A stretch of DNA of 64,000 bases, from positions 24,819,001 to 24,883,000 of the forward strand of contig NC_092580.1 of assembly GCF_037975245.1 (NCBI RefSeq), written 5' to 3'. Position 1 is the first letter of the stretch. Each line of letters begins with the position of its first letter. The position numbers and the translations under genes were made by a program. The notes beneath the pieces are model-generated. The model saw only the letters and a list, made by a program, of their open reading frames with translations. It had not been told where the DNA came from and made no database searches. This stretch comes from Apostichopus japonicus. Lineage: Eukaryota > Echinodermata > Holothuroidea > Aspidochirotida > Stichopodidae. This document shows, in pieces, positions 1-64,000 of the stretch.

Positions 1-59
1 CAACCTGTGACAAGGTGGTAGAGATGGTCCACAGCATGAGAGACAAGAACGTCATTGAG
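1..59 (+). CDS. Candidate exon 3' part, gene not recognised
   Basis: Open in one frame (19 codons, beginning Thr-Cys-Asp-Lys) and followed by a GTAATT donor at 60. The upstream part is outside the window. The exon ends at a codon boundary, so it could splice in frame to the candidate exon at 16248. The residues are helical and charged (KVVEMVHSMRDKNVIE). I do not recognise the family. The call rests only on the open frame and the donor. Confidence 0.3.
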
Positions 60-189
60 GTAATTCAGCCTGCAGAAAAGGATGCATGAATAGTAAGCAT
101 TGCTTCAAAGTTACAGAAATTAAATAGAAAGTAAATATTACTGTGAAAACATGATTTCAGCAATCATTACGAATGGGTACTTCAAATTA

Positions 190-690
190 ATGTATGTTGC
201 AGCATTCGGTAATAACAAGGTGAAGCATTCAGACTAGCAATATTGTTTATTGCCACAAATGCAGATCTGATCCTCCATGAGCATGCGAGCATTCAGACTG
301 ATCCCCTAATTGTGGGTCTGATCCACCGTGAGCATGTATGGAGTATATTCAGACTAGCATGTCGTTCGCCTTGAGGGTCTGATCCTCCTTAACCATGCAA
401 TAATTTATACCATCGGATGTTGATCACCCAAATTGTAGGGTCTGATCATCCTTGAGCATGCGAGAATGCAAACTATAGCAAGTTGATCGCCCTTGTAGGT
501 CTCGTCCTACTTGAGCATGTGAGATTCAGACTAGCAAGTTGATCACCTCATTTGTGGGGTCTGCTTGATCCTCCTTAAGCATGCGATTATTCAGAGTATA
601 GCAACTTGAATCCCCAAATGTGGGATCTGATCCTCCTTGAGCATGCGAGCATTCAGATATACAGTATGGCAAGTTGATAGCCTATTGAAG
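190..690. repeat. Degenerate ~60-bp tandem repeat
   Basis: At least seven diverged units carry a core like GAGCATGCGAGCATTCAGAC followed by GCAAGTTGATC and GGTCTGATCC. Cores lie near 280, 332, 392, 454, 513, 577 and 638, so spacing is about 60 bp. Units differ by substitutions and small indels, so this is an old minisatellite. No gene is seen here. Confidence 0.75.
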
Positions 691-831
691 TCTGTATGCA
701 TTCCTGTGTATTGTATCAAGGCCAAGCTTAGAGTGAGATCTGATCAAGTGTGACCTATTTGCAGCACTAAGGTCACGTCTCGACGTAAGTCAGTGTTAGA
801 TTCAAATTTTCTGGCAGGACAGGCCAACAGT

Positions 832-894
832 ATATATATATATCTATATATATATATCTATATATATATAGATATCTATATATATATATATAGA
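832..894. repeat. TA-rich microsatellite
   Basis: Alternating TA with interspersed C and G forms short self-complementary blocks. It abuts the transposon copy that starts at about 895. Confidence 0.85.
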
Positions 895-1614
895 ACGTTT
901 TTCAAATTTTTGCCCGACAATTCATTGATTTTCTTTATTTAGCATCATGATGCCCGAATATTTCCGTGTAACACCACCGTAAGCGCAGCTCACCTGGGCT
1001 ACCACGCTTTTTGCACGATCAATTTTTTTTCTAAGTAGTCAACTGTATACCTGGACATCTCCGACATGAGTGTATATAAGAAACATTTTCTTTTTGATGG
1101 AATGGATGGTGGGGGGGGGAGTGCCTACAAGCCTAGAAGTACAGGTTTATAATATTCTTTGTTACATTTTATACTGTTTTGTGAGACAAATTGCAGTCTC
1201 ACCCGACATAGCGACATTATCCCGCCTACGTGTCGTTGAACAATGAATGTTTTTCTGGAGGTAGCTGAGTACTGTGTTATTATAATAAATACGTTAACTA
1301 AATATGAGCTTAAAAATATACTGTCCTATTTTTCCTCTTCAAAGTGATGTAACCATTTTTTCTTCTTCTAATTTGCCAAATTTTTGTGGGGAAGTGTAAA
1401 TTTCTAAAATGTGAGATTATAAAAGAAAGAATGTTTATTTGCAACTTGCAAGGCCTCAGATGTGCCGTTCCCGGCAATCCGAGAGGCTTTTTTTGCCAAA
1501 AATGTTCCTGTACGCTACACGCCAACCGATGGTGGCGCTCCGCTTAGATAGTGTCACAGGAACTTTCGGACACAAAACTTTCTGCCCCCCAAACTAAAAT
1601 GGTCCCGTACCCCT
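895..1614 (+). mobile_element. DNA-transposon-like element, copy 1 (left end missing)
   Basis: Sequence from about 900 to 1614 is closely similar to 49960-51325, apart from a nested insertion present only in the second copy. Shared landmarks are TTTGCCCGACAATT, AGCATCATGATGCCCGAATA, a G-run near 1110, the hairpin motif at 1518-1540 and the end CCCCCCAAACT..GGTCCCGTAC. The second copy has terminal AGGCGTACG inverted repeats. This copy keeps only a diverged right terminus and joins a TA repeat on the left. No transposase ORF is visible, so it is probably non-autonomous. The family was not identified. Confidence 0.6.
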
Positions 1615-2194
1615 ATGACCTCGGCCCACAACATTAGGCTTCTGACCCAAATGACCTTTGACCTCAAACAATACAAAACCCTTCTTGTACTCAACAATGT
1701 ACTCTTTTGCACAAACTATGGGATCAATCTAAGCTTCGATTCTTGAGATATCGTGTTTACAATGTGGGCGGTACACACACGCCAGCATGAATGAATAGGT
1801 TACAATTATTATCAAAGCCAGGAAAGCTGCTCTTCAGAAGTTGAACATTAAATTGCAGAGTTTCAAACTGACATCACATAAAATTATCTTCTCGAATCTA
1901 AAACAAATGAAATTTAATTTCTGAAAACAATTGTCAGGAAACTGAAGTTTTCTTCTAATTAACTTATTCCTGTCTTTATTATTGTTGGCAATAATGGTTA
2001 ATTTGTTAGGCCATTAAGTTGAAACTGATTTATTGTGTGAAGACAGCTACAGTCCTTTACCCTCACATAAGCCAGCAAATACTCAGAACTGATTAAGTTG
2101 CTGATTATTTTTAAGGAAATTCTGGAGGAATCATGCCAATCCTCCTCCTCCCCCACCCCTCCCCCCCAAAAAAAATACTGCAAAGAAATCTTAC

Positions 2195-4011
2195 TTGTGC
2201 AAAATTCTTTAAGTAAAATTAAATTGAATTTCTTCTTCTGAGGAAGGCCTGTGGTACTGTTCATAAGTGTGTACAGTCCTTTCTCATTCACAGCCTTCAC
2301 TTCATACGGCCCAATTAGCCGAGAGTTTTCAAGCTTCCCTCCTATTTGGGCATCCTTTCTAGCATTCCGTACGAGAACACTGGAACCAACTTCGAAGCTC
2401 TGAATAAAATAAAATCCAGCAGATATACGTAAACATCATAATACAATGCATATGTTGCCATTCATTTAACTACAACTTCAATATACAACATAGCATTATA
2501 TAATTACCTTTTTTGGTGCCTATTATCCAAATTCTTTTTTTGCCGTTCTTGGGCTTTGCCAATATTTTCTTTCACAACACCTTTGATTATGTCCCACGAC
2601 TGTGACATGAGTTGAAAAACCCTCTCCCGCTGTGCATCGCTGCAGTCTGTACTTAGGAGCTTCTGGTTGGACAATGGAGTCTTCAATGTCGACTGGTAGC
2701 ATTGCTCTCTGGATATATGAAGATAAATTAACAATCAATTATTCACAACACTTTGTTGACTGAAGAATAAATAAATTTTTATATATTTTATTTTCACTAT
2801 TAAGACCATTGAACCAGAAATTTGAGTCACATCACATACTCAAACCAGCACAAATATAAAACCCTTATATATATTCTGTGCTGTTATACGTCCAACTTGC
2901 ATACCAGCCAATTATGATAAATATATAGTACAGTATATGAAAAACAGAACCAATGTCAGTGGCATTAATTGCATGTATCTTTTAAATTAATGGGCATGCA
3001 TTTACAGTTTAATGAATGTTCATATTTTGTACTTGCTGCAGCGTGTACCATATACAGGGTTAATATTTATTTGTTTAGATATTGTAACTTAAATTGGGTT
3101 ATTGATGGTCCTCTATTTAGCGGTTTTTCCCAGAACCTGGGATGTGTCAAATTAGATTTTATCATACAGAGGACTGGTGTAGCTATGCAAGATTTGTCCA
3201 AACTCTCTTATCCCTGATTGCTTTTCTCTGTATATGGTAGGTTTAAATTATTACAAACCTTCCAAACATCACAGCAAAAGGTGAAAGACCTATTGAACCA
3301 TGTTTGGCTGTATGGTACCCCATGAGAATTGATGACAGCATTTCATCTCAGTCATCTTGGTTTTCATTGACAACCTTGATGAGTGACCTTTGCAGAGTTT
3401 GGTTGAATCTTTCATCAAGCCCATTGGTATGTGGGTGGTAGCTAGAGGATTCTCTGTGTTATACCCCTATCATGTCAAACAGGGACTTGTTCAGAGCATT
3501 AACAAATTCTCCTCTCTGGTCTGAGATGACAATTTTCATGCACCCAAATCTAAATAAATGGAAACATTTAAATAACTATTGTTAAAGTATTGATTACGAG
3601 TAATGTAATGAACTACTGGCATCTGCAGAATGGCTGCGTGGTTTAATCAGGAAATCATTTCAGCACTGATTTAAAAAAAAAAAATAAGTTAAAAGCACTG
3701 ACCATATCCCACTAACATTTTCTTGACATTAACTTAAAAAACAACTTCTATAAATTCCTGTAACCATTTGGCCGCTTTCTGGGTCACAGTTAAAACAGTG
3801 CAAATGCAGGTCTGCGTAACTAATTCCATGTAAAGTAGATGGATATTTACCTGGCCATGGTTTCAAACAGAAAGTTTGCAACAGTTTTTGCTGTTTTGTT
3901 TCTTACAGCAACAGCCTCTGGCCATTTTGAAAAAAAGTCACATAGGGCTTATATGATGTACTTATTTCCATTGATGGTCTCTGGAAGGGGTCCAATCATA
4001 TCCACACCCAT
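2195..4011 (-). pseudogene. Intron-containing Ty3-type integrase pseudogene
   Basis: Read on the minus strand, four exon-like blocks carry successive integrase parts: 4011-3851 (start of the catalytic core, MGVDMIGPLPE), 3549-3259 (ISDQRGEFVN then NGLDERFNQ, the second Asp and the Glu of the DDE triad), 2708-2508 (linker, KENIGKAQERQKK) and 2397-2195 (GPYEV, the GPY/F-like C-terminal module). Blocks are separated by plausible introns (donors GTAAAT, GTTTGT, GTAATT; AG acceptors), mostly phase 2. In-frame stops interrupt the first block (after KYII) and the second (after MIGV). The third block changes apparent frame near its start. It resembles host integrase-derived genes of the GIN1/KRBA2 kind, or a retrotransposon that gained introns. 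It is broken here. The 5' part was not found. Confidence 0.6.
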
Positions 4012-7000
4012 CTAAAAAAAGAAGTAAAATGGCATTCAGAACCATACACAATCTAATCATACAACTGATGTTCAAGTGATTTATATCTGAGTTTTGTAAA
4101 ATGCTAAACATTCAATTGTTTTTTTTATTTTTTATTGTAACTCACACTGGAAGACTCTGTTACCAATTTTTTTCTTCATTACCAAACCTATTACTTACTG
4201 ACTTGTCAAACCCAACTGTTATATGGAAGTCCAATGGGAAATCTCTGAAGTGAGATGCAAATCACATGCAGTGGTCTAGCTGACAATCTAGCTGGTAATT
4301 GTCACTAGGGACTATCATAGGCCTGGTAACTATTTTCATCACCTTTGAATGTGGGGTGGGGGGGGGACATGTGGATGAGTGATTGATAGTTAGTCAGAAA
4401 ATTGCCTTGGAAAATGTCAGTGAGATGACAGGGTTATACCTAACTGATGTAGGAAGCATACATTGGTACAACCATGGAGTTTACCTCCATTGTACAACCT
4501 GTACTTTGGTATATATATATTGTAAGCATTTAGAAATGTTAGAAATTAATCTTTGAAGGGAATTTGCAGAATTTTTTATATTAATGACAGAAATTCACAC
4601 TGTAGAGTTACAGTATGGAAGGAAAGACTTCTTGGTTATTAACCAAGTAGCAAATTTTACTTAAATAGATGTTGAAATAAGCATATGGGTTCATTGGGGA
4701 TGAATTTTGGACAAAAGGCTATGGCTTTGTTGGTACTTTAGTTATGAACTGCATATGAATGTACTACCTAGGACATTTTCTCGGATACTTCTTTATGACA
4801 ACAATTCAACTACTGAACTCTGTTATGTTCATGTGTCATTCTTGCTTCATATCACAATTCAGTTTTCTTTTCATTTTGAAATTCATATCAGATAATTATG
4901 AAGTCCTATGTAAAGGTTTTCCTGTTGCTTTAATTATACGCAGCTAAAAAAAATACCAACATGTGTTCTTAGCGGAATTTGTGTTTATGGCTGCAGTACA
5001 TGAAAATTTGCGACGGTACTGCAAGTCATTAAGTCTACTGAATAAACCACCATCATGATCATCTTTAATATATGCTTAGTAAATTATAACTTTAAGAACA
5101 AATGAATGAGCTAGATCTTTCATTCTCTGGACAATCTCCACACATACTCCTTATACTCTTGCACTGGCCAACAAAGGGATGCAAACTTTAAGCATCGGTT
5201 GATAACTTGATATGCATATGGTGAATGACTTTGCAGTTACAATCATACAAACAAATATTGCTTTTAGATGACAAAAAACAAAGTGATTTAGTAATAACTG
5301 TGCCGCTTGTGAACAGTATTTTCGACCCAGGCCTAGCATTTATAAGCTGAACGCATAAGGTGGTCCATATGTATTCCATTGACACGGTAAGGCCTATGAG
5401 CTAGGATAGGTATTTGAAGAAAAAATACATGTTACACAACTTCCATTGCAGATTCCATCAAAATCAGGTGTACATGTGCCTCCTGCTGAAATGCCGATGA
5501 AAATAATACTTAGGTGGTGAAATTGTCACCACTCGCGTCCTACAAGGACTCTTACAGAAATAGAAATGAACCGGTATTTCTATTGATATAGCCACCTTCT
5601 CAGATCCCTTTCTTTCAAATTAGGGTCTTATACCAAAATACTCCTATCATTTGGTCAAATAAGTTCATGATAACATGTGGGATAAAACGAAAGCAAATTG
5701 TTGTGCATTTTTATTTGCTCATTTTTCAATTGTTTTTCTCAACACCCAGCTATCCTCCTGAATAGAAATTTATTCACCCACCCTCAAATTTGTCAAAGAG
5801 ATTACACTAGGCCTATATTAGTTTTTAGGTCCATTCTGGTCACTATTTTAGCAATACTACAGTATATCACCAAGCAGTGTCTTCATGTGATAATACATTG
5901 CAAATTTAATATAAATGATAAAAACTTGGTTTAACCATGGAGCTATAATCCCAGGTTTATAGCTCCATGGTTTAACCTGCACTAACTTAATTGCAACATT
6001 GTTTTGTGCATATATTAACAACCTTAATTACTGTGGTAGAATGTTTAATGAATATTCATACCATAACCATGTACATGTTTGCATAATTAAAATATCACCA
6101 GCAAAAAGGCCCATTAAATCGTACATTATTAGCCAACACAGCTAACCTTCTGACAATGAAGTGATGGGCAGGTGGCCAACTGATTACCTATAGCATATAT
6201 TCGACCTGCTGCAGTGTCTGTGCACATCCCGGCACCAATGAATTAAAAAAATATGGGAAAACCTCTAAAAAGAAAGAGATAATAAAGTAACACTCATTAA
6301 TTTAATTGATCCTCCAAAATGGACAAGACAGGGACCCCCCCCCTCTCCCTTGCTACCACGGTGTTTTAACTAGTAAGGGGACTAATCCCAGGGCATATCT
6401 TTCAGAAAATCTGAAAAAGTCCTATCCTGAAGATTTCTTTTTGTTTGTTACCTAGCAATTTCAAACACATAATCATTATTGAAATTGAAAGCTTGTATAC
6501 TCATGGTAGCATGGGTACACACTACACAGCTGATATGTAACTGACAGCCGATCAGCCGAAGTCCTACTCCTAGGCTACAGTAGGCTAGCCTATAGTAGCC
6601 TAATACTATTCGTGTCTTGCCGACTAATTATGCATCACGATATTCTCTAACACTAATAAAGTTTAGACTTTTCAGTTCTACTCTTAGGTGATTACAAATA
6701 ATAAAATATACCTATAATCTGCAAGGCCCAAATGGCCAATGCACTTAGTTCAAGTTATATGCATATCTATGGAATCATTTTGGCCTGACTTTGGAATCCG
6801 TACCATATGAATGTGCAAGCTTAATTAGAATCGGCAGAATAACAACTGTATAATCCGGCTGAACGTTTTCTTCAGTGGAAATAATTCCTAAAAGTTTTAT
6901 ACAAATAAACAAATAATACACTTACCGCCAAACCCTTCTTGTAAGCTTTAATTTTGTGGGCTTTGGCCAAGGGCCTACCTTCGTTGCCATGTGGGCCGAC

Positions 7001-9300
7001 GTCAGTCTAAAGCTCTTCGATCTTCCCCTTATCGATCTTTCTAGGTTTAACGTAGACTTTTCAGCGTACAGTCCTGACGAAAGATATTTTCCAATGATAA
7101 TGTAGGCCTACTCGTCATCGATATCCACCTCAGGAGAAGTCATCTTGTAACATCAGATCGGGCTAAGTAAGCTAACGGTCTCAACGCTTAATGCAATTAC
7201 TGTGCGTGCAAATATTCAACTACTAAGAAATTTGGGCATGCGACATGTAACGTTAACGACGTAGACGGCACATTCGGCTTACTTCACTGAGTAAACAGCA
7301 GTATACATTTTACAGTAGAGTGCAAATACGCATGCGTGAAATAAAAACTTTGTCACACCTAGAACGTAGAGCGGGAGATTTCCACATTTCCCGCGTACTG
7401 AATAAAATATATTGACTCTGACCAGGAGTTTTTCCATAACAACTCCCTGCTCTGACCCTGGATTTGACCTCCATGCTCCGGATGGCGGGGAACTTTCCGC
7501 CGCCGCGTACCGGTTGAAATACATTTACCTTCAACCTACATGGTTGATCTTTCTCCAACGTTTAGAAATTCCGACCTTCCAAACAACTACCCTAATGGTA
7601 GTAACGATTGATAAGCAGCAGAGTCAGACAGACATGACTAATTAGTTCGGAAGATAAGTTTAACATTCATTATGCAGCCTTCTGACAGTCGACGATCGAA
7701 ATAGAGCGGACAGCGTCCCTCTGGAGTGTAGTCTCCATGATAATAATAACATTTTGCCGCCTCTTCCCACAACAGTCGACACTAGAAGTATTAGTTATGC
7801 TTTAACCGAGTTTTGAGGGTGCATGCTGACCGATATATAACATTGTCAACCTGGTCTTCGCTAGTAAATTACCTCCTTTTAAGTAATAAGGGAACATAGA
7901 TAGGGCCAGAAATGTTTGTCACTCAACAGAACCACGTTAAAGCTCTTTAAAGAGAACCCGGACACTTTCCACGGTGGCGTAGAAAGCAAGGGAAAGTGTC
8001 CCTGAGACACTATTCACGCAAATGAGACACTATTTCCTAGTAATATGTGTCCTACGGACGCCCGGACACTCATTACTGCCACACCTACACCATCAGTAAG
8101 CCAGGGGCACCAGCATATGGCATTATTTTCACAATGCTAACCCTGGCAGCTAAGAGAAGAGGCAGCAGAGTCCACATTCTGACATATATGCTCTTCAAAG
8201 TATTGTGCAAAGTAAAGAAATCTTAAGGACCAAACCATTTGACAGCTCCTACATATGCCACCACAGCCTACATGTGGAGAGAGGTGTCACATCTCTCAAC
8301 AGTATCTTGCAGTGCAACACAGCAGAAAGCCTTGAAAGTTTGATGGCACTTGCCAAGTTTATGGTCATCAGCTTGATTGCCTACTTCCCTGACTGAGTGA
8401 TACTGTTTTAACTCATAACAGTGAGTGTGGATAGACTCAGTTTACAAATTACTGGCATCACTGATAAATATTGTCATCTTCATCATCAGTGTAGTTTTTC
8501 ATCCTAGAGTAACTGGTCATGAATCAGTTGATCTTTCTTATAGATACTGGACTGGTTTATGTTTTTAGTTCTACCATGTAGCTTGTACTTTCTCTCTCTG
8601 AGTTGTGCTCTCCTCCATCTGTATGCTCTGCCTCTCTTACGTAATTTATCACATTGCTGTTTTCTTTGCATCTATTTCAGAGTCTGGATAAATGGACTAT
8701 TTGAGCTCACCTTCAATACTGCAGCTTCCATCTTCCTGGCTATGGACTCTTCAGGCACATTATATGTTATGTGTATGGAACTGTAGTCCCTGTACTGACC
8801 AATGCACGAAAGTGTGGTACTATGTTTTGGATTGGTCACAGTGAAAGCCTTATTGATGACATCTGCTTTTGAGCGGAAGTCTCAAAACGAGTGGACCATA
8901 ATCATTTGCTGCAGGTGGGTGTCTCAGATATTTTGTTTAGCTTCCTGCTGTCAGTGTGGGATATTAGCAGAGAACCCTTTGCAGCATTTGGCATACATGG
9001 AAATGTGTACTTCCTGCCCCTCTTGCATACAAATGAATGCTTTTGGCAATATAAATGATTTCCACTGTAGTACTTTGCAATTAGGCATTCTAAACATGTT
9101 GATAAAGTGCTTTTGATATTTCAGATATAAGAAATTTATTGACCATAAAAATTGGCATTCAGTCCATCACAGTAAAACAGACAATAAAACAATCATAAAT
9201 ACATCGAAAATACATAAAATCTGATTCCTAAAACGAAAAATTAAGACTACTATGTCCATGTTCTGACACATATATTTGGCCTATTTCCTACATAATTCAT
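4012..9300. other. No gene recognised; intron-like or intergenic DNA
   Basis: AT-rich sequence with poly-A/T runs, a G-run near 4354 and a perfect-looking hairpin at 5928-5977. CpG content rises around 7000-7520. Open frames here are short and lack recognisable motifs. A minus-strand ATG near 7152 reads eleven codons and then meets a stop. Confidence 0.6.
5928..5977. repeat. Short inverted repeat (hairpin)
   Basis: The 20-bp arm GGTTTAACCATGGAGCTATA at 5928-5947 is repeated in inverse orientation at 5958-5977 with one mismatch and a 10-bp loop. Each arm contains the palindrome CCATGG. Its function is unknown. Confidence 0.8.
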
Positions 9301-9307
9301 TGGCAAG

Positions 9308-9765
9308 ATTGAGATTAGCCCTTTGCAAGAAAGAATGCCTGTATCTCTCGGTTCAGCATCTCATGACAATTAGTCTGCCTGTTTGATTGCTGTAATCTAC
9401 CCGATGCCCCAGAGGATGATGACATGATTGACTTCATAGTACACTGTGATACTCTGACAAGCAACTCATCTACTGAACTGAGGTCATGTGACCGACAAAC
9501 TTTCCTTGCTTTAGAAACTAGTCTACTTAACTTGGTCATGTCTCTAGCAGTAGTATTTTCACCCCACGCGGCTAAACAGAATGTAATGGTGGTCTTGATT
9601 GCCGATTTTAATATAGAACAGAGAAATAAGAGTTGGTCTAGTCCGAATAAATTAAGCTTCTGTAATAGGAACATACGCTGATTAGTTTTTGCTAGAATAC
9701 GTTTTACATGTTCATCCCACTCCAATTTATCAGTAATGGTTTCTCCCAGGTATTTATGAGATTGT
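9308..9765 (-). pseudogene. Non-LTR retrotransposon RT C-terminal fragment
   Basis: Minus-strand reading gives YLGETITDKLEWDEHVKRI followed by a cysteine/arginine-rich tail, typical of the region after the RT palm in CR1/L2/Jockey-type LINE proteins (the usual YLGV.ID..L.W..H...). The open frame runs about 140 residues and ends at a stop near 9315. Upstream palm motifs are absent, so it is a truncated relic. The host strand context is unknown. Confidence 0.7.
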
Positions 9766-9775
9766 CAAGCGCTTC

Positions 9776-10162
9776 TTAGTCACAGTTTTTGCAGGAACAT
9801 ATCAGAGGAGAATACTGCTTTAATATAGTCAGTGCTCTGCGGAGTGACTTGAGTAGGTGAACTTGATCTAACAGGTTAAGTTCACTTTCAGAATGAGTAG
9901 TTACAGCCATTGTACTACTGAACCTTTTACATGCCTTGCCATCAGCATCAGTTGTGAGACACTTGACCATTAGTGGATTCTTACCTGTAAGTAATTTGGA
10001 TTCACAAATCTTTCCACCATTTTGTTCATCTGAGAAATAGGGCATCTTTGCTGAACAGCCCTCATTGCCTGGACTTTGTACCTTGTGATCCCTTCTTCTT
10101 TTCATTTCACCCATTAAGCACAACTTGTTACTGTGATGGTAACCAATAACAAATGTATCCAT
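9776..10162 (-). CDS. 128-aa ORF, possible transposase fragment
   Basis: An uninterrupted minus-strand frame of 128 residues contains CLTTDADGKACKRF, then a spaced DQVHLLKSLRRAL, and ends CSCKNC. The TTD.DGKA...VHL arrangement resembles the second catalytic Asp region of some Mutator-like (MULE) transposases in invertebrate genomes. No complete DDE core, zinc domain or terminal repeats are visible. It ends next to the LINE fragment at 9308-9765. It may be a relic or chance; the family call is tentative. Confidence 0.3.
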   Translation of the reverse strand: MDTFVIGYHHSNKLCLMGEMKRRRDHKVQSPGNEGCSAKMPYFSDEQNGGKICESKLLTGKNPLMVKCLTTDADGKACKRFSSTMAVTTHSESELNLLDQVHLLKSLRRALTILKQYSPLICSCKNCD

Positions 10163-11229
10163 GGTGACATTCGCAACTACATATCTGCATTGGCTTGCAG
10201 GAGCAAATGGAGTCTTACTTCTTGCATTATACTTAGAGGGTTGTGATACTGATGATCATATTCTGCCTGAATTGGAAAGTCTTTGGAGAGGCCATGCAGT
10301 TGCAGTGTCTTCTTAATTAGAACCCTCTTTTGTGCCATATTCTTTTTGATTAATTTCTTTCATTACATGTAGGTACAAACTGGTTGTAGTGTACTGACCA
10401 CAGGACTGGGAAGAGACATGCTGTTGAGCAATCTACGAGCTGCACTTGAACTGCCCACTACTCAGAGGCAGCGGGGGCTACCCTTTCCTGGGAAAGGCAT
10501 CCATACCTGGTGCTCATCCTGTAGTAAGTAATGTTTATATGTACATGCTATTGTGTCTGGGCTGGGTAAAATATAATTCCTTATCCTAGGTTGCCAGGGT
10601 CAGCTCTGTGCATCGTTGTCTTTGTAGAGAGTTTCAGAGTATGTTTGGTAGACCAAACCAACTGTGAATAGGAAATAACGGCTTTCAAACAGCATGTGTG
10701 TGTATTTGATTAGATGTGTGTGTGCGTGAAGCTATGGGGTTGGAATGGGATTTATTGTGATTGGTTATTACCCAGTATGTGAACATAGAGCATTCGATAT
10801 TATTTATAATTCCTTTTGAAACAGGATTACTGGAGCATGAAGTTGATGGACAAATTTAGGAATGAGAGGAACACATGCAAGCAGTAAAGAGGAGAAGAAA
10901 CAGTTAAGTGACACCTGTTCCACTGAAAAATAACCAAGTAGATGACCCAGCTAGCAAACAAAGGCATAAAATGTAAGTACAGGTATAACTTTTGAGAATG
11001 AAGCTCATCTTGAGGAAAATAGACATCATTAAATAATTAACATACTAGACTAAAATTGCATTATGCAGTCCTATTCACAAATTTGATTTGATTTGTTTAT
11101 CACGTGAATATATTCAGTGTGATAGGAAGTCCTCTAAAAAACCTTCAGATGGCTTAACAAAGTAGAGGACTCCCTGTAAAGAAAAGGAAAAAGAAAACAA
11201 AATATATAAGAAAAAATGAACATGTTCAA

Positions 11230-14060
11230 TTAATAAGATGCAATCATTTTTTGAATAAAGTTTCTTCTGAATGATTTTGCAGAAGGTTTGTTTGTAATAT
11301 TGTCTGATAGAGAATTCCATGTTTTGATTGTACGTGCCCTTAGTGGTAACATCCCCATTGTAGAATTATACCTGTTATAATGTGCATTGCCTGAAGATCT
11401 GGTATTGTAATGATGAATATCACTGTTACATATTAAGTAGTCATTAAAAGCATTTGGTAACAGTCCATTCCATGCCTTATAAGCAAATGTAGCAAGGTTA
11501 ACCCTAATAATGTCATCAGCTTTTAACAACTTAGAACGCTTAAAAAGAGGATTTGTGTGGTCCCGTGGTTTGGCATGTGTGAGATGGCGGACTGCTCTCT
11601 TCTGTGTAATACAAATGGGATTCAGATTGGTATATCTAGTACCAGACCATATGTTACAACAATACGTAATATGTGGCTGGACTAATGTCTGATCGAGAAT
11701 CTTTAATATGTGTTGTGGCAGATAATGCTTAGGCTTTGCTAAAACACCGGTGTTTTTTGCAACTTTTTTACAGACAGTTGTAATGTGGTCACACCATTTA
11801 AGTTAATGATCTATATATATGCCTAAAAATCTAGTACTATTGACTTGTTGTAGTCTTTTACTACCCATAGTAATATCAGCATTCCATGTAAAATTTTTAG
11901 AAGTATTAAAAACTATATAGTTTGTTTTATCAATATTCAATGATAATTTGTTGCCAGCGAACCAGTCGCTGAACTTGTCTAATTCAGTCGATACTTCAAT
12001 ATGAAATAAAGTTCTCGATTATGATACGAAGAAAATATTTGTGTCGTCAGCAAACAAAACAACTTTAACTTTATCAGAAACATTGGTAATGTCATTAACA
12101 TATAGGATAAAAAGCAATGGACCAAGTATAGAGCCTTGTGGCACACCACATTGAATTCTCTCCGGTTGGGAATGAGCATTTTTGTAGGATGTATATTGGT
12201 AGCGGTTTGCTAAGTAACTGTCGAACTGTCGATCCAATAAGAGAGGTTCCTCTTATGCCGTAACGGTGTAATTTATTAAGCAGAATTGTGTGGTCTATTG
12301 TGTCAAAGGCCTTTGAGAGGTCCAGGAAAACCCCGACACAGGTACTATTCTTGTCAAGATTACTATACAAATTGTCAATGGCATCAGCTAATGCTAGCTC
12401 AGTGGAGTGTTCAGGACGGAATCCATACTGTTCCTGGCATAAAATGTTATATTTTGAAATAAAGTTAAAAATACGATTATACATAAGCCTTTCAACTATT
12501 TTGGAAAAACATGATAATAGTGATATAGGTGGATAATTTTCAAAGTTTTCTGAATCCCCTTTCTTAAAGACAGGGATGACCTTGGCAATTTTTAGCATAT
12601 CAGGAAAAATATTGGTATTGAACGACAAATTACAAATGTGGGTTAATGGTTTGGTAATAAATAGGATAACTTGTCTTACAATACCAGGCTTAAAATCATC
12701 GTATCCAGCTGCTTTGTCGGGTTTCATGCAAGAGGCTGCTGTTTTTAACAACTCCTCCTCACTGACAGGATGAGAAAACATGGAATGAGTGTTAACATCA
12801 ATGTTCACAGATTCCTGTGATTTACGTTTGTGGTTGATTTTACTTGCGAGTGATGGCCCCAGATTGACGAAAAAGTCATTAAATTTATTAGCAATGTCAT
12901 GGTCGGTGTTAATCTCTTTGTCACCATCCTTGAAAAAGAGGGATACGATGATTGTTTATGACCTTTATGGAGTAGTTGGTTAATGGTATCCCATGTGCCT
13001 TTTGGGTTACTCCTTGCATTATCAAATTTATTGTTGAAATATAATTTTCTAGAAAATTTGATAACATGATTGAGCTTATTGCGATATTGAGAATAAATAG
13101 TTTTATTTACACCAGACGGGTTCTTAATATGTCTTTTAAATAGCTTATCTTTTCTTTCGATAGAAACTAGAATACCTGCAGTAATCTACAGGTGTCTCTT
13201 TGGACGTCTCTTAGATTTGGTGACGCATTGCTCAGGAAAGCATTGATTATATATGGCATTGAAATTGTTATAAAACATAGAATAGGCAATGTTTGCATCA
13301 GTTTGGGATGAAACATTTTCCCACGAAGCATCTCGGATTGTTGAGAAGAAATTCTGTACATTTGTTTTGCAGTAGTTCCTCACATACATAGGGCCCCTTT
13401 GCCTACTTTTGTGTATGGCAGTTTGGAGAAATAATGGATAATGGTCACTGAGATCGGTTACAAAGATACCAGTTATTAGTTTGCAGTCATCATTGGTTAT
13501 AACATTATCTAAAAGAGTTGCAGAAGTGCAACCCACACGGGTAGGTTTGGTAATAGTAGGAAACAATCCACTGGCATATAGTAAGTTTAAAAAGTCAGCA
13601 GATTTAATATTGTCAGCAAGATCAATATTATAATCACCCATAATGTACACACTATGTCGTTCATTTGGGAGTTGGGTTAAAATTTTGTTTACGTGTGTCA
13701 GAAAAATATGCAGTGAACTTTTTGGAGGCCTATAAATTACGCCTATGGTATAATTTTTCATTGCTGATGTTATGTCAACCTCTATGAACATTGACAGAAT
13801 CATTGAAAATGCTTATATCGTTTCTGAGTTTGACATTTAAATCGTTGTTATCAAATAAACAAACACCGCCACCTCTCCTTTCGGGACGATGCCTTTCAAC
13901 AAGCGTATAGTTATTGATATGGATTAGGGGGGATATATCTGCAGTAAGCCAGGTTTCGGTAAATCCAATGACAGAGAAATCCTCCTTCAATAGAGACGTA
14001 AATGTAGTTATGTTGTCTAAGTTTTTGTTAAGGCTTCGACTATTATGGTGGAATAAAGAC
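11230..14060 (-). pseudogene. LINE ORF2: endonuclease-reverse transcriptase, frame-shifted
   Basis: The endonuclease begins HNSRSLNKNLDNI (about 14055) and contains FTETWLT, RRGGGVCLF, VIYRPP, MGDYNIDL and SDHYP, the catalytic Asp/His motifs of AP-type LINE nucleases. RT motifs follow: KPDKAAGYD, PVFKKGD, GFRPEHSTELAL, FLDLSKAFDTID, CGVPQGSILGP and the catalytic FADD near 12038. Then SLNIDKTNYIVF and a C-terminal HHYNTR...KTWNSL. Frame changes occur near 13790 and 12200, plus smaller breaks near 12900-13180 and 12010. Family length is near complete. The catalytic residues are present but the copy is not translatable as one protein. Confidence 0.9.
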
Positions 14061-14099
14061 AATATGTGTTCGCTAGACATCTTGTTGTATGAGACAATA

Positions 14100-15468
14100 T
14101 CGTAGTAATTGCATGCGATAGCTTCCTCCCCTGTTTCGAGGTATTTTGCAGCTTGCATCGCTATAAATAAATAAATGTATAACATGAACGCCATCATCTT
14201 TGCATAGGTTCTGCTGAAGAAATCCTTTGTTCTGACATTTCTCGCTCTGCTGAGATTAGGAATAAATGTTTTCTTCTTTAGTCTGATACTTTGAAAGCCG
14301 TCTTCGTCTAGGGATATTTGCCTTTTGTGGGGTTGGATGTTTCCCCTTTTTGTGCTTGCCCCCTCCATCCGCTGAGATCCAGTCTCCGGTTGTGTTCTCC
14401 GTTGTTCTACTACTTTTTGTGTTGGCAATGTCTTCTTTTGTTCAGTTCGCTGTTGTTGGTGGGTTTTCTTTGACTCCTGGTTAGGATTACTCGGGTGTCT
14501 GGAGTTCGCGTTATTGTTCTTCTTTGCTGTTGAATCTGTGTTTTGTTCGGATTTCTGTGCCCTGACCTCGTTAGCTTCTTGAATAGCGTGATCGTCCTGT
14601 TCAACTGACCCAGTGACTAATCCCTCAGACTGATATTGTGTTTCGTTTTCATGTGTATCTAGGGTCGAGCCAGCGTCTGTGTTGTCATGGCGACACTCTT
14701 CAAACGTCTCAGGACAATTAAAGCTTTTATGTCCAAGTTCTTGGCATTTAAAGCATCTGACCTTGGGGCAATTAGCTTCCCGGTGCCCTTGGACATCGCA
14801 AACTTTACATTTGTAGTTAGGACAGTTTCTCCTGATGTGATCGCTTTCCAAACACAGATTGCATACTTTAGTTTGACCATTGTGCTTTAAGTTCATATTA
14901 ATCCCGTTAATTCTAATTGCGTAAGGCAAGCTCTTGTGTTCTTCAGGTAGTTCTAACTGTACATATCGTATTCCGTTCTCGATATTTGGGAATCTGGGTA
15001 AGGTCTTTCGTTTCCTTTCACCTCTTATTTTACACCCATACTCACAAAGTTTTCCTGTTAGATCTTTGTCCTGTATGAATGAAGGTACTCCGAAAACACT
15101 AACAGTTAGGAACGTTCTGTTGACACCAGTAGAAACTGATTCCCATTCACGAGGAGTCCACTGTCCAAAATAAGATCAGCTTGTTCCTTTGCTTTTAATG
15201 TGATAATCCAGCATCCCAAAGATTTCACACAACTTGCAATTCCATCTCTACCAACATCATTCATGATAGCATACAAAATTTCAGTATCTTTATATGAACT
15301 GTCGGCAACTCTGATGCTACACTCCTTTAATTTCTCCACTGTCGCAGAATCCGTACTAACAATCTTGTAGGCTAACGAACGTCGCAAGACGTCATTGCCG
15401 AGATCTCCAGCGGAAAAAGTATTCCAAAATTGGAATAAAATAAAATTTTCTGCTAAATATTGTCTCAA
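14100..15468 (-). pseudogene. LINE ORF1-like protein with three zinc knuckles
   Basis: Starts at the ATG at 15468 (MRQYLAENF). It runs about 120 residues, then shifts frame near 15110-15170 and continues as a region ending in three CCHC knuckles at about 14700-14870 (CNLCLESDHIRRNC, CKVCDVQGHREANC, CFKCQELGHKSFNC). A polar Gln/Lys/Thr-rich linker of about 130 residues follows. The N-terminal part fits an RNA-binding ORF1 of zf-CCHC LINEs. The second half is open in the same frame as the start of the endonuclease, so ORF1 and ORF2 may be fused, or a stop between them may have been lost. Confidence 0.8.
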
Positions 15469-15703
15469 TTAGTGTCTCAAATAATACAATTTGCAATGAT
15501 GTAGTGAAAACCACACTCTATTTAACCTGGGAGATCATTAGAAAGTAGAAAATATAAGAGCTCCTCAAGGAACAGTGTTAACAGGTTGACGGTTGGTTAT
15601 CCAATAACGGTTGGTTATCCAATTTTTTGACTTCATGAAGTCAGACCAACTTAAAATTGATCTCAAGGATTGGGCTTTTTGATAGGTCTATTTATATGTA
15701 GAG

Positions 15704-16035
15704 ATATGCACTAGTTAATTGCAATTTCAGCCCTCCAAACTAGTGTAGGGATATGCACTAGTTAATTGCAATTTCAGCCCTCCAAACTAGTGTAGGGATA
15801 TGCACTAGTTAATTGCAATTTCAGCCCTCCAAACTAGTGTAGGGATATGCAATAGTTTATTTGCAATTTCAGCCCTCCAAACTAGTGTAGGGATATGCAC
15901 TAGTTTATTTGCAATTTCAGCCCTCCAAACTAGCGTAAGGATATGCATTAATTTATTTGCAATGTGACCCTTCAAACTGGTGTAAGGATATGCACTAGTT
16001 TATTTGCAATTTCAGCCTTCAAAACTCCAGGAAGT
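15704..16035. repeat. 47-48-bp minisatellite, about 7 copies
   Basis: Units start ATATGCA at 15704, 15751, 15798, 15845, 15893, 15941 and 15988 (steps 47, 47, 47, 48, 48, 47). The first units are almost identical; later ones change TTAATT to TTTATT and accumulate substitutions. No unique spacers lie between units, so it is not a CRISPR array. Confidence 0.95.
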
Positions 16036-16247
16036 TGCGGGTAAGGAACCTGAAAAAGTTTGTGGTCAGGACCATTGACAACATGGTTTATACACGAAAT
16101 CTAAGATTTATGTATATATCCAAAAATATCAGTTATTTTTAATTAACTTTCCCTGCGTCAGTTTATCATCAAAAGCTCTATGAGGTAATAACATGTTTCA
16201 TTTGTAACTTTTCTAAGATTTTGACTGATATGATGCTTTTTTTGTAG

Positions 16248-16328
16248 TTTGACGTGAAGTTAGCTGTTGCAGAAAATGTACGTTTGCAGTGTATGCTGAG
16301 GGCAGCTATGGAGACCAGGTACAATCAG
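16248..16328 (+). CDS. Candidate internal exon, gene not recognised
   Basis: A pyrimidine-rich acceptor (TTTTTTTGTAG) precedes 81 nt (27 codons, FDVKLAVAENVRLQCML...) followed by the consensus donor GTAAGT. It begins and ends at codon boundaries. The other frames contain stops. It can join in frame to the segment at 1-59 upstream and to 21154-21214 downstream. I could not assign a family. It does not match the SRP68 stretches I can recall. Confidence 0.5.
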
Positions 16329-19000
16329 GTAAGTTCGTTCCTTACTTTTTAAACATCTTAGGTCCAAGCATGTGTTATATTATGTGATATGCCTGCTACT
16401 ACTGTACTAGATGGAATAATTATTTCAGTATGTGAACGAAGACATTACAAGTATTCATATTTGCTTGCGTTTCATTTTTATATTGTAGGTGATTTCTGTT
16501 GGTAGACAGCATAGGGCTAGATAGGTTGTACATATTCTGCGGTATTTGCCAGTAGCACCCTCAGTTTTATCACAAGTTTTTGTAGTATAAGATGGCCGTG
16601 TCCATGTGTTCGATAAAGGTAACTGTTGTGTACATATTGTTGTTGGCGTTGGTACATAATAGTATTCCATGGCATTGGGATTAGTTGGTCATATGTACAC
16701 TTAGAGTTGTAATAAATAAGCTGTATTGATTCCCTTCAGCTATCATCTATTGACAAAGCAAATATTTTTTTAGATGGTTATGGATTTTGGACAAATTTAA
16801 GATTTTATATCTTATTTTTTTTTTATCATATGTCGGTTATAGCCATGATTTTTAGAATAGAAGGTTTATTTTTGACATGAGATGCATTGTGGGTTGCATG
16901 GCATAAGCATTTAAAAGAGCCTTCTACTCCTTACTATTAAAGGAGCCATTCACTCTTTAATATTTTCTGAGCATTAAAGGAGTGTTCCAACATTTAAAAG
17001 CTAGTTTATGATTTTATCAAGCATTGTTTATTACACATTTGTTTTCCTTTTCCTCCTATTTTTTGATGTAGAGCTTGCTAGTGGGGAACAAAATACCAGC
17101 GCTTAAAGAGAAAAACTGAGTTCTGCCTTCCCTTGCCATACTATATCTCCCCCCCACCCCCCCCCCCCCCTTTGGATGTCGCAAGCAGACTTCTCTAACC
17201 ACCCAATCCTTTACATATAAACAATGTCCAATCAATTGCCAGGTAGTGTTTATAGAGTTATAGAACAACAGTGTTTGTTTCAATTATCAAGGAGACTTCT
17301 CTGCATATGCTGGTCTTCTCTACTTTCAAATGCTTTCAAATGCTAGCTAATGGCTAACTTGATCAATTGTCTTGCATTCTTTTCTTGATATAGTTTTGCC
17401 TTCTTTTGTGTAATCTAAATAATTAAGTCACTCACTGTTTTATTTAAAGGCAACAATGAACTAAGGCATTTTTTTTGGATCAACAGATAACTTCTGGAGA
17501 TGAGTGGAATAACCCCAATGTTGGATGCTTCTCGGCCAAAAGATGTTTTTCTCATCAACTTCAAAGCAGTTGCTACATATTGATAGATAGTGTTCAAAGT
17601 TAAAAGTCTGCCAAAGCAATAGTAATAAGAATAATAAATCCAGACCAGGTACTAAATGCATTTAACATGTGCACACTTCGGCAGCCGCTGCTGTGAGTAT
17701 CCACCTTTATAATTACTTTCATGATTCTTAGAGCAGGTTCCTTTTTTCTTTACTTGGATTTTGATCACTTTTTTTTTTAAGATCTTTAGCTTGACTTGTC
17801 ACATTTCGATTTGTTTTGACTAATACCTGGTTGACTTTATAAATTTGCTGACCACATAAAAGAAAAGAAAAAGAAGAAAAAAAACTACCTTAAAAGCAAT
17901 GGTGTCATAGATTATGGAGGATTTTAAATGTTCTTTGAATATTCAATATGTTTGCCTAGCATTACCCTTCCTGCAAGTTGTTGACCAAAGCAAATCGTTA
18001 AAAGCAAAGATGTCATAGAATATGGAGGATTTTGAATTTTTTGCTTTGAATCTTGACAGGTCTCAACTATGAAGTGTGGCCTATTGCCGATCAGTCAAGA
18101 TGCCTTGATTTGTGGTTAGGGTTGAAAATGGACAAGATTAGTCAACTCGAAACACAAAGTAAATGGTATGGATTGAGTTAATCTTTGTTATGACCCTCTC
18201 CTCTGAGAAAAGTTATCTGAAATTTTCAAACTGTTTCCAAGCAATATAATCAATTTGGAATTTTTATTGTCTTGGGAATGGTTGTATCTCCTAGCCTACA
18301 CGGAACTTGATTTTGCCATTAGCATAGTCTACTTCTGTATCAATATGTAGTCATTACACTCTCCTCAACTCTCTCCACCCCCCAAGATTCCGCTTCTGTA
18401 CAAACTTTTGTTTGCTATTTCCTGAGTCAAACTAGGCTCTGAGTAACAGCAGAAAGCCACCCGCAATAGCAAAGCCTGCTCCATGAAATGAAAAGAAAAT
18501 AACAGCGGTTGAAAAAGTATGTTTGACTGGAATAATTGCTAGTCTTGATGCGACTTGCCGACTCCAAATTGGATTTATGGATTTGGATTAAGGCATAGTA
18601 GGGGATGTTTGCTTTCTAACATGTATGTGCACTAATAATGTTGACAGTCAGCGATAAAGTTCCCATAATATTCTTTTTGATGTCTGACCCCAAGGGCAAG
18701 GTTACCCACCTGGGAGATGTGTATGTCCTGAAGGTTCAGCAACACACTTTACTAGTGGGTTAGGATTTCAAATGGTGGGGGAAGTGGGGGGTGTTGATGG
18801 GCAGGAATGGGAGTACTTGGTTCTCTCTTCTCCCTGTAGCATCAAGAGTTGGTTGTCTGGGTTTTATCAACCTACAATTTTATCAATCGGTGTGTGTGTG
18901 TGTGTGGTTTTTTTTGTCGAGTCTTGGTAACAAACAATGGTCATTACAAAGTGGATTATCTGCTTTCTAATAAAGTTACCCTTACCTAACACGAATATAG
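16329..19000. other. Intron-like DNA, no gene seen
   Basis: Contains a C-run near 17150, a partial direct duplication (about 17889-17940 and 17998-18050, both reading GTCATAGA.TATGGAGGATTTT) and a GT microsatellite near 18892. No ORF with protein-like features was seen. Confidence 0.6.
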
Positions 19001-19420
19001 TCGATAAGTATTCAAAAAGTATTCAAAGATTTCCTTAGTATTCAGAAAATTTACCATATAATACACAGTACAAAATAAGTATTCCAAAACAAATACGAAT
19101 AACTATAAGCCTTCGTCAGAGCCAAAATATGTAAATGAGTGAAGTATTCGAATACCTGTTAGGTATTCAAATAGGTATTCAAATAGGTATTCGAATAGGT
19201 ATTCGAGTAGATTTGGAATAGCTATTTGAATACTTAGCTCATTTACATATAAGTATTTGCTAATTTAAATAATTCGGCTGTGATGAATACTTATAGTTAC
19301 TCGAATACTTATTCGCTAGTATTCAAATACTTGTATGCTAATTAGTTATTTTATGACGGCTTAACGGGTTTCTGAATACTTACTCGAATACTTATTGATT
19401 ACTTGTATGCTAATCAGTTC
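19000..19420. mobile_element. Foldback-type repeat rich in GTATTCGAATAC
   Basis: Multiple copies of GAATAC/GTATTC occur on both strands. The arm around 19117-19158 (ATGTAAATGAG..GTATTCGAATAC) is inverted around 19215-19255 (GAATACTTAGCTCATTTACAT). Tandem TAGGTATTC units lie between at 19160-19205. The whole can fold into long imperfect hairpins. It is probably a non-autonomous foldback/MITE remnant. The boundaries are approximate. Confidence 0.6.
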
Positions 19421-21153
19421 CAAGTAAGGAGAGTTAGGAATTTGGCCAGCTTGTTGTCCTAGTTATTGATTAAAACTCTCCAAACAAATAATGAGAATAA
19501 CCAGAATTCTGAAGTCTCCTTTTGTATTCAACAACTATAAAATTACAAAACAAAAATAAAATACAGCTTCTTCAATTTCATGTATCTTGGAGCATTCGTG
19601 CACTTGTATGCAAACCGTTTGTTCATCTCTTGTGGCTGTGGCTCTGTCCACTGGTTTCTGCCACACATACTGTGAATGTACTCTGAACATAAAACAAATA
19701 GAAATAATTAATAATGATAGGGCACAAATATACATTGGCACATTAACCACCCACCAGAAACGGAAAATATAATATATAATATTCAGTGCATAATACAAGG
19801 ACGTCGGAACGCGGGGGAGAGATGGGTGGCTTTAGACCCCACTTTTTTTGCAAGCACGCATGTTTACACATGTCTTACAACATGTTGCAAAGTTTATATA
19901 TAACCTTACTAGCCCTCCCCCCCACTGTAATAATTATTAAAATGATGAAAAATTTGGCTCCTTGCATATAACCACATATGAAAAACAGAAATGTAATCAC
20001 ATTAAACCCTGCATGCCCAACACTTAAACGTTTTGCATTTTTATAACGCTATTTCAATGGTAAGTAAAATCTCTGTAGTACGGTAAGAGAAACATCAGAC
20101 TTGAACGTGAAGTTTGACGAGGTAAAACTAGGAAAATCCAATTACTGAATGTTTAAATAATTACCAAACATAGGCATTGCCCCATGCACGCATAAGAATA
20201 AGCTTAACTGTAGTAACCTTATAAGTTTAGGCCTAAACAAGAAATATACTACACATGTAGCCTTGTCTTATTTTAATTTGATTATTAATTTTATTAACTG
20301 CAAATATGCTGTTTATCATGGCACAAGACAGGAGAAAATTAGAAGCTGAACTTGGTTATTGTGCCACTGTCAGAATGTTTCAAATGATTACACATAGAAA
20401 TGAAACAGAAAAAAGGTCAACATACCACTTATTTTGATGATTTTTCTAGAATACGGCCCCTTTCCTCTCCACTTTATCAAGCAGACTGCATTTTCAGTTG
20501 CATTTTCTTTGTCCAACACCGACTCTGTACTAAGCGGACTCCCCACGGTAGGTAGGGTTCTCCCCTTGTAGAGAGCGGACTCCCCATTTAGGGAGCCATT
20601 TCCACATGTAGGGAGGGTTCACCCAAGAAAGTTTTTTAAGTTGTGCTATTTACTACTTTTGTATTTTTATGGTAGCTTGAAGTGGATGGGTGTATATTTC
20701 CTCATGCCCCCGACCCCTTCCCACCCAGGATCATTTTACACACAGCAGACCCTTAGCAGGCCTCAAAAATTTGCTGTGAGAACTTTTAACATTCTTAAAT
20801 CTCTCCTCCTTAGTATTACTATTCAATGTCCTCTTAGTGTTATGTTATGTGTCTTCTTAGTGCTATGTTATGTGTTCTGTCATTCTGACATCTTTGATAG
20901 ATGTCCCAAAGAGTGTCTGCCGGTGAAGTTTCAGTAACCATATTACCCAGAAATGAAAAATTGATGAGGTCACACCTGCATCCAACAGAACGAGGCATTT
21001 AGCACTCATGCCACATGCTCCTTGCAGCTGGTGCCAGGACCGCGGTGGCAAAAGGCATGAATTTTTAATGCCTCATCCTTAATGGCAGAGAGACTATGAA
21101 TAGAAGTGTTATAATGTTACCAACGAGAGTGTTGTCTACTCTTTGAATTTCAG
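19421..21153. other. Intron-like DNA, no gene seen
   Basis: No protein-like ORF. A short degenerate repeat with TAGGGAG/CTCCCC units lies at 20520-20630. Confidence 0.5.
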
Positions 21154-21214
21154 ATTAGGCAAGAGCGTTTTGGGGATAAGACGCACCCTGGACCCATCTT
21201 TGAAGTTCTGGCAG
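21154..21214 (+). CDS. Candidate internal exon, gene not recognised
   Basis: Acceptor TTGAATTTCAG and donor GTATAA flank 61 nt open in the frame that continues from 16328 (IRQERFGDKTHPGPIFEVL), ending in phase 1. The combination of polar and Pro/Gly residues looks coding. No family was assigned and no continuing exon was found downstream. Confidence 0.45.
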
Positions 21215-24200
21215 GTATAACTTATGGAGATGCTTGCAGAACACACGTGCGTTGGAATTTTCCTTGTCTCTGGCCCCCTCTACCTTCCATTCTTCTCCCC
21301 ACCCCCTCTATTTATCTATTAAGTCCACATTCTTAAAGGATATCTCTTGTTTTAGATTATGAAGAGCAGAGCCACCCACCTATTTCTGTTTATAGATTGT
21401 TTATGATTTGCATACTAGTATAAAGTATACCAACTAAGTTTGGTAGTATGTCAGCTGATAAGGCTTTTTGTTTCATGGACAAGACCGTAATAAGTTGGTG
21501 TAGGGTTACACAGCAGTTGTACGGGTATGCTACTGTAGACAAGGACAGAATAAAGCGCCCTCGCTACCTGTTGTGTTCTAACGCGTCTCATACCAGCACA
21601 GCAGTGTCCTGTTTCATTTAAGCTTTTACACTGGTTCGAGAGTAAACCACCTGTATCAGCCGGATGACCCTCTAGTAATATTGTAAACATTGATCAAGAT
21701 CTAATATGGTAAAGTTTGATCAAGGTACCAGTTTACTTAAGAATAGAAAGTCTTTTTTTTCTGTCTGTAGTTAGGTAATAGCTTGGCTGGCCTATCCCCC
21801 AATCCCAACAATTATTTTTATGTTATTTGATTAAGCAATATCTTGACTGCACCTACCAATGGGCTGCCAAAAACTTAAGTATCCTTGCTTAGAAAAATTT
21901 AAAAATCTTCATCATTAATCCAAAACAAGCACTAAGTAATAGAAAGAGAGAAAATAAAAGGGAGGGGGGGGGGGCAATTTTGTTTTATCAATGTGCCTGG
22001 TGTGACAGTCGTTAGGATATGATTCATGTGTACTTATTAAAGTGTTGTGAAAATGATGGATGGTCTCGACATTCCTTCCGTTAGGTTCTATGTAAGTAAT
22101 ATCAATGAATGTACCACAAGAAAGTACATGAGCTACGGGGAAAAGTTGAGATATTAGCCACTCCCCCCTCCTCCCCCACCCCACTCCACCCAGTAAAATG
22201 TGTGGGTAAATTGACACTGAAGCTAGTACTTGGACATGCCACTGGAGTTGCACTTCATGTTCAAATCAATAGGTTGAACAAACTTCCATTGATAAGATCG
22301 AATTAATTGATCAATCTCAACTTACTAAAGCCAGCTTACTCGGAAACAAATATCTTTCAGTTATGGCTTTTTTTGATATTCTTCATTAATGATTACACAA
22401 AGTGATTGGTTTTAAGTGTAGAAATCATGTCACCTTTTATGTGAGTCATAAATCAATGCTTTGCTTTACTTTTGTTGGTGAACCCGGTTTGATCAGTGCT
22501 GTTCTACCAACCTCTACCCCCCCACCTATACCCACCCCCCAAATTGCAGTTGTTTTCGGATTGGTTTGACTAGACTCACATGTTTGAAAGACTTGCCTGC
22601 AGGTTTTGTTTACTTTTCAATTGAGTGCTTTGTTTTGAAATTATTTTTGAAGTGATATTGTTTTCGTAAGCTTCACTTTCACCCTTTTTTTGCATGAAAA
22701 AATGTTTTTATGGTAATGTGTGTATCTTTGCTGAACATCAGATAGAAAAAAAAATACAAGAAGATAATTTCATAATGAAACTATAGTTTAGAGAATTAAT
22801 ACCCAGGAGATTCTCAAAGAATATTATTTTAGATTTGCCAGATTTTCTGAAAACATCAGTTCTAATCCTGCCAGACTCTATGTTTATTGTTCAGTTAAAG
22901 TAGCATTCAGCTTGAAAAATCCCAATAAAAAACCAAACCATGTATTCCATATCAAATACGAACATAATTGATGTTCAAATGATAAAAATTACACAAAGAG
23001 GAAGTTTTAACCTCCGACTATGTCCATATTAGCTGTTAGCGTTAGTCTTTACCATGTTTTTACTGTTTCTAGCTTTAGTGTTTGGCTAACAAACAGTTTA
23101 AAACAAAAAAAATGGGGAAAAAAGTGCTCCTTTAATCTAAATTGCCTGCATGGAATATAGCTCCACTTTTAGTCAAATTACAGTAGTGCATGTCACCTTT
23201 AAACCCTGTCTTTCTTCAATCTCCTTAAACTAGATCCCCCAAAATTGCTTGACTTTCTCTCCAAACTGGGATGTTGCGTCGACCAAAAAGAGGGGAGAAA
23301 GGAGAAACTGTTTTCTTTCTTAATTCAGCCATCTTTTTGGGCATTTGCTACAATGATGTGATTTTGCTGTGACGTTGTCACAACTTGTCACAAAGTGTCA
23401 CAATTCTGTATTTACTCTGTCGTTGTCGTTGATGTTGTTGCAAGTTTTGGTTTTCCTTCCCCACTCGGTCGACCAGGGTGCGCCACTGTCGGATTCTCGT
23501 GACGATATGTAACCAGGCCAACAGGAATAGGAAATAAATTTAATAACAAAACAAGAACAATAGCGCATCTTGGGAATAAAAGCAACCAAAATTTCATCAT
23601 TTTGTCACGGTGGATTTATATTGCAGACTTGAGGTTTCCGTATTATCTATGAGGACATTGTTAGAACAAACATCAGTAGCAACTGAAGTTCTCTCTCACC
23701 CTGTTTACTTCATCCATTTTCATTTTTCTTGGTGGTGATGGGTGTGGGGAAGTAGGGGGGGGGGTTAAATGCCACCCTGAATATTTAAAATATGCAAAAT
23801 TCTTAAAACCACAGAAAGATCAAATGTAAGAGAGGATTAAGATGTCATAATTTAATTTTCATATAGCAGAAGGGACAGAGGTGATCAGGCTAATTAGCCA
23901 TGTGAAGTTGCACCTCTTTGGGCGTGGGTTGGAAGGGGAGAAATACACCAAGGGTTTTGTACAGAAATATTGCATAATATTGCCTTCACCTGGTGGTAAT
24001 TAGAATTGAATGAAAAGTGTAGTACGTTAAATGCTACTTCACAAAATTGATTGACCTTTTAGCTTTTAGTTCAGGCTTCGTCTCTGAAATGCTCTCTCAA
24101 CCGATTCTCCATTCAGTGATAAAAGGACATCTGGATTCAACTTTTAAGTCTCTGCTTGTTTGTTTGTTTCTGTCCTCTCTAAATATGAAAGTCTCAATAT

Positions 24201-27200
24201 CTGTCCCATCCATGTTTTGCCATGCCAAGCATCATATATTTAAGGACTAATTGCACCCATTTCGACGGTGCTGAAGGAAAACTCATTAAAGTGTTTTTAG
24301 GGAACTATCCAGTAGCTACTTGACCCGACTGTCAACTTATTTTCTATGGTTTCAATTTTTTCTTTAAATCCATTGGGATATGGGTATTTTGAGTTTTTCA
24401 TATGACGTAAACACAAACAAAAATGTTGGTCATGAATAGCACACAGCTCCTCTGTTTTTACTTACATTTCAAAACTGAGTAAATTGGTTGGTTTTATAAC
24501 TTGCCTCGTAGTTGTGTTCTGATGAATATCCTTCATTGTTTGTACTTACTTTCATGTGATATTTAGGTATAAAGCCCCATTATGCCTTCCATTATAAACA
24601 CGAACAAACTGTTCCCTAACCCTATTTTGGTACCATTGTGTAGTTAATAAGCAGACAATCTTGTAGGTGCATTGTTTGCCAAATATTTTTGGCCGAATCT
24701 CAGAGAACGAGCGAGAATAGAAACCTCCAAAACATTATTATTCAGACCGTCCAGATGGAATGCATAGTGGGACTTAAACATCAAAGGACAAGATGTACAG
24801 TGACCTTTGAGTTAATGTTATATATTCTTTGATGGTATGATATTCCTTTTATTACCCTTATATTTCTTACATCATGGTGAAGCATGTAAAACCTACCTTT
24901 ATAATCCCCACCGGTTTCATACACAGTGTATCAAAGACTGGAACAGTATGATCTATCTCTTTAACTGTTTCCATTCATTTAGAAGATAGTACAGTATTCA
25001 AATGGTGGCCTTTACTGTAGAGTTTACTCTGTTGTTCACTCTGATAGTTGAGTATAATTAAGTGACATAATATATGCTGCAAGACACTTGGGGCGATATT
25101 TTATGAAGGAAGTACGTTCCTTTGTAGCTACTTGTTCTGTTTGCTATATGATCTAACTGTTAACAATGAATTATTTGACAACCTGTAGGCTTTATTTTCA
25201 CACTCAAATGAGTACTTATTAATGATTACCCACATTGTTGATTATTATAGATGTGATTGAACACACAATATCACAACCTAATTAAAAGGCTTGTATTAGT
25301 ATAAATCTCTCTCCAGAGGCTCCAGTTCACTGTACTTTCATCAAGGGATGTCATTTTCTTATCATGTTTTCAGTTTTAGTACTTTTATCTTTTATGTTAC
25401 TGTTTAATTATCATTCAATTATGGTGTGTATGTATGCATGCTGTTGATAAATAAAAAGGATTCCAGCTTCCACGGAGTGGTAAAATAAATGGCTGTCCTT
25501 TGAGTTTCAATTATAAAGCTAAGATTTATATCAGAGCTGTAACATTATGTAAATGTGGTTTTCTGTTTCTTAATCTTGGCGTCCAATTGCACTACACATC
25601 CAACAAGTGCAGATACCCCCTCCCCCCACTCCAAAGATAAGAATGGGGTTACACGGCCCTTGTAATAATAATAATGAGCAGTTATTTTTACAAAGCTTAA
25701 CCAAACACAAATGTAGGAGAAGCCCGCACAGGCGTATGGATCACAACTTACACTACGGGTGGCTTCCAATTCAACATTTTATATAAAATTTAGAAACTCA
25801 TTTCAGATGGGAAAACTGTAGACTGCTCTTGGATGATTAAACCCACCTTACATAGAACCTCCTGATTGCCAAACCTCATTGCTTCAAATGCCATTGCCTT
25901 TATCCACTTGATCACAGCACCAGTGGTTCATCCTAGATGAAACCTGGCAGAGGGAGGGGGGGGGGCACCTAAGATACAGTTACAGCAACTGAAGTAGATA
26001 TAACTATTGATTCTATTAAAATTTAGCAAACCTCTACTTTACCCAACCTCTACTTCAAGACATGCATAAGGAACAGATGCCCTAGAACTCTGCACAAAAG
26101 GGTAAGACTATCACAGAAACAGTGAATTTCATTTAATAAATTCATTTATATTGGAGAATGGGTTAAAAATTCAGACCCTTTATCTAAAGAATCTCAAATG
26201 TGACATTTTATCACAAAATTCAAGCAGTTTTTGCCAAAATTTGTTGTATCTGAAAATGTTCATGCAGCTAGCTAAACAATTTTAGGCTGACATTTTTATG
26301 TCAAGATTCGCCCTCAAAAAGTGTAAATTATTATCTTTAGAATGTCTGTCCCATGGATACGCCAGACCTACACCCTCGCCCCCCCCCCCGGGTTGATCAT
26401 GACAGTAGGCCAACTGTCTCGCCTAGGCCTAATGCCAGACCAACCCATTCGGGTAATGATATATTGGTCATTAAAACAACTTTTCTGGCGAGATTCGCAG
26501 CGAACTCAATAAATAATTATCTTGAACAACATGTTTAATGACCTTAGGCCTATGTTATGAGACCATTTGAATTGTTTCGTTGTAAATGTAATTATTTCAA
26601 ATGGATATGCATCTAGCATGTCATTGCTAGTTTTTTTTTTTTTTTTTTTTCAATTAATACGTTGATATATTATGCGGTGTTTGTCCCACATGGCTTGCCA
26701 TAGACGCACACGGTCGTGGTCAAAGGTTAAGCAACGGAGCGCGAATTGTGATCTGTATATAAAGCTTACGAAGGGTTACACGAGCAGTGCAGTTCGCTTC
26801 CTGGCAGCCGTTTGCTAACAATTCATACGTAATTGTAATTTGTAGCCTATTCTGTATGGGGGGGGGGGGGGGGTAACTGCCAAAGAATGTGAATGGCAGA
26901 TATATTCGCCAGCTCGAAGGTTGTGTATTAGTTTTGTGGAGCAAGTTAGTACTTCACATTGTTTGAGTCAGCGAGCGTGAGAAATTACGCTAGCCTATCA
27001 TATAATAGTATCGCTTAGGCCTAACGATAGGCTAGCTCACGTAGGCACTGGCGATACTAGTTGGAATGCTAATCTAGGCCTAATATGATATTCACTAGAC
27101 AATTAACGTAAGTAAAGTAAGTCACTTTATATCTTCCGACAAAATACTAGACCTAGCTGGTTGGGCCTAATTACTTTCTGGTTTAGGCTAGTACAGTTAG

Positions 27201-27953
27201 GCTAGGCCTAACTTAATTAGCCTAGGCCTAAATGTCTTTAAATTCCTACCAGAGTAGCCTACCATAGCCTAGGCTATGCCATCTAGCACTTAACACTAAC
27301 AGTAACACATCCTCAAGAAACTAACTCGCAGCCGGACAAATTAGCTTAGGATGAAAGCTCTCCCTCTTTCCTTTTTTTTGTTTTCCATCATGACAGGCAA
27401 GGCTGTTGGTTTCTTCTCCAACTTTCAAGAATAAAAACAATAGTTTCCTTCCCTGAAATTATTTTTAGGGGTTGAAACCAACGTTTTTCAGGGGAGGAAA
27501 GAAATACGGCTTGGCTGTGGAAAGAATTAATTTAGGTATAGTGAAGCAACTGTACGTATAGTAAATGTGTCTTGTGATTTAGGAGAGTTTGGTGAAAGAA
27601 AGGAACATATTTCAAAGAGACACTTGTACTTGTAGTAATTGAAGAAACTGGTAAATAGGAAAACAAGGAGAGGAACCAAGGAGGGCATACCTACTGTATA
27701 GGCTAAATTGTCTATGTTATTTCATTCCCACAATGAATGCCATACAAGCAAACAACCCATTACCACTATGAATTCCACGCATGTAAATTACCCCATGTTC
27801 GCATACAATCCTATGCAAACAATCCGGCCTAGCCTATTCACAAACATTTTTTATCTTCCAATCACTGAACAGTTACACAAGGAAGATACCTGGTCACATT
27901 TTCTATTTTCATACTATCACAACTTTCTTTAGCTTACTCTAAAAGAATATGCA
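21215..27953. other. No gene recognised over 6.7 kb
   Basis: AT-rich DNA with homopolymer runs (G-runs at 21962, 23755, 25959 and 26860; a T-run at 26632). A block rich in GGCCTA/TAGGCC lies at 27000-27290. No ORF above about 75 codons has protein-like features. It could be a long intron or intergenic DNA. Confidence 0.5.
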
Positions 27954-27961
27954 GTCAGAGC

Positions 27962-28865
27962 CCGGTATGACTAATTACCATACCGGACCCATTCGGACCA
28001 TATCGTACCATACCGGACCATATCGGACCATACCGGGTATGAATAAGTACCATACCGGACCCATATCGTACCATACCGGACCCAACCGGAGGCAAAATAA
28101 ATGACCATCAGACACCACCGGACTATATATCAAATGCTTATTTTTTATCCTTAAATGAATCCCGAAAACAATGAAGTCTATTTGGAATGAAATAATTCAC
28201 TTGTTTATGAACTTTGAGGTATAGGCATTACAAGAGAGATACTAACAATTTTTGTCCATTCGAAATAGCTTTGAGTTTGACCCACAGAAATTCATTAAAA
28301 GTTCTAAATTAGGATTAGATCTCGTACTGAAATATCGCTGACCTAATAAGGTGATCAAGAGTACAATTTTTATGTAGAAAAAGGGCACATTTTTAACCTG
28401 AGGAAAAGTGGGGGGGGCACGTGTCCCCTGTCCCCCCGGTTCCGCCGCCCTTGCCTCTCACATAATCCTGCAGAAAGGGACCCTGTGGCCTGATGCGTCA
28501 GGACAAAGGAAGGCGGACGTAGATTCCTGGGGGACTTGGATTCCTGTTACACCGGCCCCATTTGGGTAAAATGGCCAGCTGAACCCAGATTTGTTGTCAA
28601 CATCCATCCCAAATTCCAATTTTGAGATGAATGTTGACACATAACCAGCATTTTAATGATAAAATATAATAAATATGACTCCGGTGGTGTCTGATGGTCA
28701 TTTATTTCGCCTCCGGTTCGGTATGGTACGGTATGGTCCGAATGGGTCCGGTATGGTAATTATTCATACTCGATATGGTCCGAATGGGTCCGGTATGGTA
28801 ATTATTCATACCCGATATGGTCCGGTATTGTCCGATTGGGTCCGATATGGTAATTAGTCATACCC
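27962..28865. mobile_element. Foldback DNA element with long repetitive inverted termini
   Basis: The left arm (27962-28125) and right arm (about 28678-28865) are inverted copies. Both are built of tandem CCATACCGGACC / GGTCCGGTATGG units and both contain the CAGACACCACCGG/CCGGTGGTGTCTG segment. The outer ends read GGTATGACTAATTACCATA on both arms. The flanks carry the direct repeat GTCAGAGCC at 27954-27962 and 28866-28874, consistent with an 8-bp target duplication of the hAT type, although the extra base makes the size uncertain. No transposase is present. A second G-rich element lies inside. Confidence 0.8.
28140..28453 (-). mobile_element. hAT-like non-autonomous element, partial, nested
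   Basis: The end CCGCCGCCCTTG at 28442-28453 and the internal stretch near 28270-28300 (GAGTTTGACCCACAGAAATT) match, in inverse orientation, the element at 50127-50772. The opposite terminus is missing. It sits inside the foldback element at 27962-28865. Confidence 0.6.
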
Positions 28866-28874
28866 GTCAGAGCC

Positions 28875-30840
28875 TACAGAACAACAGTCTCCTCCCTTGA
28901 AAATAGTAAGTTAGTTTCCTTAACCATGTTATTTTTCACCCTTAACTTTACCTTTCTCCCTTTAAATCTTTTCTTACAGTTATTCCACTTACAACATCTA
29001 TTCTTTCCACATAGCCTAGCCAATATGCCTCCCATGAAAAACCTTAGTCAACTCCCCAGGATATGTTAGTTTCCAGTGAAAACGTACTTGACTCCCCTAT
29101 GATGTAGGGGAGGTAAGTTACTCATCTTCATGAAATCATTTACATTTATAAGTTACTCAACAAGTGGGAGGAAAATAACGTTGTTAGGGGAGGGAACAAA
29201 TGGCCCCAGGCTAGGCCTACCACCAAATGAAAATGGGAAACCTAGGCTAGCCTACCAAAGCGAAGGCTAGAAAGAGATGAGGACGAACTAGCCTATCCTA
29301 GGCTCCAAATACAAGCAACGGTACTTTGTAAAATGAAATTCTCAAGCAATTAGGCCTAGCTCTGTGGTCTAATTGATGTTAGTGATGGTTCAAGTATGGA
29401 GAAAACTCTCCATGAAAGCTGATGTTACCTAGCATATAGGCAACTAAATTGATATACATGTATTAATTTAATCAACTAGCATAATTTTGACCTGAAGCTA
29501 GGCTTAACAGTATTGGTCCAACTCTCGGCATATCTTTATCAGATCATAGCCTTCTTTTGATGCCTAAGGCATGATTTTATGGTCTGCAGAACTGTTTCAC
29601 TGAAACTTTGATTATTATTAAACCGAATTCAAACTTTGCTAAGTCAACCTCTCATTGTTGAGTAATTGTCTTTAATTTGGTTTTTAATTTGAAAACATTG
29701 ATTGAAAGTTGTGAGGAACACAACTCATGGTAAACACATATTAAGAGTATTGAGAGATAAGTACAAGATATAGTATCTCTGTCCTTGTTGATATAGAATA
29801 TTATTACACAGGTGCTAGAAGTCATGGAAGCACATGAGGGTTTACCATGAATATACTAATATGTTGTTGGTGATCTTTGCTAAGTGTACATGTTGTAGCT
29901 TAATTGTCGGTCCTTATTTCACTTGTCAAGTTTCTCGTTTCAAGAATGATGTTTATTTCAGACATATTTCAATTTTCCAGTTCCTCATGAATGTGCTTGC
30001 TAAGTTTGTTTAAACTAGTACATGCTCTCCAAATTGTTTGGCTGATGAAATGTTCTCAAAATGTGTTGAATTCATTCCTTTCAATCAGCTTGACTATTAT
30101 AGTGAACAATATACATCAAAGGAAGCTTTGGCATTTTACAAAGTACTCCATAGGTTTGATAGCAATGTCTAGTAAGGTTCATTAAAGAGTCATATTGCAA
30201 GTATTAAAAATAAACAGGCACTTAGTAACAAAAAGAGGTACAGTTTATTCATGTTTTTAAACATTCATCAAAAAGGTATCTGCATACGCAAACTGGAAGA
30301 TGATCTTATGTAAAACTACTTTAAAAGAAATACTAAAATTTATTTCACACCAAAGGTATATATATACTGTACATATTGCTTTGATATTTGTCTTTACAGC
30401 ATTGCATTGGCCACACTGATTCACAAGGAGACTCCATGAACTGTGACTGTAACATCCTGCTGGAGGTCTGAGACATTGAAGATTCTGTAATGCTTCCGTT
30501 TGGGTATGCAGTTTACTATAGTAACACAGAAATATTTTTTAAGCTCTGGTATTTGTTTCGTTTATTTCTGCCATTAAACCACAATCATATACATTTGTTT
30601 ATACATAATTATATCAATGAGGCAGCAGTCAGGGTTGTTTAGGTAGTCAGGGGAAGGGAGGGGAGGAAGGGAGGGAGTGTATAAAAATGAGTCTAGTTGC
30701 AATGTCTATCTGCTTTCCAATATATGAAATCTTCTTATCTTTTACAATACTGTCTCAGGTGAAAGAAGAAGATGAAGAGAATTGAAGGAAAATTGTGAGT
30801 CTTGGATGTCTGTAATGAAGCTGGATCAGGTTTAGAACAA
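28875..30840. other. No gene recognised
   Basis: AT-rich DNA. One short segment at 30412-30470 has an acceptor-like start, but its frame does not continue from the upstream candidate exon. Confidence 0.5.
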
Positions 30841-30847
30841 GTGGTTG

Positions 30848-31060
30848 AAAGATCATAAACTCCACCAAATACGAGAAGATCCTTCAAGCCTGTCCTCTAC
30901 AGAGAGATCTGGAAGTGTTATCTGGAGGTGATGTAACAGAAATTGGAGAAAAAGTAAGATTCAAGGAAAACATCAGTGTGAGCCAGTATCATGAACATCA
31001 GTCTTGTCCCCTCAACAGTTGATTGTTGTCAAGATCAGTGCTAAATGTAGGAGACACGGT
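30848..31060 (+). pseudogene. ABCC/MRP NBD1 exon fragment, copy 0 (5' half missing)
   Basis: Encodes the second half of the same exon as 32146-32322: [21 protein letters not shown] then IGEK ending at 30953. This is directly followed by a GTAAGA donor, the splice position usual for MRP genes after the Gly-Glu-Lys that precedes the ABC signature. The 5' half ([13 protein letters not shown]) and the acceptor are missing. No LSGGQ signature exon follows nearby, so it is a relic. Confidence 0.75.
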
Positions 31061-31480
31061 GCCTTAGCCTGCTGGAACCAGTCGGTATTTGGTGTGGTCT
31101 GTTTTTGTGCTAACTGTATGAGACACAGTGCCTTAGCCTATTGAAAAAGGTAATTGGTGTGGTGTGTTTTTGTGCTAATTGTATGAGACACAGTGCCTTA
31201 GCCTGTTGGAACAAGTTGGCATTTGGTGTGGTCAGTTTTTGTGCTAAATGTACGAGACACAGTGCCTTAGCCTGTTGGAACCAGTCGGTATTTGGTGTTG
31301 TCTGTTTTTGTGCTAAGTGTACGAGACACAGTGCCTTAGCCTGTTGGAACCAGTGGGTATTTGGTGTGTTCTTGTTTTTGTGCTAAATGTATGAGACATG
31401 GTGCCTTAGCCTGTTGGAACCAGTCGGTATTTGATGTTGTTTTTTTTTGTGCTAAACTACTATTCTTACAGAAAGGCTGA
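31020..31480. repeat. ~69-bp minisatellite, about 6-7 units
   Basis: GCCTTAGCCT landmarks lie at 31061, 31130, 31195, 31264, 31333 and 31403 (steps 69, 65, 69, 69, 70). Diverged units continue to about 31960 and recur after each ABCC exon copy (32400-32800, 33280-33700). The 69-bp period keeps a reading frame open, giving a 23-residue repeat that I regard as a by-product. Confidence 0.9.
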
Positions 31481-32112
31481 ACAAGTTCCAGGATATAGTT
31501 TGTACAGAGTGACACATTCCACTCATTCCAAGCAACCATGACAACATCAAAATGAAGCTAATTGGTTTCTTAGTTTATTGGCATGAGATGCTAATTAATG
31601 TAGTCTGTTTTTGTGCTAAATTATTGAGACATGGTGCCTTAGTTTATTGGTATTAGTTTTTAATTAGAAATGTACGAGACATTTTTGTGCTAAATGTATA
31701 AGTCCTCAGCCTTAGCCTATTGGAACCAGTCGGTAATTGGTGTGGTGTATTAAATTGATAAGTTCTGCCTTAGTTTATTGATATGAGTTGCTAATTAGTG
31801 TGGTCTGTTTTGTGCTAAATTAATGAAACCTGTTGCCTTAGTTCGTTGGAATGAATTTGTAATAAGTATTTTGGTTGTCTAAAATTAATGAGACATTGTA
31901 CCTAGTTTGATGGAACGAGTTGGTATTTAGTGAGGTCTTTCTTGAGAGTTGTTCAAACCAGTGTCCAATAACTTTGATCTGACCATAAAATTCCATTTCT
32001 TTCACAAATTGCCCCTCTAGAAGAGTATACATGTTTTGTCTCACGGCTGACAGTTTGATTGTTAACAGGGTTTGACTTTTTTTACCTTTGCTGTTACTTT
32101 GAAGAAAAGTGA

Positions 32113-33002
<890 letters not shown>

Positions 33003-33884
33003 TTTTGTATTCCTCTCCTTTCATCAGAGATCTGTGGCCTATGTTGCTCAACAAGCTTGGATCCAAAATGATACTGTGAGAGGAAACGTTCTGTTTGGTA
33101 AAGATCTCAACTCCACCAAATACGAGAAGATCCTTCAAGCTTGTCCTCTACAGAGATATCTGGAAGTGTTATCTGGAGGTGATTTAACAAAAATTGGAGA
33201 AAAATTACGTTTCAAGGGAAACATCAGTGTAAGCCAGTATCATGAACATCAGTCTTGTCCTCTCAACAGTTGATTGTCAAGATCAGTGCTAAATGTACGA
33301 GACACGGTGCCTTAGCCTGTTGGAACCAGTCGGTACTTTGGTGTGGTCTGTTTCGTGATAAATTAAAGAGACATTGTGCCTTAGTTTGGTGGAATGAGTA
33401 GCTAATTAGTGTGGTCTGTTTGTGCTAAATTGAAGAGGAGTATTGTGATAATTTGTTGGTAGTTAGTGTGGTGTGTTTGTATTAAATTTATAAGTTTTGC
33501 CTTAGTTTATTGATATGATTTGCTAACTAGTGTGGTCTGTTTTGTGCTAAATTAATGAGACCCGGTGCCTTAGTTTGTTGGAATCATTTTGTAATTAGTA
33601 ATTTGGTTGTCTTAAATTGATGATTGTTGCCTTAGATTGTTGGAAAGAGTTGCCAATTAGTGTGGTCTGGGTTGTGGTATATTAAAAAGACAGTTGATTG
33701 TTGTCAAGATCAGAAAACTCAAAGATGAGCTGATTTGATGGAAAAACACCAGCTAAGCTGGAAAGCTGCAATATACAGTCAAGGTTAGTCATAAGAAAGA
33801 AAGGTTCATAAAAATGTAATATATATTTAATTGTGTTTCCACCAGTAAAGTTTCAATCACAGCCTAAAATTTGTTGGAATTAGT
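33003..33884. repeat. 882-bp tandem duplication, unit B
   Basis: Second unit of the duplication that starts at 32121. It ends in DNA that resumes the start of a third unit at about 33930. Confidence 0.9.
33028..33204 (+). pseudogene. ABCC/MRP NBD1 exon, copy B
   Basis: Same as copy A apart from a few substitutions, including Asp to Tyr in LQRDLEV and Glu to Lys in LTEIGEK. The donor position is likewise TTACGT. The Glu to Lys change falls in a conserved MRP stretch, which argues against function. Confidence 0.75.
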
Positions 33885-33924
33885 TGCTAATTAGTGTTTA
33901 ATGTTTTGTGCTAAATGTACGAGA

Positions 33925-34010
33925 CTTACTTTGAAGAAAACTGGCTAATTTCTTTTGCATTCCTCTCCTTTCCTTAGGGTTCTGTGGATTATGTTGGTCA
34001 ACAGTTAGCT
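33925..34010 (+). pseudogene. Truncated third unit start of the ABCC exon duplication
   Basis: TACTTTGAAGAAAACTGGCT, then TTCCTCTCCTTTCCTTAG and a diverged exon start (TCTGTGGATTATGTTGGTCA) resemble 32095-32170. The match stops abruptly at about 34000, where unrelated DNA begins. Confidence 0.65.
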
Positions 34011-34269
34011 TTTTGACATAGCGCCACCCCATCATCCTTCACTCTATGACTTACTCGCCATTTACAAAACGTACGCGTCCTTGGATACCAACACGACGCT
34101 GCCGAGTACACTTTTGATTCATAGTGTGTCTCTTCAAAAGGAGTTCCTATTCTTTCCATCCGCTGTCTTAGGCTGGAGACTAATTCTTTCTGGTAAGTGA
34201 AGTTTATGATCAATTTCATTGTATAGAAGCCATTTAAGACCCGTAGGGAGGGGCTGTTTTGCCAATATG

Positions 34270-37200
34270 ACAACCCCTTACCTACCTATAACCGCCCCCC
34301 TAAACAAAAATGATTTTGACATCGACATTAATGACTGGATCCCTCTACAAAAATAGCAGAAAAAGACAACGTCCAATCTACGTTGAAATAAACCCATCTC
34401 CTAACTCCAAACCAACCACCAAAAAGTCCGCTCAAACAATCATTGTATCAGGAATCTTACCAGAACTATCAAAAAACCCAGTGAACACTTGCTAAAATAA
34501 TCAATTAAGAAAAACCAAATGCCATGATCTCAAATATAAACCGTCTTCGTAGTAACGACATCCTAATCACCCCCATGAACCTAAATCTGCAAATACCCTC
34601 CTGAAACCATGGCCTCAAAAGACTAAACTAGGCAACCCCAAACCAAGAATCCCCCAAAAAGTATGACAGAGAAACTTCTCCGTAGTAGCCTGTGGCATAA
34701 ACCCTGAAATTCAAATCAAAGATATTGAACAAGAACTCAAAGACCAAGAATACACCACAATACAAACTAAAAGACTCATTAGTCATGCCACAAACAATAC
34801 AACTTGGAAAGTAAAAATGACGTTTGAAGAACAAGAGCCTCAACAAACCCTAATCAAACAAGGTTTCTACTTAGGATACTCTAAACACAAAACAGAAGAA
34901 TACCACGAACCCTCCCCAAATCACTCAATGTTTCAAATGTCAACTTTTTGGACACACCCAACATACTTGCAAAATTCAAACCAGATGTCTCAGATGTGGC
35001 GAAAACCACAGAGTTAAAGATTGTCCCAAACCAAAAGAAAACCCAAAATGTGCCAATTGCTCAGGGACTCATGTCACCCTTTACAAAGGATGCCCAAAAT
35101 TTAAAGAAGCTAAAACTGAAAATAATAACAAACAACAAGAACAAAGAACCAATTTTACCCCTAAAATTGAAATAACAAATAAAATCGTCACTGAAAAAAA
35201 ACTTAATATCGCAACCTTTGTAATTGAATTAGTACAATACACCTTCCAAAAAGCCAACATTAATATTAAATCTGACGACCTTGCCAGTTAGGCCACCGTG
35301 TTAGCACTAAAACACCTAAACTTAAATATCCCAGAAACTGTAATTATGGAACGTCTCCACCATCCTTCAATATTTAGCCCTCCTCAATCACCTACATGAC
35401 AAGCACACTCCCTCCTTCGGTCAAGTTCCTCCACCTAAACATCAACAGTATCCTTCCAAAATTAAGCCTCCTACTTACTATATTCGCCAACCACTCCCCG
35501 GATATCATTTCGTTAAACGAAACTAAACTTAATAAAAATTCCCACCTTAGCATCCCTGGTTACCAAACTTTTAGACACGATAACTCTCGCTCTATGGGAG
35601 GAGTACTTATTGCTGAAAAAAACAACCTCAAAGCCACCCTCCTCCCAAACAAACCCAAACAATTGAAATTGTACAATAAACCTCTCCACATTATTAGCTA
35701 TTATAGTCCCCAAATGAGCCCATATCCACAATCAAAAAAAGTTCTAATAAAAATACAATACTACTAGGAGATTTAAATGCCCACCACATCATTTTTGGTA
35801 GCACCAAAATATCTGAAAAAGGCATATCCCTCTTAGAAATATGTGATAAACACAACTTAACAATAATTAACCAAAATACCAAAACTAGGATAAACCCAAT
35901 AAACAATAATACTGAACTACTTGACTACACCATAACCTCAAACCACCTTGCAACTAAAACTCATTCGATTCAAATCCTAGAAGATGACCTAATCAGTGAC
36001 CATTTTCCACTCCTTTTTGAGCTAGACATAAACCTCAGTCGCATCCAAAATAACGAATTAACGTATAATTACAATAAAACAGACTGGACATCATTTAAAA
36101 AGGGATCATCACAAAAAACACTATTGCCAATTACCACAACAACAAGCTAAATTACATCGGCATATATTGTGACAGCATTGCCCAACATACTGTATCTTTA
36201 ATACCTTCAAACAACACTGCCCATTAAAAACAAAACAGAAATCCAAAACTAAATAGGAATATTCTTACACTAAATAACTCAGACGTCGCCTACATAGAAC
36301 CTATATGATCTCCCCAGATCCAACTCTAAAAACCTAAAGTAACCAACCTAAAAAACAAATAAATAGACAAATATCGGCGGTCGACCAAAACCGAATCCAA
36401 AACAAATTCGATTCAATCATTAATGACAAAAACCCAAAACACTTTTGGAAAAATTAAAAAAATATCATAAACCCATTACAACCCAAACACAGGTAATACA
36501 GACGAATGCCTTAGAGATAAAGTAGGTAACCTCATCACAAAAACCTAAGACCAAATAAAGCTTAGTGAATCATACTTGAAAACTATATTCAATATCTTAG
36601 ATGGCCCTCCATACGATAACAGATTCCAACACAAGATAGACCGTACAATTATCTGTAATGCAACCAGCTTTATCCCCAACTTCTAAGGATGTCTGAACAA
36701 AAACATCCCTCTACTCAAAGAAATAGATATAAATGATTGGTATAGTGCCACTGAATATGCAATAATGCCTCCTCCCCTGGTCTTGACAACATAAATGACC
36801 TAATGCTAAAAGATTCCCCTCCGTCGGCCTCCGATATTCATTAACTCTCATATTTTCCCATTATTTAACAAACTCCTTAGACTGGGTCATTTCCCAACCC
36901 TGTGGAAATCCGCCAAAATGATTTTAATACCGAAACTAAGTAAAGACACAACAAAATTCAAAACTATCAACCAATTAGTCTCCTACCAGCCTTAGGTAAG
37001 ATTTTCGAAAGAATTATAGATAACCGCACCAGAAACCACCTTGGGCAAATTAATCACTTTGCCCGTATCAATCAGGCTAATTCCGCGCACACAAATCTAC
37101 AATAACCAAACTTTCCACCTTTCCAAAAAAATTCGCATCGGCTTCATAAAAAAACATGATACCACTGCCCTCTTCCTTGATGCCGAAAAGGCGTTCGACA

Positions 37201-38020
37201 AAACTTTGCACAACGGCATAAGAATTTAACTACTTAACTTTAATCTCCCCTCCAATTACACCAGACTTCTTTCCTCTTTCTTTAGTGAGCGCAATGCCAA
37301 AATATGCTACCAAAACCAACAATCAAAACCTATTCCACTTGGTGCAGGTACTCCACAGGGCGCTGTTCTCAGCCCCCTCCCCTGCACCCTATTTGTTAAT
37401 GATTTGAACATCCCCCCTCTATCTGAATGCAACTATAGTCAGTACACTGACGACATAGCCATTTGGAGCACCAGTCAAAATATCTATATGACGGAACTAA
37501 ATATTAAAAGAGCAATTACACATCTCGAAAATTGGTGCTTGATGTGGAGAACAAAAATATATCCCTCAAAATCTAACCTAGCCAATTTCTCCATAATAAA
37601 CTCAAAATACCATAACCATATTTCCCAAATTAATCTTTTCAACACCTCAATCACTGCTACTCCTAATGCAACCTCCCTTGGTACCACTTTCGATAGCAAA
37701 TTATCGTTTAATCTACTTTGTAACAGAACTGCAGGACGCTGCTGGTTCCAACTTAAATCCATTCAAATCCTCTCACACAAATATAACTTCCCTCCAAACA
37801 ATTATCCAAATCTATAAATCCAAAGTAAAACTGATTCTCAGTTACGGGAGAATCTCCCTGCTTACCATCTCTAATCCCAATAAACAAATTTTAAACAGAA
37901 TCCACACCACAGTTTATCGACTCGCACTCAAAATCCCTACCTATATTGCTACTTTGTACGCTCTCCGTGCAGGAAACACAAAATCTACTTTCACTCGAAT
38001 TAAAAAAAAAGGTAACTAAT
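34270..38020 (+). mobile_element. Jockey-like non-LTR retrotransposon, degenerate
   Basis: Plus-strand order: an ORF1-like start near 34304 (INDWIPL...), three zinc knuckles at 34940-35090 (CFKCQLFGHTQHTC, CLRCGENHRVKDC, CANCSGTHVTLYKGC), endonuclease from 35396 (LHLNINSI, SLNETKL, GDLNAHH near 35770, ISDHFPLLFE near 36000) and RT near 36960-37470 (ISLLPALGKIFERI, FLDAEKAFDK, GTPQGAVLSPL). The RT active site reads YTDD (37441-37452) where family members usually have YADD. Multiple stops and frameshifts make it inactive. A diverged partial copy lies at 44536-45960. Confidence 0.85.
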
Positions 38021-38160
38021 TTCATTTATTTCATTTCATTTATTGATTTTTGTTCTATTTTAACATAAGTATGACATATGACATAGAAGGAGATAAGAAA
38101 CAAAACTTGTGAAACGAAGTGTACTAAAAATCCCTATAGGGCTTGTCGGGTAGTGACACT
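38021..38160 (-). mobile_element. Short retroposon 3' end
   Basis: ATTTC/ATTTATT repeats at 38023-38046 look like the tail of a minus-strand insertion. The following 110 bp (CCCTATAGGG...) resembles LINE 3' UTR debris. It is called from the tail repeats only. Confidence 0.4.
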
Positions 38161-38219
38161 CCCTAAAAACTTAATGTGGAAGACATCATGATTAGATTTT
38201 GGTTTTATTTAATCAGTAG

Positions 38220-38298
38220 GTGGAGATAGAGGAATTGGACACTCTTGCACAAGATATCAACGGCTTGAAGTACTCTGCTCAGACGGCCTCCATTCTAG
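38220..38298 (+). CDS. SRP68: SRP68 penultimate exon
   Basis: Acceptor ending AATCAGTAG, 79 nt coding VEIEELDTLAQDINGLKY then SAQTASIL, and donor GTATGT. It ends in phase 1, which matches the start of the exon at 39502 exactly. The stretch aligns with the region of SRP68 just before the C-terminal domain (family pattern ...ELI..V.S.K.SLQAA.IL). SRP68 with SRP72 forms the large SRP heterodimer used in co-translational targeting to the ER. It lies about 200 bp downstream of a LINE. Confidence 0.85.
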
Positions 38299-38306
38299 GT
38301 ATGTAC

Positions 38307-38346
38307 TTAATAATAATATAATAATAATCATAATAATAATAATAAT
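38307..38346. repeat. AAT microsatellite
   Basis: AATAAT repeats in the intron between the two SRP68 exons. Confidence 0.85.
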
Positions 38347-39501
38347 ATTCAATTTACTGTGTTTGGAAAGAAACTTTTTGCTGCTTTGGATGAAGATTAA
38401 GGATTCTTGTTTTTCAAAAGGCAAAATGCAAGATGGACTATATATGAAAGGATGAATACCAAAAAATTAAGAAAAGAAATTGGGTGGGGGGAGGGGGAAT
38501 CAGGCAGAGACCATCATGTTACTACCCTGTTAATTTTGTGTAGGACGCTGGTTAATTTAAAAGGAAGAAATCCCTTTAGTACCCTTGAGTTTCTGAAAGG
38601 GTTCTTCTTTGGGATAACGGTGGAGAGACATATCCATGTTCTCTTTTGGGTCTGATCGTCAGGAAAATGCAGATTAAACTGCAGTGTCCATTTGGAACCT
38701 GGGAATTGAACCCTGCTACTGGAACAAATGTATTCCATCAGAGCATAGACAATGATTCAGAGAAATATGACCTTTATATTAATAATCTGTTGTTTTCTTT
38801 CCCAAATTTTTCTCTTTGGTTAAACAATGAGTGAAAAGATTCATTCGGTTGGAAGCAGCACCGTCCCTTTTCACACCTTTTTATTGGGGGGGGGGGGGGG
38901 GAAGAGACCTATTAGCCCTTAGGGTCTGAAAATATTACAATAGGATTATTGTGGTGGACAGGACAGACAATAGTTATTTTTGCTTGTAGCTGAATGTATG
39001 ATGTCCAGGGATCACAAGGAAGTATCAAAAGCCCGATCAAAACTGCCATTTTTTGTACTATCGAAATTTGTCAGAATATAGAAATTGAAAGCCAAAATAT
39101 AAAGAGTTTATCTGGACTTGTAGACTGCGATTGAACCAGTCTCTGTCATCTACAAATAATAGAAAGTGGGTATCCATTTCTGTTTGTGACAGCAATAACA
39201 AAAAATGACTGCAAATTAACAAGTTTTTGTAAACTTTCTCTATTCAGGGATTCAAATCCCAAATTCCACTCGAATATACCCCCCTACTTATGAACTGTCA
39301 CGTAGCTCAAGGTGACAAACTTACTACAAAGATGAGAATAGGCCTTAGGTGGTTCCTAATTCAATGACGTTTCTCACAGTTAATTGAATTGACTTCCCCC
39401 ACCTTCCGGATTATCCTCACCCATAGAAAATACCCTTCACCCAAGAATACTTTAAAAAAAAACCATGGCTTACCAAGAACCTCTCTGCGTTCATTTTTCA
39501 G

Positions 39502-39800
39502 ATTCCAATGAACCTTCCATCAGCAAAGGAATGGCGCAACTCGGTCTGAAGGACAATCGACCGCTGGCGGAATGGCTTGAATGGTACAACGCCAACCAGC
39601 CGGACCTGGCCGCCAAGCCCAACTTCACCACATTTCCACTGGACTTTAAGCCGTCACCGTGCAAACCGCTCTTCTTTGACATAGCTCTGAACCATATAGA
39701 GTTACCCTCCTTGGACGAGAAACTGGAACAGAATAAATCTTCCCCGCAGAGGGGTCTGGGTGGGTTCCTGCATGGATGGTGGAGCGGGGGTGAAAAGTAA
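39502..39800 (+). CDS. SRP68: SRP68 terminal exon with stop codon
   Basis: Acceptor TTCATTTTTCAG at 39490-39501; coding continues in phase from 38298 and ends at TAA 39798-39800. The product contains NRPLAEWLEWY, FTTFPLDFKPSPCKPLFFDI, ALNHIELPSLDEKLEQ and a short tryptophan-containing tail, which is the conserved C-terminus of SRP68 (family PCKPLFFDLALNH...KLEQ). This C-terminal segment is the part that contacts SRP72. Length and stop position fit the family. Codon use is more GC-rich than the surroundings, as expected for a real exon. The upstream exons of SRP68 were not found in the window. Confidence 0.93.
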
Positions 39801-40840
39801 CTCTCGATTTGCCACGATGTCGGAAAAAGGATTTCGGAAAATAGGTCTTTTGTATACATAAGCCGGTAGTATTTGGGAGGGCTCTCACTCTTCTCCTGCA
39901 TGTGCTGTAATCATCTTTTATTTAAGTTTTATTTGATTTCATTTGTTTTTTTTAGTATAGAAAACTACACCTTGTTGCAATGCAAACACAAAGATGGGGG
40001 AAGGCCAAAAGAATAACACTCACTTTTTTAATGTGGCCTGGCAAACAAAATTTGAAGAATATCCAAAATGGGAATTGGAATTTTATATATTTTGGATTTG
40101 GTGTTTGTGTGTTTATCTTGTTTAGAGAAAAAGAAGAAAAAAACAGCATCTTTATTTGATGGGGCTTTAAAGTTTTAAAAATGGGTTTCGGGTGTTGATT
40201 TCTTGGTCTACAAACATTGTGGTGCCAAGTGTGGCCAACTCCTTTTTGTTGGGAACTTGTCGTCAAGCAAACCTATGGATTCAAGCCCTGTCTGGCTAAA
40301 GTAAGATGGGGTTATTATTTTTATCTAGGAGAAATCAATTCTTTTTCCCCTCATGTTGAAATGGTCTTCCAAATGTTTAAAAAAAAAATGTCCAAAAAGA
40401 ATGTACTGGTGTGAATTGGATAGCCACCTGGTGTGAAGTAAAAAGGCCATAGGCTTATCCCATATGTACATGTGACTGCTTAGTATCATTAAATAACTGC
40501 CCTCCAGGCTGATATTATAAATAATAGAAACATTATAGAAAATAACTATCTGTTGTCACCCAACCATCTCAATAGTAGATGCAGGTATCACTAAGAATGT
40601 TTATGAAATATGTATTGCATGTTTTGATTAGTATTTGCATAATAATTTGATGAGGCATATCCTGTTTCTGGACAGGTAGTTGAAGGGTATTAACTGTGGT
40701 GGGAGGGATGAAGGTATATCCTGTCCATGAACTGATTTGTCATTAAAAAAAGAAGCTATTTCAAAGTATCACTCTTTTTTCTTCCTTTTTTTCCTCTTCC
40801 TTTTACATGAGTATTGTAAAAGGAAAAGCAGAGGTTGAGT
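39801..40840. other. Presumed SRP68 3' UTR and downstream DNA
   Basis: AT-rich, without protein-like ORFs. No confident polyadenylation site was chosen. Confidence 0.45.
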
Positions 40841-40917
40841 TTGAGCCAGGGACCTTGAGATGCAAAAGCAAAAGTCTTTACCACTAGACCATTAAGTGCG
40901 CCTCTGGATTTTAAAGC
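40841..40917 (-). repeat. tRNA-like sequence (SINE head or tRNA relic)
   Basis: On the minus strand, TGGTCTAGTGGTAAAGAC resembles a Pol III A box and GGCTCAAACTC a degenerate B box. An imperfect stem lies between them. The outer bases CAGAGG / CCTCTG could pair. It is too degenerate for a functional tRNA. Confidence 0.5.
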
Positions 40918-40984
40918 TTTACAAATATTTAAAGATCCTGCTGTTTGGACTTAGTCGTTTTTGTAAAACATTTTCTCCACTACT

Positions 40985-41250
40985 CCTCCCCCGACTACCG
41001 ATTGGCTAGTCGGGGGGAGGGGTGGCGGCGAACTCCACTTGTCCGCGCGTGAACCTTGTCAGGGGGAGGGGTGGCGGCGATCTCCACTTGTCCGCGCCTT
41101 TACCTTGTCAGGGAGGGGGGCAGCGACCTCGCCTTGTCCACACCTTCACCCCTCTCACCTTGGTACTCACCTTGGTACTCACCTTACCCACCTGTCAGGA
41201 GGGGGGCCGCCCACCTTCGGGATTCACCTTATCCACTTGTCAGAACTCCT
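40985..41250. repeat. GC-rich 49-bp tandem repeat with hairpin
   Basis: GGTGGCGGCG recurs at 41021 and 41070, and a variant at about 41119 (49-bp steps); CCACTTGTCCGCGC recurs with it. The start (40987-41015) holds inverted arms CTCCCCCGACTA / TAGTCGGGGGAG-like. Two short direct repeats ACCTTGGTACTC follow at 41157-41182. Several frames stay open only because of the repeat. Confidence 0.7.
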
Positions 41251-41265
41251 TTTGCAAATACTCAC

Positions 41266-42500
41266 CTGGGACTTGAACTGATGCAATCCAAACCAATCGC
41301 TTACTGAACGATGGAATAACCAATTACACCATTTTGGTTCCCTCTGGAGAAACTTTGTTTCTTATATTTATACTTCCACTCCCTCCAGAGGGTAGAAAAG
41401 TAAAAGGCTCTGTCTGGACATGAACCGCAGACATGATGCTCTGTCTGGGGTTCGAACCGGAGACATGGAGTTTGTCTGTCTCTCCAGTCCAGAGCACTAC
41501 CAACTGCGCCACTAGAACTGTTGAGAATTAATGCTCGTTTCTAATATTTAAACTTCAGAATCCAGAATGGAATCAGTAAAAGAGCAAAAATATAAAATGC
41601 TCTGTCTGGGGTTCGAACCGGAGACATGGAGTTTGTCTGTCTCTCCAGTCCAGAGCACTACCAACTGCGCCACTAGAACTGTTGAGAATTAATGCTCGTT
41701 TCTAATATTTAAACTTCAGAGTCCAGAATGGAATCAGTAAAAGAGCAAAAATATAAAATGCTCTGTCTGGGGTTCGAACCGGAGACATGGAGTTTGTCTG
41801 TCTCTCCAGTCCAGAGCACTACCAACTGCGCCACTAGAACTGTTGAGAATTAATGCTCGTTTCTAACATTTAAACTTCAGAGTCCAGAATGGAATCAGTA
41901 AAAGAGCAAAAATATAAAATGCTCTGTCTGGGGTTCGAACCGGAGACATGGAGTTTGTCTGTCTCTCCAGTCCAGAGCACTACCAACTGCGCCACTAGAA
42001 CTGTTGAGAATTAATGCTCGTTTCTAATATTTAAACTTCAGAGTCCAGAATGGAATCAGTAAAAGAGCAAAAATATAAAATGCTCTGTCTGGGGTTCGAA
42101 CCGGAGACATGGAGTTTGTCTGTCTCTCCAGTCCAGAGCACTACCAACTGCGCCACGAGAACTGTTGAGATTTAATACTTGTTTCTAATATTTATTCTTC
42201 ACAACATTAGAAGGCAAATAAATAGAAAATCAACTGCATCATCTGGTGTTTGAATTCAAGACAAGGAGTATGTCTCATTTTTTTTCAGTTTATTGACAAT
42301 TTCATTGTACAAACAATTAAAAATATGCAAAATTATACAACATAACAACTTCGCCACAGTAACTGTTAATTGAGAAATGATAGGCTTTTCTAATATTTTA
42401 ACTGCAAAATGAGGAAAAGAAATACCAAAACAATACATCCTCTGGGAGTTGAATTCTAGACAGAGAGTTTGTCTTACCTTCTAAGTACATAACACTAACC
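41266..42500 (-). repeat. Tandem array of tRNA-like units, 161-bp period
   Basis: Five nearly identical units start at 41438, 41599, 41760, 41921 and 42082, exactly 161 bp apart. On the minus strand each has an A-box-like TGGCGCAGTTGG, a well-formed D arm (GCGC/GTGC), a weak anticodon arm and the B box GGTTCGAACC. The acceptor ends GTTCT/AGAGC can pair. The T stem is mismatched and the spacing between arms is too long, so the units are tRNA-derived rather than normal tRNA genes. Diverged units flank the array: partial at about 41266-41437, degenerate at 42170-42270 and 42340-42500. The pattern of identical centre and decayed edges fits unequal crossing-over. Confidence 0.9.
41599..41680 (-). 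other. Representative tRNA-like unit of the array
   Basis: A box at about 41667-41678, B box at 41610-41619 (palindromic GGTTCGAACC). The putative anticodon loop reads CTGGAGA with GGA at the anticodon position, but the stem has only three good pairs. A T-run terminator is not evident downstream, so Pol III transcription is uncertain. Confidence 0.5.
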
Positions 42501-42540
42501 ACAGTAACTGTTTAGAAATAATTATTAGTTATTTGATTTG

Positions 42541-42640
42541 ATTTATTTTGTTTTTTCACGTGCAAATATACAATGTGAAAGGAAGTCTTCTATAAAGCAT
42601 ACAATAGCTTAACAAAGTAGAAGACTGGTCAGAAAAGCAT
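42541..42640 (-). repeat. LINE 3'-end module
   Basis: TTTGATTTGATTTATTTTG tail plus CAATGTGAAAGGAAGTCT and TAGCTTAACAAAGTAGA match 11087-11172 and 44887-44975. This is the 3' terminus of a minus-strand non-LTR retroposon. Confidence 0.75.
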
Positions 42641-42779
42641 TATTTGGACAATTGCTTCCCATCTAGCAAAAACATATCCCTAACAAACAGTAAACCGCGT
42701 CGTAAAAGCTTTTTTTGTTATAAACAATGGTATTATCAATTCTAATAAAATTATTAGGGATTTGCACACCCAATTTCCG

Positions 42780-43025
42780 ATGGTTTCTTAAAGGTAGCTA
42801 AGCTTACTCAAAACCATACAAATTTGTCCAATGAAGGTATTTTTAAATACAAGAAATATCCTGGTCATGAAAATTATAATTAAAAAGCAACTCTTTACCG
42901 GACGGCGACAGAGAGGAATACAATAACGCTTGACCCAAGAGGTTTTGAGAGCACCAACAAAGCCGTGAACATATATTTTTTTTAAACCCCCCTTTTCAAT
43001 GGGGTTATACATAGTAATTTTCCTT
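42780..43025 (-). pseudogene. LINE RT C-terminal fragment (L1/Tx1-like pattern)
   Basis: The minus-strand frame reads EKGGLKKIYVHGFVGALKTS then WVKRY, the pattern following the RT domain in L1/Tx1-type proteins (..GGL...D...F..ALK.SW..R). It is open for 74 residues, without catalytic motifs. It belongs with the 3'-end module just downstream on this strand, if that is one insertion. Confidence 0.6.
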
Positions 43026-43257
43026 ACTTTATCAGTTTTCCCGTTCGAAATAAATCAAAAATAGTACTTTGGATCTTTTCAATAAAATCTTTTGGAGGGC
43101 TATGCAGATTCCTTGGGACCACGTGTCTCCCGCACGGAAGCAGATATGGACCTGGGAGTTGCAAATTTGGGCTCCTGAGCATCGGTTACCCCCTGTTACG
43201 TCATTTGGGCGAAATCGATTTTGGATCGATTTTTGGTCAGTTTTGGCAAAACTGCAA

Positions 43258-43830
43258 ATCAGGTTTTTTGCCCCCCCTTCCCGCACGCCCCAACACAGCA
43301 CCTAATTCCAAAAAAAACTTCAGATTCGTAATCAGCTTGTCGCGAACTACCAGAAAAGATACACATTTATCGCTTTTGCGACAATTTTTTTTTCACCTCA
43401 AAGAAAAGTAAGACCGAAAACTTTTACGACGAACAAAGGTTATAAAACCTTTTGTTGTCCCTAAAAGTTTTTCGCTTTTCTATTGTTCCTCAGAAGTTGC
43501 AAACTGAGCGAAATAAGTGTCATAAGAGGGTGCTCGACGCATCTTGCCAGTGATAGGCCTACGTGATTTCAAAGCAGTCAAATCAAACCTTTGTTTGTCA
43601 TCTTGAGTTTTATCTTGACATTTATGAATAAATGGGTCAATTTTGGCAAAAAACTGCAAGAGGTACGTACCCCTTACGGTTTTTTTTTAGGTGAAAACAC
43701 TTTTTGTCGCAAAGGCGATAAATGTGTATCTTTTCTGGTAGTTCGCGACACGCTGATTACGAATCTGAAGTTTATTTTGGAATTGGGTGTTGTGTGGGGG
43801 CGTGCGGGAGGGGGGGGGGCAAAAAAACCT
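43258..43830. mobile_element. Inverted-repeat element, ~145-bp arms
   Basis: The left arm (43258-43400: CCCGCACGCCCC, CAGATTCGTAATCAGC, GTCGCGAACTACCAG, ACACATTTATCGC) is inverted in the right arm (43680-43830). A loop of about 280 bp includes CGACGCATCTTGCCAGT and AAGCAGTCAAATCAAACCTT. The loop is repeated, diverged, at 46120-46300. No transposase ORF is seen. Confidence 0.8.
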
Positions 43831-44060
43831 GATATATGATTTATGAAAAACTGTAGAAATCATAGGCCTATAAACAACAAGACTTTCCCGGTCAGATAAT
43901 TACACGAAATTTGTGTATAACAAAGACAAGGGTGTCTTCTACTCCACGTCTTATTTCAATGTTGATGGGTGTTTCAGAGAGGACAAGAGAGGGGGCTGAA
44001 AAGAGGGGTTTTTCAAAATTGTGCACTTATAAAGAATACGTATTTCTATCGGGTCTTTTG

Positions 44061-44429
44061 CAGTGTCGGAGCTAGGGGTATTGGTCGAGGGGGCGAGGAT
44101 GGTCTGTAGGGGCGCTTTCGACACTATCTAAGCGGAGCGCCACCACGGGTTGGCGCGGAGCGTAGAGAAATATTTGAATAAAGATGCTCCCTAGATCGCC
44201 GGAAATGACCCTTGCCGGGCCTTGCTAATATGCAGATAAATGAAGAATAAATAGGTGTCATCGCCAAAAAAAATGTGACAAATGTCAATAGGTAGATGAG
44301 AGCGCATTAAAAACGTCAATAATCGCATATAAATAAAAAGTGGTATAAAGCTGAAAAGGGCGCCAGCAGTCCATTTGAGTCCGTCAGGGGGGCATCCGCC
44401 CCCCTGACTGTATGGACGCTCCGCCACTG
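44061..44429. mobile_element. Possible hAT-like fragment
   Basis: Ends CAGTGTCGGAGC (44061) and GCTCCGCCACTG (44418-44429) are imperfect inverted repeats, with an internal G-rich inverted pair at 44385-44408. No matching target duplication was found. Contains, in reverse, the hairpin motif GCGCCACC..GGTTGGCGC also present in the element at 49671-51325. Confidence 0.45.
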
Positions 44430-44535
44430 CCAGATAGACCACCCAACCCCCCCTCCCCCTTCCATGGTACGCCATTTGACGCAAGAATAACACACCCTCA
44501 ATGCAACCTATAGCTAATGGACACGTTCGTGGTAT

Positions 44536-45960
44536 GATTATAGTCCCCCAAATGAGCCCATATCCACCGATATAATAAAAAAAAATGTTCTAATAAAAAA
44601 TAAAAAAACTCCTAGTAAATGCCCACCACATTATTTTTTTCTGAAAAAGGCAAGTCTCTCTTAGAAATATGTGATAAATACAACTTAACGATAATTAACC
44701 AAAATACCAAACCTAGGATGAACCCAATAAACAATATTACAGAACTACTTGACTACCCATATAACCTCAAATCACCTCGCAACTAAAACACATTCGATAC
44801 AAATCCTAGAAGATGACTAAATCAGTGACCATTTTCCACTCGTTTTTGAGCTAGACATAAACCTCAACTGCGTACCAAATAACGAATTTGTATTTGTATT
44901 TGTATATTTATTTGTTTCATCACAATTTACAGTGTGACGGGAAGTCTCCTATAAAGCCTGTAAGGCTTAACAAATTGACGTATAACTACAATAAAACAGA
45001 CTCCCAAAATACAACAACCAAAACAACGAGCTAAATTACATCGACAATTACTGTGACAGCGTTGCCCATCATATTTTCTATACTTTCAAAAGACACTGTC
45101 CCTTAAAAACAAAACAGAAAACGAAAACTAAATAAGAATATTCTTACACTTATGAAACTCAGACGTCGCCTACGTAGAACTTATATCATCTCCCGAGACC
45201 CAACTCTAAAAACCCAAATTAACCAACTTAAATAGCAATAAACAGACAAATATTGGCGGATGAACAACCGCGTCCAAAACAACTGCGATTTAATCATTAA
45301 TGATAAAAACCCGAAACACTTTTGGAAAATTAAAAAAAAAAAAATTATTAACCCCATTACAACACCAAACACAGGTAAAACAGACCAAGGCCTTAGAGAT
45401 AACGTAGGTAACCTCATCACAAAAACTCAAGACCAAATAAAGCTAATTGAATCGTACTTTAAAAGTATATTCAATATCTACGATGGCCCTCCATACGATA
45501 TCAGCTGTAAACACGAAATAGACCGTACAATTATCAGTAATGCAACCAGCTTTAACACCAACCCATTAGGATGTCTCACAAAAACATCCCTCTGCTCAAT
45601 AAAATAGATATAAACAATTGGTATAGTGCCACTAAAACATGCATCCTCCACTGGTCCTGACAACATAAATGACCAAATGCCTAAAAACTCCCCTCCGATA
45701 TTCATTAACTCTCATATTTTCCCACTATTTAACGAACTCCTTACACTGGGTTATTTCCCAACCCCATGGAAATCCGCTAAAAAGATTTTAATACCGAAAC
45801 TAAGTAAAGACCGCACCAAAATTCAAAACTATCGACCAGTTAGTCTCCTCCCAGCCTTAGGTAAGATTTTCGAAAGAATTATAGATAACCGCGCACCATA
45901 ACCCACCTAGAGCAAATTAATCACCTTTCCCGTATCAATCGGGCTAATTCCGCGCACACA
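44536..45960 (+). mobile_element. Second copy of the Jockey-like LINE (endonuclease end to RT start)
   Basis: Colinear with about 35703-37090: CCCCAAATGAGCCCATATCC at the start, ATCAGTGACCATTTTCCACT (endonuclease end), the linker, then RT beginning NYRPVSLLPALGKIFERI at 45827-45880. It carries stops and a deletion of the active-site region. A short retroposon tail interrupts it at 44887-44975. Confidence 0.85.
44887..44975 (-). mobile_element. Nested LINE 3'-tail insertion (~90 bp)
   Basis: TTTGTATTTGTA tail repeats followed by ACAGTGTGACGGGAAGTCT and AGGCTTAACAAA interrupt the LINE copy between bases corresponding to 36058 and 36062. Short flanking AATT repeats are compatible with a small target duplication. 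Compared with the uninterrupted copy, the insertion is clear. Confidence 0.75.
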
Positions 45961-46002
45961 AATCTACAATAAACCAAACTTTCTGCTTATTTTTTTAGCC
46001 TC

Positions 46003-46098
46003 TGAAGAAGATCCTGCTAGGATCGAAACTTTTACACATTCTATTGCACAGGCTCTCTAGTGGATAAGCAGTTTGCTAACAGTTTTATTTTATTTTCA
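46003..46098 (+). mobile_element. Short retroposed sequence with stem-loop and 15-bp flanking repeats
   Basis: Flanked by near-identical TTCTGCTTATTTTTTTAG and TTCTGCTTATCTTTTAGG (about 45981 and 46100), as after target-primed reverse transcription. The body begins CTCTGAAGAAGATCCTGC and TAGGATCGAAAC, a hairpin with GATCC/GGATC stem framed by CTGAAGA and CGAAAC. It ends in a TTTTATTTTATTTT tail. Confidence 0.65.
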
Positions 46099-46119
46099 TT
46101 CTGCTTATCTTTTAGGCAG

Positions 46120-46330
46120 AACAAAGGTTTGTGAATCCTTTGTTCGTTTTAAAAGTTTTTTTCGGGTTTCTATTGTTCCTCTGAAGTTGCAAACTGACCA
46201 AAAACGAGGCCGATAGAGAGCGCTCGACGCATCTTGCCAGTCATACGTTATTTCAAAGCAGTCAAATCAAACCTTTCTTATTCATAAATGTTCTCCAGTT
46301 TCACGGTGTTGTTCCTCGGAAATTGTATGC
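46120..46330 (+). repeat. Diverged copy of the 43400-43680 loop
   Basis: Shares TTCTATTGTTCCTC.GAAGTT, GCTCGACGCATCTTGCCAGT and AAGCAGTCAAATCAAACCTT with the loop of the inverted-repeat element at 43258-43830. Confidence 0.75.
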
Positions 46331-46628
46331 TAAGCGATAGAAGTGTTCAATGTTTTAATCGTAATTTTTTCTTCAAAAATGGAACGGAGGGTGCTAAAAT
46401 ACTGCCTGATACTGTTGTTTTAACTGGTTGTTGTATATTAATAGTTTTCAACCGCTCCGCGACATGAGCTATGCAGATTCAGGAAACGTTGCCTTGACCA
46501 TTACTTTAGCAACAAGGCAATCAAAAGAATTAAGATCTTTCAAGGACTCAAAAATGTAGAATTTATATTCCAAAATGTTTCAATACCCAGAGAGAACAGT
46601 CTTCCTATGTGAAATAAAGACATACAGA

Positions 46629-47060
46629 CAGGGCCGTCTTAAGAAATCACCGGGCCCTGGGCCCGGCAATGGAGCGGGCCCCTCAATCAAGTGAGTTCGA
46701 AAAAAGTTGCGTGAAAAATTGACATCCTTGACAATCGCTCAAGCATAGACATGCCTGCATTTACCACCCCTCCCTATGTCGCGCATAAAGGATAAAACTT
46801 TAGCTGAATAACATACGTGATATATCTAAAAGCTGAAATACATTATAAAAGAGTAATCTTCCAATATTTCATGTCAAACTCTCAAGTGTTTCACCAACTC
46901 TCGTCATAAGTTGTCAAGTATCGAATTCAATCAGGCATAATGGCCTATTCAATAAGTTTTCCTCCCAGATTAAGACATGGGGTTACTACGATTGCGGGGC
47001 CCCTGACATCGCGGGGCCCTGGACCAGGGCCCAGTGGGCCCATGCGTTAAGACGGCCCTG
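46629..47060. mobile_element. hAT-type MITE, 432 bp, perfect 8-bp target duplication
   Basis: Terminal inverted repeats CAGGGCCGTCTTAAG and TTAAGACGGCCCTG. The flanks are identical 8-mers CATACAGA at 46621-46628 and 47061-47068. The CAGGG terminus and 8-bp duplication are diagnostic of the hAT superfamily. Subterminal GGGCCC-rich stretches are present on both sides. There is no ORF, so it moved in trans. Confidence 0.93.
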
Positions 47061-47948
47061 CATACAGATCCTCTATGTATGAGCACATGGACATATTCTT
47101 TGATCAATTTGAGCAAGAAAAGCAGCTCTGCCACCCCTTTAATAATTAATGAGTTACATGACATTGTTTTATTTTCACTATGAAACATTTTCACAAGTCA
47201 CTGCCAAACCTAGAGTCATGTAGTATTAATCACTGAAAATAATGCCAATTTTAAGACCATTTGAAATATGAAGTTCAATAAAGGTGTACGTGTTGAGTTA
47301 TCCTGTTTACAAGTACAGCATTTTGAACATCTCCCTCCGTTCCATTTTGAAGAAAAAAATAGCATTATTTCTCAACAGTTGCTGTGACGCAGTGGTTAGC
47401 AAGGGCGTAGGAACCGGGGGATGGGCTGGATCTAACTGCGCCAAGGTTCAATACAGGGGAACTTGAAATGCAGCTATTGGTCAAGACAAATTGGTGGGGA
47501 CACGGTATATCATGTCCCCACTACTGAAAAAGTTGATGGGGACGCGTCCCGCTGTCCGCACCAGGATCTGCGCCCATGGTTTAGAGGCTGTTCATCCTGG
47601 AACGCCATTTTCATGCTCACTTATATGATGTGATATCTGCTGTTTGCTTAACAAATTCGAATAATTGAAATGAGACTGAAATAAATAACTTTGATTTGTT
47701 TATTGTGCAATTCCCGACATTCTTTTCATTTCGAAAGACGCAGTTTCAAGTTCAGTACACTGAAGGTTTCGATTCTCTATCTGCCTTCAGTTTAGGTAAG
47801 ATCTTGGGATATTCATCCCTAGATATCGCTGGATATTGCTAGAAATCCATACAGCACAGTGTTCTTGGAATGTCTTGGGATTTTTCGGGCCTGATCTTGG
47901 GAAATTGCAAAATCGGGAGTGGTTACACTCCATTTAGGTCAGTGCACG

Positions 47949-49066
47949 TATGGCAAGCCGTTTTAACATTTACCTCGCAATTCGACTTAAGTCGAATACA
48001 TTTCACTTAAGTGGAATTCAATATCACTTAAGCAGAATACTATTTAACTTACGTGGAATTCTATTTCACTTAAGTGGAATACCATTCCACTTAAGCTTAA
48101 TTGTATTTTACTTAAGCTGAATTCATCAACTTGTCACTGCATCTTACTTAAGCTTAATCTATTTCACTTAAGGGGATTGTATTTCACTTAAGTGGAAATG
48201 CATTTCACTTAAGTGGAATTGTATTCTACTTAAGTGGATACAATTCCACTTAAGTGGAATTTCCTTTCTATTTCACTTAAGTGGAATACAATTCCACTTA
48301 AGTGAAATGTGATTGGATAGTCTATTTCACTTAAGTGGAATGTGATTGGCTAGTCTATTCCACTTAAGTACGTGGAATGTGATTGGCTAGTACATTCAAC
48401 GTCAAACTTTGCCCATGCCTTTGCGCGCCATTATAAACAACTTGCCGCGATACGTGGTGTCGATATGTGCACAATGAATATCGGCTGTCCATCGGGATCC
48501 AGCTAGCACTTAACATCCGTGCAAGGTGAGTACGTACATACCTGACCTGGTACCAGATGAATACCATTTCCAAAATAACATTACCCTAAATTGTATTTAT
48601 ATATAAGCCACATGTCAACACTTCCACTTAAGTGGAATTGTATTCTACTTTGGCAGAATAGAATTCCACTTAAGTGAAATTGACGAACAAAAGATATTAT
48701 TCCACTTAAGTGAAATTGTATTCCACTTAAGTGGAATACAATTCCACTTAGGTGGAAATGCATTCCACTTAAATGGAATTGTATTTCACTTAAGTGAAAT
48801 ACAATTCCACTTAAGTGGAATGCATTTCCACTAAAGTGAAATACAATTCCACTTAAGTGGGAGGCATATCCACTTAAGTGAAATAGAAATGTCCATTTCC
48901 ACTTAAGAGAAATGGAATTCTACTTAAGGGATATTGAATTCCACTTAAGTGGAATACATTTTACTTAAGTGGAATAACATTTCACTTAAGTAGAATGTAT
49001 TCCACTTAAGTGAAATGTATTCGACTTAAGTCTAATTGCGAGGTAAATGTTAAAGGGCTTGCCATA
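47949..49066. mobile_element. Foldback element built of CTTAAG palindromes
   Basis: Outer inverted repeats begin TATGGCAAGCC..TTTAACATT and run about 70 bp through ATTTACCTCGCAATT and GACTTAAGTCGAATAC. The flanks carry TGCACG at 47943-47948 and 49067-49072, a likely 6-bp target duplication. Between the ends, two blocks (about 47990-48375 and 48610-49030) consist of dozens of ATTCCACTTAAGTGGAAT-like palindromes at 20-30-bp spacing. The central 240 bp is unique and holds ATTGG boxes, a TATA-like site and a splice-donor-like sequence. No transposase is seen. The superfamily is not assigned. Confidence 0.85.
48320..48545 (+). promoter_or_regulatory. Promoter-like core inside the CTTAAG element
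   Basis: Three TGATTGG motifs (about 48310, 48346 and 48381; CCAAT on the minus strand), then CATTATAAACAAC near 48429 (TATA-like), then, about 90 bp on, CGTGCAAG followed by GTGAGTACG at 48530, a near-consensus splice donor. Spacing would suit a promoter plus a first exon. This is inference from motifs only. Confidence 0.3.
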
Positions 49067-49503
49067 TGCACGACTTCTAGCATCACTAATACACAGCCCG
49101 ATCACTAGACTCGTTATCTATCGATGAAGTGGTGTGTTGCCGGATTTTGTCAAGGTTTTGGTACTACGGGCGAAGGTTGTTTAAGTTTTGTAACCCATCG
49201 GGAAGTGATAAGAGGGGTGGGGCGTAGGGGTTGTGGGGGGTGGGTGGTGGGGCATTTTCACGCAGATTGGAACAATCTCAAGAAGTGAAAGGTGCATCCG
49301 CCTGCCCCCCCCCCCACGCACTACATGATATTCACAGGAGATGTGCTCAATTCTCCAATCACATGCGGAATTTATTTTTAGATTCATTGTATGAGTTACG
49401 GATCATATAGATCCTGGTCTAATACCGAAACGCATCGTGTTCCCGACGACTCGATCGAGTTCCAGACCAGCCACAGTTGGTTTCATAGCACAATTGTACA
49501 ATT

Positions 49504-49504
<1 letters not shown>

Positions 49505-49567
<63 letters not shown>

Positions 49568-49670
49568 GATATATATATATATATATATATATATTCGATA
49601 TATATATATATATATATATTCGATATATATATTCGATATATATATTCGATATATATATATATATATACAT
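49505..49670. repeat. TA microsatellite with TTCGA interruptions
   Basis: Long alternating TA interrupted five times by TTCGA. It borders the left end of the element at 49671. Confidence 0.95.
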
Positions 49671-49719
49671 AGGCGTACGAGGCGGGGGGGCAGACTGCCC
49701 CCCAAATTTCCAGAGGACA

Positions 49720-49866
49720 AGAAATTCGGGCAAAAGGCGTGAAAAATTCGGGCAGCCTAAGAGGAGAAAGAAAATATATATATAGGCCTATATATATTTT
49801 TTTTTTCTCCTCTTAGGCTGCCCGAATTTTTCAGGACTTTTGCCCGAATTTCTTGTCCTCTGAAAA
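49720..49866. repeat. ~70-bp-arm near-perfect palindrome
   Basis: CAGAGGACAAGAAATTCGGG and GAAAAATTCGGGCAGCCTAA plus GAGGAGAAA are followed at once by their inverse, centred on TATAGGCCTATA at about 49789. Mismatches are few (one cluster near GGCGT/GTCC). It would extrude a long cruciform and can disturb assembly. Confidence 0.9.
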
Positions 49867-49867
49867 A

Positions 49868-49944
<77 letters not shown>

Positions 49945-50126
49945 AATATGCAGTAGCTTGCCCGAATCTTTTTCAAAGTTTTGCCCGACAATTCCATGAT
50001 TTTCTTTATTTAGCATCATGATGCCCGAATATTTCCGTGTAACACTACCGTAAGCGCAGTTCATCTGGGCTACCACGCTTTTTGCACGATCAATTTTTTT
50101 CTAATTAGTCAATTGTATACCTGGAC

Positions 50127-50772
50127 CAAGGGCGGCGGAACCGGGGGGGGGGGGACAGGGGGCAGGTTAAAACTGTGCCTTTTTTCTACATAAAAATTGA
50201 GGTGCCTCAAGTTAGCAAGAGGCCAGGGAACCAGAATGAACACTCGGGAAGGGCCGTTTCGGGCCATCTGAGAGGTTTGTAAAACCAAACATTTTCTAGT
50301 ACGCTCCGCGCCAACCGATGGTGGCGCTCCGCTCAGATAGTCGTGCATACAATGATACAACTTTGCAAATCCTGGCTAAGCCCGTGACTTTTAATGAATT
50401 TCTGTGGGCCAAACTCAAGGCTATTTCGAATGGAAAAAATTGGTTAAGATATTAACAAGAAAAAAACTCTAATTCGGAAGATTCCTACATTAGCAACTAG
50501 CATGATTTTACCACATTTTGTCTCAAAAGAAAACTTGTTCCTTGTTTCCCAATTTGCGCATTGGATATTGCAGTGCTAGTATACATATTTTCCTTCGGGG
50601 GGGGGGGGGGGGCGTTGATGGAGTGATGTGTATACACAAATAAGATAATACAAGATATACAGTTATAAAGGGTACTAAATATAAGGCTGCATCAGTCCAA
50701 TCGAATTTCTGCAAAGTGCCCTTTGATGTCGGTGCCCCCCCCCCCAGATTAAAAGTGCTTCCGCCGCCCGTG
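50127..50772. mobile_element. hAT-like non-autonomous element inserted in the 49671 element
   Basis: Ends CAAGGGCGGCGGAA and TTCCGCCGCCCGTG form 14-bp inverted repeats with one mismatch. The flanks duplicate ACCTGGAC (50119-50126 and 50773-50780). Copy 1 of the host element has the empty site, TATACCTGGACATC, at about 1049, which proves the insertion. Related to the fragment at 28140-28453. Another repeat with the GCGCCAACC hairpin lies inside. Confidence 0.92.
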
Positions 50773-51321
50773 ACCTGGACATCCCCAACATGAGTGTATA
50801 TAAGAAACATTTTCTTTTTCATGGATGGTGGGGAGGGGGGGGGGTGCCTACAAGCCTAGAAGTACAGGTTTATCGTATTCTTTGTTAAATTTTATACTTT
50901 TTTGTGAGACAAATTGCAGTCTCACCCGACACAGCGCCTACGTGTCGTTGAACAATGTATGTTTTTCTGGAGGTAGCTGAGTACAGTGTTAAAATAATAA
51001 ATAAGGTAACTAAATAGGAGCTTAAAAAATATACTGTCCCATTTTTCCCCTTCAAAGTGATTTTACCATATTTTCTTCTTCTAATTTACCAAATTTTTGG
51101 GGAAGTGTAAATTTCTAAAACGTGAGATTATAAAATAAAGAATGTTTAGATGCAACTTGCAAGGCCTCAGAAGTGCCGTTTCCGGCAATTTGAGAGGCAT
51201 TGTGTGCCAAAAAATTTCTTGTACGCTACGCGCCAACCGATGGTGGCGCTCCGCTTAGATAGTGTCACGGGAACTTTCGGGCACAAAAAGTTCTGCCCCC
51301 CAAACTGAAATGGTCCCGTAC

Positions 51322-51322
51322 G

Positions 51323-51369
<47 letters not shown>
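51322..51369. repeat. TA microsatellite
   Basis: About 22 TA units right of the transposon end. Confidence 0.95.
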
Positions 51370-51372
<3 letters not shown>

Positions 51373-51570
51373 ATCACTTTCCGATTCTTCTTCAACTTTA
51401 GTCCTATTTCTAAACCCTTCGGGGGAAACTTCCATCAGCTTGTCATTTTGGATCGATGAAGCGTTCGGCACGTCGCTACCAGAATTGGAACAAACTTTTC
51501 TGTCTTCTTCTGCCTTCAGGAGGTTATCGTCTGGTAAGCCTTTCCTGATCTGGTAAGAGTTAGACTGTAC

Positions 51571-51765
51571 TTAACTCGGAGGTGAGATGGAGGCTTTCAT
51601 GTCCATAATGAGACTAGAGTAGGGATCTGAATCGGCTACAGGGGCTTGGGATTCCAATTTATTGTCTCTGTCTGATGTTTCGTCATCTTCCCAAGTCTCT
51701 TCCAAATTTAAGTCTTCTGGAGGTCTCTCGGTGAGCTGTTCCATGGTGGACACCATAGGGGTTCT
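51571..51765 (-). CDS. Acidic ORF, candidate exon, not recognised
   Basis: On the minus strand an acceptor-like TTTTATGGACAG precedes an open stretch containing VSTMEQLTERPPEDL, LEETWEDDETSDRDN and DPYSSLIMDM, ending at a stop at 51571. It is strongly acidic and probably disordered. A Ser/Pro-rich open stretch at about 51852-51952 and another acidic one at 51370-51540 lie either side on the same strand, but phases between them do not join cleanly. It may be a gene fragment or retroelement ORF1 debris. Confidence 0.3.
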   Translation of the reverse strand, partial: RTPMVSTMEQLTERPPEDLNLEETWEDDETSDRDNKLESQAPVADSDPYSSLIMDMKASISPPS

Positions 51766-52079
51766 GTCCATAAAAGAGTATGAAAGAAAATTACTAGATA
51801 GGAATACACAAGCCATGTAGACGTAAGAACTCTGCATAAAGTGTAGATCATGCATATTACATTTGAAGACTCGAATGAGTCAACGATAGCCAGTAATTTT
51901 AAGGGCGAAAACGGATTGCTTTTGGTGATAGGAGGGGATGGGGGATTAACACTTTCTTGGTGGGAAAGAGTCAGAGCCACAGACAGAGATCTAAGAACAT
52001 TTAATGATTTCCCTAACTTATGTAATGTCAGAAATGTCAATTTTTTTATATTATTATTTATAACCCATGTCTAGTATTG

Positions 52080-52740
52080 TTGTATCAACTACAGTAGTTA
52101 CAGAATATTATTATAAAATGTAAAAAAAAATGTAAAAGTTTTTGATTGCAATAGATTTACAAGCTATATTACAATGGAAAGACATGAAGGAAAAATTCAT
52201 AAAAAAGATGACTTTAGAAACAAAGTTTAACAAACCTCAGTTAATTTGTTGTGAATGGTTGAAAAACAGTGCTATCAGACCAGGCTAGATTTTTTATGCC
52301 ACTTTTAATTTGTACGGGACAACCCATTAATTTGCCGAGGTTCATCGGTTTAGAGTGACAAGACTATTTAGTCTAATACTTTATCCATTTAGCTGAGTTC
52401 CTCAGATCCAGCACAAAATCACAAAAAGATATTTACCTGTCTCAAATGACATGTTTACAGTGGTAGTACAAATTTGTCAACTTTTGGATAGATGGTGTTT
52501 AATTTTCTTTCAATGGGTGCAAGGGTGTTGTTGTTTTAATATCAAGTTAAAGGAACATGCTTTGGTTGAGTGAGAATTTATGTAAAGCAATGGGTTAACA
52601 AAACTTAACATTAACATTAAAGCCTGTTCTAGAAGAGCTGATAACATCATCAAGTTAGCCTTTAAAGGAACATATCGGAGGTTTAGCATATTTTAACAGT
52701 GAATAGCTTGGAACTGGATCAGCAGTGTGTGAGTGTAAAA
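52080..52740. other. No gene recognised
   Basis: AT-rich DNA left of the CR1-like fragment. Ends in TTTAG tail repeats (52748-52767) belonging to that element. Confidence 0.5.
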
Positions 52741-52744
52741 TCTC

Positions 52745-53760
52745 AAATTTAGTTTAGTTTAGTTTAGTAGAAAAAAAGGATCAGGAGGGACACTTAAGTC
52801 TCCATCAAGGACCCTATAAAGAGAGGGAAAAAACTGAAGACACAAACACTCAGACCCGATTACAATGCTTAAAGTGCTTGTGGAAAGCATTCTTAAACCC
52901 ATTGACACTACTTGCAAGTACAACTTTCTCAGGCAAACTATTCCACTCATTCACAACCCTATTAGAAAAAAAGTTATGCCGAATATTAATCCTACTATGC
53001 GACTTTTGAAGTTTAGGACAATGACCTCTTGTACAACTACTGTTTGCCAACATGAAAAAGTCAGTAAATGATAAATTGTCGAAACCATACACAATCTTGA
53101 AAACCTGGATCAAGTCCCCACGTAACCTCCTAAGCTCCAGTGTGGTGAGATTCAACAGTTGTAACCGCCTATAATAAGGAACCCTCTTTAAGGAACTAAT
53201 CCTTGTAGCCCTCTTCTGGACATTTTCAAGTACTTCCTTATCCTTAACAAAATATGGGTTCCAAGCCTGCACAGCATACTCCAGATGAGGCCTAACCAAC
53301 TGCTTATAAAGCCTAACTACGATGTCCTCTTTCAGAAAACTGAAGTTCCTCTTGATCATACCCAAAACCCTATTACCTCTTTTAGCAGCTTCAAGACAAT
53401 GTTTAGAAGGTTGCAGAGATGAGTCAATGTAGATACCTAGGTCTCTTTCAACAGAGACCTCCTCTAAATCCACACCCTTTAAGATTGTATGTAAACTTTT
53501 GGGTACTACTACCAATGTGCATTACCTTACATTTATCAATATTAAAAAGCATTTGCCACCCCTGAGACCAGGAAAAAACCTGATCCAAATCCATTTAAAA
53601 CTTCTCATAATAGCTTTTGGAAGAGACCTCAGAATACAATTTAGTGTCATCAGCAAACTTCTTAGCTTTACACAAAATATCTCCGTCGAATTCACACCAA
53701 TGTGTCAAAGGATGGATCATTCTTATCGTAATGGTGTAGGTTTGATATTTTTATGGATTT
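52745..53760 (-). mobile_element. CR1/L2-like LINE, 5'-truncated, RT C-terminal half
   Basis: The minus strand reads KFADDTKL (RT active site, about 53660), a stop and frame change, then KCKVMHIG and an open stretch of about 220 residues: VSVERDLGIYIDSSL, LVRPHLEYAVQAWNP, NVQKRATRI, RRLRGDLIQVFKI and VVNEWNSLPEKVV. This is the classic CR1/L2 C-terminus. The 3' UTR ends in CTAAAC-type tail repeats at 52748-52767. Confidence 0.9.
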
Positions 53761-54289
53761 AAATATAAAATCATAGCCCTACCCTTGTGAATGTAAATAT
53801 GTTGCAATTACCATAAATTCTGTTTTAGCGCAATTTGTCTCAGATTATTTCACCTTCAAATTGTCCTGGATGTGAAAAAGTTCCAGGACACTGGACACTT
53901 AATAGGCATTAATTAATGGAAAATAGCATTCCAGTAACATAGACATGAACAACAACAAAAAACCAAAATGACATTTTATGCTCTTGCTCTCTCTCAATCA
54001 CATTCATTGTGTTCTTCTCGTCTAAAAAAACTTCAATAGAGCATAAAGCTTATTAGAAAAAAAGTTCAATGTAACCAGTTGATACGAATGTCATCACGGT
54101 GTTTTAATGTAATTTCTAAGTAGACATTCGGCATATGGTATATTCACTCAAACCTACACATCTCTCCTCCATCAGTTAACACAGTTTCCTACATTTTGTA
54201 TGGTTTGACAATTTATCCTTCACTTGCTTTTTTCATGTTTGCTAATAGTAGTTGTACCAAAGGTCATTGACGTTAACTCCAAAAGTTAC

Positions 54290-54535
54290 AAAGTAGGATT
54301 AATATTCAGCATAACTTTTTTTCTAATAGGGTTGTGAATGAGTGGAACGGTTTGCCTGAGAAAGTTGTACTTGCAAGAAGTAAAAATGGATTAAAGAAAA
54401 CTTTTGGACAAGCACTTTAAGCATTGTAATCGGGTCTAAGTGTTTGTGTTTTCTGTGTTTTTTCTCTCCTATAGGGTTCTTGATGGGGACTTACGTGTCC
54501 CTCCTGATCCTTTTTCTACTAACCTTAACTAGCCA
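54290..54535 (+). mobile_element. CR1/L2-like LINE 3' end, opposite orientation
   Basis: Plus strand: FFSNRVVNEWNGLPEKVVLA, a stop, then TTCTTGATGGGGACTTACGT and TCCCTCCTGATCC, matching the inverse of 52770-53000. It is a second, 5'-truncated copy of the same family, about 0.6 kb from the first. Confidence 0.85.
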
Positions 54536-55121
54536 AATATGCTGTTCAATTCAGGAGTAAGGACTGGAAAGGTAACTATATACGTAATATGTCTGACAAT
54601 GATATGCAGCTCAATGCATAGTAAAGCCTTTAATATTGCTGCAGTAGTGACCGAATATGAAACACTGTTTAAGACACAGGATTATATGTAAAATGTTGCA
54701 CTTACACAACATCACAAAGTACACTTTGAACAATTCAAATTTAAAGGCCTTATACATGTCAAAACAACAATTTTAACATATGCATGCACGATTATATTTA
54801 TGAATAAGCAGATGCTAATTGAGACTACAAGAACATCCAAAATTCTGCTTTAACTGGTTTGTAAATTTGATAACAAAACGTAAAAAATGGTAAATTTGAC
54901 ATATCAAAGGGTGATATCATCAGTCATCTTCCCATTTGACTTCTTTAAATCTCATATTAATAAAATTTAAATAGTCATAGCTGTAATCATTCCTTTAATT
55001 GGATATTACTTTTCATCGAACATCGATATTTCATCACGACAGATCAAGAACTAACATCTTAAATTGCCTTCGTCTGTTCTTTCCCTTGTCCATCAAAGAC
55101 ATGAACAATCATAGACCACTG

Positions 55122-55292
55122 TCATCTGACGCTTCCAATGCATAAAGAGGCATTGGTACCGCCAAACCCAAAAGAGTTGGTGAGTCCAATCCGTCTACCA
55201 TCTCCCAGCCAAACCTGAGATTTATTAGGCACATAATTCAGATCAAATTCATCGTCTGTCTCTTCTAGATTAATTGTTGGAGGCAGCTGACC
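55122..55292 (-). CDS. OXSM: OXSM terminal exon
   Basis: 171 nt from acceptor TCTTGCAG to the stop TGA at 55122-55124. [20 protein letters not shown] and [17 protein letters not shown] are the conserved end of FabF-type synthases. The last residues (GSVR) differ from vertebrates but do not affect the fold. Confidence 0.95.
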
Positions 55293-58200
55293 CTGCAAGA
55301 GAGGAAAATTGGAGATGAAAAAAAAAAAATACTTTAGGGAGGAGTAGAAATAGTTTAAATAACTTCACAGTGGTACTAAAGATTATGTATGTATGTATGT
55401 AGTTTAGATCCTCCTGCAAGCAGGAACTCGCGAAGAAGCCATCCGCAAGCTGATCGAATTCAGTCTCTTACATTCATATTTAATGTCCATGATTATGAAT
55501 TGTCAATTGTCAACAACTCTGTAACTGGACGACATAAATTAATCTTTGAGTGACTCGAACTCGGGATCTTATGATTGAAAGGCACCGGCGCTAACCACTG
55601 AGCTAACACTCCAACCAGCAATCGATGCTCAATGTGAAGTGTAGATTTAAATTATATTTTAACACGGAAGATAAGTTATTATCACTTACATGTTGACATG
55701 CTAGTACAGTGAATATTGCTTCTAATGCTCCAGCAGCACCTAACAGATGACCCGTCGCTCCTTTGGTGGAAGACACAGCCAGGTTGTTGGCATGGGAACC
55801 AAAGACAGACTTGATTGCCCGATTCTCAATTTCATCGCCTGTAGGAGAAGTGATGAAATACTTGTTTATCACCCAGTGCCACATTAACAACCTCTGGTGA
55901 TCCTACAGCACCATATTCTTTCCACATCCCCATTAAAGTGTGAATGCACAACCCAAAACTAGAAGTCTTTCTTGGCAGTGTTCACAGCAGTCTGTGACCT
56001 CAGGGGTATGCTTCACCTTTCAAGCCCCTTGAATTTGGGGGGCCTTAAGCACTGATCTGATCTTCCCATTGCATAATCTGGTACTGATCATACCCATTTG
56101 TACCATATTTTGACAGTTACCTGTCACAAATAATCAGCATGGCAAATTACACCTCAACAATTACCATGTGGCAGCCACTTTCTCCTTCTGTTAAATCTGC
56201 TCAGATACCTTATTCTTTTAGAAGAGATCAACAGTCATTTGGGGTCATTGGGTTAAAATTTTAAGCAATTATTTGTGAGCTACTCTTCTTCCTGGCCATC
56301 TCTTGTGAATTTGTTCTTTTGCTGATTGCGTTCTATCCCTTTCTTATTTCTTATTTCCTTTTTATTACTTTTCAGCTTCTTCTCTGTCCTGTTTCTTTCT
56401 TTCCTTATATTTTGTAAATATCTTTTGTTGAATTGAGATTCTTATCATTCTTCACTATTTTTTGGGGGGTTCTATGGTCACTAGCCTTATTAACAGAATC
56501 ACTATTTTCATACTATGTTATTTTATTACTGTGCCGTATGTTATGTTGTTTTTTTTCTGTACAATAATATGAGATATAAATCTGAATGTAATTGTTAATG
56601 AACATGTTCTGGTCAATTTGTTTAGTATCCAGAGTTATAATCTTTCTCATCTGGTAATTCACAAAATCACCAAAAATTAATCTGCAAATGTAAAATGTCC
56701 CTTAAAAATGTATGACAACTTATTACGGTACCATCGGGAGCAATAAATATACAGTTAATGTTTCAAACTCTATAAAAAATCATTGCCCCATTGGGTGCAT
56801 AAAAAACTTAGTCTCTCATTAGAGTACTAGCAAATTTTCCAGGAAATGAATTGGACTTCTCAAATCTGTTAAATTTAATGGAGTACTTCAAAATATTAAG
56901 AAATCCATTCACCAAGTGCAGCCACTGGTTAAAGCAGTAAACAGTTTGGAGGGCGGGACAGGAGGGAAGAACTACTACTTGCAGCAAGCAAACAGGAAAT
57001 TTGATCAAATAAAGGGCACAACTCTCTTTCCAACCAAACTACCTTAACTCAGTGCTGTGATTCTCTCCAACCCAATAACCCCATCCCCCCTCCATCTTTG
57101 TGATGTGATCAGATCTTGATGTTAACAATTGCAATGAATTTTAAACTTACTTCAACATTTTTAATATATTTGACATTTATTAATGACTACTCCCTTTAAA
57201 TGGTAAACATCAAACTGGAATGTAACTGCTGTTTCATTGGGTGTCAAACCCACTACCTGAATGTTACAATACTTTCACCTTACCTAGAGGTGTTGAAGTT
57301 GCATGAGCATTAACATATCCAACATCCTCGACTCTGACACGTGCATCCCTCAGGGCAGCCTTCATGCATCGTTGTGCACCGAATCCATCTCCCCTAGGGG
57401 CGGTGATGTGACTGGCATCACCTGTCATTGGATGGGAAAAAGTTTAATTACAAAACTAGCAGAGCTTGGGACAGTAGTAACTAGACTTCACAGGACAATG
57501 TATCATAGGTTAACTCATTTGTTTACATTAAATGTAAAGTTGTAAGTGGTAAACCAATGTAGAACATGAAATATGGTCCTTTATTTACTGGTACCATTAG
57601 CATTGAATTTCCCGCATCTGCATATATCAAACTAGACTTTTACAGGGAGAATACTGAAAATGAGTACTTTAGTTCTCAAAAGAAACAAGAAAACACGTAT
57701 AACAATAATTGTGCAATAAATTAATATACATGTGACCATCAAATAAATTTGTAAATATTCCAATTGAAAAAAGGAACCAGTAAAATTCTTTTGTACAAAA
57801 AATGGAAAAGTTGTAGATGAATCTTTTGAGAAACTAAAGCTTTGTTGATATTAGACTCCCTTGTGATTTTGATTTTTTTATGTTTCTAGCAAAATATCCC
57901 ATTTTCCTTGTTTATTCTGTTTGATTCACAGCACTTTGTTATCATCTATTATTCTAACAAGATTCCTTTTATTTCTACAAATGTCGCTCAACCTCACCTG
58001 AAAGACCGTAGCCGAGTATCTCTGCTAGAATGTTTGCCCCTCTACTCTCCGCATGATTCCACTCCTAAGTGAGAGAAAACATGACAAGTGTTAGCTTTAA
58101 AGAGTCAGATAAGAAAGGAAATTATCAATTTACAGTTTACAAATTGATTGTTTATTTGTATCAATGGCTTTCCTATACCTGACATTCCAACACTCAGAGT

Positions 58201-60260
58201 CTTACTGGGCTTTACAATAGGTTGTAAAATCTCCTGGTTTCAGGTACCAACCCCCTGGGTTTTGTCTTTTCAAATCTCTCCAGATTTACAAATTTAGGGG
58301 TTGACAGGTCTGTCAAATAACTTTCAATGGTTAAACTGTCAAACCAAGACACACAAGCTGTGAACAATTCAGCACGTTGCTGTCTGAGCATTACACAGCA
58401 CCACATCTATGGGTCCTTTATAGAGTATCCCAAAGGATGCAGCCACAATCCAGTGCACACAACTATATACACAAGCTATATACATAAGTCCCTGTTTATA
58501 CACCTGGTTGCTAAGAGGCAATTGAGCTAAAGTGCCCTGTACAAGTAAACAATACTTTGATCTGATCGATTGTGGAATCCTGCCACTAAGCAACATCCAT
58601 CCTCCCCTCCCCCACCCCCACCCCACTATAAACTGTCCCTACCCTTGATCTTGCAGACACACATACTACTAGTAGCTAAAATAAATCCATATTTCAACAG
58701 GCAAATTGTTGACTGACAATTGTAACCATCTAAATATGGGTATTTTATGGGGATTGATCAGATCAACCTTAGCAGACCAAACCTCTAATATGAGAACTGC
58801 TGCCCCTTCAGCCATCACAAAACCATCTCTCTTTGCATCATAAGGTCTGGAAGATTCTTGTGGTCTGTCATTATACTTGGTGCTGAGAGCACGTGCCCTG
58901 GGAAATATAAATGATAAGGGATCAAAGTTTTTGACCAAGGATCCTAAATGTCTACTCAGAGGGCAGCACATTTGTATTCTTTGCTGTCACATGTTTTTAT
59001 ATGTTAATCATCCAAAGAGCTGTTAAATATAGTTTACTGTAGAAGATTACTATAACATCCTAACATATGGGCACAACAAGTATATTCATAAATTCCATCG
59101 AATCTGTTTCCTTATTTCAGCATTTACTTCTGAGAATATAAAGACAGTTATTGTCTAGCTGAAACATTTGCTAAGGCATGCCACACAGACAAAACTGTGA
59201 TAAATAATAAATTATTATTTGATCCTTAACCATGACATGAATGCATTGTTATTATCATGTAAAACTTTCACTTAGTCATTTTTTTTCTGACAAAATAATA
59301 AAAATATTTATGAATAGTTAAGGATAAAATTTGTTGGTAAAACAGATCACTTGTGAAGATATAACTATTTAACAGGTTTCAGCAAAGTAAAAGATGTTTT
59401 CCCGTCTTCACATTTCTATCTGTTAGATTTTGTTTTCTTCCTTTTGACAGATACAGAAGAAGAAAAATCTGATACTAATCTTGAGGAAAACAACAATCAC
59501 TTGCATTTCTTAATACCTTGAAAAGCCTGCCATCGCTACCGGACATATGCAGGCCTCCGCTCCTCCTGCTACCATGACTTTGGCATCACCATTACGGATA
59601 AACCTCATGGCATCACCAACTGCGTGACAGCCTGTGGTGCATGCAGTCGACACACAGTGGTTAGGTCCCTATGAGAAAAGGAATACAAAATAGTTAGAGA
59701 AAACTTCCAGATACTACCAGTGGTATTAGCAGATGGGTCTCACCTGGTGGGGGTGCATGGAAGGAGCAGCTACGTTATGTAGAGGGGCAAGAGTTCTCAT
59801 ATAGGTCATGACAGATGTGTACATAACAGATCTATGCGATATATAGTTTACATAGTAATCTGGTGGGGAAGGGGCCCTGTTGAGGAGGGATAGGAGTAGT
59901 ACCATCGTGGAGAGGTAAGGACGATGGGTACAACCTCTACCTGTCGATTTTGTATTATAGCAAAAATTGGCAACAAGTAATACGTGTCTTACTTTTTCTA
60001 AACGAAAACAGAAGATTTAATGAAGGGAGACATTCAATATATCTCAATCATGGATTCTATATAGATCTGAATAGGAAAGAGGCCAAATAACCACATGGGG
60101 CAGACCACAGCAGAAGGGATTATTTGATTGTCCCCTTCTGATTCCTTCCTTTCTCAGTGTACATCACTCTTACCTGGAAGCCATACCTGATGCCAATGTG
60201 TCCAGCTGTGAGATTAGGTAAGATCCTTGGCACAAAGAAAGGACTGACTTTGCGGTACCC
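55122..60260 (-). CDS. OXSM: OXSM, mitochondrial 3-oxoacyl-ACP synthase (C-terminal 7 exons)
   Basis: Condensing enzyme (KAS II/FabF type) of mitochondrial fatty-acid synthesis, extending acyl-ACP with malonyl-ACP; its products include the octanoyl precursor of lipoate. Minus-strand exons: 60260-60174, 59668-59517, 58897-58783, 58064-57998, 57421-57284, 55838-55690 and 55292-55122. All have AG acceptors and GT donors, and phases fit throughout: 879 nt, 292 residues plus stop. The nucleophilic Cys is in STACTTG, the first active-site His in NAHATSTP, the Lys and second His in STKGATGH, and the gating loop is FGFGGTN near the end. The vertebrate protein is about 460 residues, so the N-terminal third, including the mitochondrial presequence, lies beyond 64000. 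An LTR retrotransposon occupies the upstream intron. No break is seen in the coding part. Confidence 0.96.
55385..55612 (-). mobile_element. tRNA-derived SINE in the last OXSM intron
   Basis: Minus strand: TAGCTCAGTGGTTAGCGC (A box) at about 55588-55606, GAGTTCGAGTC (B box) near 55556, a roughly 170-bp body, and a CTACATACATACATACAT tail ending at 55385. The head is a tRNA relic; the tail type is common in LINE-mobilised SINEs. It lies wholly within the intron. Confidence 0.8.
55690..55838 (-). CDS. OXSM: OXSM exon with catalytic Lys and second His
   Basis: 149 nt. [14 protein letters not shown], then [20 protein letters not shown] with the Lys and His of the KAS active site. Donor GTAAGT, acceptor CCTACAG. 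Confidence 0.95.
55839..57283. other. OXSM intron, no gene seen
   Basis: AT-rich intron of 1.4 kb without recognisable elements apart from pyrimidine tracts. Confidence 0.7.
57284..57421 (-). CDS. OXSM: OXSM exon with first catalytic histidine
   Basis: 138 nt. [19 protein letters not shown], and [10 protein letters not shown] with the active-site His. Donor GTAAGG, acceptor AATGACAG. Confidence 0.95.
57998..58064 (-). CDS. OXSM: OXSM exon ([10 protein letters not shown])
   Basis: 67 nt, ends in phase 1. Codes [20 protein letters not shown]; the family has EH...R.A.I.AE..GYG. Donor GTGAGG. Confidence 0.93.
58783..58897 (-). CDS. OXSM: OXSM exon (RARALS...AEGAAVL)
   Basis: 115 nt. Codes [10 protein letters not shown] through [17 protein letters not shown], the conserved DGFV..EGA..LVLE motif of KAS enzymes. 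Donor GTTTGG is weaker than the others. Confidence 0.93.
59517..59668 (-). CDS. OXSM: OXSM exon with catalytic cysteine
   Basis: 152 nt, starts in phase 0 and ends in phase 2. [13 protein letters not shown] carries the nucleophile Cys, followed by [21 protein letters not shown] and MAGFS. Acceptor TTCTCATAG, donor GTATTA. Confidence 0.95.
60174..60260 (-). CDS. OXSM: OXSM exon (first in window)
   Basis: 87 nt, phase 0 at both ends, codes [20 protein letters not shown] and onwards, matching the KVSPFFVP...AG segment before the active-site Cys in OXSM. Acceptor GTCTACAG, donor GTAAGA. The next upstream exon is not in the window. Confidence 0.93.
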
Positions 60261-60762
60261 CTGTAGACAAATGGAAAACAAAAGGTAATATTAAAGGATG
60301 TCACTGGTTCTTTAAACTAATGTCACTGGTAATGATACAGTGACTTAATGGGGGACACTAATTGGTATCATGGAGAGAGAAGAGGAGAATAAAGTCTTTT
60401 CTTTCTGCACTATGTGCTGAACTTATTGTCACAGGTAATGATGATACAGTAATCTATAAAGAAATACAGACGTTGTCAGGGATGGCATAAAGGAGGGTGG
60501 GGGAGTGTCACAAGTAAAGGAGTAATCCCCCACCTGGACACGTCTCAATCTGCTTAGCGTTCGACACCCGAGACGAATGACATAAATAAATGACAGACCA
60601 CCAAGAATTTTGCGAAATGAAACATATAATTTATTTACAACTCGACCAATGACTTTTTGGTCTCGACAAAAGAAACATATAAATACCCAACACAAAAATA
60701 CACACGTCGGTTAGCATTCGCTAACCCGACCAACCCTTCCAAATAACTCTACTAAGGATTTG

Positions 60763-60880
60763 CCCTATCGCTTAATTTTTCCCTATCGCTTAGATTTCTT
60801 CTCTATCTCTTAGATTTCTTCTCTATCGCTTAGATTTCTTCTCAATCGCTTAGATTTCTTCTCTATCGCTTAGATTTCTT
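60763..60880. repeat. 20-bp tandem repeat inside the LTR, 6 copies
   Basis: CTATCGCTTAGATTTCTTCT repeated with single-base variants (CTATCT, CAATCG). Confidence 0.95.
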
Positions 60881-61317
60881 CCGGCTGGTACCCTGCAGGA
60901 AGCTCCAGACGGTATGGCGAGCCCCTCACACCAGCGTAGCCGTCGGGCCCCAACACTGCAACCGGGATCGTCCTATTAGTAAATCCCGGATTAACTTGGT
61001 CAAACGGCCAGGGACGTAACACACAGTAAAACGGCCCTTTGCGGTGTACATATACACAGAAATGTGTCCAAAATGATTTCGTCGAATAAGACAAGAACGG
61101 ATACACACAGTAATCCTCAGGATACGCTGATATGGCTTAGGCTAAAACGCAACGCCACAAAATATCAACGTTCCCAGTCTTTAGGCTCATACAAAGAAGC
61201 CTAGGCTCATACAAAGAAGCCTGGATAACGGCTAACACACAGAAGCCGAGGGATAAGACGGCGAAGACCGGACGGTGGTGAGACTCACACAGAATGCCTC
61301 ATCCAACCACACCCCAA

Positions 61318-61327
61318 TCCTTATATA
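61318..61327 (-). promoter_or_regulatory. TATA box of the LTR promoter
   Basis: Minus strand CGCTATATAAGGATTGG. Lies about 250 bp from the LTR start, a usual U3 position. Confidence 0.6.
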
Positions 61328-61575
61328 GCGACCTTAAGTTGACCCCTGCCCTTACCCGCCAAAGCACAATCTACGAATTCCGATGGACCCGTTTCCCATT
61401 ATGCACTTGCTCGGATCTACATACATTACCCGAGAAGAACCCGTCTCCCCATTGTTCACCTCCTGGAATTTGCATACATTACTCGAAAGAAGAAATGAAC
61501 AATTTGCAAAGGCCTAGGCTGCCCTGTGGAAATTTCCACCCACAAGGAATGCTAAAATACAATGCAGGCGTGACA

Positions 61576-61592
61576 CCACCCCCTCCTAAAAC
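61576..61592 (-). other. Polypurine tract
   Basis: Minus strand AGGAGGGGGTGG immediately precedes the LTR start TGTCAC and is the expected plus-strand primer. Just upstream a short hairpin ACATGATAGT/ACTATCATGT is seen (61592-61613). Confidence 0.75.
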
Positions 61593-61629
61593 ATGATAGT
61601 TTACTATCATGTACTAACTTTTAAGAATA

Positions 61630-64000
61630 CTATTCTGGACATCGACTTAGAAAATCAGCACCATGATTTTCCGAGCCTTTGACAGCCTTGATCACAAAGC
61701 TGTAGGGCTGCAAAGACAAAGCCCATCGTAGGACTCTGTTGTTCTTAATCTTAGTACACGTCATGTACGTAAGAGGCTGGTGATCAGTTTCCAACAAAAA
61801 CTCTACCCCATACAAATACACGTGAAACTTTTCCACGGCCCACACAAGAGCCAAACACTCTTTTTCAATTGTAGAATACTTTACTTCCCTTGGCTGTAAC
61901 TTTCTACTAGCATAACAAATAGGAAATCTTTCCCCACTTTCTTCTTGCATTAAAATAGCACCTATGCCTATATCTGATGCATCTGTGCACAAAATGAAAC
62001 ACTTACTTAAGTCTGGTAACTTGAGAATAGGGGCAGATGCTAACCTGCTTTTCAAAGTTTTGAAGGCGATTTCTTGCGCTTCACCCCACTCTACCTTATT
62101 TGACTTAGACCCCTTAGTTAAATCTGTGAGAGGGGCAGAAATGGCAGCAAAATTTGAAATAAAACGACGGTAATATCCGACCAGTCCCATGAAAGAACGA
62201 ACATCTTTCTTTGTTCGCGGGGTGGACGTATTCATGATCTTTTCAACTTTATCCGGTTGGGGTTTGAGAACTCCCTCTCCAACCAAATGACCCAAAAAAT
62301 CCAACGAAGCATACCCAAAGAAACATTTCGTGGGACGCACCGTCAGCCCTGCTCGTCTGATACGATCAAGCACCCCCTCAACTGTACTTAGGTGATCTCC
62401 CCAATTTTCTGTATAGATCAGAACGTCGTCAATGTAATTGACTACGTTGGGTATCCCCTCAAGCAACCTGCGCATCATGCGTGTAAACACCGCAGAAGCG
62501 TTGATGATGCCGAATGGCATCACCTTAAATTGATAGAGGCCGTCATGGGTAACAAACGCCGTTTTAGGTCTGTCGGTTTTAGCCACTGGGATTTGCCAGT
62601 ATCCCTTTGTCAAATCTAGCTTAGAAAGGAACCTCCCTTTGCTTATTTTGACCATTAGTTCCTCCTGATTGGGAATTGGTTCTGGATCATACATGGTGAC
62701 TTTATTTAATTTACGAAAGTCTACACAAAACCTGTTCGTCCCGTCCCTCTTTCTAACCAAAACTATGGGAGAAGCGTAAGGCGAGCTTGACCGCTCCACA
62801 ATACCCATTTTCAGCATAGTCTGAACCTCTTCAGTTACAACTTTACGCATACTATGAGCTAACGGATATGGCTTACTTCTAATCGGATCATCCGTTGTGA
62901 CTGGTATGGTATGCTCGATTAGATTAGTGCTACCAGGCAAACCAATAAGTACATCTTCAAAATTAGACAACACTGTTTTGAGCTGTTTTTGCTCACCCTC
63001 ATCTAAACGATCACATATGTTTGCATCAGTACAACCCTCGGTCGACTCGAGCGGAGGATTATCAATTCCTAATATTTGCAACTCCTTTTCCTCCTCAGCT
63101 AAGACACTCAAACCTACTGTGTCTCTTGAAACATACTTTTTCAAAAGATTAGCATGAAAGGTCTTGACCTTACCCTGTACGTCAATTCTATAATCATTCA
63201 CGCCTATCTTAGCCAATACACCGTATGGACCGCGCCACTGCATGGTCAACTTGTTTGAATCCGTGGGGAGCAGAATCAAAACCTTGTCCCCAGCCTTAAA
63301 TCTCCTATCTTTAGTTTTCGAGTCGTAATACTTCTTGTATCTAGCGGACGATTTTGCTAATTCATCCCTTGCTAATTTGCACGTTTCATCTAACCTCTCC
63401 CTAAGGTCTAGGATATACTGATAAGTAGTCTTTACTTCCTCTTCATCCACCTCGCCCGACCACAATTCCCTTAAAATGGTCATGGGACCTCTCACGGTCC
63501 TACCATAGAGTAATTCAAAGGGAGAAAAGGCTAGCGACTCCTGTGGGACCTCCCTGTAAGCAAAGAGTAACGCTGGCAAAAACCGATCCCAATCCTTGGG
63601 ACGTTCAGCGCACATTCTTTTCAGCATTCTTTTCAGAGTCCCATTGAAGCGCTCCACTAAACCGTTACACATGGGGTGATACGGTGTTGTGGTTAACTGT
63701 TTGATCTGAAGAAGGCGACTTATCTCTTTCATTAATTCACTAGTGAATTGCGTTCCCATATCCGTGAGTATTTCTGCGGGAATTCCAACCCTAGAGAATA
63801 TCTCTAACAAGGCCTCGGCAACACATTCTGTAGATATCCCTGATAAGGCTATTGCCTCTGGAAACCTAGTAGCATAATCTACCAAAGTTAGGATATAGCG
63901 GTTACCTCTGTCGGTAATTGGAGCGATTGGCCCCACTAAATCTATTGCTACTCGTTGAAATGGTGTGTCAATTAACGGCATTCTCCCTAATGGAGCTTTA
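61630..64000 (-). CDS. pol: integrase - reverse transcriptase - RNase H, open
   Basis: One uninterrupted frame: 783 residues from the first Met (63981), and open further upstream to the window edge. Integrase catalytic triad: Asp14 (AIDLVGP), Asp74 (LTDMGTQF) and Glu110 (NGLVERFNG), a DD35E spacing; GPY/F-like module at 250-254. RT follows at about 360-570: VDFRKLN, LSKLDLTKGYWQIP (Asp456) and YIDD at 516-519. RNase H at about 650-783: CTDASD, IEKE and HGADFLSR. The RT is clearly of Ty3 type, yet integrase precedes it as in Ty1/copia. Protease, gag and the integrase zinc finger are beyond the edge. All catalytic residues are intact, which suggests a young copy. Confidence 0.95.
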   Translation of the reverse strand, partial: KAPLGRMPLIDTPFQRVAIDLVGPIAPITDRGNRYILTLVDYATRFPEAIALSGISTECVAEALLEIFSRVGIPAEILTDMGTQFTSELMKEISRLLQIKQLTTTPYHPMCNGLVERFNGTLKRMLKRMCAERPKDWDRFLPALLFAYREVPQESLAFSPFELLYGRTVRGPMTILRELWSGEVDEEEVKTTYQYILDLRERLDETCKLARDELAKSSARYKKYYDSKTKDRRFKAGDKVLILLPTDSNKLTMQWRGPYGVLAKIGVNDYRIDVQGKVKTFHANLLKKYVSRDTVGLSVLAEEEKELQILGIDNPPLESTEGCTDANICDRLDEGEQKQLKTVLSNFEDVLIGLPGSTNLIEHTIPVTTDDPIRSKPYPLAHSMRKVVTEEVQTMLKMGIVERSSSPYASPIVLVRKRDGTNRFCVDFRKLNKVTMYDPEPIPNQEELMVKISKGRFLSKLDLTKGYWQIPVAKTDRPKTAFVTHDGLYQFKVMPFGIINASAVFTRMMRRLLEGIPNVVNYIDDVLIYTENWGDHLSTVEGVLDRIRRAGLTVRPTKCFFGYASLDFLGHLVGEGVLKPQPDKVEKIMNTSTPRTKKDVRSFMGLVGYYRRFISNFAAISAPLTDLTKGSKSNKVEWGEAQEIAFKTLKSRLASAPILKLPDLSKCFILCTDASDIGIGAILMQEESGERFPICYASRKLQPREVKYSTIEKECLALVWAVEKFHVYLYGVEFLLETDHQPLTYMTCTKIKNNRVLRWALSLQPYSFVIKAVKGSENHGADFLSRCPE

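Follow-up and report, generated by a model that had tools for sequence, protein, structure and literature searches.

A non-autonomous transposon of Apostichopus japonicus with phased palindrome arrays inside IS3EU-type ends

The element and its palindrome arrays

Examination of a 64,000-bp stretch of the Apostichopus japonicus genome (contig NC_092580.1; hereafter the window) revealed a mobile element of 1118 bp at positions 47949-49066, which begins with TATGGCAAGCC and terminates with GGCTTGCCATA (Table 1). Its terminal inverted repeats (TIRs) are near-identical over ~69 bp, with the first two palindromes lying inside them, and the element is bordered on both sides by the target-site duplication (TSD) TGCACG. 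These boundaries, inverted termini and flanking repeats had been proposed in a sequence-only reading of the window, and all of them proved exact, the TIRs being longer than that reading had stated.

Table 1. Features of the window element and positions of the sister family
Feature	Position	Strand	Remark
Left TSD TGCACG	47943..47948	.	identical to 49067-49072
Left TIR TATGGCAAGCC...	47949..48020	+	includes the first two palindromes
Left palindrome array	47984..48370	.	17 units with CTTAAG centres, spacing mostly 20-21 bp
GATTGG (inverted CCAAT) ×3, at 48311, 48344, 48381	48311..48386	+	three in 22/27, at least one in 27/27 site representatives
TTATAAA, putative TATA box of a left-hand promoter pointing inward	48431..48437	+	in 24/27 site representatives; putative function
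TATATATAAATA, putative TATA box of a right-hand promoter pointing inward	48594..48605	-	exact form in 5/27 copies
Right palindrome array	48625..49032	.	18 units
Right TIR ...GGCTTGCCATA	48996..49066	-	
Right TSD TGCACG	49067..49072	.	
Sister family (L075/L076/L079/L080)	C3:14225777-14244133, C6:9733116-9751790, C12:10474482-10492955		

Under a rule looser than exact CTTAAG, 35 palindrome units were placed in the window copy, in two blocks as described earlier from the letters alone, and 26 of the 34 intervals between them measure 20-21 bp. Exact CTTAAG occurs 31 times in the element versus 9 times in the other 62,882 bases of the window, and exact CACTTAAGTG 18 times versus none. The window rate predicts 0.16 occurrences of CTTAAG over a length of 1118 bp (Poisson p ~2×10−59), and a chance origin of this density was rejected on that basis. 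Treated as a single strand, the left 452 nt fold much more stably than 100 shuffles (z = −14.6); self-folding extends to the entire element, with an energy obtained, at a length above 1000 bases, without a shuffle control. Self-folding, too, had been anticipated by the earlier reading.

Longer copies of the element carry a minus-strand exon (MATANHSHLTLLECDQ...) just inside the right array. This exon has 117 matches in the genome, and its peptide was recognised in 18 of 27 copies. The window copy is ~375 bp shorter in the middle (375-379 bp when set against L026, L037 and L044), and it was absent among the listed genome matches to the first exon of the longer copies. It is non-coding, so its transposase would have to come from elsewhere, in trans.

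A TATA-like box lies on the minus strand inward of the right array; in copy L024 CATATAAAAAC is found there, followed by the exon ATG. With GATTGG and TTATAAA inward of the left array and this TATA-like box inward of the right one, each array has a transposon end on its outer side and, on its inner side, a putative promoter pointing inward. The middle region was also considered as a splice donor (AGGTGAGTA), a reading that was dropped because 1/27 copies has this sequence. Sigma-70 scanning, Rfam and ARAGORN returned nothing relevant.

Elsewhere in the window, positions 27963-28865 hold a second inverted-repeat element of 903 bp. Its duplication is 9 bp long (GTCAGAGCC), its ends read (C/G)GGTATGACTAATTACCATA, and within them lie the short repeats GGTCCG / ACCATACC. 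At 41436-42201 a 161-bp unit is repeated 4.8 times with 98% matches; we take this unit to be tRNA-like in appearance, and ARAGORN reported no tRNA in the repeat.

Copies, insertion sites and target preference

A search of the genome (671.6 Mb, 35 contigs) with a 34-base end pattern, allowing up to 3 mismatches, retrieved 203 forward and 215 reverse matches (418), versus 0 + 0 for the backward control. We examined 47 two-ended copies of 1.1-3.9 kb each, which fall at 27 insertion sites by flank similarity (sites being separated by a rule of 70% identity over 40 bp of either flank). The 6-bp TSD is perfect at 23 of the 27 sites and has one mismatch at the remaining 4. Three loci were dropped, L006 and L045 for having a single recognised end and L017 for a nested LINE and a damaged duplication; the short loci L009-L016 lay outside the copy scan. 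At L021, L040, L041 and L043, pairings of ends that were alternative or lay further out were excluded, and four of the alternative pairings also had perfect 6-bp duplications. A 21-base end pattern gave no match in the viral contigs searched, and the two-palindrome pattern (see below) none in the prokaryote genomes searched.

The insertion site of the window copy is common to 21 of the 47 copies. Host sequence around the element (the flanks within window positions 47500-49600) is a dispersed repeat, and the window copy shares with its siblings long matches of ~89-99% identity that span flank and element. When the two flanks were joined, 590 first-look candidates were found in the genome, and all 40 that were scored cross the junction. 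Each of the 5 empty sites fetched contains a single copy of the target (TGCACG in 4 and TTCACG in 1). Because the site lies in a host repeat, empty copies of which read through it, the simplest reading is that the copies at this site stem from one insertion that was later multiplied together with the repeat. Other copies share the boundaries of the window element, with 6-bp duplications at different targets, and empty sites exist; the transposon-type identity proposed by the sequence-only reading, which hinged on such copies, therefore stands.

Near contig ends, copies occur every ~0.17-0.4 Mb (C19 ~31.0-32.4 Mb, C20 0.28-1.24 Mb, C11 0.13-0.37 Mb, C21 0.2-0.37 Mb). The two-ended copies fetched from these clusters (L044, L046, L047, L048, L052) are all at the TGCACG site, which suggests long subtelomeric duplications. 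Across insertion sites, the 16 representatives of 1.5-1.7 kb have a mean pairwise identity of 97.1% (92.0-99.4%), a value that suggests recent movement of the family.

When the 23 perfect duplications were read in the orientation of the element, G was found at position 2 in 19 and C at position 5 in 22. YGNNCR, a motif derived from these same 23 targets, fits 12 of them versus 1.1% of flank 6-mers (p = 3×10−18), and the looser NGNNCN fits 18. The ratio of observed to expected CpG averages 0.94 in the flanks of 22 of the 27 sites (L001, L021a/b and L041a/b left out) versus a mean of 0.51 over 112 tiles (Mann-Whitney p = 1.3×10−7), all of these control tiles coming from the one window, and four other loci having given means of 0.25-0.79; G+C in the same comparison is 0.395 in flanks versus 0.380 in tiles. 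Insertion sites of the family tend to favour YGNNCR within CpG-rich surroundings.

Relatives with a transposase core and placement of the family

One diverged relative, L067, is 38% identical in the first exon, shares the terminal 28 bases at its single recognised end, and carries a CTTAAG array. Inward of this array follow open reading frames (ORFs) that match HTH_7 (E = 1.8×10−4, slightly below the curated cut-off) and the rva_4 integrase core (E = 2.7×10−76); that they form one protein is putative. Among the listed genome matches, no copy was found that joins the first exon of the window's own family to a transposase core. The transposase copies at L067 2023-6832 and at C1:12277292-12278095 are 97% identical and have the same kind of flanking repeat; L067 keeps its array and one end, and no array is present in the C1 copy within the 1 kb fetched at the corresponding position.

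A sister family of 18.4-18.7 kb, found at three places (Table 1), has ends TATGGTTGGCC (TATGG) and an rva_4 match (E = 9.4×10−73). To our knowledge this is a large size for the IS3EU group. Its TSDs (GCCGTC, ATAGTA, GACGAC) are perfect 6-bp repeats in 3/3 copies, and 0/3 fit YGNNCR. The rva_4 cores of L067 and the sister family are 40% identical, with D21, D61 and E96 common to both (DD34E). An NCBIfam search gave no IS3, IS481 or integrase match, and a PDB sequence search no IS3 or integrase match.

Rust-fungal IS3EU elements are described, in the available part of PMC12730594, as having 6-bp TSDs, TIRs >30 bp and ends TAYGG..CCRTA, and the accessible text of PMC10045372 gives IS3EU TA..TA ends and a TSD of usually 6 bp. 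The window copy ends in TATGG..CCATA, its TIRs of ~69 bp exceed the length given for the fungal families, and its family makes 6-bp duplications (23/27 perfect, 4/27 with one mismatch) with empty sites present. IS3EU transposases are of an integrase-type DDE kind related to IS3/IS481. The window copy itself lacks a transposase; rva_4 is found in L067, which has the same end sequence, and in the sister L075. From IS3EU-type ends, the 6-bp TSD and rva_4 in relatives, we have filed the window element as a non-autonomous member of IS3EU. It resembles IS3EU/GingerRoot in duplication length, terminal bases and TIRs, and probably in having relatives with an integrase-type DDE core; unlike IS3EU as described in the parts of these sources available, the window copy has 17-18 palindromes per end. 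The sequence-only reading had known no named family for such an order of palindromes and termini. As to ends and duplication, the element does belong with a named superfamily, IS3EU, whereas a literature search found, among the matches listed, no description of such palindrome arrays in IS3EU. Elements of this class are known; what appears novel is how far the arrays extend, their phasing and their footprint.

Other classes were compared with the element. Polinton/Maverick elements have AG..CT ends, a 6-bp duplication and a self-encoded polymerase gene. The duplication length fits but the ends are TA..TA, and this class was rejected; the absent polymerase gene says little here because the window copy is non-coding. 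A Foldback/MuDR type, with 8-10 bp duplications, was rejected by the 6-bp duplication. Dada elements, which in the portion of PMC3706591 available have a 6-7 bp duplication within small RNA genes and no terminal inverted repeats, were rejected by the TIRs and varied targets of the element.

Conservation and possible roles of the arrays

Across the family, each end opens with a TIR, followed by ~20 palindromes ATTnnACTTAAGTnnAAT at a spacing of ~21 bp, equal to two helical turns; CCAAT and/or TATA motifs come next. The 27 site representatives contain 1078 exact CTTAAG units (25 to 75 each), with 789 of 1051 intervals at 20-21 bp; spacings of 27, 29, 33 and 36 bp, off the two-turn phasing, also occur. 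Searching for ATT(12)AAT, with the core unconditioned, retrieved 869 occurrences in the representatives, 828 of them with CTTAAG at the dyad; the corresponding counts are 21/21 in L067 versus 0/55 elsewhere in the window. A two-palindrome pattern gave 449 + 446 matches genome-wide and 0 in the control. The listed matches lie within ~2 kb of an element end by a by-eye comparison, and with the empty control this led us to reject a free satellite.

In the aligned right arms of L024 and L067, CTTAAG is retained at 21/21 L024 dyads. By distance from the L067 dyad, identity is 44/44 at ±1 and ±2, 43/44 at ±3, 34/44 at ±4, 12/44 at ±5, 18/44 at ±6, 44/44 at ±7 and ±8, 35/44 at ±9 and 23/43 at ±10, in one pair of arms for which unit-to-unit descent is presumed; the CTTAAG values are in part built in, CTTAAG having served both to find the units and to register the alignment, which does not apply to ±7-8. 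Both arms also contain irregular spacers of 29 and 27 bp in the same order, separated by four steps of 21 bp. This pattern of conservation resembles the footprint of a protein on ATTnnACTTAAGTnnAAT.

The copies that share the insertion site of the window element vary in steps, for instance 69 versus 111 bp (two units, 42 bp) or 21 bp; the arrays lengthen and shorten in whole units. Such unit steps, together with the wide range of unit numbers over the 27 sites and the oyster satellite repeats annotated IS3EU in the available part of PMC8268682, would suit a neutral array, in which a subterminal palindrome was expanded by slippage or unequal exchange without any role and the TIRs alone move the element. 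A neutral array fits poorly with conservation that is non-monotonic between diverged families, the core and ±7-8 being kept and ±5-6 and the spacers being free, and with the recurrence of the irregular spacers in order, and we regard it as unlikely.

The folding of the left arm and of the entire element raises another explanation, in which function would reside in hairpins or cruciforms, formed either by single palindromes or by the inverted pair as a whole. Long inverted ends built from short internal repeats are also found in Foldback, Galileo and Tm1, according to the accessible descriptions; Tm1 has composite TIRs but duplications of 8-10 bp, and a repeat unit of ~14 bp (PMC3169594, available part). 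Dyad symmetry in the window's family is in clear excess at ±5 (176/272 versus 136 expected from shuffles), which would favour foldback-like pairing, and marginally so at ±7 (253 versus 250.6). Stem pairing needs symmetric ±4 and ±6, however, where the counts fall below shuffles (204 versus 210 and 104 versus 125, respectively), and in L067 ±5 is symmetric in 9 of 22 distinct units, near the shuffled 8.3. Hairpin pairing is therefore disfavoured as the selected property, and these symmetry counts lend limited support to both half-sites changing in coordination; moreover, the conserved positions are identical bases rather than compensating pairs. We consider a foldback-like role quite improbable.

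The sequence-only reading had pointed to CACTTAA/TTAAGTG, which presumably resembles the NK2 core, and had proposed a binding platform or decoy for NK2-class proteins. In a broader form, an NK2-class homeodomain protein or another host protein would be bound for expression or sequestered, and the promoter-proximal position of the arrays, with CCAAT and TATA motifs, is in keeping with this. In L067, however, change falls on the NK2-like part of the site: ±5, which makes CACTT/AAGTG, is altered there whereas CTTAAG and ±7-8 stay. One NK2-like half is still kept in 9/23 L067 units, and both in none. Of the 22 distinct units, 3 have C at −5 and 6 have G at +5; T..A is the most frequent ±5 pair (9/23 units). 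The sister family has ACGCGT instead, with four such palindromes inside one end (19/23/19 bp apart), two matches near the other end, and CCAAT motifs adjoining the ACGCGT sites. The NK2 proposal is not supported by these comparisons, and we give a host-factor platform or decoy very little credence.

On balance we think it probable that the window element is a non-autonomous IS3EU transposon whose palindromes serve as dimer sites of an element-encoded protein, for synapsis and promoter tuning. Each palindrome would be bound by a dimer of this DNA-binding protein, most likely the transposase, to which the weak helix-turn-helix ORF of L067 may point, or a companion protein. The bound dimers would line up along a single face of the DNA, every ~two helical turns, and help to join both ends for excision. 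Because the arrays lie directly upstream of the putative inward-facing promoters, we propose that they also tune transposase expression or activity, by feedback on these promoters. The whole-unit differences between sibling copies may illustrate how an array can grow.

Tn7/Mu-type ends, and those of CACTA (En/Spm) elements with TnpA, likewise contain several sites of near 20 bp for the transposase or an accessory protein. These have far fewer sites than the arrays described here, and the likeness considered is one of layout. A precedent is offered by piggyBac and piggyBat, in which repeated subterminal palindromes adjoin the ends and are bound by dimers of the transposase CRD, an inner site restricting piggyBat (PMC11707139, available part); unlike the present family, piggyBat belongs to an unrelated superfamily and has three imperfect palindromes at one end. 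A further step, which we put forward tentatively and rate as unlikely, is that an array of ~20 phased dimers would act as a counting device coupling element dosage and promoter repression to synapsis, with all the sites of an array changing sequence together while the protein itself diverges.

IS3EU is a little-studied superfamily, and this family offers a natural experiment, comprising a large number of near-identical copies, a diverged relative in which each site shows a footprint, and a sister family with the core and another palindrome. The YGNNCR target in a CpG-rich context is a second testable property of the family. End recognition by integrase-type eukaryotic transposases can be tested here, as can the question, raised for piggyBat in the available part of PMC11707139, of whether subterminal arrays aid movement or act as a brake on it.
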